Source: Alentia gelatinosa
Lineage: Eukaryota > Annelida > Polychaeta > Phyllodocida > Polynoidae
DNA length: 64,000 nt
Direction: 5' to 3'
Assembly: GCA_950022655.1 (NCBI GenBank)
Contig: OX465592.1
Coordinates: 4,485,544 to 4,549,543, forward strand
How positions within the stretch are numbered: position 1 is the first letter of the stretch; each line of letters begins with the position of its first letter. The position numbers and the translations under genes were made by a program. Of this stretch, positions 1-64,000 are shown piece by piece. The notes beneath the pieces were generated by a model, which saw only the letters and a program-made list of their open reading frames with translations, was not told where the DNA came from and ran no database searches.

Positions 1-465
1 CTGCACACTGTGAGAATTACCTGTGTACAGGTGGGCATGTTACTGCACACTGTGAGAATTACCTGTGTACAGGTGGGCATGTTACTGCACACTGTGAGAA
101 TTACCTGTGTACAGGTAGGCATGTTACTGCACTCTGTGAGAATTACCTGTGTACAGGTCGGCATGTTACTGCACTCTGTGAGAATTACCTGTGTACAGGT
201 AGGCATGTTTCTGCACACTGTGAGAATTACCTGTGTACAGGTCGGCATGTTACTGCACTCTGTGAGAATTACCTGTGTACAGGTAGGCATGTTTCTGCAC
301 ACTGTGAGAATTACCTGTGTACAGGTAGGCATGTTTCTGCACACTGTGAGAATTACCTGTATACAGGTGGGCATGTTTCTGCACACTGTGAGAATTACCT
401 GTGTACAGGTGGGCATGTTTCTGCACACTGTGAGAATTACCTGTGTACAGGTTGGCATGGTTTCT
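1..465. repeat. 42-bp minisatellite, about 11 copies, cut by window edge
   Basis: Tandem copies of a 42-bp unit starting CTGCACACTGTGAGAATTAC, with a few substitutions per copy. Each unit contains ACCTGTGTACAGGT, which is nearly self-complementary. Because 42 is a multiple of three the array stays open in several frames and gives a 14-residue peptide repeat on both strands. I read this as an artefact of the period, not a gene. The array continues past the left edge of the window. Confidence 0.95.
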
Positions 466-499
466 CATTATTTACTTTGCTTTCTTCGAGAGACTTTAG

Positions 500-761
500 T
501 TATCTATCCTACCCTTCCTATGAATATCTATAGACTTAACATGGTGTGACTGTATGCCACAGTTATGCCATGAAATATTCATATATCACAGGTGACATAT
601 GAAGTTGAAAATATGTGGTAGGGTAGGATAAGATCTAAACATCACTCAATTTGATATGATTGCTTACATGGCGTTCGTTGTCTTCCGCTACAGATATCAC
701 GCAGATCTGCTTCGTGATATCGTTCTGTGAGGACAACTCACGCCATATAAACAATCATATG
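500..761 (+). mobile_element. Bipartite palindrome-MITE, type I
   Basis: Outer end TTATCTATCCTACCC at 500, matched inverted end TAGGGTAGGATAAG near 618-632, then an imperfect palindrome at 651-761 whose arms begin TGATATGATTG and end CAATCATATGA. The centre reads CACGCAGATCTGCTTCGTG. Non-autonomous; no coding capacity. Same plan as the elements at 4333, 16127 and 28142, but with unrelated arms. Confidence 0.75.
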
Positions 762-1430
762 AAATCATAGAATCATAGAATATCTTTCGTTTCCAATATG
801 ATACATACATTAGTTTGTGTAAAAATCTCTTTGGGGGACACGGTTACTCCACGGCCTGAGGGGGTCTGTGAGTATTGTGTCCCTTAAAAAAATTTAAGTC
901 GATAAAGCTGTTAGCCGCGTCTACAAACCATGATACATACATTATATCATTGTAATGCAGACCTTATTTTATTTCAAAATATTCAAGTCGTTCGGTATTA
1001 TTTTATATAATCCCCGACATAATTTGTCAAACATATATCTGCTAATTTCTACACGTTGCATGTTAAAAGTCTGGTCGGAACAGTCCTGGTGATAGAGTTT
1101 ACAAATTAATCAATTGAATGTCAACTACGAGTGGACTTCACTGCAGCTGCAGCGCTGTTCAGATCGATGTCTTTCCCGTTCAGCAGATCGGCTTCAACCT
1201 CCAAGCGCCATGAGTGTTCTAGACTAGAGTTATGGGTCAATGTTGAATGATTAACTCGAGTTTGTAACGTGAATAATGTAAACACATGGAGCTTGTTTCA
1301 TCCCACAGTTTAGAGTCGGAGGTTTTTATGTTGGAGCCTGTGTGCTCTAAGCTTTTATCATCCAATACAAAGTGTCCATAGAAAACACATAGGCAGTTTG
1401 GATCTACATACCCGGAGTATACAGATGTAT
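762..1430. other. AT-rich spacer, no gene seen
   Basis: No long ORF, no recognisable repeat family and no convincing splice-flanked exon. It holds short AT-rich sequence only. Confidence 0.5.
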
Positions 1431-1733
1431 CCACCTAATACAGAGTGTCTATAAAAACATACAGGGAGTGTGTATCTCCATACCCGAGCATACAGATATA
1501 CCCACCTAATACAAAGTGTCCATAGAAAACACATAGGGAGCGTGTATCACCATACCCGGAGCATACAGATATATCCACCTAATACAAAGCGTCCATAGAA
1601 AACACTTAGGAACTGTATAAGGACTAATCCAGTGCATACGGAAAATTAGTGTGTATGAAAAAAATAGTTGGTACATGAAATGAACTAATATTGATATGCC
1701 ACTTGTCAGGGCAGGGTGGATAATGAATAGATC
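1431..1733 (+). mobile_element. MITE with TCCACC ends and internally amplified unit
   Basis: Ends ATCCACCTAATACA (1430) and GGGTGGATAATGAA (about 1717) are inverted repeats. Inside, a segment of about 90 bp (ccatagaaaacacatagggag... catacccggagcatacagata) is repeated about three times. The same segment occurs once in the element at 15256, which also has the adjacent palindrome that is not clear here. Confidence 0.6.
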
Positions 1734-1845
1734 GCAATATGCCATTTTGTGATGGTGATAGATTCTCAAATAACTGATTTTAAAAGAAGTCATTGCTTGT
1801 TAGAAATACCTTGAAGACCTTGGTATATAAAGATAGTTCTCTGCT

Positions 1846-2125
1846 TAAGGGGTGATTCCACCCAGACCTGCGATACATCCAGATCATGGCCGATTTCTTG
1901 ACTCGCTAGGTCGGGATGAATCATGTGTGAATATCTGGTTGAATCGCGGCAGTGGAATAACCCCCCTTTGAGCGATAATATAGGCTACGCACATAGGGAA
2001 AAGCGCATGACCAGATCTTACAAGATTTATCCCGATTCATCAAGGTGCAGCAAGGCGCTACAAGACGCAGCCTGACCTTGCGAGACAACAAACATTGTGC
2101 CGGTGGAATCAGCCCTTTATTGGCT
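1846..2125. mobile_element. MITE with GGGGTGATTCCACC ends
   Basis: Left end AAGGGGTGATTCCACC and right end GGTGGAATCAGCCCTTT form terminal inverted repeats about 280 bp apart. The interior carries several short dyads. Its ends resemble the two other dyad-rich elements at 10403 and 14196. No coding capacity. Confidence 0.55.
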
Positions 2126-2436
2126 GACATCTCGATAATTTATGCTGCGGGGCCCGGAGGGGGTAATTGGCGACAATGTGATATCATCAGCGACTCGTTG
2201 CTAGTGACAGACCCCTCCAGGGGATGGTGTGTGAGACAAGGAGGCCTCCAGCAGAATAGTGACATGAGGCCTCGGGCAAGACTAGCCTTCACTAGAGCAC
2301 TGTTATGACACGTGACATTAATCACGATTAAAAACATGTCTACGGGGAAGGAGACGGAGGACAATATGTTGTACCAGGTGTTATGTCAATGAGTAGAACT
2401 AGGTTCAGTCTCCCTCCATGTCCAGCAACACTCTTA

Positions 2437-3140
2437 AATAGGATTCACACGGAGAGACTCATGTACCTTCAGTAGGGTTTGTCTGAGACAATTCTCCTGA
2501 AGTGGAATTCACATGGAGACACTCATGTAGCTTCAGCAGGGTTTGTCTGAGACAATTTTCCTGAAGTGGAATTCACACGGAGAGACTCATGTACCTTCAG
2601 CAGGGTTTGTCTGAGACAATTTTCCTGAAGTGGAATTCACATGGAGAGACTCATGTACCTTCAGCAGGGTTTGTCTGAGACAATTTTCCTGAAGTGGAAT
2701 TCACACGAGAGACTCATGTACCTTCAGCAGGGTTTGTCTGAGACAATTTTCCTGAAGTGGAATTCACATGGAGAGGCTCATGTACCTTCAGCAGGGTTTG
2801 TCTGAGACAATTTTCCTGAAGTGGAATTCACACGAGAGACTCATGTACCTTCAGCAGGGTTTGTCTGAGACAATTCTCCTGAAGTGTAATTCACACGGAG
2901 AGACTCATGTACCTTCAGCAGGGTTTGTCTGAGACAATTTTCCTGAAGTGGAATTCACATGGAGAGACTCATGTACCTTCAGCAGGGTTTGTCTGAGACA
3001 ATTTTCCTGAAGTGGAATTCACACGGAGAGACTCATGTACCTTCAGCAGGGTTTGTCTGAGACAATTTTCCTGAAGTGGAATTCACACGGGGAGACTCAT
3101 GTACCTTCAGCAGGGTTTGTCTGAGACAATTTTCCTGAGA
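2437..3140. repeat. About 64-bp minisatellite, about 11 copies
   Basis: Tandem units carrying CTCATGTACCTTCAGCAGGG, then TTTGTCTGAGACAATTTTCC and TGAAGTGGAATTCACACGG; some units are 62 bp. The core (catgtacct..cagggtttgtctgagacaa) is clearly related to the 46-bp array at 12425-12765, about 9.5 kb away. Confidence 0.95.
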
Positions 3141-3640
3141 TTATTTGCAGGTACATAATGTACATGGTGTGACAACCCCAGGTCTCAATTCCCTAAGACT
3201 GAGGGGGACAATCTTCCCTGCCAAGGTACATAGTCTCAAACAATTTAGATTTCAAACCAGTTTACAAATTTTCGGGGATTTTGGAAGTCAGAGAAGGATA
3301 CATATTGAAATGAACTTTATTCTGATTGCGTTTAATCATTTAATGAATGTTCATAATCAAAGACTTGAGCAAGTCTAGTTCACCGACTCCTATACCATTT
3401 GTGAGCTAATCGTTGATGACCCTTAAATGGGCATTGGGCTTTAGACTGCTATACTGTAGGTGTGTGTGTAGGATACCATCCCCTCCCCATCCCTCTATCC
3501 CGGCACCAGGCCGAGGCATGACTGTATCGATCAATAATTACCCACGGTAAACGGGAAATCGATGGTTCTCAGACCAGCTCCGTGCTCCTCCTACTCGCTG
3601 CCGATCCCGAGTGTCATTTAATATTCAGACCTTTTAACCT
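3141..3640. other. Spacer with a one-ended MITE remnant
   Basis: No gene seen. The stretch at about 3370-3445 (gttcaccgactcctatac ... gcattgggctttag) matches the right end of the MITE at 25583-25991 and is probably a decayed or truncated copy. Confidence 0.45.
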
Positions 3641-3815
3641 CAATTTTTTGATTTACCATCACACGAATTTAACCCAGTTTCTTTTTACGAAGTCCTGGAA
3701 TCCGCATGTAGAGAGTGAGTGTGGGTTTGTAAGACAGGATGGTGGGAGATCTACATGGAGACAACTGGGATTCGAACCCCAGACGTAAGCCTCAGACTAT
3801 TAACCGTAACACATA
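3640..3815 (-). mobile_element. tRNA-derived SINE remnant
   Basis: On the - strand CTGGGGTTCGAATCCCAG (about 3764-3781) matches a pol III B box (GGTTCGAATCC), with a possible A-box region upstream at about 3790-3812. The downstream SINE body is AT-richer. The cloverleaf is not intact, so it is a SINE remnant rather than a tRNA gene. Confidence 0.45.
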
Positions 3816-4109
3816 TTAAAGAATCTATCAACATCAACATCAACATGCAAACATAACCAAATACACACGATGATGAATACCAAATACACCTATAGATGAA
3901 TACCATAATGTGATAGTGCACCTTATTCTTGTACTATGTATGTGCCCTATAGTCCTATGTTGTTTTGGACTGGTGCAAGGAAGAACGTCGTGACTTCTCG
4001 ATGATTGTATCAAATCCCATTATACTGAAAGAAAGAAAAAATTAATAGATCATTCTTAGCAGTAGGAGCTTGTACTCAACAGGCTTACTAGTACAGTAAA
4101 TCATACTCA

Positions 4110-4290
4110 ACAGATAAATATTTCCAGGCTAAGATAAAAACAGAAACATATTCGTGTTTGGTCTGAGTCCCCGTTCACCATCTTCTTTGGAGTGCTTCAG
4201 AATATTCACTCGGCTATCGCTTCGTTCATATTACTGCACACTCCAAACTCGATGGCGAACGAGGACACAGACCAAACACTCATCAATTTA
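4110..4290 (-). mobile_element. Partial bipartite palindrome-MITE, type I
   Basis: Contains one module end (CCAGGCTAAGATAAA, about 4123-4138) and the complete palindrome (about 4153-4286, arms GTGTTTGGTCTGAGTCC / GGACACAGACCAAACAC). The centre reads CACTCGGCTATCGCTTCGT. The palindrome is the same class as the element at 44676; most of the module is missing. Confidence 0.65.
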
Positions 4291-4332
4291 TATCTTATTA
4301 TATGAAACATCCACATGGGGGCCATCCATGTA

Positions 4333-4640
4333 TTTATCCCACCCCTAATATAAAATCCCATAAGCTTAACATTGAGATTCCGTATCCCACGCTGACTGGC
4401 ATACGGAGTTTAATATGCCACTAGTGGCATACAGGATTATTATCATGTAATAGTCAAAAATTGAGGAGACAGGGTAGGATAAAATCAAAACCTGATTCAT
4501 TTTAATCTTGGCCACTGCATGCCACTCCTGGAGTTTTGACTCCGGACTTCACTCGGCTTCACCTCATGAAGTCACTATGCCAAACTCCAGTCGTGGCATA
4601 CGGTGGCCAAGATTCAAACTCATCCAGTTTTACGATAATC
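4333..4640 (+). mobile_element. Bipartite palindrome-MITE, type I
   Basis: Outer end TTATCCCACCCCTAATAT, inner end AGGGTAGGATAAAATC (about 4471-4486), then a palindrome at about 4505-4612 with arms TCTTGGCCACTGCATGCCAC / GTGGCATACGGTGGCCAAGA. The element at 19030-19335 is a close second copy over its full length. Confidence 0.8.
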
Positions 4641-4664
4641 ATCATCTAAATATAAGAAGAAGAT

Positions 4665-5045
4665 CTAGAAACATCCACATGGGGGCAATCCATAAGTATA
4701 TACGCAAAAATTCAGAAAATCTTGACCACCCCCAACCTCCACTCCCAATTTTATGCAAAAGAACAAAGAAGGAGCTTATGCAAAAAGTCCGAAAATTTTG
4801 ACCCCCAAATTTTGACACACAGCCCCCCCCCCCCCCCCTACGCCACCCCCACTCTCAATCTTGTATGCAATAGATAAAAGAAGGAGCATACACAAAAATT
4901 CCGAAAGTTTTGACCACCCCCCAACCCCCACTCTCAATCTTGTATGCAATAGAACAATGAAGGAGCATGCGCAAAATTTCCGGATATTTTGACCCACCAT
5001 GGCCCCCCACTTGGTGCGTACGTACTTTATGGATGACCCCATGTT
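4665..5045. repeat. Cluster of CCATCCATAA-type MITE units, with poly-C
   Basis: At least three diverged units of about 100 bp, each with atgcaaaag/atgcaatag, GGAGCATG and TTTTGACC..CCCC motifs, bounded by ATGGGGGCAATCCATAA (left) and TTTATGGATGACCCCAT (right) in inverted orientation. It includes a C18 run at about 4821. A single complete unit with both ends is at 56838-57000. Confidence 0.65.
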
Positions 5046-5195
5046 AACCATGCACCTCCGGGCTATCCTTAACCAAACCATGATTGAGGTATTTTCTACA
5101 AATCAGCTTCTGCTAATCAATTACACAACATATGGTGAGGGATATACAAATGCATATATACATGTATAGACATTACAACACATTCATTCATACAA

Positions 5196-5535
5196 TTACT
5201 ATATACCCGTGCCGTATATATACTGTAAATACGCACCGTTTCGCCATATAGCGTAAAAGATACTGTACGGACCACTCGTTCGTACAGGAAAATACGGACT
5301 ACCTTCCCATACATGTTTATCAAAATATTGGTTCTTGTTAAGCCATATGAAATTAATGATTTTTTTTAATTTCGGGTATATAGTAAATACATAACGTCCA
5401 ACCATGCTTGTACAAGTCACAGAACTCGATGATAATTTACGGTTTGTAAACGCCTCGTTCCGTACAAACCGTAAATTACCATTTCGTTCTGTGACTTGTA
5501 CAGCGTGGTCAGGACGTTCTATATAATTACCTACA
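5196..5535 (-). mobile_element. Bipartite palindrome-MITE, type II
   Basis: Outer end ATTACTATATACCCGTGCC, inner end TTTCGGGTATATAGTAAAT (about 5370-5389), then a strong palindrome at 5396-5527 with arms TTGTACAAGTCACAGAAC and GTTCTGTGACTTGTACA and a second stem TTTACGGTTTGTA/TACAAACCGTAAA. The apex is AACGCCTCGTTCCG. Related copies are at 27366, 44922, 42158 and 59281. Confidence 0.8.
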
Positions 5536-5811
5536 TACATATATCTACCCTTCATTAAACCATGATTGAGGTATTTTCTACACTTAAACAAATCAGCTCG
5601 TGTTGATTACACGAGGTAGCTGGGGCCTGTGTTATCTTTGCCTTTATCTTAATCCATGCCCCACCAGAGAGCAGCACACCTTGGCACGTGTGTGCTGATT
5701 GACATCGTCAAATAGAACCGACTGCTCGGAGGCTAGTCTGGAGGCTTGGCCTGTGTGCTCACTCACATCATAGGCCAGGTAACGCCTGCCATTTTTTAGT
5801 GTAATATACGG

Positions 5812-6097
5812 AAACTGGCTTACTCTCTTCGTACGTCAAAAATACGCGGTGAAATAGTTGACCGATGCCGTACGCAGAGGGATGTATGTGATCAATAATT
5901 TTACCAAGTATTTTGACGAACGAAGACAGTCAGCCTGTTTTCGTATTATTATATACTTAAAAATGGCGATATATCATCCAGTCACGTGATCACATACCCC
6001 GTACGTCACAGTGTGGTGTACTGGTAGGAATATGCGATTGGGTAGGAGCAGGTAGTATACGTAGTTCATACAGCCACAGGTATATGATGATATATAT
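5812..6097 (+). mobile_element. Bipartite palindrome-MITE, type II
   Basis: Palindrome first (about 5812-5935; arms CTGGCTTACTCTCTTCGTACG / inverted near 5916-5935), then TATTATTATATACTTAAAAATG and, at 6074-6097, CCACAGGTATATGATGATAT as the degenerate outer end. Palindrome and module are both related to the element at 41484. Confidence 0.7.
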
Positions 6098-6574
6098 AAT
6101 GCCTCCATTTTTCTGGTGCATCATGGGTAATAGTAATATTGGTTGGTGTAACTGATGTAGTATTGGCTGGTGTAACTGGTGTGATATTGCCTGGTGTGAC
6201 TGGTGTAGTATTGGCTGGTGTAACTGGTGTGATATTGCCTGGTGTAACTGGTGTAGTATTGGCTGGTGTAACTGGTGTGATATTGCCTGGTGTAACTGAT
6301 GTAGTATTGGCTGGTGTAACTGGTGTGATATTGCCTGGTGTAACTGGTGTAGTATTGGCTGGTGTAACTGGTGTGATATTGCCTGGTGTAACTGGTGTAG
6401 TATTGGCTGGTGTAACTGGTGTGATATTGCCTGGTGTGACTGGTGTGATAATGGCTGGTGTGACTGGTGTGGTACTGGCTGGTGTGACTGGTGTGGTATA
6501 TTGGCTGGTGTGACTGGTGTAACTGAACTGAGCGATAATACAGTTAATACAACGATAAGCCTGTGGACAAACAA
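5990..6574 (-). CDS. Hypothetical 194-aa ORF over a minisatellite, doubtful
   Basis: The ORF opens at 6574 with a hydrophobic start (MFVHRLIVVLTVLSLSS) that looks like a signal peptide, then runs through the 6130-6525 array as His-Gln repeats. It ends by reading through the type II MITE. A second ORF in another frame (6650 down to 6066) gives TPVTPxN repeats. The GC-rich stretch 6575-6760 would be upstream. The array period is a multiple of three, which opens frames by chance, and the C-terminus is transposon sequence. I think a real gene is unlikely. Confidence 0.12.
   Translation of the reverse strand: MFVHRLIVVLTVLSLSSVTPVTPANIPHQSHQPVPHQSHQPLSHQSHQAISHQLHQPILHQLHQAISHQLHQPILHQLHQAISHQLHQPILHQLHQAISHQLHQPILHQLHQAISHQLHQPILHQSHQAISHQLHQPILHQLHQPILLLPMMHQKNGGIIYIIIYLWLYELRILPAPTQSHIPTSTPHCDVRGM
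6130..6525. repeat. 15/30-bp minisatellite (GGTGTAACTGGTGTGATATTG type)
   Basis: Tandem 15-bp motifs alternating as GGTGTAACTGGTGTAGTATT and GGTGTAACTGGTGTGATATT, giving a compound unit of 30 bp. All phases stay open on both strands. The - strand reads as Thr-Pro-Val rich or His-Gln rich repeats depending on frame, and neither resembles a known protein. Confidence 0.9.
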
Positions 6575-6916
6575 ACCTCACTTCGAGGCTGAACACCCCC
6601 GACACGAGCCGCGTAGACCGGCGGCTAATCCCCGAACCACGACCCGTCACTCGGCCCCCTCTCCGTCTGCACTCTCAGCAGTAATCGCTCTTAAAGCGGG
6701 TTTAGTGAGAGCCGCTATTAGCGTTAAATCAGAGCCAGTCGTCGTCATTGTGTGAGTGACGTTCGTGATGTCACATCGCTGTAACCAATTAACGCATTCT
6801 TCATGTTAATCAGATATGGCGGACGCACCTATCACGTGATATGAAGTACAGTGTACAACGATGACGTCACAGGGCCAAGAGTATATCGTTACAGTGACAT
6901 ATTGTTAATTATCTCA
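6526..6916. other. GC- and CpG-richer stretch next to the 15-bp array
   Basis: Positions 6575-6690 are distinctly richer in CpG than the surroundings. 6740-6860 has cAMP-response-like sites (GTGACGTTCGTGATGTCAC, GATGACGTCACAG). No exon with clear splice sites was found. It could be a regulatory island or a decayed element. Confidence 0.3.
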
Positions 6917-7277
6917 CCCCTGGTACACGTTAAGCCATAGGAATAATGTTAGAAAAAAATACTCAACATCATCCCAGTAAAGTGACAATATTACGCCACA
7001 GCCGTGGCGGAGTGAATGTGAGATGACGTCATATGTTATCAACCATCTGGATTCGCAAAGTAATTTTAAATCATTCTGATATTGTGATGTTATTTATTGT
7101 TAGTGAGTGGGGTGAGATAAATCCAGAACTGCACTCGAATTGTAAAATACACAATACTCCACTCGTTTGGTTGTGCCAAAATCATCACTGCTTTGCCTCG
7201 ATGACGAATGTGGCCCATCCAAACTTGTGGAGTATTGTCTATTCATACGATTCTCAATGCAGTTCTATATCAGCCTT
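6917..7277 (+). mobile_element. Bipartite palindrome-MITE, type I
   Basis: Outer end TTATCTCACCCCTGGTAC, inner end GTGGGGTGAGATAAATCC (about 7107-7123), then a palindrome at about 7124-7277 with arms GAACTGCACTCGAATTG / inverted near 7258-7277 and an inner stem CAATACTCCAC/GTGGAGTATTG. Apex CACTGCTTTGCCTCGATGACG. Confidence 0.7.
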
Positions 7278-7349
7278 TAAGGGCACAGAGTGATTGCTAG
7301 TTCCACCATCATCCACCAGGAAATTGTAAGATAGCGCCACTGTAGTTTG

Positions 7350-8105
7350 GGGACAACCACTATTTAGGTGAGATATTAATGCATGTGACAAATTATCACA
7401 CATATCCAGGTCTATAATTCAGGCGAAATATTAGTATATGTGACATATTTTCACACTTTTCTTGGTGTGTGATCTAGGTGAGGTACTAAAATATGTGAAA
7501 TATTCTTGCACATATTTAGGTCTTTAATTCAGGCGATATTTTAAAACATATGAAAAAATATATGTTATAACACACTTATAGTGTATAATTTATTATTAGA
7601 ATTTAAACCACTGACATATCCCCACACATATCAGGCTGTATAATTTAGATGAGATATTAATCCATGTGACTTATCATAATATATATCTGGGTGCATAATT
7701 TAGATGAGATATCAAAGCATGTGACATGTTATAATACTTATCTGGGAGTATAATTTAGTTGAGATATTAAAACATGTAAACATGTTCTCATATATATCTA
7801 GGTGCATAATTTAGGCAAAATATTGAAACATGTGACATAGTCTCACAAATATCTCGGTCTATAATTCAGGTGAGATTTTAAAACATCTGACATATTCTCA
7901 CAAATATCTAGGCGTATAATTTAAGTGAGATTTTAAAACGTCTGACATATTCTCACACATATCTCGGTCTATAATTCAGGTGAGATTTAAAAACATGTGA
8001 CATATTCTCACACATATCTCGGTCTATAATTCAGGTGAGATTTAAAAACATCTGACATATTCTCACACATATCTAGGTGTATAATTTAGGTGAGATATTA
8101 AAACA
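7350..8105. repeat. About 58-bp diverged minisatellite, about 13 copies
   Basis: Degenerate tandem units of the form ATCTAGGTGTATAATTTAGG, then TGAGATATTAAAACATGTGA and CATATTCTCACACAT. Copies at the right end (about 7850-8105) are more alike than those on the left, so growth is likely most recent there. Confidence 0.85.
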
Positions 8106-8249
8106 TATCCTCACGGGGGATATTGAGGCAGGGGGCAGGTTGACATAACGGTAGACACGGTGTATTTATAGCTCTCAGTTTGCACACAGGTGTGTGTCGG
8201 AGTCATGTCAGGGTCAGCCACTCGGTGCACACCCCAGGAGGCAACGTCA

Positions 8250-8520
8250 CCCACACCTAAATCTACACCCACCACTGCCCAGCCCCTACACAGGAGATAT
8301 TTAGGAACCACTTACACACCCATACCTAAATCTACACCCACCACTGCCCAGTCCCTACACAGGAGATATTTAGGAACCACTTACACACCCACACCTAAAT
8401 CTACACCCACCACTGCCCAGTCCCTACACAGGAGAAATTTAGGAACCACTTACACATACCACACCTAAATCTACACCCACCACCGCCCAGCCCCTACACA
8501 GGAGATATTTAGGAAACTGT
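8250..8520. repeat. 69-bp minisatellite, 4 copies
   Basis: Units start ACCTAAATCTACACCCACCA and continue CTGCCCAGTCCCTACACAGG and AGATATTTAGGAACCACTTA. Starts are at 8255, 8324, 8393 and 8463. The 69-bp period (23 codons) explains a spurious ORF here. Confidence 0.95.
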
Positions 8521-9299
8521 GTCCATGTTCCTGCTGGGCGGCCCTGCCTCAGTCCCGGTGCCATACGAGTACTGATAATGTGTGATATATTATTTAACAA
8601 ACTTTACAATTTACTCAATGCAGGGAGATGTAAATTTCAACACTGATGTTTGCAGTGGAGTTCTGGAGCCCCTGTTTCCTGCATGTTTCCAAACACCTTA
8701 TGGAGCTGCCATTCAATGGAACATAATTTGTATAAGTTTCAGACACTCGTGTATCTTTTCCCCATTGACTAAACATTGGGAGCTGTACTAAAGAAATTAC
8801 TCAATGGGCATCGCTCTATGTTGCACAACAATTTGTGCCCCCTGACAACAGTTTTTTTTTGTTTTTTTTTAGCTTTTTTATTTAAACTGGAGGTAAACAG
8901 TAGGCTCAGATGTGTCTATTTCCATGTTGCTCCAGGCTGGAAATTTGCAAACACATTGAGGTCCTGGCAGAGTAGCAAAGTCATATGGTATACAAATAAA
9001 ATACAGGAGAACAGTATCCAATTTGAATGAGGAATAAAGGCTAGAATTTAAGGCTCCAAAAGAGGATAACATCAGCATCTAATATGATACAGTGAGGAAA
9101 AATAACATTGAAGAGACTTCAAACCTATCTTAGACATGGCAAATGGCTGCATGTTTGGGAGAAATAAATATTGTATTGTAGAACAAGCACAACTCTTAGT
9201 TAACAACAAATGGAGGTACCACCGGAAAACAAGGTCGTCGAGTAGTGTATAGAGTAGTAGAGAGTGGGTGTTTCCCCATCCTATGTGAAGGACACCATG
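8521..9299. other. AT-rich spacer, no gene seen
   Basis: Contains a T-rich run at 8851-8870 and ordinary AT-rich sequence. No supported feature. Confidence 0.4.
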
Positions 9300-9915
9300 G
9301 AAGAATAGAGTAGGGATAGAGTAGGGAGAGAGAAGAGGGAGAAGAGAGAGAGAGAGAGAGTAGTGATAGCAGAAAAAGTGGAGAGGGAGAGAGTGGACAG
9401 ATTGTAGAAATAGAAAGAGGAGAGAAAGTATGTATAGAGTTGAGAGAGCAGAGATAGAGTAGAGAGATAATAGAGCGAGAGTAGAGAGAGTACATTGGGA
9501 GTAGGGATATAGAGAGCAGAGAGAGGAGGGGGAGAGTAGAAATAGAGATAGTAGAGTAGAGATAGAGAGAGCAGGGAGAGAGAAGAGAAGAGTATAGAGA
9601 TAGAGAGTAAAGAGAGAGAGAAGGGAGAGAGTAGAAATAGAGATAGTAGAGTAGAGATAGAGAGAGCATGGAGAGAGAAGAGAAGAGTATAGAGATAGAG
9701 AGTAAAGAGAGAGAAGAGAGAGAGTGGAGATAGAGAGAGCAGTGACAAAAAAGAGAAAGTACAGACATAGTAGGGATATAGAGCAGATAAAGATAGAGAG
9801 AGAAGAGAGAGTAGAGAGAGATAGAGTAGAGATAGAGAGAGTAGAGATAGAGAGAGAGTAGAGGTAGAGTAGAAAGAGGGAAGAGTAGAGATAGAGTAGA
9901 GAGATAGAGGGATCC
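9300..9915. repeat. 600-bp purine-rich (GA)n-like tract
   Basis: Almost pure A/G on the + strand, built from AGAGAGAGATAGAGTAGAGA variants. A 90-bp segment recurs (agagagaagagaagagtatagagatagagagtaaagagagag near 9576 and 9676). On the - strand this translates to Ser/Leu/Tyr repeats in all frames, which are not genes. Long purine/pyrimidine asymmetry of this kind can form triplex (H-DNA). Confidence 0.95.
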
Positions 9916-10304
9916 ATTCTCATGGCATCGTCCTACACTACACAGTCATGTATTCACCCTGCCTGCCTCAATACGATCCCTGTTCAATATCTGGGCATTC
10001 CTAATCCGGGCTCCCCGAACCCTCCCCGAGGTTCTCTTCCCGGGTGACCTTTAATCAGCCTTCTGAATAAATCATTACTCGGGCAGCATGCAAAGCTACA
10101 TCACTTTGATGAATTAATCTGACAGATTTATTGAACTAGATTACGACTGAAGGACTATAGATACAGTCACCTGATCTCAAGGACATTGTTTACAGAAGGT
10201 AAAGTAATCACGTATTGACCACGCAGTCAATACGGAATAATCCGCTGATATAACGTATCAACTTTATAGATATCGTTCATATGTAAACTGCGGTACATAT
10301 TGAA

Positions 10305-10396
10305 TTACAGTAAAACCCCGCTTCTGGGACACCTCGCTGAAGGGAACACTTTGCTCGGAACGGAGGGTGTTCCCTTAAGCGAGGTTCTACTGTATG
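10305..10396. mobile_element. Short pogo/Tigger-like MITE
   Basis: TACAGTAAAACCCCGCTTC at the left and CGAGGTTCTACTGTA at the right are inverted, with an internal hairpin (GGGAACACT..CGGAGGGTGTTCCC). The CAGTAGAACC-type end is typical of pogo/Tigger (Tc1-mariner) MITEs. A second copy is at 34972-35040. Confidence 0.65.
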
Positions 10397-10402
10397 TATA
10401 AC

Positions 10403-10815
10403 ATGGAAATAGGGTTAACCCCTACCCCCACCAACGCCAATTCTGGTCCCGATAGGCCTTACGATTGACTTTCCGACACCATACCGATTCTATCGTGAGG
10501 TCAGCAAAAATTGTGGCAGTGGAACAGGTTTCTGCGATTCCGTCTACGACACCTCATGATATCCCGCAATTGAAAACGCCAATCGTAGATGTCCCAATAA
10601 AATCCAACATGTTGGATTTTTCATAGCCTGTCATAGGGTATCATAGCCTATCGGGAAGATATCGTGGTCATCGAGTATGATTCAAAGATTGGATCACGAC
10701 AGAGGTCTACGATTCTAGGACCTCCCGATAGGCTACGATTTGGCCATTTCAAATCGTGGCCATCGGGAAGTATGTCATAGACCATCTGCGTAGGTGGGGG
10801 CAGGGCTTTACTGTG
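10403..10815. mobile_element. Dyad-rich MITE with CCCCCACC ends
   Basis: Left end TTAACCCCTACCCCCACCAACGC and right end GCGTAGGTGGGGGCAGGGCTTTA are inverted. The interior is packed with short inverted motifs (ATCGTGGTCATCG, CGATAGGCTACGAT, CCCGATAGG/CCTATCGGG). Same style as 14196-14610. Confidence 0.55.
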
Positions 10816-11009
10816 GCCGTACGTTTAATTCCAAGTACATGTATGTTTAACGCACCCTCACAGTAAATGTTTTCATATCATTATGTAATAAGATATTTGT
10901 ATGAGTTAAACGAGGCGTTTACCTTACGGACCTATAAAACATACCTTGACTTTACATTTAAAAGCCTGCCCACGCACGGTACATGTGACGTATGTATAAA
11001 TACCGCATG

Positions 11010-11570
11010 GGCAGTGGTGGGTAGTGGTGGGCAGTGGTGGACAGTGGTGGGCAGTGGTGGGCAGTGGTGGGTAGTGGTGGGTAGTGGTGGGCAGTGGTGG
11101 GTAGTGGTGGGCAGTGGTGGGCAGTGGTGGGCAGGGGTGGGCAGTGGTGGGCAGTGGTGGGCAGTGGTGGGCAGTGGTGGGCAGTGGTGGGCAGTGGTGG
11201 GCAGTGGTGGACAGTGGTGGGTAGTGGTGGGTAGTGGTGGGCAGTGGTGGGCAGTGGTGGGCAGTGGTGGGCAGTGGTGGGTAGTGGTGGGCAGTGGTGG
11301 ACAGTGGTGGGCAGTGGTGGGTAGTGGTGGGCAGTGGTGGGCAGTGGTGGGCAGTGGTGGGCAGTGGTGGGCAGTGGTGGGCAGTGGTGGGTAGTGGTGG
11401 GCAGTGGTGGGCAGTGGTGGGCAGTGGTGGGCAGTGGTGGGCAGTGGTGGGCAGTGGTGGGCAGTGGTGGACAGTGGTGGGTAGTGGTGGGCAGTGGTGG
11501 GTAGTGGTGGGCAGTGGTGGGCAGTGGTGGACAGTGGTGGGTAGTGGTGGGCAGTGGTGGTCAGTGGCAG
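11010..11570. repeat. 10-bp G-rich array (GTGGTGGGCA)n, about 55 copies
   Basis: Near-perfect 10-bp unit with C/T and G/A variants. With a 10-bp period all frames cycle, so Gly/Ser/Val/Trp ORFs on + and His/Pro/Thr ORFs on - are spurious. The dense GG doublets and GGG triplets on the + strand could support G-quadruplexes. Confidence 0.97.
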
Positions 11571-11619
11571 GCAATATATTTGTTTAAAGGTATTTATTTA
11601 GAGGTAAGATTAGGTAAAA

Positions 11620-11835
11620 ACAGTGGGCAGAGGAGTGGAGGGGTGGGCAGTGCGTGGGCAGTGGTGGGCAGTGGTGGGTAGTGACGGGCAATATATACTT
11701 TTTAAAGGTTTTTTATTTAGACTGGAGGTAAGATTAGGTACAAAAAGTGGGCAGTGGTAAGCAGTGGTGGACAGTAGGAGGCAGTAGCAGTTAGTGGTGG
11801 GCAGTATTGGGCAGTATGGGCAGTGGTGGGCAGTA
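11620..11835. repeat. Degenerate flank of the 10-bp array
   Basis: Scattered GTGGTGGGCAGT motifs separated by two copies of a unit with TTTAAAGGTTTTTTATTTAG and GGTAAGATTAGGTA (about 11579-11619 and 11701-11743). This is an older part of the array. Confidence 0.75.
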
Positions 11836-12424
11836 AGCTTCCCACTTTCTTTAGTGAAGACTATTCATTACTCATACACGTTCTGTCAATTGAACCTAGC
11901 CATATAAAAACACTGAGAGCACAGCTGTACATGTGTTATATATGACATGAATTTAGTAAACCCCCCGTATGAGAGTCCATGCGCTAAACAGTCTCATCTC
12001 AATCCATGTTCACTCCACCATCTGTCATTTTGAACTGCTTCCAAGCCTGGAGAATTCGCTGATGTGGGACTCCCTCCTGACACAGACTGACCCTGACACG
12101 TCAACGGGTCGAGTAACGACTTCACACGCTGAACTCCGGGTCCCATGTCACATTAATCACCTTAATAAAACTCTCCCGTGCCGCTTTTCATTAAACTATA
12201 CACCTGGGGGCGTCGTTGGCTGGTCTTTATCTGGTCATGATCGGAGCCATTCAGTGCACTGAAGGGGTTCGATGGAAGTTCAATAATTTGATGTCGATCT
12301 GATAGATATGGTTATTGCTAGGAACACGAACTGCATCACTGACCCAGTGCCTCAGAGAGACTGCGAAACGGTCATATTCCGACCATACACAGCGAAGGTA
12401 TGCAGAGTCCAATTAAGTGGGATT
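11836..12424. other. Spacer, no gene seen
   Basis: Moderate GC, no supported exon and no strong repeat. Confidence 0.4.
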
Positions 12425-12765
12425 CACACGATGGGATTGATGCACCTAGCATCGTTTTTCTGAGACAAATCCTGCTGAGATTCATGTACCTCACAGGGTG
12501 TTTGTTTGAGACAAATGCTGCTGAGATTCATGTACCTCACAGGGTGTTTGTCTGAGACAAATCCTGCTGAGATTCATGCACCTCACAGGGTGTTTGTCTG
12601 AGACAAATCCTGTTGAAATTCATGTACCTCACAGGGTGTTTGTCTGAGACAAATCCTGCTGAGATTCATGTACCTCACAGGGTGTTTGTCTGAGACAAAT
12701 CCTGCTGAGATTCATGTACCTCACAGGGTGTTTGTCTGAGACAAATCCTGCTGAGATTCTGCACT
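12425..12765. repeat. 46-bp minisatellite, about 7 copies
   Basis: Units of ATTCATGTACCTCACAGGGT, then GTTTGTCTGAGACAAATCCT and GCTGAG. Related to the 64-bp array at 2437-3140 through the shared catgtacct..cagggt..tttgtctgagacaa core, so one seed sequence was amplified separately at two places. Confidence 0.95.
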
Positions 12766-12974
12766 CGAAGGTCCCTAGCGTTCAAAATAGTGCGTGAGAA
12801 GATCGGCAGCGATTTTTTGTTTCCTTTGATAACTTAAATTTGGAATGCTGAATAATGGATACAACATTGCCATGATTTTAATCTACGTGACCGCGTTCCC
12901 CGCGTTGTTGATGCGTAGTAATGTCAGAGTGAATGCGAGGGTATTGCATAGTGCAGATCAAAATGATGGTAATA

Positions 12975-13263
12975 TTAGGAAACGTTCGTACTGTGGACGA
13001 AACGGCTCTTATTCGAGGTCAGTCGTCGATTTCATACAGCCTGACAACGTAGGCGGAAGGCAGTATGAGATCGACGACTGGTCAAGTGCGAGATCCGTTT
13101 CGTCGACAGTAAGGACGTTTGCTTATTATTACATACCTAAAATCGATGGAAAAACTCCATTTGAATGACTTGTGGGAGTCACAGCGGGCACGAACATTAT
13201 TATTACTGCACCCCAAGCAGTGGGCAGTATTTGATTGACATTCGCACACAGGTATAGTATAAC
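12975..13263 (+). mobile_element. Bipartite palindrome-MITE, type II
   Basis: Palindrome at 12975-13120 with arms AAACGTTCGTACTGTGGACG / CGTCGACAGTAAGGACGTTT and an inner stem TCGTCGATTTCATAC/GTATGAGATCGACGA. Then TTATTATTACATACCTAAAA and, at 13249-13263, CAGGTATAGTATAAC as the outer end. The palindrome arms are unlike any other copy here. Confidence 0.75.
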
Positions 13264-13499
13264 ATTGTGTATAGTGAGGATGACTGGATATCCTCAATAT
13301 CCCCTGTCAAGCATGCCAGTGAATCCAGGGAACCATACTCAGAGTGGATTGTTTTTTCAGAAGTGGTAAATCCTGAGGACCACTAGAATACCCATGTAAA
13401 AACCTGCACCAACCGACACACTACACCTTCACAAACTCCTCGAGATAGACCGCATCAGGAAGTTAGTGTCAGAGAGAAAGCATCGCCCATATGCCGGAG

Positions 13500-13790
13500 A
13501 CACACCAAGCGAAAAACCAAGCAGCGACTTCAGGAATCGCCAACACAAAATGGCGTATATATGAGGTATAATTTCACATTTCACCTGATTATGCTTCCGA
13601 TATGCTAAATCATAGGTGGGAGTTATTACTATAGAATGATATCTCGCATACTCGCCATTTTGTGTTGGCGATTCCGGAAATCACTGCGTTTCTCGCTTGG
13701 TTGGTCAGTGGCTTAATGTTGGAGACACACCAAGCGAGAAACGCAGCAATTTCCGGAATCGCCAACACAAAATGGCGAGTATGTGAGCTA
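13500..13790. mobile_element. MITE with three copies of its terminal arm
   Basis: A 60-bp arm (GAGACACACCAAGCGA ... CGCCAACACAAAATGGCG) is present at about 13498-13556 (+), inverted at about 13652-13712, and again in + orientation at 13724-13786. The first two bound a normal inverted-repeat element. The third could be a second element truncated at 13790 or an arm duplication. Confidence 0.75.
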
Positions 13791-13864
13791 TCATTTCATA
13801 GTAATAGTCTCTCGGAAGCAAAAATCATGTGAAATATTACTCTCTTGATGTGGCCCGGACTTTA

Positions 13865-13950
13865 CCTTGAAGGGACCCCCCCCCCCCCCCCCCCCACCAC
13901 CACCACCACCTCCAGTCCAAGGGGGGTTGGGCGGGGGGGGGGGGGGTCGT
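13865..13950. repeat. Poly-C, (CCA)n and poly-G hairpin-prone tract
   Basis: A C22 run (with one break by A-rich CCA repeats) is followed about 50 bp later by a G14 run, so the two can pair. Long homopolymers such as this are also prone to assembly or read error. Confidence 0.85.
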
Positions 13951-14195
13951 GTGGCGCCTGCATTGAAATGAGAAAACTTGAAGAACTAGTTCTGACGTCG
14001 GAGTGGTGGTGGTGTGAGGTATGGGTGAGTGATTAGGTTCTAAAAAGAAGGTGGAGGCAACAAAAATTATGAAAAATCTTTTTAACAAGAAATGAAGGTG
14101 GAAATCTCCGTCAAAGTAGCGGGAGGGGGATGTGTGTCCTTGAGTCGGGAGTGGAGAGGTGAACGGCGCCACATTTAACGATACTCAATCAATAT

Positions 14196-14610
14196 AACTA
14201 GGCTACGACAAGCGGCGACAAGAAAGTTCCGATCGCCGCTTGTTGTGGCCTTGTCGTAGGAAGGGGGACTTTACGACAGCGTTGTCGGAGGGTGTCGGGA
14301 AGTGCACGCTCCACTAAAGTTTACTATCGTAGACCTCTGCGATACGCTCCCGACACGCCATGACACTCCACGACAAAGGTCCAGTCGTGGGAAAAATTGA
14401 ACATGTTCGATTCTGGCGTAACCTTGTCGGAAGGTTCCCGACAAGCTTCCAGTTGCAGCCTGTCGTGGCCTTGTTGTAGACTCTTGTAGGGAACTGGGGT
14501 CCACCAACCACAACAAGGCTACGACAAGCCTTCCAATCGTAGGCCTGTCGTGGACCTTGTCGGGAACCCATTGTCGTAGCCTTGTCGTGGTTGGTCGACG
14601 CCCCCTTAAG
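14196..14610. mobile_element. Dyad-rich repeat element (CTACGACAAG motifs)
   Basis: More than a dozen direct and inverted copies of GGCCTTGTCGTAG / CTACGACAAGGC and shorter variants, with ends GAAGGGGGACTTTACGAC (about 14260) and GTCGACGCCCCCTTAAG (about 14592-14609). It would form many alternative hairpins. I see no coding function. Confidence 0.55.
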
Positions 14611-14619
14611 GACCAGCAC

Positions 14620-15255
14620 CCGCTGAGCTCCTGACACACTCCAACACCTGTAAAGCCTAGAGGCCTAGACTAGCTAGGTGCAGACCTTAAGAAGAAGGGA
14701 GTAAGAACTCAAACACATATGTACTATGTACTATTATGGGTCAAGAACTTAACTGATTTAATGACAGGTTCATTCAGCTTATATACAATCAGCAGATGGC
14801 ATCTTGGTACAGGGTGAGCTTGTAAGTTCTGTACTGTGATTGGCTGTTGAGGTAACAGCCAATGAGGATTGACCAGTCTTGTCCCGGTCTTCTTTTATAC
14901 ACATTGCAGGTATCTGTGAGCTTGTAAACTCTGTGCTGTGATTGGCTCTTGAAGCAACAGCAAGTGAGGACTGACCAGTCTCATGTCAATAACAACTAGG
15001 TGTCATGTCAGCGCACCCTGCCCCCATGTGGCCAGACCAGGAACTAGAGTGAGTGATAATGAGGGTAAACATGCCATTCACTAGATGGCTGGCGTACGTT
15101 CAACATCGAGACAGGGAGGAGCTGCTACAAGATGGTGACTCTGGCTGCAGTCTATTTGGCACTAATAGATACAGGCAATTTAGATGACTCAATCTCTTTG
15201 CATAGAAACCAATATAATTGGTGATGATAGAGATGTATAGACTGGAATGCTAATT
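14620..15255. other. Spacer with an imperfect 65-bp direct duplication
   Basis: The segment GAGCTTGTAAGTTCTGTACT...GACCAGTCT (about 14817-14880) recurs diverged at 14917-14980. No gene seen. Confidence 0.5.
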
Positions 15256-15590
15256 TATTATCCACCTAATACAAAGTGTCATAGAAAACACATAGGGAGT
15301 TTGTATGGACATACCCGGTGCATACAGATAGGTTGTATGCTCCGGGTGGCGCATACGAAAAAATAGTGCGTATGGGAAAATAGTGCATAACTAAAACAAA
15401 CTGATATCGACATACCAGTTATAAAAAAAGGTGGATAATAAATACAATATAGACTGTTTTCAGATAAAAGCGATTGCATGCTCCTCGGAGATGACTCTAC
15501 GCAATATCCTCGCATATGCTAGGATATTACTACGCATCAACTCCTCGGAGCATATGGCCGCTTGTATCTGAAACCAGTCAATATTGTGTT
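15256..15590 (+). mobile_element. Bipartite palindrome-MITE, TTATCCACC variant
   Basis: Outer end TTATTATCCACCTAATAC, inner end AGGTGGATAATAAATAC (about 15430-15446), then a palindrome at 15448-15590 with arms CAATATAGACTGTTTTCAGA / inverted near 15571-15590 and an inner stem GCTCCTCGGAG/CTCCTCGGAGC. The module matches 1431-1733. Confidence 0.75.
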
Positions 15591-16126
15591 ATCATAACTC
15601 TTATATGTCTGTAACAGTCAGACACTTGTTTTTGAGAGGATGGAAGAAAACCATATATCCTTCAGTACTTTTCCTATGTAATTCAAACATACATCAATCG
15701 CTATATTTTACTTTTGGATAAATTGGACAGTGGCCAAGAAATAGAAGCTGAAAAACGCAATATCCAAAAAGATGATGTGATATATTGAATGGACAGATGT
15801 TGTGGTCGCATCAGTGGGCAGAGTTTAAAGGAGATATGTACAAAGGGTAGTTCGTGCAGAAATTATATGTCGAGAGAAATCCACTTTCAAGTGATGACGA
15901 AAACAGGCAGGATATTCAGGAGTCTCCACAAAGGTTTACCCTGGAATGAATAGAAGACACTCATTGTAAAAACACTCTGTTGTGCTGGGTTGCTTGTCAG
16001 AGAGTCCCCCCACAGAAATATAAAAATGAGCGAATGACAGACATACCCCGCGCTTCGTCCATTCCCTCCATACATCTGCCTGCTGAAGACGTCTCCACCT
16101 GTGGCTATGGGGTGCCGTCTGTGACA
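15591..16126. other. Spacer, no gene seen
   Basis: No supported exon or repeat family. Mixed AT-rich sequence. Confidence 0.35.
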
Positions 16127-16480
16127 TTATCCTACCCCTAATAAAAAGCGCCATAGGTTTAACATTGACTCAATGTATTTGACGGAGCGTTGAATAAAGT
16201 GTTATTTATGCACCGAGGTGAATAAAAAAAACGGACCAATCAGGGACGAGATAACGAAAGTAGATCCGGCAGCATTGATAACTACTAACATGGATAGTTT
16301 GTATATCGGTTAGATGGGGTAGGATAAATACAAAACCGAACTCGAGTTAGCCTTGTCAATGTTTATACCACTATGGTCAGGTCTGCTACTCACTAAACTC
16401 GGCTAACGCCTCGTGTAGTAATACACAACCTGCCCATCGTGGCATAAACATTGACGAGGCTAACTCTCGTTTGGTTTCTA
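16127..16480 (+). mobile_element. Bipartite palindrome-MITE, type I
   Basis: Outer end TTATCCTACCCCTAATAAAA, inner end GGGGTAGGATAAA (16316-16328), then a palindrome at about 16338-16480 with arms GAGTTAGCCTTGTCAATGTT / AACATTGACGAGGCTAACTC and apex AACTCGGCTAACGCCTCGTG. An inverted full copy lies at 31104-31475. Confidence 0.85.
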
Positions 16481-16485
16481 CTAAT

Positions 16486-16705
16486 TATCTCATCCCTGGT
16501 ATATTTGCTCCATAGGCTTTACATTGGGAACTCGTTCTCCATGCTCCTACGAGTATTGCAGTCTCTTCTCCATGGTCTATATCCTGTAGAACATCCATTC
16601 TTTTAGTGTGTACAGGGGTGAGACGAATACAGAAAGCAACTAGTTTTGGTCATAGTCGTTGTTTTCCAACTTGTTTGAATGCTATGTGGTATTCATTACG
16701 AAAAA
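16486..16705 (+). mobile_element. Truncated bipartite palindrome-MITE, type I
   Basis: Outer end TTATCTCATCCCTGGTAT, inner end CAGGGGTGAGACGAAT (about 16611-16626), then only the first arm of a palindrome of the 24272/32459 class (TTTTGGTCATAGTCGTTGTT). The second arm is missing. Directly abuts the previous element. Confidence 0.65.
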
Positions 16706-17429
16706 ATCCTTTTCTGCTCGGGTGGGAGGTGTGTAGGGCCCGCGGGTCCATCGCCATATGCCTTAGGGTCCCGATGGGGTCCCTCTTTTGGTTAGAAATC
16801 CAGATAGCAAAAGGGCAGGAATACTCAGAGACAAAATTAAGTACAACTGGATCCACAGGCTTGGAAGTCAAGCCCCCCAGGGTATGAACACCATAGACAG
16901 CAGGTTCGGATGATAGGGACAATCAAAGCCACATCAAAATTATTTTTTTTATTTACACAGGTCAATAATTCATGATCGCTGATTGTTCAATTTGTTTTTA
17001 TTTCTCTAGGTACATAAATTTTACTTTATGTCATGATATGCCATATAGAGGTTGCCTATGTTAAATCCATGACGGTTTTTTATGAGGGGTAGGATAAAGA
17101 CTAGGGCTTAGTGTATTTCGTGAACGAGGTGTACAAAATATGTACCAACTAGGAATGTGACAAGCGGCGCCCCATACGTGAGCGCGTCTGGTCAGTCGCG
17201 CCTCGTGGTGTCGTAACTCCGTCACGTCTCCAGTATTTAGAATATGACCTCATCTGTCAAGGTCAATGCTAAATTACTTCACCGTGAATACTAACAACAG
17301 CTGTGTTGGAGCTGCCGTTTTGCCGCCATTCTCTCACAGTCGAAGTCTTTGTGGTTTGTGTGGCAGACGACTTCCGGTGCGCAGGCGTTCCCCTGGTGGC
17401 CAGACCAGGTACTGTGGCACATGAATTCT
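16706..17429. other. Spacer, no gene seen
   Basis: No convincing exon. The short stretch 17160-17220 is CpG-richer. Confidence 0.35.
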
Positions 17430-18135
17430 GGTATGTGAGATTGGGGTGAGATGGGAGTGGGATGAGATGGGGTGAGATTGGGGTGAGATGGGGTGAGATG
17501 GGGTGAGATGGGGTGAGATTGGAGTGGGATGGGGTGAGATGGGGTGAGATGGGAGTGGGATGGGGTGAGATGGGGTGAGATGGGAGTGGGATGGGGTGAG
17601 ATGGGGTGAGATGGGGTGGGACGGGACAGGGTGGGATGGGGTGAGATGGGAAGGGGTGGGATGGGATAGGGTGGGATGGGGTGGGATGGGGTGATATGGG
17701 GTGGGATGGGATGGGACGGGGTGAGATGAGGTGAGATGGGGTGGGATGGGGTGAGATGGGGTGAGATGGGGTGAAATGGGGTGGGACGGGGTGAGACGGG
17801 GTGGGACGGGGTGAATGGGGGTGAGATGGGGTGAGATGGGGTGGGACGGGTGAGATGGGGTGGGACGGGGTGAGATGGGGTGAGATGGGGTGAGATGGGA
17901 TGGGACGGGGTGAAATGGGGTGAAATGGGGTGGGACGGGGTGAGACGGGGTGGGACGGGGTGAATGGGGGTGAGATGGGGTGAGATGGGGTGGGATGGGG
18001 TGGGATGGGGGGAGATGGGTTGAGATGGGATGAGATGGAAAGGGATGGGGGTGGGATAGGATGGGATGGGGTAGAATTGGGTGGGATGGAATGAAATGGG
18101 GGAAGTGGGGTAAGATGTGGGGAAATGGGTGATTT
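17430..18135. repeat. 700-bp G-rich array (GGGGTGAGAT)n
   Basis: A 10-bp unit GGGGTGAGAT with variants GGGGTGGGAT, GGGGTGGGAC and GGGAGTGGGAT; the right side is degenerate. Strong G/C strand asymmetry with four-G runs every 10 bp, a good G-quadruplex candidate on the + strand. Confidence 0.95.
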
Positions 18136-18682
18136 GGTAAAATGGGTGAATTAAAGTCTCAGAGAGATGACGGGAGAAAGCCCAGCTCGAAAGACAAAAT
18201 TCACACCAAAAATGTTTGCTTAAAAACGCCTGGATCAGTCAACTTTAGATCGCAGATCTGTCCGGGAAAGTAATTTTCTGTGAATTACTCCCAGTTCCTT
18301 ACCCAACCATGATCTTGTTTATTTTGTCGGAGCGTTGTACAATAATACTAATAGTACAAATACCAAGCCTACTTCAGGCCTGCCGTCCCCTAACAAGGGG
18401 AGGCTCTATGCCTGAGGTGACACTGATGGGTATATATATGCGTTAAGAGCGCAAAGACGTTAGAAATTGCCGAGTCACCACGGCCAGGAGGGCTGAGATA
18501 GTAGATAAGGAAGATAACGTGATTACAAATAGATAAACAGTTCATATATCATGAACATGAACTGTTTCCGTCAATAGATAACTTCTCACAAAGAAAAAGA
18601 TTTTTAAAATCAAGTAATACTGGATACGTTGATTACGGATACAGAGAACCTTTTTAGGATATTTAATTATGTGCATTCTACA
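18136..18682. other. Spacer with a short dispersed repeat
   Basis: The segment GACGGGAGAAAGCCCAGCTC plus AAAGACAAAATTCACACCAA (about 18168-18211) recurs at about 61881-61925, so it is part of an unclassified dispersed repeat. No gene seen. Confidence 0.45.
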
Positions 18683-18957
18683 GAAGAAACCTATTCAAGT
18701 TTACGGTCAGAGCTCGATTCCATCGAATTTTTAAGCGAAGCTTCGTAAACTACGTAGCGATTCAAACAAGATGGATTCGAGCTCTGACCGTAAACATGAA
18801 TGGGTTTCTGAATTCATCTCACCCTTCACATTGACTAATGGGCTAACCCTTGTGATATAATCCCCCATTGAGTATTCCATCTAAATACTCAATGGGCGGT
18901 GGATACGAGGTCCCAATGTTAAGTGTACTGGGGAAAAAATACCAGGGCTGAGATAAA
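18683..18957 (-). mobile_element. Bipartite palindrome-MITE, type I
   Basis: Palindrome 18683-18809 with arms TTTACGGTCAGAGCTCGATT / inverted near 18775-18794, then TCATCTCACCCTTCACATTG and outer end ACCAGGGCTGAGATAAA (18941-18957). A diverged inverted copy, split by another insertion, is at 46970-47470. Confidence 0.8.
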
Positions 18958-19029
18958 GCAGGTAACATCAATCAATACAAGATATCAATAAGCAGAATGT
19001 TCATGTAAATCACACACGGAGACACACGG

Positions 19030-19335
19030 AGACCTATCCCTAATATAAAATCTCATAGGCTTAACATTGAGTTTCCGTATGTCACGCTGACTGGCATACG
19101 GAGTTTTATATGCCACTAGTGGCATACATAATTGTTATCACGTAATATTCCAAAATCGAGGAGACGGCATAGGATAAAATCAAAACCTGATTCGTTTTAA
19201 TCTTGGCCACCGCATTCCACTCCTGGAGTTTTGGCTCCGGCCTTCACTCAGCTTCGCCTCATGAAGTCACTATGCCAAACTCCAGTCGTGGCCTACGGTG
19301 GCCAAGATTCAAACTCATCCAGTTTTACGATAATA
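19030..19335 (+). mobile_element. Bipartite palindrome-MITE, type I
   Basis: Near full-length copy of the element at 4333-4640: module CCTATCCCTAATATAAAATC ... CATAGGATAAAATC, then palindrome at about 19202-19312 (arms TCTTGGCCACCGCATTCCAC / GTGGCCTACGGTGGCCAAGA). Confidence 0.8.
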
Positions 19336-19584
19336 TGTCCATGGATACAAATAGATACACGTTTAAATCGGTATGATAGCCAGCCAGTCTGCACGAGATA
19401 GTGAACTGATATCTGACCATGGAAACGTAAACTCAGTGACAATGAAGTGATAAGGCGAGGTTCAAAGATAAACACACGTCAACACTTGACTGTAGACAGC
19501 CTCATCTCAATATGAAAAACGTAGTCGTTATCTGGTTTCCCGATAGGAGGATACTACTCAATGACTTGACATATGTCATTGTTA

Positions 19585-20040
19585 CCTACCTCATATAAAA
19601 CGTGTAAATTCCGGTAATATCCGCATGGAGAGCCTCCCGCACATAGAGACAGAGTGAACCAGACCTAGGGATGGAGACTGAAGGGCAACGAGATTGAGAT
19701 TCTCGTGTAGTGCTAAACTTAATCCTGCTATTGTTTTTTGTATTAATCTACTCAGACATACTTTTTCTGTCATGGATTAATTTGAGCCATGCCGAAATCA
19801 AAGTTTACTATTGTAGTTTTCTGATCTACTTTTCTCGTGAGAAACCAATGAGATCCCGACTTTCGCTGGTGTCAGAGTTCCGAATGCCGATAATCAGCTC
19901 AAGCACCTGTGTCATACGAAATGATAACCACGAGTTTACAATGGTTTCCCTTCACCCGCTAGAGGGACCAACGGCAGTTAGAAATTACAAGGGGAAGTGG
20001 GGAGGGGGTAGATGGTAGCTAAATACAAATCGACGACGTC
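19585..20040. mobile_element. Unclassified dispersed repeat
   Basis: Blocks at about 19590-19715 (gagagcctcccgcacatagagacag...) and 19930-20035 (atggtttcccttcacccgctagaggg...) recur in the opposite orientation at 40075-40210 and 40330-40410. Old, no ORF. Confidence 0.5.
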
Positions 20041-20379
20041 GCTAGTGGCGTACAGTAATCATGTATTTATAGGCATATCGGACGATCCGGCATGAAAATA
20101 AAAACCCATGTCATTTTCCTTATTTTGAAAGGATTGATGAAAACCACATTTTTCAGTTCATCTTTAACGTAAATCAAGGAAACGTGAATTGCTCTATATT
20201 ATGTATTAAGATTGAATAAACTGGGCAAAATGTTAATTCTACAAAACTGAATTACAAGGAATCAGTTTTAACTGGTAATTGACAATATTCTGAAATAACC
20301 AGATGGCGCCACCGTACATTGTCTGATATGCCTTTAACATCTCGCCTTATTTTTCAGATGGTCACGTGGTACGAAGAGA
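20041..20379. other. AT-rich spacer upstream of the PRR15-family gene
   Basis: No repeat or exon recognised; precedes the CpG-rich region. Confidence 0.35.
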
Positions 20380-20726
20380 CGCGCGGTATGTGAGCTGAGC
20401 TGGTACCCGGCGACCACCTGTCAGAGCGACTACTTCCAGCTTCCAACCAGCGAATTCCCGCAGCGTTCCGAACGCGACGCGTCACGCCGGGAGACAGAGC
20501 GTCTGACGTCATATCCGGGCACGTGGAGCGCGTACAGAACGCCATACGTCACAGTGTGCCCGAACGTGCCGTAGGTCTGTGTGTTACTATTAGTGCGGGA
20601 GTTTTCCACGGAGGCGGATCTACCACTTATCATCGACACACTGTAGTGTGAAGGAGGATCTAAAACCAGCCGGACGTACACATACAAGGTCAGAGACACT
20701 CAAGGTCACACATAGACGCTGCAAAC
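20380..20726 (+). promoter_or_regulatory. CpG-rich promoter / 5' UTR region
   Basis: A sharp rise in CpG density from about 20380 continues into the ORF at 20727. No TATA box is obvious at a fitting distance. An E-box-like CACGTG is at about 20520. Inferred promoter and 5' UTR from composition and position only. Confidence 0.4.
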
Positions 20727-21176
20727 ATGTCGCTCTTCAAGATGTTTGGTGGCGGTAGCGGCGGACGCTCAAAAAGTGACAAACCCGATACACCGTCCCG
20801 AGACCATGCTTCCGACGCCGCCCAGAAGAGGGCGCCAGCGGCGGAGGGCGGACAGGAAGCGCTGGACCCGGACGAAGCCGAGGCGCGCGCCGCGGCTGCG
20901 CAGTTGGACCTTCCGTTCCGGTCCGGGAAGAAGAGCCGGAACTTGTCCATCTCCCGCTCCGGACGACACCGCTACCGGAACAACAAGCGCGCAAGCGTCG
21001 TCACCGGCGAGGTGTTCACTTCCGCCGACGCCGGAACCGGAAACGGAACCGGAAACGGAACCGGAAGTCCCGCCGCCGCCGCAGCCGCCGCCAACTATTG
21101 CCGGGACTCGAAGGCGTCGCATGGCGCCATGGTTCAGACTCACACGCCAATGGCGCGGACGCCTACGGCCGTATAA
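20727..21176 (+). CDS. PRR15: PRR15-family protein
   Basis: Single-exon ORF of 149 residues. The diagnostic block is at residues 68-92, KKSRNLSISRSGRHRYRNNK followed by RASVV, which matches the conserved C-terminal core of vertebrate PRR15/PRR15L (RNLKISRSGR followed by a basic stretch). The N-terminus is short and Gly/Ser/Lys rich (MSLFKMFGGGSGG). Residues 20-60 are charged and Ala-rich. Residues 103-122 are low-complexity Gly/Asn/Thr then poly-Ala. No membrane segment or signal peptide. In vertebrates PRR15 is also encoded in one coding exon and its molecular function is not settled. The ORF lies in the window's clearest CpG-rich island, with codon use unlike the AT-rich surroundings, which supports a real gene. 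The start is the first Met of the frame within the island. I am sure of the family and less sure that the C-terminus ends here without splicing. Confidence 0.85.
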   Translation: MSLFKMFGGGSGGRSKSDKPDTPSRDHASDAAQKRAPAAEGGQEALDPDEAEARAAAAQLDLPFRSGKKSRNLSISRSGRHRYRNNKRASVVTGEVFTSADAGTGNGTGNGTGSPAAAAAAANYCRDSKASHGAMVQTHTPMARTPTAV

Positions 21177-21574
21177 ACGGCGTACTGTGGACACATACTA
21201 CACTACAGAGCCGCTGATGCTGTTTTACCATAGTACCTTGTGGGTAGGCGGACATACACATGTTTTATATTATATATAGTATATATATATATATGTATGT
21301 ATAACAGAGAGAGACAAAGTGTATATACTTTTATATATATATATATACGTATAGGTAATCCATGCAGTGCTTGCAACGATTCTAATCGCGATCTCGGCCC
21401 GGGGAGGGTTTGGCCTCCCACTGATGTGGAAGTGTGGCGTGTGTATATTATTTTAGCGGCCAGCTTCATTTGATCATTTAAATGGCCCCCCATTGATTAA
21501 TCTGATGTGATAAACGGGACGAGTGAGGATCACGAGACTCGTCCACAAGCAGGCTGCTTCCCCTGGACTCACAC
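21177..21574. other. 3' flank of PRR15-family gene with (TA)n tracts
   Basis: Two short AT dinucleotide tracts (about 21272-21300 and 21330-21352). No poly(A) signal stands out and no further exon is supported. Confidence 0.4.
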
Positions 21575-21842
21575 GGCCCCTGAACGTACTCCAGGCGTAC
21601 CCCAGGTGTTCTCCAGGCGTACAACAGGCGTTCTCCAGGCATCCTGCAGGCGTTCTCCCGGTATCCCCCAGACGTACCCCAGACGTCGTCCAGGCGTACC
21701 CCAGGCATTCTCCAGGCGTACAACAGGCGTACCCCTGACGTCCTCCAGGCGTCCTACAGGCACACACCAGACGTCCACCAGGCGTACTCCAGGCATACTC
21801 CAGGCGTCCATCAGGCGTTCTCCAGGCGTACTTCAGGCCACT
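21575..21842. repeat. About 12-bp array (CCAGGCGTAC/T)n
   Basis: Irregular tandem copies of CCAGGCGTACC, CCAGGCGTTCT and CCAGACGTCC. CpG in every unit. Open in several frames on both strands, without any known protein resemblance. Confidence 0.9.
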
Positions 21843-21959
21843 CCTACCACTCACTCATTGAGCTGCCAGTCCCAGTTTACCTGGTCAGCTGTGTAATCAC
21901 TGGGACTTAATACTTTAAATCTAAGATCCTCAGAAAGTTTCCTCCAGTCCGAGCATACA

Positions 21960-22345
21960 CGTACCCCTCCTAAAATGTACGTCAAATTTGTGAAACATTT
22001 TACACCCCCACTTACCCTGTCTCCATCTTGTACGCAATATCCCCCCCCAACACCTACCCACAGACACACACATACACCCTCACTGCAGAGGTACTTAATG
22101 GATGGCCCACTCCCGCTCTCGTACAATATCTCTCTGCCCCCCCCCCCCCCCCTGCGGAGGTACTTAATGGATGGCCCCCATACCGCTCTCGTACAATATA
22201 TCTCGGCCCCCCTCTCACTGCGGAGGTACTTAATGGATGGCCCCTTACCGCCCCTTATCATAACCTTCTAGCCTCCCCTCATTGTGGAGGTACTTAATGG
22301 ACAGCCCCATACCCCCCCCCCCCCTCACTGAGTGCATACTTAATG
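21960..22345. repeat. 60-bp tandem repeat with poly-C (GGTACTTAATGGATGGCCC)
   Basis: Four to five units of TGCGGAGGTACTTAATGGAT plus GGCCCC..TACCGCTCTCGTAC and AATATATCTC. The GGATGGCCC motif links this array to the CCATCCATAA MITE family at 4665-5045 and 56838-57000; this looks like tandem growth of one end of that MITE. Confidence 0.8.
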
Positions 22346-22494
22346 GCTATCCCTCTGTGCTGACCTCTGACCCTATCAAGTGCTACACGCCAGCACAAGT
22401 AACACCACCTCCGGTAATCCGCATTCTGTTCAAACTGCCTGATGCGACCTTAATCCCCGCCTAAAGACCCTGCCGAGGATCAGCCTGCAGCGAT

Positions 22495-22585
22495 ACTTGC
22501 CCTTGATCTCCCCCGACTTGCCCTTGATCTCCCCCGACTTGTCCTTGATCTCCCCCGACTTGCCCTTGATCTCCCACAACTTGTC
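22495..22585. repeat. 25-bp repeat, about 4 copies
   Basis: Units of CTTGCCCTTGATCTCCCCCG plus ACTTG. Short and well conserved. Confidence 0.85.
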
Positions 22586-22589
22586 CTTG

Positions 22590-23663
22590 CCCGGCTGTGG
22601 CCTGTTCAATCTGTATTTCCTGTTCCTACTCTTTTATCTGGAGAAGAAGAATTGGAAATCTTTACAGTTTCCCTTTTGATCCTGTATGCTTTCCTTAAAA
22701 TCCCTTATAAGCGGTAGTATTGTTATCACCCAGCTGCTACCTTTTCTCTGTCCCCTATGATTATACTTTATGGCCTCTGTCACCAATCCCATAATTCCCA
22801 CAGATTTTCATTCGCTATAAATAATTACATCATGCATTACCCATAATGACCCAGAAATTACTCCTAAAAATCTCCCTCGTAAATTCCCAACGAACACAAG
22901 ACAAATCAAGCGAACAAGAACATTAGAAAAGCCCTTAATTCCAGTGCAAGATTCCTTATAACTGCTATATTCCCAATAGATTAGTTTATTTGTACAATCA
23001 ATAACCTTTATAAAAGTTCCAACATTCATATTCTACTCAGTAGCGATCTGGAGACTCCGTGTTAGGTGGGGAATTAACTACAAACACAAAATTCCACTTG
23101 GCACTCAAAGATATCCTTACACAATCTGAAGTGTTGCTAAACCCTTTGACAAACCACACCTACAACAATGACACACTTACAACTCATGAGAAATCTCAGC
23201 CAGCCACTTCACACCCCAGTACAGCTCTATTCTACACTCCAACCATAGTCATTGCCTGTAGGAGAGTCCCATCACTCTCCCCCCACATCTTTGCCTTACA
23301 CACGGATGCCTGGTCCATGCTGAGCCTGTGATGGAGAGTACAGCGGGTGTGGTGAGTGTTAGCACCACGGAAACCTGCGTATTTATGGGAACCAATCAGC
23401 ATGATTCTTGCACTGTGGGAACCAATCAGCATGATTCTTACACAGAAATCGGAAGTGCACTGAGTGACCTTCACCTTCAATTTCACATTCAATTCAGTGT
23501 CTCACGAATATGCACGTTTTGGCTCTCATAGTGGGTCCAGGGACCAGCTTGCCTCTTGATGATGACGATGATAACGATAATGCAGATTGAAGGTGCTTCG
23601 GAGTCCACTTTTGACCTTGAGGTGGCAGTATTTACCCTTGACTGGTGGTGTACTTCGTCATGC
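22590..23663. other. Spacer, no gene seen
   Basis: AT-rich up to about 23050. At 23388-23444 there are two 31-bp direct copies of GGGAACCAATCAGCATGATT. No exon can be supported. Confidence 0.4.
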
Positions 23664-23953
23664 TAAAGTGCTGGTTCCACCAACACACAAGATATAGCGA
23701 GATTAGTCATGATTTGGTTGTCTTGCTAAATCTTGCTAGGTTTTGAATAATCGTGTGCATATTTGCCACGGTGCATCTTGAGGTGACGTGGTGGCGGAGC
23801 ACCAAAGTATTCACACGACATTGTGAAAAAGTACAGATATCATCATGTGCGATGTATGGCGACAAAGGAGGTACAACATATTGCGCCACTGTAATATATA
23901 ACGAGGTATATCACGGCAAATCCATCATGTTGGTGGAACCCGCCTTTAAACGT
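23664..23953. mobile_element. MITE with AAGTGCTGGTTCCACC ends
   Basis: Left AAAGTGCTGGTTCCACCAAC and right TGTTGGTGGAACCCGCCTTT are inverted. The subterminal ACACAAGATATAGCGAGATT is shared with the opposite-strand copy at 62476-62836. Non-autonomous; superfamily uncertain (hAT-like). Confidence 0.75.
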
Positions 23954-24271
23954 TACGCGTGTATGACAACGTCTTGGCACAGGGACCCAGTGTTGTGGGT
24001 TCATGTGTGATACCGGATATGACCCTGAGAGGTCATCCGGAGGGTCATCTGAGGGTTAACACCAGAGGGCTGCATGCTTCTACCTCTCCACTGGCCATGA
24101 ACCCAGAACCCCACAACCCGTAGAGAAGGCTACAGGAGTAATGGTCAACGATCTGATGCTATGGGTGTCATGGATGTAAAGTAATCACGTGATCGGGACC
24201 AGTATCTCGCCTGTAGATGGTATTGGTACAACATGGTATAGCAACAAGAGATAATTTGGTACTGAAGAAGA

Positions 24272-24559
24272 AACCAGCAAGTTTTGGTCAAAGTCGTCAT
24301 TCTCCACGAGTTTGATGCGGAATGATATGAACAAGGCGACAGCTGAGTGAATATCACATAGCATTCAAACTAGTTGGAGAACGACTTCTTTGACCGAAAC
24401 AAGTTGCTATCTGTATTTATCTTACCCCTGTACACAATAACAGAATGGTCGACACAGAGGATATAGACCATGGAGAATGGGACTGCAATACTCGTAGGGG
24501 CATGGAGAACGAGTTCCAAATGTTAAGGCTATGGGACACAAATACCAGGGGTGAGATAA
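24272..24559 (-). mobile_element. Bipartite palindrome-MITE, type I
   Basis: Palindrome about 24280-24402 with arms GTTTTGGTCAAAGTCGTCAT / inverted near 24382-24400, apex ACAAGGCGACAGCTGAGTG, then TTATCTTACCCCTGTACAC and outer end ACCAGGGGTGAGATAA (24544-24559). A close copy is at 32459-32752. Confidence 0.85.
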
Positions 24560-25582
24560 TTCATATTTAAATTGACGAGTGCATAATGTGTCGCTCTGAC
24601 CCAGGTATCCCATGAGAATACGTCATTCTTATGAACAACCGTTGTGCCTAGAGAAGTGTACTATAACCGGAATGCTTCAGTTTTAAGAGGCAAAGTGATA
24701 AACAAGGCAGGTATACCTTAATCTGCCTTGTCTAGGACCAGAGGATAATCCGCCCAGACTTGATAACATATCTGGAAAACTTAATCTTATATGATTCGTG
24801 TCACAAATATCATATCAACCGAGAAGGAGAAAGAAAAATCCATTTATATTGATGAATGATACGAGTGTATGATAAATATGGATTCAGCCACATCTAGAAG
24901 ATACTGAATCAATCTCATGTATTTTGTTTTATCAGTAATTGTATTATATTTTATGCTAGATTGTAAGTGATTTACACCTGGCACTATGCTAGATGCCACT
25001 GCACATATGAGACCCAATTTATCATAGTAGACTCGAAGTCGCATTGGTGTGAGCTGCGGAAATGAGGTCTGAAGGGTAAAACCGTTATTTTGTGAATTTG
25101 AGTTTCTGACAGATTCCTTTCATTTATAATGAAGTTAATGTGTTAATGTAGCATTTTAAGTGTTTTTAAGCATTTTAAAAAACCCTACATGGCTGTTTTA
25201 TGCAGAACAAAGACCATGGAGGATGTTTTTTGGGCCTTTTTAACGTTTAATGAATAAATAAATTACTTGCAGGAGGGATAGCGATTCATACAAGGGCTCT
25301 ATGGAAAAGTATTGAACTTCTCTATACCATGGAATAGCGAACTAAAAATCTGTGATCTGCGACATAAGTTCCACTATGATGGATTGGGTCACATGTATAT
25401 TAAGTTCCATTGCCACTTTGGACGAAAAATTGAATTGGTGATAAATAGTATATCATAATATACCACTGGCCTGAGTATTGATGGTAATGAATATAAAAAC
25501 AATGACCAATCAGAGACAAGGCGGGTTCAGCATAATGTATTCATCATCTATTTCCCAAGTTCTCTTTCCGTGTTTTCATTTA
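24560..25582. other. AT-rich spacer, no gene seen
   Basis: No repeat family, exon or RNA gene recognised. Confidence 0.4.
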
Positions 25583-25991
25583 CTTAAGCCCGATACACAT
25601 CTACCAATTTCGGAACATTGATGTAACTTTGTTGGCAACAAAGGAACGGTAATCTGTCTCAGGCGAGCCATCATAACAGAGTCAGCATGAGTCGGTAGAT
25701 GTAGGACAGCTAGGCAAGGGTCAGCCAACAATTAGTGAAACCCCCTCCTTGAGATGTCTTTTGTCATGGACGAGATGTCGTTTGATGTTTCTAAATCATT
25801 CGCCAAAAGTTTATCAACATGTTGATAAATCCTGCAGCCGGCAGTGGAATGTTGGTAAATGGCCCCTGATTGGGTGGTTGACTCGGGCCGAGGGGTTACA
25901 TATTTTGCCTGCGACAAGTTCACCAACTCCTATACGATTTGGGAACTAATCGTTCAACCCTCAATCAGTAGATGTGTATTGGGCTTTATAC
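25583..25991. mobile_element. MITE with TAAGCCCGATACACATCTACC ends
   Basis: Left TTAAGCCCGATACACATCTA and right AGATGTGTATTGGGCTTTA are inverted repeats about 400 bp apart. An end fragment also occurs at 3370-3445. No transposase ORF. Confidence 0.75.
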
Positions 25992-26454
25992 TTCGGAGAA
26001 TTCAGCAAACATTCCGCACAGTTGGTGAGGGAGAGATAAAAAAAATCAGGATTTGAGGAGTTGTAAAGTGAAGGTTTTGCCCCTGACTTCACACACCATG
26101 CTCAAGCATGAAGAGATGTTTCACCAACAACAATACAATCTTCAGTACGATTTAACCGCAGAAATCTCATCGCTTATTTCAGTGTTCTTCTAGGAGTGGG
26201 TCTGCCATGCTGTTGAGGCAGTTGTTCACCATTGAATTCTTATTTCAAATCAAGTTGTATTTTCATTGAATTAAAAGAGCTTCAGCGTATAAAAGGGATA
26301 CGCAAACCTTGTTATATTGACTTTCCTGTTAAATTGCTGTTACATCTACAACAGTCAGATATGTAAAGGTGTTCCATATAATGTATTGCAACATACCTGT
26401 ACATATATATCTGCAAGAGTAAGATATATAAAGGAGTTCCATATGATGTATTAA

Positions 26455-26788
26455 GAGAAAACGTGGTTACTGAGCCCGAAGGGATGGCCATTCGAGGTCT
26501 TTTGATGCCATAAATACGTCCCGATGCCGCAGGCAGAGGGACGTATTTATGGCATCAAAAGGCCGAGAATGGCATCCCTACAGGCTCAGTCACTACGTTT
26601 TCTTATTATTACATACCTAGAAATCAAGAAAAACATCATTTTTTATACTTATTTATGTAGATTTCTACCTGAGACATTAACTAAGGGCACAGTGCGCCCG
26701 AATATTCACTACGGGCGCATTATTTATACTACACCCCTATTAGCGGGCAGTATTTCATACACGTTCGGCCATAGGTATGTAGTAATAC
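26455..26788 (+). mobile_element. Bipartite palindrome-MITE, type II
   Basis: Palindrome 26455-26602 with arms AGAAAACGTGGTTACTGAGCC / inverted near 26582-26602 and inner stem TTTTGATGCCATAAATACGT, apex CCCGATGCCGCAGGCAGAGGG. Then TTATTATTACATACCTAGAA and outer end GGCCATAGGTATGTAGTAAT. Shares palindrome arms with 54805-55152. Confidence 0.85.
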
Positions 26789-26959
26789 AACATACCTTTA
26801 TATATCTGCCAGAGTCAGATATGTATGTTACATATAATGTATTACAAGATACTTTTATCTATAGCTACCAGAGTTAGATATAAAGGTATTCCGTAACATG
26901 AATTATAACACACCTTTACATATCTACCAGAGTCAGATATATAAAGATGTTCCATATTT

Positions 26960-27241
26960 AGAAGGAATCTCACGAGATGAAAACAACTTGGGCCATACTC
27001 GACTGAGTTTGACAGTAATTCGCTGAGTGAATTACTCTGCGGTCAAGTGAGGCGGAGTGAGGACGGACCAAGTTATTTTCATCGAGTGGGTTTCTGATTT
27101 TATCTCACCCTGTAAAATATCAATAATTTATTGAATAAATCACCCAATTAGCCATTGAGTATTGGGGACCTTACCTTCATGACTGTGGAGTATGACTTCC
27201 TAATTTCAAACCTATGGAGAAAAATACTGGGGTGAGATAGA
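26960..27241 (-). mobile_element. Bipartite palindrome-MITE, type I
   Basis: Palindrome about 26960-27095 with arms CACGAGATGAAAACAACTTG / inverted near 27066-27085, then TTTATCTCACCCTGTAAAAT and outer end ACTGGGGTGAGATAG (27226-27240). Confidence 0.8.
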
Positions 27242-27365
27242 ATGTATTACAGCATACCTTATATATCTACCAGAGTCAGATATATAAGGGTATTTAATAC
27301 AATGTATTCCAATATACCTTTACACATCTACCAGAGTCAGATATTTAGGTGTTCAATATTTATAT

Positions 27366-27702
27366 AGAACGTCCTGACCATGCTGTACAAGTCACAGAAC
27401 GAGATGGTAATTTACGGTTTGTACGGACCGAGGCGTTTACGCCGAGTTCCGAATAAACGGTAAATTATCATCAAGTTCTGTGACTTGTACAAGCATGGCT
27501 GGGTGTTATGTATTTACTATATATATACCCGAAATTTTTTTTAAATCTATTTCATTTTGCTTAACAACCAATATTTGATAAATGCGTATGGGTAGGTAGT
27601 CCGTATTTTCCTGTATGGACCACTGGTCCGTATAGTATTTTTACGTCATATGCCGAAACGGTGCGTATTTACAGTATATACGGCATGGGTATATAGTAAA
27701 AT
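27366..27702 (+). mobile_element. Bipartite palindrome-MITE, type II
   Basis: Inverted copy of the element at 5196-5535. Palindrome arms CTGTACAAGTCACAGAAC / GTTCTGTGACTTGTACAAG with apex ACCGAGGCGTTTACGCCGAGTT, then TTTACTATATATATACCCG and outer end CATGGGTATATAGTAAA. Confidence 0.85.
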
Positions 27703-28141
27703 GTATTATTACATACATTTAACGCTTAACACCTGACCTGTCACGTGACTGCAATACATTGCTGGCAATGATGACGTCACTCTTATCTACCGATAAGTTA
27801 TTGGCTTCGTGCTGATAAAACTGCTAATTTAAACACAATGAGGAATCAATCATTTATGGGAATTTGTGTAAAATGATGATTTTTAGATAATGTCAATTAT
27901 CAGTCAAAACTCGTTTCTTGGGATCCATTCTAATTCTGAATACGTAAATGTAATGTTTCCAGTTTAAACAATTTTAATAGGTATTATAGGCTGATTTACA
28001 TTTGCTTAATTTACATAGGGAATGTAGTGAAAAATATGGTTTTCTTCAATTTTTTCAAAAACAAAGACGGTTACTTATGCTTTTAAAAACTTGAATGTGA
28101 AGTACTTTATTTCAAAACTTTTAGGCCACTGGTTGCAGTGT
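27703..28141. other. AT-rich spacer, no gene seen
   Basis: No supported feature. A short block near 27841-27870 (aatcaatcatttatgggaatttg) recurs near 29584-29605, on the far side of the inverted MITE pair. Confidence 0.4.
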
Positions 28142-28415
28142 TTATCCTACCCCTAATAAAAAACGCCATAGGCTTAACATGGGATTTGTTTATGTCACGG
28201 GTAGTGACATAAAGTGTTGTTTATGCCACTACTTTCTGATACTGAAAAAATATGGAAACGGGGTAGGATAAAATCTAGACACCACTCGTTTGAGTTTGAG
28301 CTTATTCATGCCACTCATTTTGTTGGCTCCGTAATGTCACTCGTCTTCGACTCGTGAAATTATGGAGCCAACAAAATGCGTGGCATAAATAAGCTCAGAC
28401 TCAAACTCGTGACGT
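28142..28415 (+). mobile_element. Bipartite palindrome-MITE, type I
   Basis: Outer end TTATCCTACCCCTAATAAAA, inner end GGGGTAGGATAAA (28260-28272), then palindrome 28289-28408 with arms TTTGAGTTTGAGCTTATTC / inverted, an inner stem CATTTTGTTGGCTCC/GGAGCCAACAAAATG and apex CACTCGTCTTCGACTCGTG. Further copies at 29605 and 47152. Confidence 0.88.
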
Positions 28416-28481
28416 CTCTTGATAATCTAAAATTGTGCAGTTAAAATCGGGCCCCATCACCCGATTTATTATTTTCAAATG

Positions 28482-29138
28482 TGTAGTACTGTAATGGTTG
28501 GGTGACGGGTCCAGCCGAAGCTCCTCCCGAGCACCACTACAGTATTTGGTCCAAGATGCCATCTCAGTGCTGGTCCCACCCGCTAACCCGCAGCTGTGTT
28601 TTACCACAACCACCCAGCACCGTGGCTCTGCCCTCGAGGATCACAGGGAGGTCAAACACCTTCACAGAGCAGGTACACAACGAAAAACCTCTCTGGTCGG
28701 TGGACACAACCCTGATCGCATCTCTCGGGATCCCAGAACTCTATCCGGAGAAGGGACACACGGGTCCGACCTTCTCCTCCTAGAGAACCGAGATACTCTG
28801 ACTCCACCCCCTAGGGGACCAGAACCGGTCAACAGCTAGTCCTGAGAACTAGCTCCCGTCGGTGGAGCACAGAGACAGAGCCCTGCAGAGAGACCGCACG
28901 TAGTCTCTCCACACCCCAGTGTGTCTCAGTAAGCCACAGCAGGCTGCTTATATACAGCCCATGTCCTCACTGAGCATGTGCAAGAATCCCGCTGATTCCC
29001 CAAAGGGGTATTCTTAGTCAGCCTGGTCACCAGCAAACCAGTGGTTCCCGCTAGTTGCCTGGCCAACTCCTCAGGATCAATCCTCACTGCTGGTTCTCAA
29101 CCTGACAGGTGAGAAACCAGTCTAGACTGGTCCCAACA
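28482..29138 (-). mobile_element. Candidate solo LTR, reverse orientation
   Basis: A GC-rich 650-bp block. Read on the - strand it starts TGTTGGGACCAG and ends ...ACTACA, and contains a TATA-like TGTATATAAGCAGCC (about 28939-28953). No target-site duplication is clear and no second copy or internal region is present, so this is a suggestion only. The ORFs in it resemble nothing I know. Confidence 0.25.
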
Positions 29139-29604
29139 CGGTGTCTATAATAGCCAGCGGCGGGTGGCCTATTCCAAAACCGCGGGAAAACAAGTTGTAT
29201 CAACCGGTCCCACAGCTTGGTCGGCTGTCCCGGCCGCGGCTATACTTAGAAAGGCGTAGTAGACATGCCCAAGTCATAGTCGACTTGCACGGGTCCCTAC
29301 AGTACTATAAAACTATTACATTCTGTTAAAGTTTGAGGAAACTGGCATGGGTTTTACCATGTGAAAAGCGACTTCTTAGAATATCCATATATTCTAATAT
29401 AAAATTGTCATAATATTGAGCTCTAAATCAGAAACTAACACAGTGACCCTCAATTTTTAAGTAAGATATATGTACTAGAACACTTGGAGATCATCATGTT
29501 CAAATTTCAGGAAAATGACATGGGTTTTAATTTTCAGGCTAAATTTTTTAATATGCCTTTAATTTAAACACGCTGATAAATAAATCAATCATGGGAATTT
29601 GTGT
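29139..29604. other. Spacer, no gene seen
   Basis: AT-rich, no supported feature. Confidence 0.35.
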
Positions 29605-29883
29605 TTATCAAGAGACATCATGAGTTTGAGTCTGAGTTTATTTATGCCACGCATTTTGTTGGCTCCATAATTTCATGAGTCGAAGACGAGTGACATTACG
29701 GACCCAACAAAATGAGTGTCATAAACAAGCTCAAACTCAAACGAGTGGCATCTAGATTTTATCCTACCCCGTTTCCATATTTTTTCAGTATCAGTAAGTA
29801 GTGGCATAAACATTTTATGTCACACCCGTGACATAAACAAATCCCATGTTAAGCCTATGGCATTTTTTATTAGGGGTAGGATA
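29605..29883 (-). mobile_element. Bipartite palindrome-MITE, type I
   Basis: Inverted copy of 28142-28415 over its whole length: palindrome first, then TTTTATCCTACCCCGTTTCC and outer end TAGGGGTAGGATAA. With the 28142 copy it forms an inverted pair about 1.2 kb apart, around the candidate LTR. Confidence 0.88.
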
Positions 29884-30089
29884 AAGGTTCACAGCAGGAG
29901 GAGTATAACGCTGCTCCACGCAACTCTACAGCATTGTCAATAGGTAATTGGTGTGCAAGAATGTTTCGGTCTGGTTGTATAAGGTGTGATTTATCTAGGC
30001 CTGACATGAAGTTTACTGTTGTACACTGCTTCATGCCAGCAGCCAAAAGGTATAAATCCCCGCCACAAACAAGAACCACCCTCGACGCA

Positions 30090-30830
30090 TCTAACCTGGT
30101 GTTTACACGAGACGATTATGGTCGACGATTCTTGAATTTACCACCGCCTGACGACTTTCAGCAGAAAAAGGCTAGAAATCGTCTAGTGTAAACGCCAAAT
30201 GAGTGACGACTACAGATAGTCTGATTAGGTTATATTAGGCAATTAGGCACCACCTGGCGATTATGCTGACAATTTGACACCGATGACTATTCCAAGGCAG
30301 TACCATTCTATAGTGTGAACTCTTGGGGAAATTGTTGGGTAGACGACTATTGTGGCCAATATTGTGTAATCAAGCACCAACTTTCGCCTGATGACTATTG
30401 GCTAGATGATCCACAGTCGTCGCATTTTTAGTTGTCTAGTTTAAACACCAGGTTAGAGCACCACCTGAAGACTATTGGCTAGACGATCTACAGTCATCAC
30501 AGGTTTAGTCGTCTAGTGTAAAGGCCAGGTAACTTTCGCCTGATGACTATTGGCTAGATGATCAACAGTCGTCACATTTTTAGTTGTCTAGTGTAAACAC
30601 CAGGTTAGAGCACCACCTGACCACTATTGGCTAGATGATCTACAGTCGTCACGTTTTTAGTGGTCTGGTGTAAACGCTAGGTTAGGACACCACCTGACGA
30701 CCATTTGCTAGGCGATCTACAGTTTTTGATCATCTAGTGTAAACGCCGGGTTAGGGCACCACCTGACGACTATTGGCTAGATGGTCTACAGTCATGTTGT
30801 TAGTTGTCTGGTGTTAACACCGTGTTTGGC
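30090..30830. repeat. About 77-bp diverged repeat (CACCTGACGACTATTGGCTAG)
   Basis: About seven units with CCACCTGACGACTATTGGCT, AGATGATCTACAGTCGTCAC and TTAGTCGTCTAGTGTAAACG. Each contains short dyads (GACGACT/AGTCGTC). Regular from about 30365; left part degenerate. Confidence 0.8.
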
Positions 30831-31103
30831 GTGTCGAGCTCCTGTTGTATACAGTCGAGGGTCGCGCTTCATGGCGCTCTTTTTCGTGCGGACAGAGCCA
30901 GCTTCCTGCCAAGTATGAGGCTCTACAAGTATTTCAACTTCTAAAGAATCGCGAATAGTGTTCTCCACGAGTGACCTGGAGTTCTAGACCTGCCTCCAAA
31001 AGGAGGAAGTTTCCCAAACCACACTCTGAGACCATCGGGAAAGCCAGGACGGTGAACCCAAGCAGGGTGCAGATAATAGATGACGATTTCCTTTTCATTC
31101 GGG

Positions 31104-31475
31104 TAATTAGTAGAAACCAAACGAGAGTTAGCCTTGTCAATGTTTATGCCACGATGGGCAGGTTGTGTATTACTACACGAGGCGTTAGCCGAGTGTAGTG
31201 AGTAGCAGACCTGATCAGAGTGGTATAAACATTGAGAAGGCTAACTCGAGTTTGGTTTTGCATTTATCCTACACCATCTCACCGATATACAGAGCATATT
31301 TGTAATTATCCACGTTAGTAGTTATCAATGCTGCCGGATCTACTTTCGTTATCTCGTCCCTGATTGGTCCGTTTTTTTATTCACCTCGGTGCATAAATAA
31401 CACTTTATCCAACGCTATGTCAAATACATTGGGTCAATGTTAAACCTATGGCGTTTTTTATTAGGGGTAGGATAA
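31104..31475 (-). mobile_element. Bipartite palindrome-MITE, type I
   Basis: Inverted copy of 16127-16480. Palindrome 31112-31252 with apex CACGAGGCGTTAGCCGAGTG, then TTATCCTACACCATCTCACC and outer end TTAGGGGTAGGATAA. Confidence 0.85.
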
Positions 31476-31865
31476 AGTCCAATATTAGCCTTCGATTAAT
31501 GTTGATCTTCGACACAGGAACATGTAAACATTCACATACCCTCCACAGAGAACTCGCCCCAAAAAGAACTCGCCCCGAAATGAACTCGCCCGGTTGGGAT
31601 TTCGCCTTGTATCAAAACCAATCACAATGCGTCTGCTTAAGGCTCGTTTCCATTGGCTGACAACGACGATGTCGATTTTTTGTGATCTCCTAATAGCCCA
31701 TTTCCATTGACCATCACTGATATACAGCCAGGGACCACCGACGGACCTTTAGCACTGCTGACGCAAATTGTAAATAGGCTATTAGGAGAACACACAAAAT
31801 CTACACCATATTTGTCGGCCAATGGAAAAGGGCCTTTAATTTAGGTTAGTAGTGTAAGCAAAAGA

Positions 31866-31955
31866 TATCTCACCCATGGTACAAGTTTAGCCATAGGAAA
31901 AATGTTAGAAAGAAATACTGAACGATCACCCGGGTAAAGTAACGATACTACACCA
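31866..31955 (+). mobile_element. Outer-end fragment of a type I palindrome-MITE
   Basis: TATCTCACCCATGGTACAAG followed by sequence closely matching 6917-7005 of this window; it stops where the C-rich array begins at about 31955. Confidence 0.65.
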
Positions 31956-31957
31956 CC

Positions 31958-32275
31958 CTCCACCCGCCATCCTCCACCCGCCACCCTCCACCCGCCATCC
32001 TCCACCCTCCACCCTCCACCCACCACCCTCCACCCTCCACCCTCCGCCCTCCACCCTCCGCCCTCTGCCCTCCACCCTCTGCCCTCCACCCTCCGCCCTC
32101 CACCCTCCACCCTCCACCCTCCACCCTCCACCCTCCGCCCTCCACCCTCCACCCTCCACCCTCCGCCCTCTGCCCTCCACCCTCCGCCCTCCACCCTCCG
32201 CCCTCCACCCTCCACCCTCCACCCTCCGCCCTCTGCCCTCCGCCCTCCGCCCTCCACCCTCCACCCTCCACCGTA
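31958..32275. repeat. 7-bp C-rich array (CCACCCT/CCGCCCT)n
   Basis: About 45 heptamers. C-rich on + and G-rich on -, a G-quadruplex/i-motif candidate. Gly/Arg/Glu/Trp-rich ORFs on the - strand are by-products of the period. Confidence 0.97.
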
Positions 32276-32458
32276 CTGGGGCTGTTTTTGTGAGGGAACT
32301 CTGGAGTCTGGATGGATTCCATTATTATACAAATTCGCGTACAAATAAACTTGAAGTGAGGCTGCCTCTCCGAGTTGGTGTCACTTTTTTAACACCAGTT
32401 TCAGGGACTGGAACAGTTCTTTTTCCTGCTCAACTCGAACAGAATGGCAGTCGGTGAC

Positions 32459-32752
32459 TAAAGAAGAAATAACATATTTTGGTCAAAGTCGTCGTTCTCC
32501 ACGGAGTTTGATGCAGAGTGATATGAACAAGGCAACAGCTGAGTGAATATCACATAGCATTCAAATGAGTTGGAGAACAACGGCTTTGACTATACAAATT
32601 GCTTTCTGTATCTATCTCACCCCTATATACACTAAATGTATAGATTTACGATACACAGGATATAAACCATGGAGAACAGACTGCAGTACTCACAGGGGCA
32701 TGCAGTTCCCAATGTTAAGCTTATAGGACAAAATTCCAGGTGTGAGATAAAG
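32459..32752 (-). mobile_element. Bipartite palindrome-MITE, type I
   Basis: Full copy of the 24272 class: palindrome 32459-32605 (TTTTGGTCAAAGTCGTCGTT / inverted), then CTATCTCACCCCTATATAC and outer end CCAGGTGTGAGATAA. Confidence 0.85.
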
Positions 32753-32839
32753 TGTTGGATGTTACTGCTTACACAAGATGATAAATAAGTATACTGCATA
32801 TAGCCTAGGACCTATGGGTGCTGCCATGACGCCCCCCTG

Positions 32840-33000
32840 AGTAGGTATTCTTCACTAGTGGAGGTGTAAAAGTAGGTGTTCTTCACTAATGGAGGTGTAA
32901 AAGTAGGTGTTCTTCACTAATGGAGGTGTAAAAGTAGGTGTTCTTCACTAATGGAGGTGTAAAAGTAGGTGTCCTTCACTAGTGGAGGTGAAATTTTAGA
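32840..33000. repeat. 31-bp minisatellite, 5 copies
   Basis: Units of GTAGGTGTTCTTCACTAATG plus GAGGTGTAAAA; middle copies identical. Confidence 0.95.
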
Positions 33001-33275
33001 AGTGAGTGATAATTGGAAAGTGTCACAACTCTAGCCTTGCCCACATATGTATACATTAAGTGCTCCATGTGAAAAGCATCATGTCCTGGGTTTAATCATT
33101 ATATCATCCTGCTCTGGAATGGGAGTAGAGAGTCAAGGGAACCATAGTAAAACGTTGAAAGACAGTTGAATTTCGTAAGAACAAAAAGGCAGAATATAGT
33201 TTCTGTCCCCACAAGAGGCCTGCCATACTGCTGGCCACCTAGTGACTGCCTCATGAACTAACAATGGCTCTGTCG

Positions 33276-33375
33276 CCTATAGACCATAGAGAACAGACTG
33301 CAATACTCATAGGGGCATGGAGAACAAGTTCCCAATGTTAAACCTATGGGACAAAAATTCCAGGTGTGAGATAAA
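33276..33375 (-). mobile_element. Outer-end fragment of a type I palindrome-MITE
   Basis: Matches the last 100 bp of 32459-32752, ending CCAGGTGTGAGATAA at about 33360-33374. Confidence 0.7.
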
Positions 33376-33734
33376 GTGTTACACTCACATACGGTGATAT
33401 TTATACGGCATTTAGCCTATGATATAGCCAATTGTTTGGAAACTAACAGTATAGGGCTAGGAATCTAATTCTAACTGTTCTGAGTAGATTTCCTTTTTTG
33501 GAAGACAGCTAAATACTTTAGTAATGCCTGCTAGACTGGAAATATTTTCAAATCTTTCAATTTTCCTGGGTGACTAGCTGAAACTCGGTGAGTTCTGAGG
33601 GGCACTATCAACCAGTCTGTTTGATTTTCTCCGTCCCACTGGAGTGTGGTCTCAAAGGTTCGGAAAAAATCATTACGTCGTCGCAAGCGGTGGGAGAAGG
33701 TGGTGAATTATGGGACACCTCTCTACCGCACTAT

Positions 33735-34345
33735 CAGCTAGTCACCTAAACTCTTCAAACAAAGCTTTCAAAGTATTACCAGTCTGCAAAGCACACCAAA
33801 TCACATCAGGATAAACAAATACAAACAAGCTGTCGAGTATAAAGCGGCCAAACAATGGAATGAACTGCCCGCTAACGTAAGAAAGATAGATGATGAAAAA
33901 CAGTTCAACTCGATGATTAAAAACAAACTTAGAACAAAAATTATAGATTATTAAATAGTTGTAATATTCACAAACGACCATTAGATTAGCAGTAGGAATC
34001 GGCATGTTAAATCAGTCTCCCGATAACTGGCCTGGCAGCATCTGTCGCTGCCCGGCAACTTGATTGACTCTGTCCGGATTACTTTATTGATAAGAGTGTA
34101 ATTTTTTTATAACCAGCTTGCATGTGCAAATGTTTGACTCAATGTGTACTCCACGCCTATGATTGATTATGTGTGTAACTATGTAACTAGTTAAGATACA
34201 AGCGAACCGCAAAGCCATGTAAGCCCAATCCTTGGGCAATATTTGCGGCATGAATACATACGCTGGAGCCGCTGGTAGATAGGGACCACTGATTTTCCCT
34301 AAGCGTATCCTCAAGGTTAAATAAAAATCTTTAAAAAAAGCCTTA
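33735..34345 (+). pseudogene. LINE 3' fragment (RT C-terminal ORF piece plus 3' UTR)
   Basis: A + frame at about 33760-33955 reads ...EYKAAKQWNELPANVRKIDD... and ends IIDY then stop. The hydrophobic/aromatic 'WNxLPxxVR' block is typical of the C-terminus of non-LTR retrotransposon ORF2 (jockey/CR1-like). The following 390 bp would be the 3' UTR, ending TAAATAAAAATCTTTAAAAA at about 34319-34338. It is 5'-truncated and lacks the catalytic RT core. Confidence 0.7.
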
Positions 34346-34971
34346 AAAAACTATCAAGCTACCTTCCTCAGGCTGGAACTGTGGGGTTTCTAAACAAGTG
34401 GCAGAGTTTTAGTGACTTTATCTGCAAGCCCCCTCAGAAACGGTTTTTTGGTGGCCACCCATGAAAACTCAAACTTTAGGAAATTCACAACCGAAACTAT
34501 ATAAACATCACATAGTCATCACAATACTGATTAATATGCATTTTAAATCACATTTCTACTCCTATTAACTGCTGAGATATGAACATCCTACACGAACCAA
34601 TCCTGTGGTCTGTAGTGTTGGCTGGGTTCCGCCTGTGTACGCCGCTGGCTTCTGACATCTCCGCCGAGCCGCCTAGCGGATACCCCGGGAACCAGCGTAG
34701 CCTGTAGTGCGGCCACCATTCACCAGACGGCGTGTTCACGGCTCAAGCTGGAAAGAGACTACACTGGCCGCCAGAGCTACACTACTATCCATTTTCTTAT
34801 TTCCTTTCCTGTATACTATTTCAAAATATATTGAACGTAAATATTGGTATTTTTGTCAATTTGTTGGCAATGGATATTTCATATTAAGTATATCTGCTTT
34901 TATAGTATACATAGAACAAAATTAAGTTCACATGAGCAGGACAACTCGACGAAGTTGCTAGTTACCTACTA
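34346..34971. other. Spacer, no gene seen
   Basis: No supported exon. Short CpG-rich stretch at 34620-34720. Confidence 0.35.
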
Positions 34972-35040
34972 CAGTAAAACCCCTCTTAATGGGACACCCT
35001 CCGTTCCGGGCCAAGTGTCCCCTTAAGCGGGGTTTTCAGT
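34972..35040. mobile_element. Short pogo/Tigger-like MITE
   Basis: TACAGTAAAACCCCTCTTAA at the left and AAGCGGGGTTTTCAGT at the right are inverted, with the same GGGACACCCTCCGTTCCGG interior as the element at 10305. About 70 bp. Confidence 0.65.
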
Positions 35041-35559
35041 CTGTTAATGGTTATACAATAGAGAATACAGGTCTACATAAATGAAGGAAACGATGGTTAT
35101 TAGGTTAAAATGTTTATCAATAACACATAATTAAGTAAATAAATATAAATTATATAATATAAATGAATATAAATATACAAAAAAAAATTTAAAAATTAGA
35201 GGTTAAAAGAGCATTCCCGAGCCGGCCCGGGCGGCCAGAGTGTGCTTTTTCATGGTAATAACCACATCTCTAGCAGCTCTGGGCGGGCTACAGTGAGTGG
35301 ATATTAGTACCAGTGATTTTCGCGCCTGCTGAAGGTGCCAGGTAAGAGGCCCGCTTACAGGTTAGCTGTGGGCGACGCAGGGAGGGCTGGGGGCTTTGAA
35401 GGTGCGGTATTCAGTGAGCCGTTGCGGCTCTGGGCGGCTCACGATGAGTCCTTTTAGGGCTGATGATTTCTCTCAGAAGTTACTGGGGTGGGGGCGGGGG
35501 GGGGGGGGATGGGATGGGGGCATTGTCTGGGGGTATGAGAAGGAGCGAATTTCACAAGG
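35041..35559. other. Spacer with AT-rich block and short G run
   Basis: No gene seen. A G-run of about 10-12 lies at 35497-35508. Confidence 0.35.
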
Positions 35560-36385
35560 AAGGTAAATATGTTATCACAAATTAAAAAGTACATCACCAC
35601 CGAGCAAGCTATCCAAATATATAAAACAAAAGTCCTACCCTTCCTAGAATACGGCGACATCTTCATGCACTCGTGTAATAAGCAACTCTTAGCAAGGTTA
35701 CAAAGAATACAGAACAAAGCGCTGAAAATCTGCATGAATGTGAACATTCGAACTAACACCAACGAAACCCACTCCGTATGTAAGCTAAATAAATTAGAAG
35801 AGAGAAGAGAAGCCCACATACTAAATCAGAGCTATAAGAGAAGTTTACAGCCAATATATATAGACGATAGGACGAGAAAGACAAGAGCAGGTGACACAAA
35901 AGTATTGCATGAGGAGAGAATAAACATTGAAGCTTATAGAAGGAGCATAAAATGCAAAACAGCAAGGGCGTGGAACACATTGCCCCCTGAAACAAAATCC
36001 ATCAACTCATACAATGACTTTAAATCATTTACCAAGAGAAACCTAACTGCCAGTAGAAAAGCCTACTAAATTGTCAGAAGGAACATACTGCTGATATACT
36101 GAAAGAAGTAAGTCGATACTGATGGTACCAATGTGACTCCCACGGCCTGCCTGGTCCGACAAAGTAACTTATCAAAAACGTAAGCACATCTCTCATTGTA
36201 ATTATCATTAAATCACCTCATTGTACATGTATCCATTTATCATTGTACATACCATCAATATTAGTTAAACAAATAGCGAATGGAACAAAAACACCCTGCT
36301 GGCCCTGGAGCCTACTGAAAATAGGGCCTTTTGACCCTTGTACATCCCTCCAGAATAAACATAACTTAAAAAAAAAAAAAAAAAG
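35560..36385 (+). pseudogene. 5'-truncated LINE copy with poly(A)
   Basis: An uninterrupted 166-residue ORF (35569-36069) matches the C-terminal domain of a non-LTR retrotransposon reverse transcriptase: MLSQIKKYITTEQAIQIYKT, VLPFLEYGDI, LLARLQRIQNKALKIC and ARAWNTLPPE. These follow the order seen after the RT thumb in jockey/CR1/I-type elements. The catalytic palm is absent, so the copy is 5'-truncated, the usual outcome of target-primed reverse transcription. A 3' UTR of about 300 bp follows and ends in A17 at 36368-36384. The ORF has no stop or frameshift, so this is the youngest of the three LINE pieces. The Met at 35569 is just an internal codon of ORF2. Confidence 0.88.
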
Positions 36386-36661
36386 TCTCGCTGTTGGCAA
36401 CAGTGGCAGCAAAGCGGCAGTTTGCGTTTCATTAGAAGGTGGAGTCAAGCGAGAACGGCACTTGGGACACGAGCGGCACCAACAGTGGCAGAACCCGTTT
36501 CATCAGTCAAGTGGCTCTCGCTGTTACTGCCACTGTGGCGCCACTGTAAGCGAGATGGTCGACCCTCTCGTTGGTTACATATATAGAAGGTTCTCACACA
36601 CTTTCCGTAGGAATTAAGCGATGAAACTTTAACATGAGTAAGGTATACATATAACCTATAA
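36386..36661. other. Spacer after LINE tail
   Basis: No gene seen. Contains short dyads (GCTGTTGGCAACAGTGGCAG and a GCCACTGTGGCG motif). Confidence 0.35.
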
Positions 36662-37264
36662 TCGTACCAAATATGAAGAGAATCGGCCGCAGCGTTACGA
36701 AGATATCGGCGTTTGAATTTTGTTATGCTCTGGTGGCCAGTGTCAAGCACTTCCCGTCGGCCTAAATATCTAAATATTATTGAAGGATAATTGCTGTATG
36801 AAGTACAAAGAATTATTAAATGGTAAAGGTTATTAAATGGGCACCCGTTTTCCCTAAATATGTGTGGTTTTGAGGAGATAGAGGCAGTTGCTCACCGAAT
36901 GGGTAGTGGCAGACGTATCCGCGTTCCTCTCTACACTCAGCGTCCCAACCCACTCCACCTTTCGTACCAAATATGAAGAGAATCGGCCGCAGCGTTACGA
37001 AGATATCGGCGTTTGAATTTTGTTATGCTCTGGTGGCCAGTGTCAAGCACTTCCCGTCGGCCTAAATATCTAAATATTATTGAAGGATAATTGCTGTATG
37101 AAGTACAAAGAATTATTAAATGGTAAAGGTTATTAAATGGGCACCCGTTTTCCCTAAATATGTGTGGTTTTGAGGAGATAGAGGCAGTTGCTCACCGAAT
37201 GGGTAGTGGCAGACGTATCCGCGTTCCTCTCTACACTCAGCGTCCCAACCCACTCCACCTTTCG
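36662..37264. repeat. Perfect 300-bp tandem duplication
   Basis: Positions 36662-36964 are identical, base for base as far as I can read, to 36962-37264. The right end of each copy (CCCAACCCACTCCACCTTTC) is the start of the 144-bp array unit that follows. Perfect identity in neutral DNA means very recent duplication or an assembly duplication. Confidence 0.95.
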
Positions 37265-37559
37265 GCGACGGGTTGCTCATGGGTGGGGAAAAGGGATGGA
37301 CTGTTGTGGCCATCCTAACAAAACCCCAAGATGGCAGGAGTGACCACCCTTCTGTATCTCTCTGACAGCTATCGACATTACCCATGTACTAGACTTGCTC
37401 AAGTCTTTGATTATGAACATAAATTCAATGAATACAATAAATTACAATGTGTAAGGTTCCTCTGACTGGCTCAGGAATCAGCCAGGCCAAGGGGAGAGTA
37501 GGTGGAGGGGTAAGGAGGGCGTGCGGTGGCGGTAGGCAGCAGTAGGAGTAGGACAAGGG

Positions 37560-38060
37560 ACGGAGGCTAGTCTACCCATGTACCAACCCACTCCACCTTT
37601 CGGCGACGGGTTGCTGATGGGTGGGGAAAAGGGATGGTGCATTGTGGCCATCCTAACAAATCCCCAAGATGGCAGGACTGACTACCGTTTGGTATCTATC
37701 CAACAGCTATCGACATTACCCATGTACCAACCCACTCCACCTTTCGGCGACGGGTTGCTGATGGGTGGGGAAAAGGGATGGTGTGTTGTGGCCATCCTAA
37801 CAAATCCCCAAGATGGCAGGACTGACCACCGTTCGGCATCTATCTGACAGCTATCGACATTACCCATGTACCAACCCACTCCACCTTTCGGCGACGGGTT
37901 GCTGATGGGTGGGGAAAAGGGATGGTGCGTTGTGGCCATCCTAACAAATCCCCAAGATGGCAGGACTGACCACCGTTCGGCATCTATCTGACAGCTATCG
38001 ACATTACCCATGTAACAACCCGCTCCACCTTTCGGCGACGGGTTGCTTATGGGTGAGAAG
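37560..38060. repeat. 144-bp minisatellite, about 3.4 copies
   Basis: Units start TACCAACCCACTCCACCTTT at 37581, 37725, 37869 and 38013. A more diverged copy is at 37248-37390. The array ends exactly against the - strand LINE ORF at 38060, so the unit may derive from that LINE's 3' UTR. 144 is a multiple of three, giving false ORFs. Confidence 0.93.
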
Positions 38061-38840
38061 GTCAACTGGGAGGGTGTTCCATAATTGACAGCCTCTGTAA
38101 CCTGGAGATCTTTTATAGAATTCAGACTTTGGTCGTCTCAAATTGAACAGCAGTTTATTAGGAGACCTTAACACTGGCCCTTCATCGTCCATCCCGTTCT
38201 CGTCTGGGAGCTCCAAAGTACCGAACTCATTGAAGTATACCCTTCTCATATAAGTGAGCATTAACTCGTTATGTCTACGCTCAAGAGCAGCTGTTTTTGT
38301 TTTTTCATGAAGCTGTTTGACAATGTTCACCAGGGCGTGACCCCCGAGGACGATACGCAGGCCCTGGTTCTGGAGCCGCTGGAACTTTTTTAGCCCAAAT
38401 CTTATTTGCCCCTTCAACAATTAAACAGGCATAATCAAATAATGGCAAAATTGCTTGCTTATGAAGGACCTCATATACCCCACTATACACTATAATCACT
38501 TGAAAAAGGCTGCTATAAAGCCGAAACGTTGTGAAACCTGCTGTTCTAAATAAAGCCATCACTAAAACCGACTACAGACTGCTGTCGAGTTGTGCTTGTT
38601 TAAAGATTTTATGATTTTATTATATACTTTAAGTGCTACATTCTTTGACATACAATGGCGATTTCTTTGTAATATAGATAATTTATGCGAAACTTTCTTG
38701 ATTACATTTCTAGTGTTTTTCTAGTGACATAACTGTGTCTAGGTGTACACCAAGGTATAAATAAGAGTTCACCTGATCTATCTCTGTTAGATTTATATAC
38801 AGCTCTATATTATCATTTAAGAAGTTGGAAAAAATTCCTT
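38050..38840 (-). pseudogene. LINE reverse-transcriptase C-terminal region, interrupted
   Basis: Read on the - strand: ...SYLYLGVHLDTVMSLEKH (about 38780-38710; the 'YLGV.LD....L..H' motif of LINE RT), then after a frameshift NVIKKVSHKLSILQRNRHCM and VALKVYNKIIKS (about 38704-38610). There follows an insert (about 38450-38605), then AILPLFDYACLIVEGANK (about 38456-38403), and FQRLQNQGLRIV (about 38385-38350) to LLFNLRRPKSEFYKR and GCQLWNTLPVDL (about 38065). Domain order is right for a jockey/CR1-like ORF2 C-terminus. At least two frame breaks plus an insertion show it is dead. Confidence 0.8.
38455..38605 (+). mobile_element. Insert in the LINE with a hammerhead-like hairpin; possible Penelope-like remnant
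   Basis: Inside the LINE ORF the + strand reads CTTGAAAAAGGCTGCTATAA followed by AGCCGAAACGTTGTGAAAC: a GGCT/AGCC stem then CGAAAC. This is the arrangement of stem II and the GAAAC core of hammerhead ribozymes, which occur in terminal repeats of Penelope-like elements. The first core (CUGANGA) is not intact here. Short repeats of GCTTG flank the insert (about 38452 and 38597). The assignment is tentative. Confidence 0.4.
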
Positions 38841-40074
38841 CAGTAGGAAAATCGGGCCCCCGATTTTTCGCCGATTTTCCGAGAAAAAATTCTCCTAGCA
38901 TAGCAACCAAGACGCCTACTAAGGGGTGCATTCTGCTTACCCAATAGAATTGGAGAAAAACAGAAGGATAGACCAATGAGATAGGACGGCGGGAATCCGG
39001 AGAAGCCGACCTCGGAGAGAGAAAAACAATCAGGAACTACTCGTGGTCGCGTTCCCATACAGATCACATCTTCGTCCCATACTGTATCGTTTAAGAAGTT
39101 ACCATTTTTAATCTTATCACTGGAGGAGCTGTAATGATAATAATGGAGATAATTGTGACAAAACAACGATTGACTCCTGAGTTGGCATAATTAATATTTA
39201 TTAATATGATTTCTAAATATAATAAACTGTGTCGAAGTATACGAGGCACACAGCGCTAGCGACTGCTGATGTATCCGGACGACTAGGAAAAATATTCGCG
39301 CTATATAAATATGATAAACTATCGCCACAAGAAAAAAGAGAAATTGTATCTGGCCACTCGAATGAGAGACCAGATGAAAAGTGGCACCTAACTGGCACCG
39401 TAGGAGGCGCCACCTGCAGCTGTCCATGAACCACGCTGACATCTGGTGTGGAGAAATGGAAATGCTCCTGTGCTCCTTATATTAATATAAACTTGTTTAG
39501 TGTTACAATTTAACGACTTTAACGCTTGGGCACTTTAATTCTCTGGTGTTCTTCTCATTACCGATACACGATCGTTACAATATGTTATTTTCTAAATGAA
39601 ATGAATTCAAACTTCAATAGACACAAAACTTGTTTTTGTGATATCTTGATATTAGAATATGATCATCCTTAGATGTTTATATTAGAATTTCATCAGTTTT
39701 TATGCATTTTTCAGTAGCTTTTTCACTGGATTAATCTATTCAGGAAAGAATGCAGTAAGACCCTCAAGACCTTGGTTCAATTCCTAGCCTGGTCTTCATA
39801 TTGCTGGTGCGAAAGGGAACAACTTGGCCAGTGGTTCCACCAGGAGTTATAACGTGTAAAATATGATAGCTGAAGATTTCCTGGACCTGAATCTGCCCGT
39901 GCACAGTATTGGTGAGAATAGGCCACCAGTTTATTCCTTGCAACACCAAATTGAACTAATCAATTATAACGATTAGGGATACCAGCTCTCAGGGATTTTC
40001 AGGAGTTTCGGTTTTTTCCTCACCTTAAGTTATTTTCAAAAATTGCACATTATAAATCGTGCATAGGCAGCCGC
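38841..40074. other. Spacer, no gene seen
   Basis: The 11-bp TTTAAGAAGTT occurs at about 38816 and 39089 and may flank an old insertion of about 270 bp within or beside the LINE. The rest is AT-rich with no supported feature. Confidence 0.35.
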
Positions 40075-40252
40075 CAGCAGGCAGTACTGCACGAGAATCT
40101 CACTCTCGTGTCCCTTCAGTCTCCATGCATAGGTCTGGTTCACTATGTCTCTGTGCAGGAGAGTCTCCAAGCCGATCCGATAAAATTCTAACGTTTTATA
40201 TGTGGTAGGTAACTAGCGACTTTGTCGATTCGGATTTGGCTACCACCTACCC

Positions 40253-40283
<31 letters not shown>

Positions 40284-40460
40284 ACACACCTTCTTCCAGT
40301 GTGCCCTGGCCCTGGCAACAACGGGATGTACTACAGACTAGCGATTCATAACTGCCGTCGTGCCCCCTAGTAGCGGGTGAACGGGAAACCATCGTAAAAT
40401 CGTTAAAAAAACAGAAGAACAGGTTTAAGTTTTCTCCAAACGAGATTATCACTTTCGTGG
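40075..40460. mobile_element. Unclassified dispersed repeat, with poly-C/(CA)n
   Basis: Opposite-strand counterpart of 19585-20040: CACGAGAATCTCACTCTCGT, then CCTTCAGTCTCCATGCATAG, and farther right CACCCGCTACTAGGGGGC read on the - strand. A C19/(CA)n tract interrupts it at 40251-40290. A partial third copy is at 40460-40565 (ATTCTAACGTTTTATATGTG). Confidence 0.5.
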
Positions 40461-40619
40461 GAATTCACTCATCAAGCATAGTTCTGATTATGTCTGTCTC
40501 TATGTGGGGTAGAAACTCCAAGCAGACCCGACGGAATTCTAACGTTTTATATGTGGTAGGTAATTAGCTCCTTCAGCGCTACAACTTACATAGCACAACC
40601 ATGGGAAATAGATCACTGA

Positions 40620-41350
40620 AACTGCCGCTGGGGCCCCATGGATAAATCAAAAAGCGGACCCCCTTAAAACTTTCCTTTTGTAATACAGAAAAAATATAGG
40701 TCGGAAATACATAATTAAAAAAGGAATACAAAAATGTTGACCCTTTGAAATACTGAAAAGAAAGTCCCCCCCCCCCCCCCCGGAAAAAATGGCCATCCAG
40801 GGAGAAACTGATACAATTTGACCCCCCCCCCCCCCCAACCAAAGAAGGTCTCCCAATGGAAGTGCCCCCCCCCCCCCCCTCCAAAGTTGGCCCTGCTTGG
40901 AGATACTTTAAAGATTTGCCCCTCCCCTGAAAAAGAAGCCAGGGCCCCCCAGGATGTACACACAAATTTAGGCCCATTATAAATAGAGTTAAAAGTTACC
41001 TACCCTCTCTTAACATTCCCCCTCACCCCAAAAAACAAGACATTAGCATTTCCTTTTCAAACCTGTCCCTCCCTTAAGAATTCTGAAAAAGTCCCCACAG
41101 TTTTTTTAATTTGACCCCCTGAAAAAGGTTGGCTTCCCATGGAGATAGATAAAAAGGAACACCCTTCCCCCCTTTAACAGCATGCTGATGCCTTTGTACA
41201 GAAATTTCAATTGTTGTGAAATGACAAAATGGAAAAAAATAAACTCCCTCCCCATAGATGCTGGGCAACCCCAACCCCCCAAGAAAATACAAAGTTAAAG
41301 TTGGACACTTCTAGGAAAATACAACCCCTCCACAACCCCACCCGCACCAA
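40620..41350. repeat. Diverged 65-75-bp repeat with recurrent poly-C runs
   Basis: Several degenerate units of a TTTGACCC(C)n..AAAATGG..GGAGA..AAA pattern, with C14-C18 runs at about 40766, 40822 and 40865. Poly-C always sits at the same place in the unit. Confidence 0.6.
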
Positions 41351-41483
41351 ATACAAAATAGTTGGGCTGCACCTAGTTTAGAGCATATCCGTCGGAGTGG
41401 TTGGAGGTTACAGTACTCTCAAAGCCCCTTAATTATTTTATTATTTTCTTTTTTATGTTTTTTGATAAGGAAGCCAGGACATG

Positions 41484-41790
41484 GGCTGACTGTCTTAGTA
41501 CGTCAAAATACTTGGTAAAATTATGGATCAGATACATCCCGATGCCGTGCCTTCGGCATCGGGATGTATCTGATCAATAATTTTACCAAGTATTTTGACG
41601 TACTAAGAGAGTCAGCCTGTTTTTGTATTATTATATACCTAAAAATGGCAAAATTTTAGCTAGTCATGTGATCGTATACCCCATACATCACAGTGTGACG
41701 TACGGCTATACATACGTCATGGGTAGCAGCGGGCAGTATGTGTGGGTCATACGGCCATAGGTATATAATAATATAGATTACACCACTACA
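41484..41790 (+). mobile_element. Bipartite palindrome-MITE, type II, near-perfect hairpin
   Basis: Palindrome 41484-41617 with near-perfect arms (GGCTGACTGTCTTAGTACGT ... ACGTACTAAGAGAGTCAGCC) and apex CGATGCCGTGCCTTCGGCATCG. Then TATTATTATATACCTAAAAA and outer end GGCCATAGGTATATAATAAT. The most intact palindrome in the window. Confidence 0.9.
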
Positions 41791-42157
41791 CAAGTCAACA
41801 ATGTCAGAAAATAGCTTTTAACTGATTGCTTACACGACAACTTCTCTGGTGGATATCCAGGAGGCTTATTAATCTTTCAGAGGACAAGGTGATGCTATCA
41901 TCGTTCTGCCCCATCACGGCATGGTTAGGGAGCAGGCATGCATGTCCATCCTCTACAAGTCATGCATCATTGATTTCTCAGCTCGCCCATGGCACTGGCG
42001 GCCCAATCACCCGGCACATCGCTATTTGGTCTCTCCTGCAGCGCATGTTGGACAATAGCAGGTAGGATGAGCCTTAAGCACCTTACAATTACCTCCAGTT
42101 GACGTATACACTGCAGTTGGCTTTCATTAGAAGAGACTTTGCTTTCCATTGAATAAT

Positions 42158-42490
42158 TATATAGAACGACCTGACCATGCTGTATATGCTACAAAATGAG
42201 ATTGGGATTTTTTTTATGGAACGAGGCCCCAGGCCGAGTTCCGTAAAAAAGACAGGTTATGCTACAAAACTCGATGGGAATAGATGTTCTAAATTTATTA
42301 TATACCCAAAATTAATCAAATCTTACAATATATTGGCATAGAAGATATGTCAGTGTGAAAGCCTACATACTGCTGATATTTCAACGTGTGCAGTATAACC
42401 GTGTACTGCACAGGGTTCAGTATATAATTTATACTGCACAGGGAGCAGCAGTACGTAAGTGTTAAATATACTGCATGGGTATATAATAAT
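42158..42490 (+). mobile_element. Bipartite palindrome-MITE, type II
   Basis: Palindrome about 42158-42290 with apex GGAACGAGGCCCCAGGCCGAG, then TTATTATATACCCAAAATTA and outer end CATGGGTATATAATAAT. Confidence 0.8.
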
Positions 42491-42570
42491 GGCATGTTTG
42501 CTTTAATAATTAATCAGTCATTGTAGTTGGCTTTCATTAGACTTCGCTCATAACCTGTTTTGTTTTGAAT

Positions 42571-42965
42571 AGTGGTATGCAGGGGCGTCAGAACATTTTA
42601 AAAGTAGGGAGTGGACTGAAAAATTGCTGACTTTTTTCTTGGTATGAAGTCAGACTTTGACATTTGCCTTTTCTACTGGATTTACTGTGAATTTACGAAA
42701 AGTCTGGGAAAATTCATAGCTAAGCCTTCATTACACGCTAAAGAGTGAGACTTTGACATTTTTCCACGGTGAATAATCAAGGCTAAGCCATTGTTGCATG
42801 CTAAAGAGTTAGATTTTTCGATGCTGAAAAGTCAAGACAGTTTTTACACTTGTGTCAGTAAAATTTGAAGCTGTTGACTTTTTTGGGCAGGCAAAAACGT
42901 GTGTGTCGGGGGGGGGGGCAGTCTCCCCCTCCCCCCTCCCTATTCTGACGCCACTGCTTGTATAG
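42571..42965. mobile_element. hAT-like MITE with CAGGGGCGTCAGAA ends
   Basis: Left CAGGGGCGTCAGAACATTTT and right TATTCTGACGCCACTG are inverted. The end CAGKGGCGTC resembles hAT terminal repeats. The 8 bp on each side (gtggtatg / cttgtata) match only partly, so any target duplication has decayed. Confidence 0.65.
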
Positions 42966-44397
42966 GTTCTAAACTTTGGTTTAATGGGTCTAATAGTTAA
43001 TTAATCAGTCATTGTTGCATACTGTTATTTGTACATTAATCAACCTAACGTAGATAAAATGGTGGACTTACATGTGTAGGAACACAAGGTCGGAGACTAG
43101 TTCATTAAACGCTGCAAAGATCACTACCACTCACTGAGTGATTTCTACATTGAGCTGTAACACAGTACCATATAAAAATATGAGATGTGAGATTAGAAAC
43201 AAATGTTTTCCATGTAACGGATGGGACAAATTCTATGAGATTTTTTTCCGCATCCAAAGCGGTTGAATTTCACATTGTTCTGCATTTCTTCTAAGAAGAA
43301 TCTTAAACCTGATATACCTCTCATCCCATGATGATGCAATTTCACACACTGCACGAAAACCACTTTCATTCATACACCATCGCGGAAGTGCATGTATTGG
43401 CTGAATATTGACTTGTTTTCATATATATCTATATATATACGCCCAGGCCTTATATACGGACGCGTCTTGGCTGTACTTCACACCCAGCGTAGATGAGAGG
43501 AAATATCCTCTCCCCCACCGCCTCCCGCCCGTTTGTGTTGATAGAAGTACAGGTGTCCTCAGTAGGAAGCCCTCCCCCCGCCCCCCTCCCCCACCTCCCC
43601 CCGCCCGCTCTCAGTGAAGCCCTCTTCACTGGATGCTTATATACACCTACAGATGAGGTGTATACACACGGGGGATTGGACAACCTTGTATACGCAAAAT
43701 GCCTACTTATATACGCCGGGCGCATCCATATGTAAAATAATGATGTTTGTGCAGTGACATTCATTGACTGAGGGGTTAGTTCAGAGGTTGAATGGAGATA
43801 GAATTTTAAGTAACAAAATGGCATTTTAAATGAATCCCCGTATATAATAATAAAGAGACATAGTGAGTGTGACTGAATTCCATCTGTTCATCGATATTCT
43901 CGTCAGAAATACCCTCAGAGTTTGAACAACAAGAAGGAGAGAGAGTGAATGTACCTGAATTCTATCAGTTTCTTCTCCTATTTCTTGTCTGATAAATTAT
44001 ATGTATTTGAGATGTTACTCACACATATATTTGTGTAAAACAAGTGAAACACTCTCAATGTCACTCTACAGTATGCAGGGCGCTGTTGAATAAAGTTCAT
44101 TCGTTTCTGGTGCTGGTGCTGAACGATACGATAACTCCAACGAAAAACAACATCCCGGACGATGTTTTCCATTCAGTGTTGTTTGATAAAACAGAAGATA
44201 TTTTCTAAACGAACGTATTTGTATGCAACACCTTGTAAGACCTTCAGGTTACTCTTTATGTCAAAACTTCTTATGCTTAGGACACATTATTTTATACAAC
44301 ACTATGGCCCCAAAGACGATTCTAAGATATCTTTTTTGTCGTTCATAGTTTATTCAACAGGCCCCAGTCTCCTACATCCTACACAAGGTGAGCTACC
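42966..44397. other. Upstream flank of the Tctex1-domain gene
   Basis: No separate gene seen. At 43495-43615 a C-rich block (CCCTCCCCCCGCCCCCCTCC) is the only GC-rich segment. The promoter could lie anywhere here and I cannot place it. Confidence 0.35.
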
Positions 44398-44642
44398 ATG
44401 TCTGACGTCACACGATGGACTACGTCAGACGCTGTCACCAAGAGTGACGTCAGCAAAAACACCAAGAGTGACGTCAGCAAAAACACCAAGTCTGACGTCA
44501 CCAAAACCACCAAGTCTGACGTCAGCAGGCCTGGTTTGTCGACCTTCTCGCAGGTGGCGCGTCGAATGCTGCCGTCTAAAGGCGCGCTCAGTCAGAAAGG
44601 AAAGGTGCCGCTCAGTCTGTGGAGAGGACAGTTTGGGAGGAG
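44398..44642 (+). CDS. DYNLT4-like: Tctex1-domain gene, exon 1
   Basis: 81 codons plus 2 bases. Starts MSDVTRWTTSD; contains three to four tandem 24-bp units (AAGAGTGACGTCAGCAAAAA plus CACC), each carrying a cAMP-response palindrome TGACGTCA within coding sequence. Ends WRGQFGR; the split codon AG/G restores Arg with exon 2. The octapeptide repeat is low complexity and likely disordered. Confidence 0.8.
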
Positions 44643-47600
44643 GTAGCCTTTCACTTTACGATTAAGAAAGAAACTAATGAGTGTTTGGTCTGTGTCCTCA
44701 TTCGCCATCGAGTTTGGAGTGCCCAGTAGTATGCACGAGGCGATAGCCGAGTGAATATTCTGAAGCACCCCAAACACGAAAATGTTTCTGATTTTATCTT
44801 AGCCTAGAAATATCTATCTGTTTACCAACCGTTGAGAACGAGTTACTGTACTCGCAAGCCTGTTGAGAACGAGTTCCTAATGTTTAAACTATGGACGTTT
44901 ATTCCAGGCTAAGATAAATACCCAGCCCATGTATACTGTAAATATGCAGCATATGACGTAAAATTAGTTTTCCGTACGGCAAAATACGGAACATCATCTT
45001 GTACACGTTGACTAAAATATCAGCAGTTAGGCCAAATCAAATTAATCTTTTTTTATTCATTTCGGGTACATAGTAAATATAGAACGTCCTACCATGCTTG
45101 TACAAGCCACAAAACTTGATAATAATTTACGGTTCGTACAGTACTCGGCGTAAAGTCCTCGCTCCATACAAACCATAAATTCTCATCTCGTTTTGTGGCT
45201 TGCACAGCATGGTCATGATGTTCTATATGATTACATGATCTCTATAATGTATTTAGAAGGAAATTCATGAGATATGAAAAACTTGATCCAAACCTCCACC
45301 CGTACTTAAACCTCGGTCTGCAACCTCTGTTTAAATATCCGGGGGCGGAGGTTCGTTAAAGTAATAATTCGTCCCCAGGAATACAGTTTTCTCACTTTAT
45401 CTCACCTGTGTTCATGTTGACTGTGCTGCGTGCTTGCTGATGTCTGACTCAGTGTGGTTCGTCTACAGGCCGGGAGAGGGCGGTGTGTTCATGTTGACCG
45501 TGCTGCGTCTGACTCAGTGTGGTTCGTCTACAGGCCGTGAGAGGGCGATGTGTTCATGTTGACCGTGCTGCGTGCTTGCTGATGTCTGACTCAGTGTGGT
45601 TCGTCTACAGGCCGTGAGAGGGCGATGTGTTCATGTTGACCGTGCTGCGTGCTTGCTGAGGTCTGACTCAGTGTGGTTCGTCCTCAGGCCGGGAGAGGGC
45701 GGTGTGTTCATGTTGACCGTGCTGCGTGCTTGCTGATGTCTGACTCAGTGTGGTTCGTCTACAGGCCGGGAGAGGGCGGTGTGTTCATGTTGACCGTGCT
45801 GCGTCTGACTCAGTGTGGTTCGTCTACAGGCCGTGAGAGGGCGATGTGTTCATGTTGACCGTGCTGCGTGCTTGCTGATGTCTGACTCAGTGTGGTTCGT
45901 CTACAGGCCGTGAGAGGGCGATGTGTTCATGTTGACCGTGCTGCGTGCTTGCTGAGGTCTGACTCAGTGTGGTTCGTCCTCAGGCCGGGAGAGGGCGGTG
46001 TGTTCATGTTGACCGTGCTGCGTGCTTGCTGATGTCTGACTCAGTGTGGTTCGTCTACAGGCCGGGAGAGGGCGGTGTGTTCATGTTGACCGTGCTGCGT
46101 CTGACTCAGTGTGGTTCGTCTACAGGCCGTGAGAGGGCGATGTGTTCATGTTGACCGTGCTGCGTGCTTGCTGATGTCTGACTCAGTGTGGTTCGTCTAC
46201 AGGCCGTGAGAGGGCGATGTGTTCATGTTGACCGTGCTGCGTGCTTGCTGAGGTCTGACTCAGTGTGGTTCGTCCTCAGGCCGGGAGAGGGCGGTGTGTT
46301 CATGTTGACCGTGCTGCGTGCTTGCTGATGTCTGACTCAGTGTGGTTCGTCCTCAGGCCGGGAGAGGGCGGTGTGTTCATGTTGACTGTGCTGCGTGCTT
46401 GCTGATGTCTCACTCAGTGTGGTTCGTCTACAGGCCGTGAGAGGGCGGTGTGTTCATGTTGACCGTGCTGCGTGCTTGCTGATGTCTGACTCAGTGTGGT
46501 TCGTCTACAGGCCGTGAGAGGGCGGTGTGTTCATGTTGACCGTGCTGCGTGCTTGCTGATGTCTGACTCAGTGTGGTTCGTCTACAGGCCGTGAGAGGGC
46601 GGTGTGTTCATGTTGACCGTGCTGCGTGCTTGCTGATGTCTGACTCAGTGTGGTTCGTCTACAGGCCGGGAGAGGGCGGTGTGTTCATGTTGACCGTGCT
46701 GCGTGCTTGCTGATGTCTGACTCAGTGTGGTTTGTCCTCAGGCCGGGAGAGGGCGGTGTGTTCGGGGCTGTGGGTGGAGGAGACCGACTCGCCAAGACGG
46801 TCAACGCCCTGCGCGCTGCTGTCCGCTTCAGGGGCCCCGTGAGTACCGAGTTAATTAGTGTACACCCAGTAGTGAGCACTGTCTGTAATATACAGCTGGT
46901 AATCAACTCACCACTGGTATTTTTTTCAATAGACTTAACATTAAGAACTCCTATCCAACACCCATGAGATATTTTAGGAAAAGTATTCAATGGGGGATTA
47001 TATCACAAATGTTACCCCATTAGTCAATGTAAAGGGTGAGATAAATTCAGAAACCCATTTAAGTTTAGGGTCAGAGCTTGATCCCATATTACTTGAATTG
47101 CTACATGCAGCTTCACTTTGTGAATTACTACTCAATTCAAACACAATGGGATACTATCAAGAAACGTCACAAGTTTGAGTCTGAGTTTATTTATGCCACG
47201 CATTTTGTTGGCTCCATAATTTCACGAGTCGAGGACAAGTGACATTACAGAGCCAACAAAATGAGTGGCATGAATAAGCTCCAACTCAAACGAGTGGCGT
47301 CTAGATTTTGTCCTACCCCGTTTTCATATTTTTTCAGTATCAGAAAGTAGTGGCTTAAACAGCACTTTATGTCACACCCGTGACATAAACAAAACCCATG
47401 TTAAGCCTATGGCGTTTTTTATTAGGGGTAGGATAAAAGCTCTGACCCTAAACTTTCATAGGTTTCCTCAATAGTATATACCTGGTAGTGAGTGACATCC
47501 TTTTCTGAAAGTTCGCAGGGTGCCTGTATAATGAGTAGATTATACTGACTCTATCTGAATGTTCGCAGGGTGCCTGTATAATGAGTAGATTATACTGACT

Positions 47601-50600
47601 CTGTCTGAATGTTCGCAGGGTGCCTGTATAATGAGTAGATTATACTGACTGTCTGAATGTTCGCAGGGTGCCTGTATAATGAGTAGATTATACTGACTCT
47701 GTCTGAATGTTCGCAGGGTGCCTGTATAATGAGTAGATTATACTGACTCTGTCTGAATGTTCACAGGGTGCCTGTATAATGAGTAGATTAAACTGACTCT
47801 ATCTGAATGTCCGCAGGGTGCCTGTATAATGAGTAGATTATACTGAATGTCTGCAGGGTGCCTGTACAATAAGTAGATTATACTGACTCTATCTGAATGT
47901 CCGCAGGGTGCCTGTATAATGAGTAGATTATACTGACTATCTGAATGTCTGCAGGGTGCCTGTATAATAAGTAGATTATACTGACTCTATCTGAATTTTC
48001 GCAGGGTGCCTGTATAATGAGTAGATTATACTGAATGTTCGCAGGGTGCCTGTATAATGAGTAGATTATATTGACTCTATCTGAATATCCGCAGGGTGCC
48101 TGTATAATGAGTAGATTATACTGACTCTGTCTGAATGTTCGCAGGGTGCCTGTATAATGAGATTATACTGACTCTGTCTGAATGTTCACAGGGTGCCTGT
48201 ATAATGAGTAGATTATATTGACTCTATCTGAATGTTCTCAGGGTGCCTGTATAATAAGTAGATTATACTGACTCTATCTTAATGTTCGCAGGGTGCCTGT
48301 ATAATGAGTAGATTATACTGACTGTCTGAATGTTCGCAGGGTGCCTGTATAATGAGTAGATTATACTGACTATCTGAATGTCCGCAGGGAGCCTGTATAA
48401 TGAGTAGATTATACTGACTCTACCTGAATTTTCGCAGGGTGCCTGTATAATGAGTAGATTATACTGAATGTTTGCAGGGTGCCTGTATAATGAGTAGATT
48501 ATACTGACTCTATCTGAATGTTCGCAGGGTGCCTGTATAATAAGTAGATTATACTGACTCTGTCTGAATATTGGCAGGGTGCCTGTATAATGAGTAGATT
48601 ATACTGACTCTGTCTGAATGTTCGCAGGGTGCCTGTATAATGAGTAGATTATAGTGACTCTATCTGAATGTCCGCAGGGTGCCTGTATAATGAGTAGATT
48701 ATACTGACTATCTGAATGTCTGCAGGTGCCTGTATAATAAGTAGATTATACTGACTCTATCTGAATTTTCGCAGGGTGCCTGTATAATGAGTAGATTATA
48801 CTGAATGTTCGTAGGGTGCCTGTATAATGAGTAGGTTATACTGACTCTATCTGAATGTTCGCAGGGTGCCTGTATAATGAGTAGATTATACTGACTCTAT
48901 CTGAATGTTCTCAGGGTGCCTGTATAATAAGTAGATTATACTGACTCTGTCTGAATTTTCGCAGGGTGCCTGTATAATGAGTAGATTATAGTGACTCTAT
49001 CTGAATGTCCGCATGGTGCCTGTATAATGAGTAGATTATAGTGACTCTGTCTGAATGTTCGCAGGGTGCCTGTATAATGAGTAGATTATACTGACTCTGT
49101 CTGAATGTTTGCAGGGTGCCTGTATAATGAGTAGATTATACTGACTGTCTGAATGTTCGCAGGGTGCCTGTATAATGAGTAGATTATACTGACTCTGTCT
49201 GAATGTTCACAGGGTGCCTGTATAAAGAGTAGATTATACTGACTCTATCTGAATGTCCGCATGGTGCCTGTATAATGAGTAGATTATACTGACTCTGTCT
49301 GAAAGTTCGCAGGGTGCCTGTATAATGAGTAGATTATACTGACTCTGTCTGAATGTTTGCAGGGTGCCTGTATAATGAGTAGATTATACTGACTCTATCT
49401 GAATGTTCGCAGGGTGCCTGTATAATAAGTAGATTATACTGACTCTGTCTGAATGTTGGCAGGGTGCCTGTATAATGAGTAGATTATACTGACTCTATCT
49501 GAATGTTCGCAGGGTGCCTGTATAATGAGTAGATTATACTGACTTTGTCTGAATGTTCGCAGGGTGCCTGTATAATGAGTAGATTATACTGACTGAATGT
49601 TCGCAGGGTGCCTGTATAATGAGTAGATTATACTGACTCTATCTGAATGTCCGCAGGGAGCCTGTATAATGAGTAGATTATACTGATTCTATCTGAATGT
49701 CCGCAGGGTGCCTGTATAATGAGTAGATTATACTGACTATCTGAATGTCTGCAGGGTGCCTGTATAATAAGTAGATTATACTGACTCTATCTGAATGTCC
49801 GCAGGGAGCCTGTATAATGAGTAGATTATACTGACTCTATCTGAATGTCCGCAGGGTGCCTGTATAATGAGTAGATTATACTGACTCTGTCTGAATGTTC
49901 GCAGGGTGCCTGTATAATGAGTAGATTATACTGACTCTATCTGAATGTCCGCAGGGTGCCAGTATAATGAGTAGATTATACTGACTCTATCTGAATGTCC
50001 GCAGGGTGCCTGTATAATGAGTAGATTATACTGACTCTATCTGAATGTCCGCAGGGTGCCTGTATAATGAGTAGATTATACTGACTCTATCTGAATGTTC
50101 GCAGGGTGCCTGTATAATGAGTAGATTATACTGACTCTGTCTAAATGTTCGCAGGGTGCCTGTATAATAAGTAGATTATACTGACTCTATCTGAATGTTC
50201 GCAGGGTGCCTGTATAATGAGTAGATTATACTGACTCTGTCTGAATGTTCGCAGGGTGATCCACACTTGGCCGATGCGTACCGCCTCGATCCCAGCCCCG
50301 AGTGTCACTTCCAGTCGGACAAGGTGAAGAAGCTGCTGCAGGTCATGCTGGAGACGCGACTCGAGGGCTTCAGGTGAGTGTCTCATCCCTGTACAGTACA
50401 ATTCTGGTGTACACTAATTGGCTGTATTACCCATGGTATACAAAGTCCCCATAGAGAATGTATGGGGACTTCGTAAACCAAGATCCATTGTTTAAAAACT
50501 GCCAGATACCATAGCCATGGTATGCTAATTCAAAAGTATGGTATACGGCCTCAAATCCATGGTATATGGAGAAAAAAGTCCCTTTTAGCCATAGTGCAAA

Positions 50601-53347
50601 ACAAATAGTCCCTAGTGATATTCCCATAAAAACGGCAATTTCTGGGTTTAATTCATAGACCCTCTTCACACTGGCGCCATCTTGTAATGGCCGCCCATGT
50701 ACGTCAATCGAAAACGAGACGCGCCCTCTCCACTTAGTCCTGAATATTGATAATAATACTATTGATTCTCTAACTTGAAAGATGGAAATCGCTCTCACGT
50801 CTTAACTAATCGGCCGATTTGTATAATCAATACATTGTTAGAAAGCTGAGACTTGGACCTATCTGCTGGTGTATATATATGATATACCAGTGTTATGGCT
50901 AACGTTTCCTGTCATAGATTGAACATTGGAATTGTTTTAGGTAAAAAATACCAAAAGATGTAACCTTCCTGTTTTCAGAGATTTACTGAAAAATCTACCG
51001 CGATGACCTACAAAAATAACTATCCTATCTTATTAGGTATTTCATGACAATTAATATGATACCTATATCGCCAGGCTGTGATAAATATTTCCTGAGATAA
51101 TGGTGCATTATCATAGATGACAAGGAGTCAAAAAGAGCACTAGAAAATATTTGATTTTCAGATATTATTGCATTTTAGATACTGACTTTGATACAAAGTT
51201 GTCAAAGGTTGCTATATTCTATAAGTGCAATAATTATTCCCCAGTATATCTTATTTTTTAATTCTCCTACTGTAAAAGGTTTATTATTGTATCAGATTTA
51301 AAACATGATCAAATATTGTGATAAATTCCCAAATTTCATGACAATTAACTGGTGCATTATTAGTTTATTACTTCAGAAAATATCTATCACAACCTGGTAA
51401 TATTGGTATCATTTTAATCGTCTTTAAATGCCTAAGAAGGTAGGATGTTTATTTCTATAGGTCATCGCGATAGATTTTTCATTAAATCACTTTGAAAGCA
51501 GGAAGATGACAGGTTTGTGGGTTTTTTTTACCCAAACAATTTTGAGGTTCAAGCTATGACAGGAAATCATAACCATAACACAGGTATATCATATATATAC
51601 CAACAGATAGGTCTATGTCCCAGCTTTCTAAAAATGTTTTAATTGTAAAATCCGGCCATTTATTTATGACAGAAGAGCGATTTACATTTTCGTTGCTATG
51701 GTGGTATTAGGCGCTTGCTGCAGTGTTGGCTTCACTCTGACAGTGCTTGCCTCGTTCTGGAGTGCGGGAATTTCGCTGGTCCCCGGCTGGTAGTTTATCA
51801 AGTATATAGAACCAGCGAAACCCGTTATCATAGCGATCGCAGCGCCACCCTTATGTGCAAGAGGTGAATTGGAGAAAATGGATTACAAATACAACAAATG
51901 ATGGTTTTGTGGAGGGGCGGCTCTGTAAACTATGCGTCAACCTCTTTTGGTTTATGTCCACAAAACCAGCGATTATTTTCTATGTATTTTTATGGTGTAC
52001 ACTAATTGGCTGTAGGTTTATGGTGTATATTAATTGGCTGTATTTTTACGGTCTACACTAATTGGCCATATTATCATGGTGTACACTAGTTGGCCATATT
52101 ATCATGGTGTACACTAGTTGGCCATATTATCATGGTCTATGCTAATTGGCCATATTATCATGGTGTATACTAGTTGGCCATATTATCATGGTGTACACTA
52201 GTTGGCCATATTATCATGGTCTATGCTAATTGGCCATATTATCATGGTGTATACTAATAGGCCATATTATCATGGTGTACACTAATCGGCCATATTTTTA
52301 TGGTGCACACTAATATACCATATTTTTATGGTGCACACTAATTGGCTGTATTTTCATGGTGTACACTAATTGGCCATATTATTATGGTGCACACTAATTG
52401 GCCATATTATCATGGTGTACACTAATTGGCCATATTTTTATGGTGCACACTAATAGACCATATTTTTATGGTGCACACTAATTGGCTGTATTTTCATGGT
52501 GTTCACTAATTGGCCATATTATTATGGTGCACACTAATTGGCCATATTATCAGGGTGTACACTAATTGTCCATATTCTCATGGTGTACACTAATTGGCCG
52601 TATTATCATGGTTTACACTAATTGTCCATATTATCATGGTGTACACTAATCGGCCATATTTTTATGGTGCACACTAATATACCATATTTTTATGGTGCAC
52701 ACTAATTGGCTGTATTTTCATGGTGTACACTAATTGGCCATATTATTATGGTGCACACTAATTGGCCATATTATCATGGTGTACACTAATTGGCCATATT
52801 TTTATGGTGCACACTAATAGACCATATTTTTATGGTGCACACTAATTGGCTGTATTTTCATGGTGTTCACTAATTGGCCATATTATTATGGTGCACACTA
52901 ATTGGCCATATTATCAGGGTGTACACTAATTGTCCATATTCTCATGGTGTACACTAATTGGCCGTATTATCATGGTTTACACTAATTGTCCATATTCTCA
53001 TGGTGTATACTAATTGGCTGTATTTTTATGGTGTACACTAATTGGTTATATTTTTATGGTGTACACTAATTGGCTGTATTATCATGGTCTATTACAGGTA
53101 TGACGGTAGGACGGCCTCCTCCACCATCTTGTCTCTGTCGCGGCAGATCACAGACGAGGTCAAGGCCTTTGAGTTCCCTCGCTACAAACTCGTTTGTAAT
53201 GTCATCATGGGTCAAGTTGAAGGTCAGGACATACAGATCTCCAGTCGCTGCTTGTGGAATAGCTTCTCAGACTCCTACGCCTGCGTGACCCACCAAACAC
53301 CCTCCTACTTTGTGGTGGCCCTCGTCCATGCCACTTACCATGAATAA
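44398..53347 (+). CDS. DYNLT4-like: Tctex1-domain protein, four coding exons
   Basis: Exons 44398-44642, 46742-46838, 50255-50373 and 53098-53347 join in phase to 711 nt (236 residues plus stop). The Tctex1 domain spans about residues 128-236: VKKLLQVMLETRLEGF, then the ITDEVKAFEFPRYKLVC helix-strand block, then SSRCLWN...SYACVTHQ and FVVALVHATYHE at the C-terminus. These are hallmarks of dynein light chain Tctex-type proteins. RYKLVC and the long N-terminal extension are most like DYNLT4 (TCTEX1D4), with DYNLT5 as the alternative. The length fits (human DYNLT4 is about 220 aa). Family members act with dynein, intraflagellar transport or ciliary motors. Residues 15-43 carry a repeated K-S-D-V-S-K-N-T octapeptide. 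A TGA at 44389-44391 is in frame just before the ATG, fixing the start. Donor 1 (AG/GTAGCC) is weak; donors 2 and 3 are GTGAGT. Every intron holds a large minisatellite running into its acceptor. Confidence 0.88.
44676..44916 (-). mobile_element. Bipartite palindrome-MITE, type I, in intron 1
   Basis: Palindrome about 44676-44788 with arms GTGTTTGGTCTGTGTCCTC / inverted and apex GCACGAGGCGATAGCCGAGTG, then TTTTATCTTAGCCTAG and outer end TCCAGGCTAAGATAA. Starts only 33 bp after the exon 1 donor. Same palindrome class as 4110-4290. Confidence 0.82.
44922..45228 (-). mobile_element. Bipartite palindrome-MITE, type II, in intron 1
   Basis: Related to 5196-5535: degenerate outer end at 44922, inner end TTTCGGGTACATAGTAAAT (about 45059), palindrome 45084-45228 with arms CTTGTACAAGCCACAAAAC / GTTTTGTGGCTTGCACAG and apex ACTCGGCGTAAAGTCCTCG. 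Confidence 0.75.
45250..45407 (-). mobile_element. Palindrome half of a type I element, cut off by the intron 1 array
   Basis: Palindrome-like segment 45252-45392 with inner stem AACCTCCACCCG/inverted GGGGGCGGAGGTT, followed by the inner end CTTTATCTCACCTGTG. The module that should follow is absent and the 77-bp array starts at this point. Confidence 0.55.
45407..46763. repeat. Intron 1 minisatellite, 77/63-bp units, spanning the exon 2 acceptor
   Basis: About 18 units of GCTTGCTGATGTCTGACTCA, then GTGTGGTTCGTCTACAGGCC, then GGGAGAGGGCGGTGTGTTCA and TGTTGACCGTGCTGCGT. Some units lack about 14 bp. A higher-order unit of 296 bp repeats about three times (for example 45673-45968 and 45969-46264 look identical). 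Every unit contains YAG/GCCGKGAGAGGGCGRTGTGTTC, the true acceptor plus the first 22 nt of exon 2, preceded by CTGAC. Confidence 0.95.
46742..46838 (+). CDS. DYNLT4-like: Tctex1-domain gene, exon 2
   Basis: 97 bp reading (R)PGEGGVFGAVGGGDRLAKTV and then NALRAAVRFRGP. Acceptor CCTCAG, donor CCC/GTGAGT. The first 22 bases (GCCGGGAGAGGGCGGTGTGT plus TC) are also part of every unit of the upstream array; the unique exon begins at 46764. Confidence 0.82.
46970..47470 (+). mobile_element. Type I palindrome-MITE split by a second MITE
   Basis: Inverted relative of 18683-18957. Module 46970-47046 (ends AAGGGTGAGATAAATTC), palindrome left arm 47050-47090 (AAGTTTAGGGTCAGAGCTTG), then at 47441-47460 the right arm AGCTCTGACCCTAAACTT. 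The element at 47152-47440 lies between. Confidence 0.8.
47152..47440 (-). mobile_element. Bipartite palindrome-MITE, type I, nested
   Basis: Full copy of the 28142/29605 class: ACTATCAAGAAACGTCACAA, palindrome, TAGATTTTGTCCTACCCCG, outer end TTAGGGGTAGGATAA. Inserted in the palindrome of the 46970 element, in intron 2 of the Tctex1 gene. Confidence 0.87.
47490..50258. repeat. Intron 2 minisatellite, 50-bp unit, about 55 copies, ending at the exon 3 acceptor
   Basis: Unit GGTGCCTGTATAATGAGTAG, then ATTATACTGACTCTGTCTGA and ATGTTCGCAG. Each unit has TACTGAC (a good branch-point match) followed about 20 nt later by CGCAG/GGTG. The last CGCAG/GGTG at 50251-50258 is the genuine exon 3 acceptor, after which sequence turns unique (GATCCACAC). 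Units vary in the polypyrimidine stretch and several are 10-14 bp shorter. Confidence 0.97.
50255..50373 (+). CDS. DYNLT4-like: Tctex1-domain gene, exon 3
   Basis: 119 bp reading GDPHLADAYRLDPSPECHFQ and then SDKVKKLLQVMLETRLEGF. Acceptor TTCGCAG/GGTG is the last copy of the acceptor-like motif in the 50-bp array; donor CAG/GTGAGT is strong. The YRLDPSP..HFQ...V.K.L..VLE pattern is the usual lead-in to the Tctex1 fold. Confidence 0.88.
50403..53097. repeat. Intron 3 minisatellite, about 28-bp unit, ending at the exon 4 acceptor
   Basis: Units of CATGGTGTACACTAATTGGC plus CATATTAT. One copy is at 50403-50428, just after the donor. About 38 copies are at 51985-53097. A 364-bp higher-order block is repeated (about 52279-52642 and 52643-53006). 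Units contain CACTAAT, a possible branch point; the last unit reads CATGGTCTATTACAG and ends on the exon 4 acceptor. Confidence 0.95.
50775..51695. mobile_element. Long-inverted-repeat element in intron 3
   Basis: Two diverged arms of about 350-400 bp face each other. TTAGAAAGCTGAGACTTGGA (about 50840) matches inverted AGACATAGGTC..CAGCTTTCTAA near 51610-51634. Matching inner landmarks are TACCGCGATGACCTA / TAGGTCATCGCGATA. Arms extend outward to GAAATCGCTCT (about 50782) / AGAGCGATTT (about 51665). No transposase ORF; MITE or fold-back of unknown superfamily, sitting inside the split 28-bp array. Confidence 0.75.
53098..53347 (+). CDS. DYNLT4-like: Tctex1-domain gene, terminal exon 4
   Basis: 250 bp, 82 residues from YDGRTASSTILSL to VHATYHE. 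Acceptor TATTACAG. The stop TAA at 53345-53347 overlaps AATAAA (53343-53348). A MITE starts only 50 bp downstream at 53397, so the 3' UTR either is very short or includes the MITE. Confidence 0.9.
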
Positions 53348-53396
53348 ACACCAGTCATCATAAAGGTGTTTCCGTATGATGTAATCTTGGGACCTG

Positions 53397-53763
53397 CTTA
53401 TCATAGGGAGCCAAAGTGAACCCGCTGAAACCACAGATACCCACCTACAAAACACCATTTCCGGTGGCCAGTAAGAACGAGGCTTAGTGCTAAAGCTATG
53501 GGGGTTTGAGGCTAGACTTATGTTTTTGGTCTCGTTTGTTACTTTTGAGGTGGAGTTTATAACTATCGCCTCTGAATAATTTTGTTTCAAAACTACGATG
53601 ACAGTTGTTAAGTTTATTAGAAATTTGGATCTAAAAGATTGGTGAATGAGACATATAATCTTGAACCTACATAGTCAAAGTACTGAGCGCCTATACCCGG
53701 AAATAGTATTTTGTGACCGGCTATCTGTGGTTGCAACGGGTTCACTTTGGCTCCCTATCATTT
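53397..53763. mobile_element. MITE with about 65-bp terminal inverted repeats
   Basis: CTTATCATAGGGAGCCAAAG TGAACCCG at the left faces CGGGTTCACTTTGGCTCCCT ATCATTT at the right, with further matches inside (ACCACAGATA / TATCTGTGGT, ATTTCCGG / CCGGAAAT). Starts 50 bp after the Tctex1 gene stop codon. Confidence 0.8.
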
Positions 53764-53884
53764 CACGAATAGAGCGCTAATTTCCGTTAATTCCGCTAGG
53801 GGCGATAGTTCCCGTTCTGGCCAATAGGAGTATATATATGGTTCGATTTAGGGACAGATGGCATGTAGAATAGGCGAGATTCTA

Positions 53885-54210
53885 TAAGTAATGAGCACAC
53901 TTAGAGCCGTAATCTTTATTGTCCCATTTAGATACATATCTGAAATCGTTGATGAAATAGTTTATCAAGGGCTGGTGAGGCGGAAATAATTTCAAAATCA
54001 TGATTTCCCATGTGGAACCCTTGAAAATGAGGGAAATCTGAATCCTGACCCCAACCAAAGTGACCCAAAATCTGCCAATTGTCTGGTAATCTCCAGCACA
54101 CCTAGGGCCATAATATTTGCTGTCCCATTCAGGTATGTATCTGAAATCGTTGATGAAATAGTTTATTAAGAGCTGGTGAGGTGGATATAATTAGAAAATC
54201 TTGATTTGTC
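53885..54210. repeat. About 115-bp direct repeat, two copies
   Basis: GAGCACACTTAGAGCCGTAA ... TCATGATTTC at about 53890-54005 and a diverged copy at about 54093-54207, sharing TGAAATCGTTGATGAAATAG. Confidence 0.8.
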
Positions 54211-54804
54211 TGGAGTCCCCCTCACCTCACCAGATTTGATGTATAGACAATAACTTTACAAATGTTAACAGACTAGAGAAAACACTATAAACTTGTGAGA
54301 GTTTTATTACTTTTATTTTATCACACTGTGCAAGTAACATCACGGCAGAGCAGGTTCTCGTAAAAATAATACTCCTGCTTGTGTAATCTGGTGTAATCTA
54401 CACGTAATCCGACTGACACTACCCGCGAGCTTGCCTCACTCCACAAAACGATAACATGACTGCAGACAGCTTTCAAATCCAAGTATGCAAAATGATGCCA
54501 GTTTATCAAAATTACATTTTTGATTGTCAATTCTCATTAAATTGCCTAACCAATAAAAACTTTGTAAAAAAAACACCAAATAAACACCTCACCTCTGTAT
54601 TGGGAACTCCTTCGAGGAAATCGGGGTACCGATTTACGAAAATCGGGGCCCCAATATTTTTGGAAAAAATCTGATGAGGTTTTCTATAATTATCACGAGG
54701 GGCCTGCACTGTGGCCTACCTCTACAGATGAAGCGCACCCCCCCCCCCCTCCCCACACCCCACTTTCCATGCTTTATCGAAGCAGGAACTTATAAACAAA
54801 ATTC
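54211..54804. other. Spacer with one short palindrome
   Basis: 54618-54665 holds facing AATCGGGG motifs (GAAATCGGGGTACCGATTT and AAAATCGGGGCCCC), resembling a short palindromic stretch at 38838-38885. No gene seen. Confidence 0.4.
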
Positions 54805-55152
54805 ATCATTATATACCTATGGCCCAATGTCTATGAAATACTACCCACTGCTAGGGGTGGAGTATAAATAATGTTCGGGCTCACTGAGACGTAGTGAATG
54901 TTCGGGTGCGCTGTACCAATAGTGCACTTCGCAAGTTCTGTACGTAAAATGACATGTTTTTAGGTGTATAATAATAAGAAAACGTGGTGAATGAACCTGT
55001 AGCATTTCCGTTGTTTGTTTGGGTAGTTTGACATCCAATTTGTTTTTGTCCCATAAAATATGTCCCTCCACCTCTGGCTCAGGACATATTTCATGGGAGA
55101 AAATAGCTTGAACGGTGATCGCTACTGGCTCACTAACTCTGTTTTCTCATAG
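54805..55152 (-). mobile_element. Bipartite palindrome-MITE, type II
   Basis: Outer end CATTATATACCTATGGCCC, inner end TTTAGGTGTATAATAATAAG (about 54959), palindrome 54979-55152 with arms AGAAAACGTGGTGAATGAAC / inverted and an inner stem ATGTCCCTCC. Palindrome arms match those of 26455-26788. Confidence 0.8.
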
Positions 55153-55329
55153 TACTCGAATCCTATTTTCTCGTAAACCCTACCAGTCACATGACGTAAG
55201 CACCATATTACTAACAAATATCAAACAACTAGTTCACCTTACAAAAGACAGCAAGCTGAAAAAGGATACAACCCAAAACGGCCGTTCATCCTGCATTTGG
55301 CTACTTATATTCAAGGATATCAGTTGGAG

Positions 55330-55560
55330 TCAGAACAGAAATTGGAAACATTTTTCACGTGGAATTTTCTGCTTGGAGAAAACGTAGAAAACGGGTCTGT
55401 GTCAACAACAGTGTGGGGTTGAAGGTCTGTGGGGAGGTTCAAACCACGGTTATATTTTCAGAAATGAGGCTCATTTAATATCAACTTTGCTTTACACAAG
55501 GAAAGAATATTTTATTTACTGAAAATAAATATGGATTTTCATGGAAAAGTGGAAAGCTGT
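55330..55560. mobile_element. Unclassified dispersed repeat
   Basis: Shares GGTCTGTGGGGAGGTTCAAA and CACAAGGAAAGAATATTTTA-like blocks with 63700-63960. GAGGTTCAAACC is B-box-like, so a SINE is possible. Confidence 0.5.
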
Positions 55561-55761
55561 AAATTTTCTATATTATATTTTTTACTTGATATGGGAAAAA
55601 ATGTCCAACCCTGTCACAAATATTTGCATTTATACTTAATGTCACAGTCCATTGTGTACAACAACCATTTCTTGAGCAGAGATCAACAAATTTTAAAGAT
55701 TCATTCAAGTCCATAAATAAATATTTAAATCTGTAATTTGAATAATATTCCAATTAATTGC

Positions 55762-55970
55762 TATGGGCTGTAGTTGTGTTCATGGTGAGACAAGCACCTT
55801 GTTTCAACCTGTAGCTGGGTTCACAGTGGGACATGCACCTTGCTATGGGCAGTACCTGGGTTTATGGTAAGGCAAGCACCTTGCTATGGGCTGGAGCTGG
55901 GTTAAAGGTGAGACATGCACCTTGCTACAAGCTGGAGCTGGGTTTATTATGGGGAGACAAGCACCATTTC
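55762..55970. repeat. About 48-bp minisatellite, 4 copies
   Basis: Diverged units of GACAAGCACCTTGCTATGGG plus CTGGAGCTGGGTTTATGGTGA. Confidence 0.85.
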
Positions 55971-56127
55971 TTCTGAACAAATTCTCGCAGAAGTCCAGGT
56001 CAGAGAGTGGGGATATCCCGCTGTACATATACAACGGAGTTCACACATGACAAGCTTCGCACACACTTGGATTAGAAGAATAATTTAAACATCTTGTCTG
56101 AATATTTACAATTGCTCTCTGTATTTC

Positions 56128-56460
56128 ATGCTGATCAAAGCATTTACAAAATCTACACTCGCCATTAGGCGTATTTCTAGCTGGCCCCGACACGGTAGTC
56201 TGCGCCACCTGGAGACGTCAGGGAGAGACGCTCTGACCAACATGACGTCATTGATCACTGGTTTTCTGTTCGGTGTTGTAATCAACTCTTCATATTCTCC
56301 ATCAAGTGTGGATATATTGAAGGAGAACTGGTGCAGAATATGTTGGTTCGTTATCTTGATGATTGTCTCATTCTTCTCGGTGACACACGTTCAACCACAT
56401 TCAGACTGCGAATCATATACCGCAATTCTTGCACAAAGTAAGTCAACATTTCTTCACTGA
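56128..56460 (+). CDS. Hypothetical 110-aa ORF, doubtful
   Basis: ORF with two hydrophobic stretches (about residues 40-53 and 70-86) and no family resemblance I can name. No splice or promoter context supports it. It may be chance. Confidence 0.1.
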   Translation: MLIKAFTKSTLAIRRISSWPRHGSLRHLETSGRDALTNMTSLITGFLFGVVINSSYSPSSVDILKENWCRICWFVILMIVSFFSVTHVQPHSDCESYTAILAQSKSTFLH

Positions 56461-56544
56461 ACACTTTGTTAAAACTACTTTGCGGATATGTTACTCAATA
56501 AACAAAACAAAACAAAAATGGCACTCAAAACTAGTAAAACGTGA

Positions 56545-56700
56545 TTGAGACAACTTCATTTGACGTCACAAACAAATGCAAAATGACGTCACAAATCCCT
56601 GACTTACAGCTTATGTCAACAAAATGATGTCACAAACTGGTCCCGGATAGATGCCACACATTACGTCACAGATAGATGACGAACATGACTATGTGGAAAC
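56545..56700. promoter_or_regulatory. Cluster of TGACGTCA (CRE-like) sites
   Basis: TGACGTCACAAA at about 56560 and 56584, TGATGTCACAAA at about 56624 and TTACGTCACAGA at about 56661, spaced 24-40 bp. It may be a degenerate repeat whose unit contains the site, or a real CREB/ATF cluster. Between the convergent genes. Confidence 0.35.
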
Positions 56701-56837
56701 CAGTGGGCCATGCAGGTGAGAAACTATCCTGGAAACTAGACGTGAGTTGTGCAATATCTCGGAATACTTGTAGAGAGTTTACATGTGACGTCTGCGCTTG
56801 ACTCAACTTCCTCCCTAAACATCTCTAAAGGGGCCAT

Positions 56838-57000
56838 CCATAAAGTACAAATGCAATGAATAGGAGTTGGGGGTGGGGTAAAAAATTTAGGAAATTTTGC
56901 AAATGCTCCTTCTTTGTTTTATTGCATACAAGATTGGGAGCAGGGTGGGGGTGTCCAAAATTTCAGAAATTCTGCGTAAATATTTTATGGATGGCCCAGA
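56838..57000. mobile_element. Short MITE with GGGGCCATCCATAAA ends
   Basis: GGGGCCATCCATAAAGTAC at the left and TTTTATGGATGGCCC at the right are inverted repeats about 160 bp apart. The interior has the same GGGGGTGGGG, GCTCCTTCTTTGTT and TTGCATACAAGATTGGGAG motifs as 4665-5045. The intact version of that family. Confidence 0.82.
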
Positions 57001-57479
57001 ATAGGATACAATAAAGGCGACCCTTCAGCGCTCAGAAACCGGGCACAACGCTCCTGAATAAATATCATCTCTGCCAGATTCTACTGGCATTTACATAAAA
57101 AAGGGTTATTCGAGCACCAGTCTGATGATATGATGAAGACAACTTGTGTAGAGTGTGTCCTAGACTCAGGTGTCCAGCTACCTGCCGTGCCCTACTTGTC
57201 TAGAGTGTGTCCTAGTTTAGGGTGTCCATTTACCTGCCGTATCCTACTTGTGGCTTTGTAATCATTTTACGCAAAACACGTTCAATTGATTCATGTAATA
57301 CATGATAAGTAAATAAATCTGCCGAAAGCAAGGGTAGGAATTTGCCTATTTAATAATAAATATTTATATTCCATGTATATCATTTATAAAGCATTCCAAA
57401 TTCATCATTTTTGTTTTAGAAGAAAAGCTTCTAATATTAAACACTCTGTTTTCCTGATGTAAAGTATTCCTGCAGTTAA
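57001..57479. other. Spacer with a 52-bp duplication
   Basis: TAGAGTGTGTCCTAGACTCA ... CTACTTGT at about 57148-57200 is repeated diverged to 57252. No gene seen. Confidence 0.45.
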
Positions 57480-57845
57480 GCTGACTCACAAAGAGGTTCA
57501 GCAAAAACATTTAGCCGATTCATTCAAATGTTCAGCCGACTCACTCAAACATCAAGCCGACTCACTCCTATATCTAGCTGACTCACGCAAATGTTCAGCT
57601 GACTCAGTCAGACACTCAGCCGACTCACTCAAACATCCTGCCAACTCACTAAAACATCCAGCCAACTCACTCAAACATCCAGTCTACTCATTCATATATC
57701 CAACTGACTCAGTCAAATGTTCATTCGACTCACTCAAATGTTCATTTGACTCACTCAAATGGTCATTCGACTCACTCAAATGTTCATTCAACTCACTCAA
57801 ACATCCAGCCTACTCATTCTAACATTCAGCCGACCCCCGCAAAAA
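57480..57845. repeat. About 24-bp minisatellite (CCGACTCACTCAAACATCCAG)
   Basis: About 14 units of irregular length (22-27 bp) with GACTCACTCAAA as the constant core. Confidence 0.92.
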
Positions 57846-58099
57846 TTGCATACAGACTTTGTACAGAAATTTTTGACTCTTTCCCATCTTTCGCAAGGCA
57901 AAGGAAAGTTTGTCAAAGGTATCATAAATGTTTTGTGCAAATAATATGCACTGCTTAAAGCGAAGGCCTATTTCCAGATTTCCAACCTGCAGTTACAACC
58001 TGACCGTAATGTTAGGATGCTACTGGAACCTCCTTACACCAGCGGCCCATTTAATTTTTCACGCCAACAATACTTTAAGGTCCAAGGAGAGGTCATAGT

Positions 58100-58790
58100 T
58101 ACCACAATCAGCGATACAAGGTTGTGAGATTTAGTTACCATGATCAGCGCTACAAGGTCATGGGATGTAGATATCACGATCAGTCGTAAGATGTAGTTAC
58201 CATGATCAACGCTACAAGGTCGTGAGATGTAGTTACCACGATCACAGCTACAAGGTCGTAAGATGTAGTTACCATAATCAGCGCTACAAGGTCATGGGAT
58301 GTAGATATCACGATCAGTGCTACAAGGTCGTAAGATGTAGTTACCACGATCAGCGCTACAAGGTCCTGATATGTTGTTGCCAGGATCAGCGCTACAAGGT
58401 CACGAGATGTTGTTGCCAGGATCAGCGCTACAAGGTCCTGAGATGATGTTACCACGATCAGTGCTACAAGGTCGTGAGATGTCGTTGCCAGGATCAGCGC
58501 TGCAAGGTCATGAGATGTTGTTGCCAGGATCAGCGCTACAAGGTCCTGAGATGTTGTTGCCAGGATCAGCGCTACAAGGTCATGAGATGTTGTTGCCAGG
58601 ATCAGCGCTACAAGGTCCTGAGATGTTGTTGCCAGGATCAGCGCTACAAGGTCATGAGTGTTGTTGCCGCGATCAGCACTACAAGGTTGTGGGATGTAGT
58701 TACCACGATCAGTGCTACAAGGTCGTGAGATGTAGTTACCACGATCAGCACTACAAGGTCATGAGATGTAGTTACAGAACAGATCTACAA
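58100..58790. repeat. 36-bp minisatellite, about 18 copies
   Basis: Unit CAGGATCAGCGCTACAAGGT plus CCTGAGATGTTGTTGC; outer units read GTAGTTACCACGATC instead. The centre (58370-58660) is most uniform. Period divisible by three, so spurious ORFs on both strands. Confidence 0.96.
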
Positions 58791-59163
58791 GATCGTAGCC
58801 ACAGATAACCAAGCAGTTATGCTTTGCTGTGCCACTCTAAGTGTGAGCAATAATCAATAAGGACTCGACTCCTGTTTCTGATTGCATTTCTCCCGCGCTG
58901 ATAAACAGCCATAATCTCAATTAAATAACGACAGATGAAAGTATGCTTCCTGCCGCCACAGTTGTCGTCTGCTTTTGAACTCGGGAGACTTTGACTCCAC
59001 TTATACTTTGCTATATACATGGTTCTGATATTTGGCAGATTTCCAGAGATCGTTGATCACAATATTGCGGAGAATTTGACATTTGGAGCATTCTCTGCTT
59101 GTTTACAGACTATTTACATGAAGGCTGATGTACAACCAGAACTCCGGGGGGAGAGTGGAGAGT

Positions 59164-59240
59164 TTACTCGTCCTTCTTCTGCTCTGCCGCCGTCTGTCTA
59201 TCTTCCGTCTCCGTCTCCGCGTCTGTACCGCTCTCCGGCT
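59164..59240 (-). CDS. LNPK: Lunapark terminal coding exon
   Basis: 77 bp after CTCCAG; completes Glu from the split codon and codes PESGTDAETETEDRQTAAEQ then KKDE and TAA at 59166-59164. Short acidic tail, as is usual for lunapark C-termini. No clear poly(A) signal was placed. Confidence 0.8.
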
Positions 59241-61447
59241 CTGGAGGGGGGAAAAAAACACTTTAGAAGGAGAAATGTGTTTTATTATATACCCATGACG
59301 TATTTATCGTAAATACACACCGTTTCAGCATATAACGTACGGTTCTAGTATCACAGTGAATTGATGATGTTAAATTATTGGCGGAGAGTCAACATTGACT
59401 GAATTATGAATATTTTTTTAGGACGAGGCTAAGTGTTTTCTCTGTGGCAAAAAAAAAAATTTAAAAAAAAAGAAAAGAAATTGAATTATGAATATTATGG
59501 TTAAATTTCGGTTTCGGTTAAATTTCATCATATTCATGTATATAGATATAGAACGCCCTACCATGCTTGTACAAGGTAAAAAACTTGATGAAGATTGATG
59601 GTAAATAGGGAACGTCGAGTTCCGTATTTACTATAAATTTTCATCATGTTTTGTAGCTTGGGATTTTCTGCCTCAGGGACCAAGAAGATATGAAAAACAT
59701 GTCGGGTCCCCGAAGAGAGTCTAACAAATTTTATTACTGGCGTGAACTTAACATTGTCCATTTGACAAGAGGAAAAGGCATCTTGTATTCCGACAAGGAC
59801 AAAGTGGAGAGAGCGGGACTTCTGAAGGTACTCACCTTGGTTGACGTCGAGCCTGCGGTGTGTGACGGGCGGAGTGTCCAGTTTGGGCGCATTCGGCCTC
59901 TGTCTACGCGCCTTGTTAAATGTGTAGCAGTAACAGCACCGGAAGTCTGCAGTCAATACAAACATATCAAATTTAAATGAAGAAATTTTGACAACAATGA
60001 CGAGATGAACATGATTGTGTTAGAAAATGAAAGATATCACTGGATGTTTCATAAATGGGCCGTTCATAAATATATTTATAATTGTGATGGTTTAATGTCT
60101 AAGTTCAAGACTTTCTCAAGGTTGGTGATCGAATCTATGTAATGAATTTAGTTAGAAATCTCACCCCTACACATTTATGAGGTGAGAATTCTTTTAGTTC
60201 CCACACCACATAGACATGGTCTACCAGTGCTGGGAGTGAAGGAGAAAGGTGGCTGCAGTGGGACTCAAACCCACGAAGTCCTACAACATTGGGATTACAA
60301 GTCCAGTGCCTTAAACACCGAACTAACTCCCCACCCCTTTTCGGCATGTAGATCATGAGATACCTATGTTGAAGGAGCAACGACTCCCTACAGAGGCATT
60401 TTCAGGTTGTTGTTGATCTATTACATTACAGCGGGTGTTCCATTGAGGTGTCGAAAGACTACTTGTGTGTGCCAAATGACATCACATTGCAATTACCCGA
60501 CGTCGGCCATCTGGCAGATATGAGACACCAGTGTAGTGGAGCAGCGCTACATGATGTCAGGCAGTTATCATCCGACATTGGCTTTCTGCCAGTCGCAAGA
60601 CACCAGTGTAGTGGAGCAGCGCTACATGACGTCAGGCAGTTATCATCCGACATTGGCTTTCTGCCAGTCGCAAGACACCAGTGTAGTGGAGCAGCGCTAC
60701 ATGATGTCGGGCAGTTATCATCCGACATTGGCTTTCTGCCAGTCGCAAGACACCCGTGTAGTGGAGCAGCGCTACATGATGTCGGGCAGTTATCACCCGA
60801 CATTGGCTTTCTGCCAGTCGCAAGACACCAGTGTAGTGGAGCAGCGCTACATGATGTCAGGCAGTTATCATCCGACGTCGGCTATCTGCCAGCTATAAGA
60901 AACTTACTGAAATGTTTCTTTGTTTATTGGGATAGTTTAATATCCAATTTGTTTAATTAGACTTACTTTGGGTTTGACCGAATCTATGTTATGAATATAG
61001 GTAGAAACACACACCACAACAGCCTCATCAGGCTAGTTGGTTTGTTTGTTGGTTTGATTTAACGTCCAGGTAACCATTACAGGTTTCTTACCAGACTTTC
61101 ACAAGGTCCCTTTACACCACAAGGGTGGTGATCAAATCTATGTGATGAATTCAGGTAGAAATCTCACCCCTACACATTTACCGAGGGGAGGTTTCTTTTA
61201 CTTCCCATGCCACATAGACATGGTATGAGAATGATTACTGAGATGAACACAAACAAATACTTACTGAGATAATCGAACTCCTCCTTGTAGGCCATCCCGT
61301 TGTGCGAGTGGCACTGTTTACAGATGAGCGCGTACCGGTTCTGCGGCCCGTCTCCTATCAGGTACTCGAGGATCCGCTCCGATGCAGACCGCTCTCGAGG
61401 TAAGATCGCGCGTGCCATTGGGGGACCGGGAGGTCGCATCGGGGTTC
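59164..61447 (-). CDS. LNPK: Lunapark (ER three-way junction protein), last three coding exons
   Basis: Exons 61447-61265, 59946-59836 and 59240-59164 join in phase on the - strand. They read ...PPMARAILPRERSASERILE, YLIGDGPQNRYALICKQCHS, HNGMAYKEEFDYLNFRCCYC, YTFNKARRQRPNAPKLDTPP..., and end in an acidic tail ...AEQKKDE-stop. The CKQC...CCYC pairs form the C4 zinc ribbon of lunapark, and DGPQNRYALIC and EEF-Y--FRC-YC are its signature. In animals lunapark sits in the ER membrane at three-way tubule junctions; the N-terminal membrane and coiled-coil region must lie beyond position 64000, so the gene is partial here. Intron acceptors TCTCAG, CTGCAG, CTCCAG; donors GTAAGT and GTGAGT. Convergent to the Tctex1 gene. 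Confidence 0.92.
59281..59665 (-). mobile_element. Bipartite palindrome-MITE, type II, in an LNPK intron
   Basis: Outer end TTATTATATACCCATGACG, degenerate inner end near 59536, palindrome about 59548-59665 (CCATGCTTGTACAAGGTAAA / TTTTGTAGCTTGGG) with apex GGGAACGTCGAGTTCC. More diverged than its relatives; lies 40 bp from the terminal LNPK exon. Confidence 0.6.
59836..59946 (-). CDS. LNPK: Lunapark zinc-ribbon exon (second half)
   Basis: 111 bp between GCAG at 59947-59950 and GTGAGT at 59835-59830 (- strand). Codes (N)FRCCYCYTFNKARRQRPNAP through RRLDVNQ. Has the second Cys pair and the basic RPxAP segment. Confidence 0.92.
60085..60338 (-). mobile_element. tRNA-derived SINE
   Basis: On the - strand GTTAGTTCGGTGTTTAAGGC (A-box region) is followed by TTGTAATCC in the anticodon area and GGGTTTGAGTCCCAC (B box), about 75 bp in all. 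A SINE body follows (GACCATGTCTATGTGGTGTG, TGTAGGGGTGAGATTTCTA). A body-only copy is at 61085-61232. Inserted in an LNPK intron. Not a functional tRNA: no clean acceptor stem. Confidence 0.7.
60530..60895. repeat. 75-bp minisatellite, about 5 copies, in an LNPK intron
   Basis: Units of GTGTAGTGGAGCAGCGCTAC, ATGATGTCAGGCAGTTATCA and TCCGACATTGGCTTTCTGCC. 25-codon period opens frames on both strands without coding evidence. Confidence 0.95.
61085..61232 (-). mobile_element. SINE body fragment
   Basis: Matches the 3' body of the SINE at 60085-60338 (CCATGTCTATGTGG, TGTAGGGGTGAGATTTCTA, GATTTGATCACCA on the - strand) without the tRNA head. It ends about 30 bp from the LNPK exon at 61265. Confidence 0.65.
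61265..61447 (-). CDS. LNPK: Lunapark zinc-ribbon exon (first half)
   Basis: 183 bp between CAG at 61448-61450 and GTAAGT at 61264-61259 (- strand). Codes GTPMRPPGPPMARAILPRER to KQCHSHNGMAYKEEFDYL, the first CxxC pair of the ribbon. Confidence 0.92.
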
Positions 61448-62138
61448 CTGAGAGATGCATGGTTAATACATGAGAATACTGACATAATATCCATTAGATT
61501 TGATCCCCGTTATCCGCAGATCACTGTGACAAACTCAACCACATTAAATACTAGTTCCTCGATATCCGCAGACAAACTTAACAACATTAAATATCTCACA
61601 GCAATTCAGGGATGCCATGAATGTCAATGGAAATATTGAAAACTGGCATCCCTACTATTCCGTGGTCGCTACGTGGTGGGGAAAGGAGCTCGAACCTTGC
61701 ATCGCCCCGTGACAAAACATATTTGTGTCTACATCGATATTTAACTACGGGTAACAGCTTCGAGATATCATATGTTTTGTGTGTGGGATAGAAACTAAGA
61801 AAAGAACACTATTGCTATACTTTTTGAAAAACAAAAAAATTCTGAGAGAATGATGTCTCCCGAATCAAACTCACAGAGAGTTGACGGGAGAAAACCCAGC
61901 TCGAAAGACAAAATTCATACCAAACACTATTGCTATCCTATTTGAGATACCAATTTTGTACAACGTGGAAAAGGGAGGTGCAAAAGAGCCACATATGGGC
62001 TTCTGGAAGGGCTCACAGCACTGCCCATGTTTAACAATGTTTACGTGTGTTGTCTGCATATACAGAATTCATAAAGGCAATGATAGATTTGAGAAAACAT
62101 GTTAAAAGTTAGTGTAATTTGTATTGTATTCTACAGGG
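61448..62138. other. LNPK intron, no further exon identified
   Basis: AT-rich intron. 61881-61925 shares a short dispersed repeat with 18168-18211. Confidence 0.4.
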
Positions 62139-62211
62139 ATCAGTAAAGCAAGTATCTCAGACGCCCCCGACTTCCGGCAAGTCGACTGCACTGCCCTTTG
62201 GTGTGAAATAG
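62139..62211 (+). other. Weak candidate terminal exon on + strand
   Basis: A good acceptor (TTGTATTCTACAG/G) is followed by a GC-richer stretch. In one frame it reads GSVKQVSQTPPTSGKSTALP and then FGVK, stop at 62209-62211. Composition differs from its surroundings, but no other exon of such a gene is visible and it would lie antisense within the LNPK intron. Confidence 0.15.
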
Positions 62212-62475
62212 CAAGACTTTCCTTGAGATCTCTGGATACTGTCACAGAACATTGAATGTTTGTCCAAAATCAAAATGGATGTACAAAATAGAGAAGAAAA
62301 GATAAGAAAACTTGCTATTTCATAAAGCAAGGATCATAAAGAAAGAGAGTTTGATCGACGACTTTACAGAGAACTCAAGCTGAAGCGCCCGATAACACCA
62401 GGAAGACACGAAAGGCCATGCGAAATGTCCAGACATCGGCGCTCAATATAAGCAAACTCAAGTTGTGTCTCACCT

Positions 62476-62836
62476 TTAAGTGCTAGTTCCACCAACACGA
62501 TGGATTTACGTGGTATATCTTAGCATTTCTTGTTATATCTTACAGTATCGCAATATGTTGTACCTCATTTGTTGCGATACATTGCGCGCGATCATATATG
62601 TACTTTCTCGTGATGTCATGTGTATAATTTGGTGCTCCACAACCACGATGCCTCAAGATCTATTGACAACATATCGCGGCATACTGTGACAAGAATGCGG
62701 CAAAGGTGCTTAACTAGGCCGACGCATTCCGGCAAATATGCACATGGTTACTCAGAACCCAGTAAGATTTAGCAAGACAACTAAATTGTGACTAATCTCG
62801 CTATATCTTGTGTGTTAGTGGAACCAGCACTTCAGG
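62476..62836. mobile_element. MITE with AAGTGCTGGTTCCAC ends
   Basis: Left TTTAAGTGCTAGTTCCACCA and right AGTGGAACCAGCACTT are inverted; subterminal TCTCGCTATATCTTGTGTG matches the inverted copy at 23664-23953. Confidence 0.78.
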
Positions 62837-63069
62837 GAGGTCAAATAAAATGCTTTAATTGTCCACTCAAAACGAGTGACCATCACGACATTAATTACAC
62901 TAATGAGAAATGAGCTTTTCTCACTCTCATTGAGACAAACTACGGCAGGTGAGTCAGGAGGAGGGGGTGAGGGGGGGGGGGGGGTTACTGTCAGTTTCTC
63001 TTGCTATTTTAATGCAATCAATATATTTCTAAATGTACGTTTTCATACTGTATAGACTCTTTTGTCAGA
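62837..63069. other. Spacer with G14 run
   Basis: A G-rich run at about 62967-62985. No gene seen. Confidence 0.4.
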
Positions 63070-63660
63070 TGTCAGGTATTGTCTCTAGCTATTAGCGAGT
63101 CGTCTTTCCCCATGTATTGCCTCAGCCCTGCCATGGATGGCCCATCCTATAAAGATACAGTGTCGCTGTACTACCTGGACGTAGTATTATCTAGTCATTC
63201 TTCCCCATGCACTGCCTCCGCCCCACTATGGACGGCCCACTCTAAAGACACAGTGTCCCGGTACTAACTGGACCAGATGTTATCGAGTTTGTCATCTTTC
63301 CACCAATCACTGCCTCCGCCCCGCCATGAACAGCCCACTCTAGAGACAGAGTGTCGTGGTACTAAGTGGGTATAGTCTCCGATATCAGAAAATCTTCTTT
63401 CCCCATGCACTGCCTCTGCCCGGCCATGGACGGCCCACCATAGAGACACAATGTCGTGGTACTAACTGGATGTAGTCTCAGATGCTATTGTGTCATCTTT
63501 CCCCAAGCACTGCCTCCGCCCTGCCATGGCCAGTGCTCTCTAGAGACACAGCGTCGTGGTACTAAATGGGCATAGTCTGAGATGTTAGCGAGTCATCTTT
63601 CCCCATGCACTGCCTCCGCCCCGCCATGGACGGCCCACTCAAGAGACACAGTATCCATGA
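63070..63660. repeat. About 102-bp minisatellite, about 6 copies
   Basis: Units of TCTTTCCCCATGCACTGCCT, CCGCCCCGCCATGGACGGCC and CACTCTAGAGACACAGTGTC. The left copies (63070-63250) are more diverged. Confidence 0.9.
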
Positions 63661-63699
63661 CCCACCAAGTCAGCCAGGAAGGTCAGTTGCATTCAGAAG

Positions 63700-63960
63700 A
63701 AAAAAAAACATGTGGAAATATTTTTTGTTATGAAATATCTGCCTCAGAGAGACTGAGAATTAATAGAAAACATGTCAGTTTGGGCGAAAATGTAGGGCTG
63801 AGGGTCTGTGGGGAGGTTCAAATCCACTGTTTTATTTGCGTGATTTGGCCTACATTAATAATAGTTTTGTTTTGCACAAGGAAAAAGATTTTTATACACT
63901 GAAAATGAAAACATTTATTTGCATGCAGAAGTAGAAACTGCAACCCTCTGGTAATCAAAA
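63700..63960. mobile_element. Unclassified dispersed repeat
   Basis: Counterpart of 55330-55560 (GGTCTGTGGGGAGGTTCAAA, TTTTGCACAAGGAAAAAG). No ORF. Confidence 0.5.
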
Positions 63961-64000
63961 CAGCTACACAAATAAACCAGCTAATATCACTAGAAAAATA

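Follow-up and report, generated by a model that had tools for sequence, protein, structure and literature searches.

Minisatellite arrays at or beside the 3´ splice sites of all three introns of a predicted Tctex-1 gene in the annelid Alentia gelatinosa

Tandem repeats that span exon-intron boundaries have been described in amphioxus under the name mirages, in Adh3, BflGb6 and BflGb9 (PMC3087553) and also in PGBD5 and troponin C (PMC3902484), with the original Adh mirage paper attributed by citing papers to Canestro and colleagues (2002). The BflGb6 globin gene carries its mirage on the acceptor side (150-160 bp; one haplotype has 6 copies and another 3), the BflGb9 globin gene on the donor side, and published mirages thus occur at both boundaries (PMC3087553). 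A preliminary description of the DNA studied here had named no family of such arrays; the amphioxus mirages, however, are a named class of boundary-spanning repeats (PMC3087553, PMC3902484). Related observations include a model of intron gain in which an exonic AGGT is duplicated and both splice sites become copies (PMC3443670), the VNTR of TERT intron 6 with its 38-bp unit (PMC11830802), and the earthworm metallothionein gene, which carries large minisatellite arrays in intron 1 and fourth-exon duplications that are missing from the final transcript (PMC12783039). Among the mostly open-access papers covered by our literature search, we found no boundary arrays reported outside lancelets.

The arrays considered here lie within a predicted Tctex-1 gene of four exons in a 64,000-nt stretch of Alentia gelatinosa DNA, positions 4485544-4549543 of contig OX465592.1 (C14), referred to below as the window. 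Coordinates are those of the window.

44398..44642, + strand: exon 1, 245 nt, with ATG start
44643..46741, + strand: intron 1, GT-AG, 2099 nt
46742..46838, + strand: exon 2, 97 nt
46839..50254, + strand: intron 2, GT-AG, 3416 nt
50255..50373, + strand: exon 3, 119 nt, where Tctex-1 homology starts
50374..53097, + strand: intron 3, GT-AG, 2724 nt
53098..53347, + strand: exon 4, 250 nt including the stop, with the Tctex-1 domain (PF03645)

Joined, exons 1-4 give an open, predicted protein of 236 aa with a terminal stop and no internal stop, and the earlier statement that the gene is in phase throughout therefore holds across all junctions. Exon 4 matches Tctex-1, PF03645 (Pfam, E = 2.9e-20), and for this C-terminal part the best solved-structure matches are ciliary dynein light chains of the Tctex2/LC2 kind (E down to 9.6e-17). 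No gap interrupts the alignments to Tctex-type dynein light chains where exon 3 joins exon 4, and Tctex-type protein 2B aligns from the very first residue of exon 3 onward. Predicted acceptors 2 and 3 are thus supported by homology, and acceptor 1 is placed solely by reading frame and splice consensus. A protein search for relatives gave 651 candidates, none with E <= 0.001. Since the exons were predicted from DNA alone, and homology does not extend to exons 1 and 2 or acceptor 1, the model could in principle be wrong or the gene dead, with exons or acceptors elsewhere; we regard this as scarcely credible, given the intact frame and an ungapped homology that runs over the exon 3/4 junction and reaches the start of exon 3.

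Each intron holds a tandem array, as detected with TRF.

45407..46763, + strand: array 1, in intron 1; 77-bp unit; right end 22 nt within exon 2
47504..50258, + strand: array 2, in intron 2; 50-bp unit, 56 copies; right end 4 nt within exon 3
51985..53088, + strand: array 3, in intron 3; 28-bp unit, 39 copies; stops 9 nt short of exon 4

The preliminary description had reported three different minisatellites of 77, 50 and 28 bp. These were recovered, and their units are mutually unrelated, with 6 of 6 pair and strand comparisons no better than those with shuffled units. It had further proposed that every array ends on the acceptor of the next exon, which is borne out for introns 1 and 2: the ends of arrays 1 and 2 confirm units that include the AG together with 22 nt of exon 2 and 4 nt of exon 3, respectively. 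For intron 3 the proposal is right only in part: the array comes close to the exon but stops 9 nt early, and the last unit does not supply the acceptor, as the unit has no TTACAG (39 copies read, with 10 AGs scattered through the array). In array 1, which is built of three copies of a four-unit block, all 18 acceptor-bearing copies, the terminal one counted, read CAG|GCC. Array 2 contains 54 AG|GG[TA]G sites, again counting the terminal one, and array 3 contains a duplicated 13-unit block (at a lag of 13 units, 12 of 25 pairs are identical). Exon 1 also has a minisatellite of its own, an in-frame coding array at 44436-44527 with a 24-bp unit in ~3.8 copies that encodes TKSDVSKN-like octapeptide repeats. 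The periods of the intronic arrays are not multiples of 3 and that of the exon 1 array is 24, a pattern that would follow if copies in introns could vary freely and those in coding sequence could not.

Comparison with the amphioxus mirages revealed both likenesses and differences. All three arrays are tandem and minisatellite-like, and units 1 and 2 combine intron with exon sequence, unlike unit 3; judged by their sequence, the definition of a mirage covers the first two arrays. Other traits of mirages are normal splicing despite duplicated signals, length polymorphism and somatic instability; the Alentia arrays are known from the DNA of one haplotype. Mirages are a lancelet feature and the present arrays belong to an annelid, in a gene of which all three introns are affected, unlike the amphioxus cases; copy numbers reach 56, compared with the 6 and 3 given for the BflGb6 haplotypes. 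Branchiostoma has 19-20 chromosomes, about 0.5 Gb of DNA and many GFP genes, against 15 large contigs and 1.234 Gb here, where a search for GFP (PF01353) gave 0 matches, as did its controls. The VNTR of TERT intron 6 is an intronic minisatellite as well, but no link to an acceptor appears in the accessible part of its description (PMC11830802). Earthworm metallothionein, another invertebrate gene, resembles the Alentia gene in having big arrays in its first intron, although the acceptor-ended arrangement is absent from the portion of its description available (PMC12783039). Our preferred reading, to which we give a probability of about 0.58, is that the Alentia arrays are unrelated minisatellites that originated when sequence at a 3´ splice site was locally duplicated in tandem, and that they are tolerated through an intact terminal copy.

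The presence of so many acceptor-like sites raises the question of which one is used. Among the acceptors tested in introns 1 and 2, which were those covered by the premature-stop test, an open frame followed from the terminal one only: all 17 upstream acceptors of array 1, and all 53 tested upstream acceptors of array 2 (of the form AG|GG[TA]G), would give premature stops. The last acceptor is predicted to be used because it alone adjoins a true exon followed by a donor, as in exon definition. The preliminary description had suggested selection for acceptor redundancy, in which internal acceptors would be used in regulated splicing or retained as spares. The AG is indeed kept in every acceptor-bearing copy of array 1, and the G of AG in 53 of the 56 aligned copies of array 2, and the units contain branch-point-like motifs (CTGAC or CTAAT, the latter in the unit of array 3). 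However, the predicted premature stops speak against functional spares, and in array 2 the conservation of the AG pair is middling, with 22 of 49 adjacent column pairs no more conserved (AG itself counted), a comparison that is weakened by homogenisation within the array. No polarity was detected in array 2 when the distance of units to the terminal unit was compared with their position (rho = -0.13, p = 0.33). The suggestion of selected redundancy was not upheld, and we consider it highly improbable.

Next to be weighed is coincidence, since the case was chosen from a scan and the genome is rich in minisatellites. The genome searched comprises 1.234 Gb; it is divided into 101 contigs, of which the 15 large ones measure 38-181 Mb. 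For a background estimate we used 15 arbitrary 10-kb loci (L002-L016), taken at fixed rather than random places (1 Mb into contigs C2-C15 and 20 Mb into C1) that lie near chromosome ends and are possibly more repeat-rich than average. Their mean GC content is ~45% (range 38-51%). These loci contain 60 arrays in 150 kb, tandem repeats make up a mean of 31% of their sequence (range 0 to 71%), and 1.7% of their bases lie <= 22 nt from a right array end. Codon-based exon finding did not work in the same 15 loci: at T = 25 it gave 14 segments, hardly more than the 11 obtained when the sequence was reversed. If a single array were dropped at a random place in each intron, the chance that all three right ends in the Tctex-1 gene fall <= 22 nt from an acceptor is P about 1e-4 (5.5e-5 by simulation, 9.7e-5 as the product of the single probabilities).

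Further genes were drawn from searches of the genome for the Tctex-1 family (27 matches in 20 loci, the gene in the window among them) and for Cpn60/TCP1 (53 matches), from which five stretches, presumably CCT genes, were analysed, chosen for their small size. The Tctex-1 domain often lies whole within one open frame in these Tctex-1 loci (L017-L036), which suggests that the family is large in this genome and may be partly retroposed. Thirteen of the 19 other Tctex-1 loci were excluded as their flanks have no placeable acceptor; four of the 13 hold array regions, with that of L027 overlapping the end of the domain. Arrays at or near acceptors were found at three of the loci retained.

L038, CCT gene: 64 bp x 2.0; right end exactly at AG|exon
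L030, Tctex-1 relative: 28 bp x 15.9; right end at the A of the acceptor AG
L032, Tctex-1 relative: 32 bp x 3.6; right end 7 nt before the exon

The L030 acceptor was placed by open frame alone. The units of L030, L032 and array 3 contain neither exon sequence nor a complete acceptor, and by sequence these three would form a variant that adjoins the acceptor but does not span it. In the relative L035, which shares the intron, the acceptor is free of arrays; they lie ~850 nt upstream.

A permutation test with random shifts covered the six remaining Tctex-1 loci along with the five stretches of CCT genes, which together provide 28 acceptors, 23 donors and 8 array regions; L002-L016 play no part in it. 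Acceptors were placed exactly at the AG in 22 of 28 cases, four were off by 1-4 nt and two were uncertain (L033 and the second of L040); 16 of the 23 donors were exact, three were off by 1-2 nt and four were uncertain. Three of the 8 array regions in these 11 loci end <= 22 nt from an acceptor (null mean 0.17, P = 0.0003), a result to be read as post hoc, the test having been run once the three cases were known. At the 23 donors of the same loci, no left end lies <= 22 nt away (null mean 0.11, not significant). The preliminary description had proposed a genome-wide check of whether array ends coincide with acceptors beyond random expectation; on the scale of these 11 loci it came out in favour as far as acceptors are concerned (3 of 8), while its second part, an excess at acceptors over donors, did not, as 0 of 23 is set against an expectation of 0.11, and it is not proven that arrays favour acceptors above donors. 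Amphioxus differs in having a donor case, BflGb9, and none was found in the Alentia loci. The high density of arrays and the retrospective choice of both case and test leave some room for chance, but the two P values, for the three introns and for the loci elsewhere, make coincidence quite improbable.

How the arrays arose can be considered from their units. The units of arrays 1 and 2 hold exon sequence and the AG, from which it follows that what was duplicated lay across the boundary; those of array 3, L030 and L032 give no sign of straddling. Under the local-duplication reading, short matches near the 3´ splice site would allow slippage or end-joining to produce a first tandem pair, comparable to the 64-bp two-copy pair at the L038 acceptor, and unequal exchange would then amplify it. 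The terminal copy would leave the acceptor and the exon intact, making the duplication harmless if the last acceptor is used, and exon definition would select that acceptor. The two-copy array of L038 looks like an early stage of this process, and the block structure of arrays 1 and 3 would fit later unequal exchange. Short matches serve as a substrate for slippage or end-joining, and a 7-nt match of this type, TGTGTTC, is shared by the left edge of array 1 and exon 2. Elsewhere, the short matches at array ends appear mostly unconvincing: the one in intron 2 (12 nt) is possibly a partial unit, and those of intron 3, L038, L030 and L032 measure 5, 2, 3 and 6 nt, each the best of 48 offsets. A birth bias for arrays at 3´ splice sites is what we infer.

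The units themselves look local. In the 309 kb compared, each of the six (the three introns, L030, L032 and L038) is confined to its own locus, and copies of units 1 and 2 are absent outside their own arrays within the window; extra copies upstream within the same locus are present for intron 3 and L032. A dispersed satellite or transposon-borne repeat was rejected as the source of the units on the basis of the same 309-kb comparison (0 of 6 units match other loci). The AGGT model shares with the Alentia arrays a tandem duplication that touches splice sites, and intron gain by tandem genomic duplication was rejected because a search of the window found no unit copy where introns 1 and 2 begin, at their donors. 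Breaks at R-loops had been suggested earlier; the GC skew of the units (+0.29 in intron 1, +0.20 in intron 2 and 0.00 in intron 3) is not consistently in agreement with this.

Intron 3 bears on a different explanation, in which arrays arise anywhere in introns and grow or drift to the exon edge, where purifying selection halts them. Two further features were mapped in this intron.

50402..50442, + strand: remnant of the array 3 unit, 28 nt into intron 3 on the donor side
50779..51690, no strand assigned: foldback element between the unit remnant and array 3

The inverted arms of the foldback (50779-51101 and 51367-51690) are ~325 nt long and 79.5% identical. Given the remnant, array 3 may once have spanned intron 3 and reached its donor side. 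A halt at the exon edge would agree with such a former position near the donor as well, with arrays that stop 9, 1 and 7 nt before the exon in intron 3, L030 and L032, and with the large share of minisatellites (31%) in the 15 arbitrary loci. It is harder to reconcile with units 1 and 2, in which the exon edge is crossed and exon sequence duplicated, and with L038, whose array has just two copies yet is already at the boundary and so did not grow there. The absence of left ends near the 23 donors also argues against it, though not significantly. We therefore judge a selective halt unlikely, if less so than coincidence, and retain birth by local duplication at the splice site as the better account.

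A wider proposal is that 3´ splice sites are birth hot spots for minisatellites: a process tied to transcription or splicing would repeatedly generate tandem duplications with their downstream break at the edge between intron and exon, which would place anchored arrays in unrelated genes and make the lancelet mirages one case among others. We offer this tentatively, as a possibility that falls well short of even odds. Were it true, the lancelet mirages would be one instance of a broader animal habit. If acceptors attract newborn duplications, they would constitute a mutational hot spot within genes and a source for new introns and cryptic exons, and splicing would have to skip 17 or 53 near-identical acceptors and pick the last. 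What had been anecdotal, known from a handful of genes in lancelets, becomes an effect that can be counted in another genome, by comparing arrays with annotated acceptors and donors genome-wide.

Several other observations were made in the window and at the loci compared. Dispersed repeats make up most of the 5´ parts of intron 1 (44643-45406, 764 nt) and intron 2 (46839-47503); further copies of them occur in other parts of the window and at other loci, L010 and L014 among them. Rfam and tRNA scans gave no matches, and Pfam gave none above the curated cut-off for 10 window ORFs, including open frames at 35539-36069 and 38004-38420 that we take to resemble non-LTR retrotransposon proteins in their C-terminal part. 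An open frame at 20664-21176, which we presume to resemble PRR15/PRR15L, has a sub-cut-off Pfam match to ATAD4 (E = 3.4e-4). At the Tctex-1 locus L027, a tandem duplication of 140 bp x 2 (1235-1509) overlaps the 3´ end of the Tctex-1 coding sequence and extends past it. Finally, 36662-37264 of the window contains 300 bp x 2 in tandem with 100% identity, which would mean that the duplication is very recent or else an artefact of the assembly.
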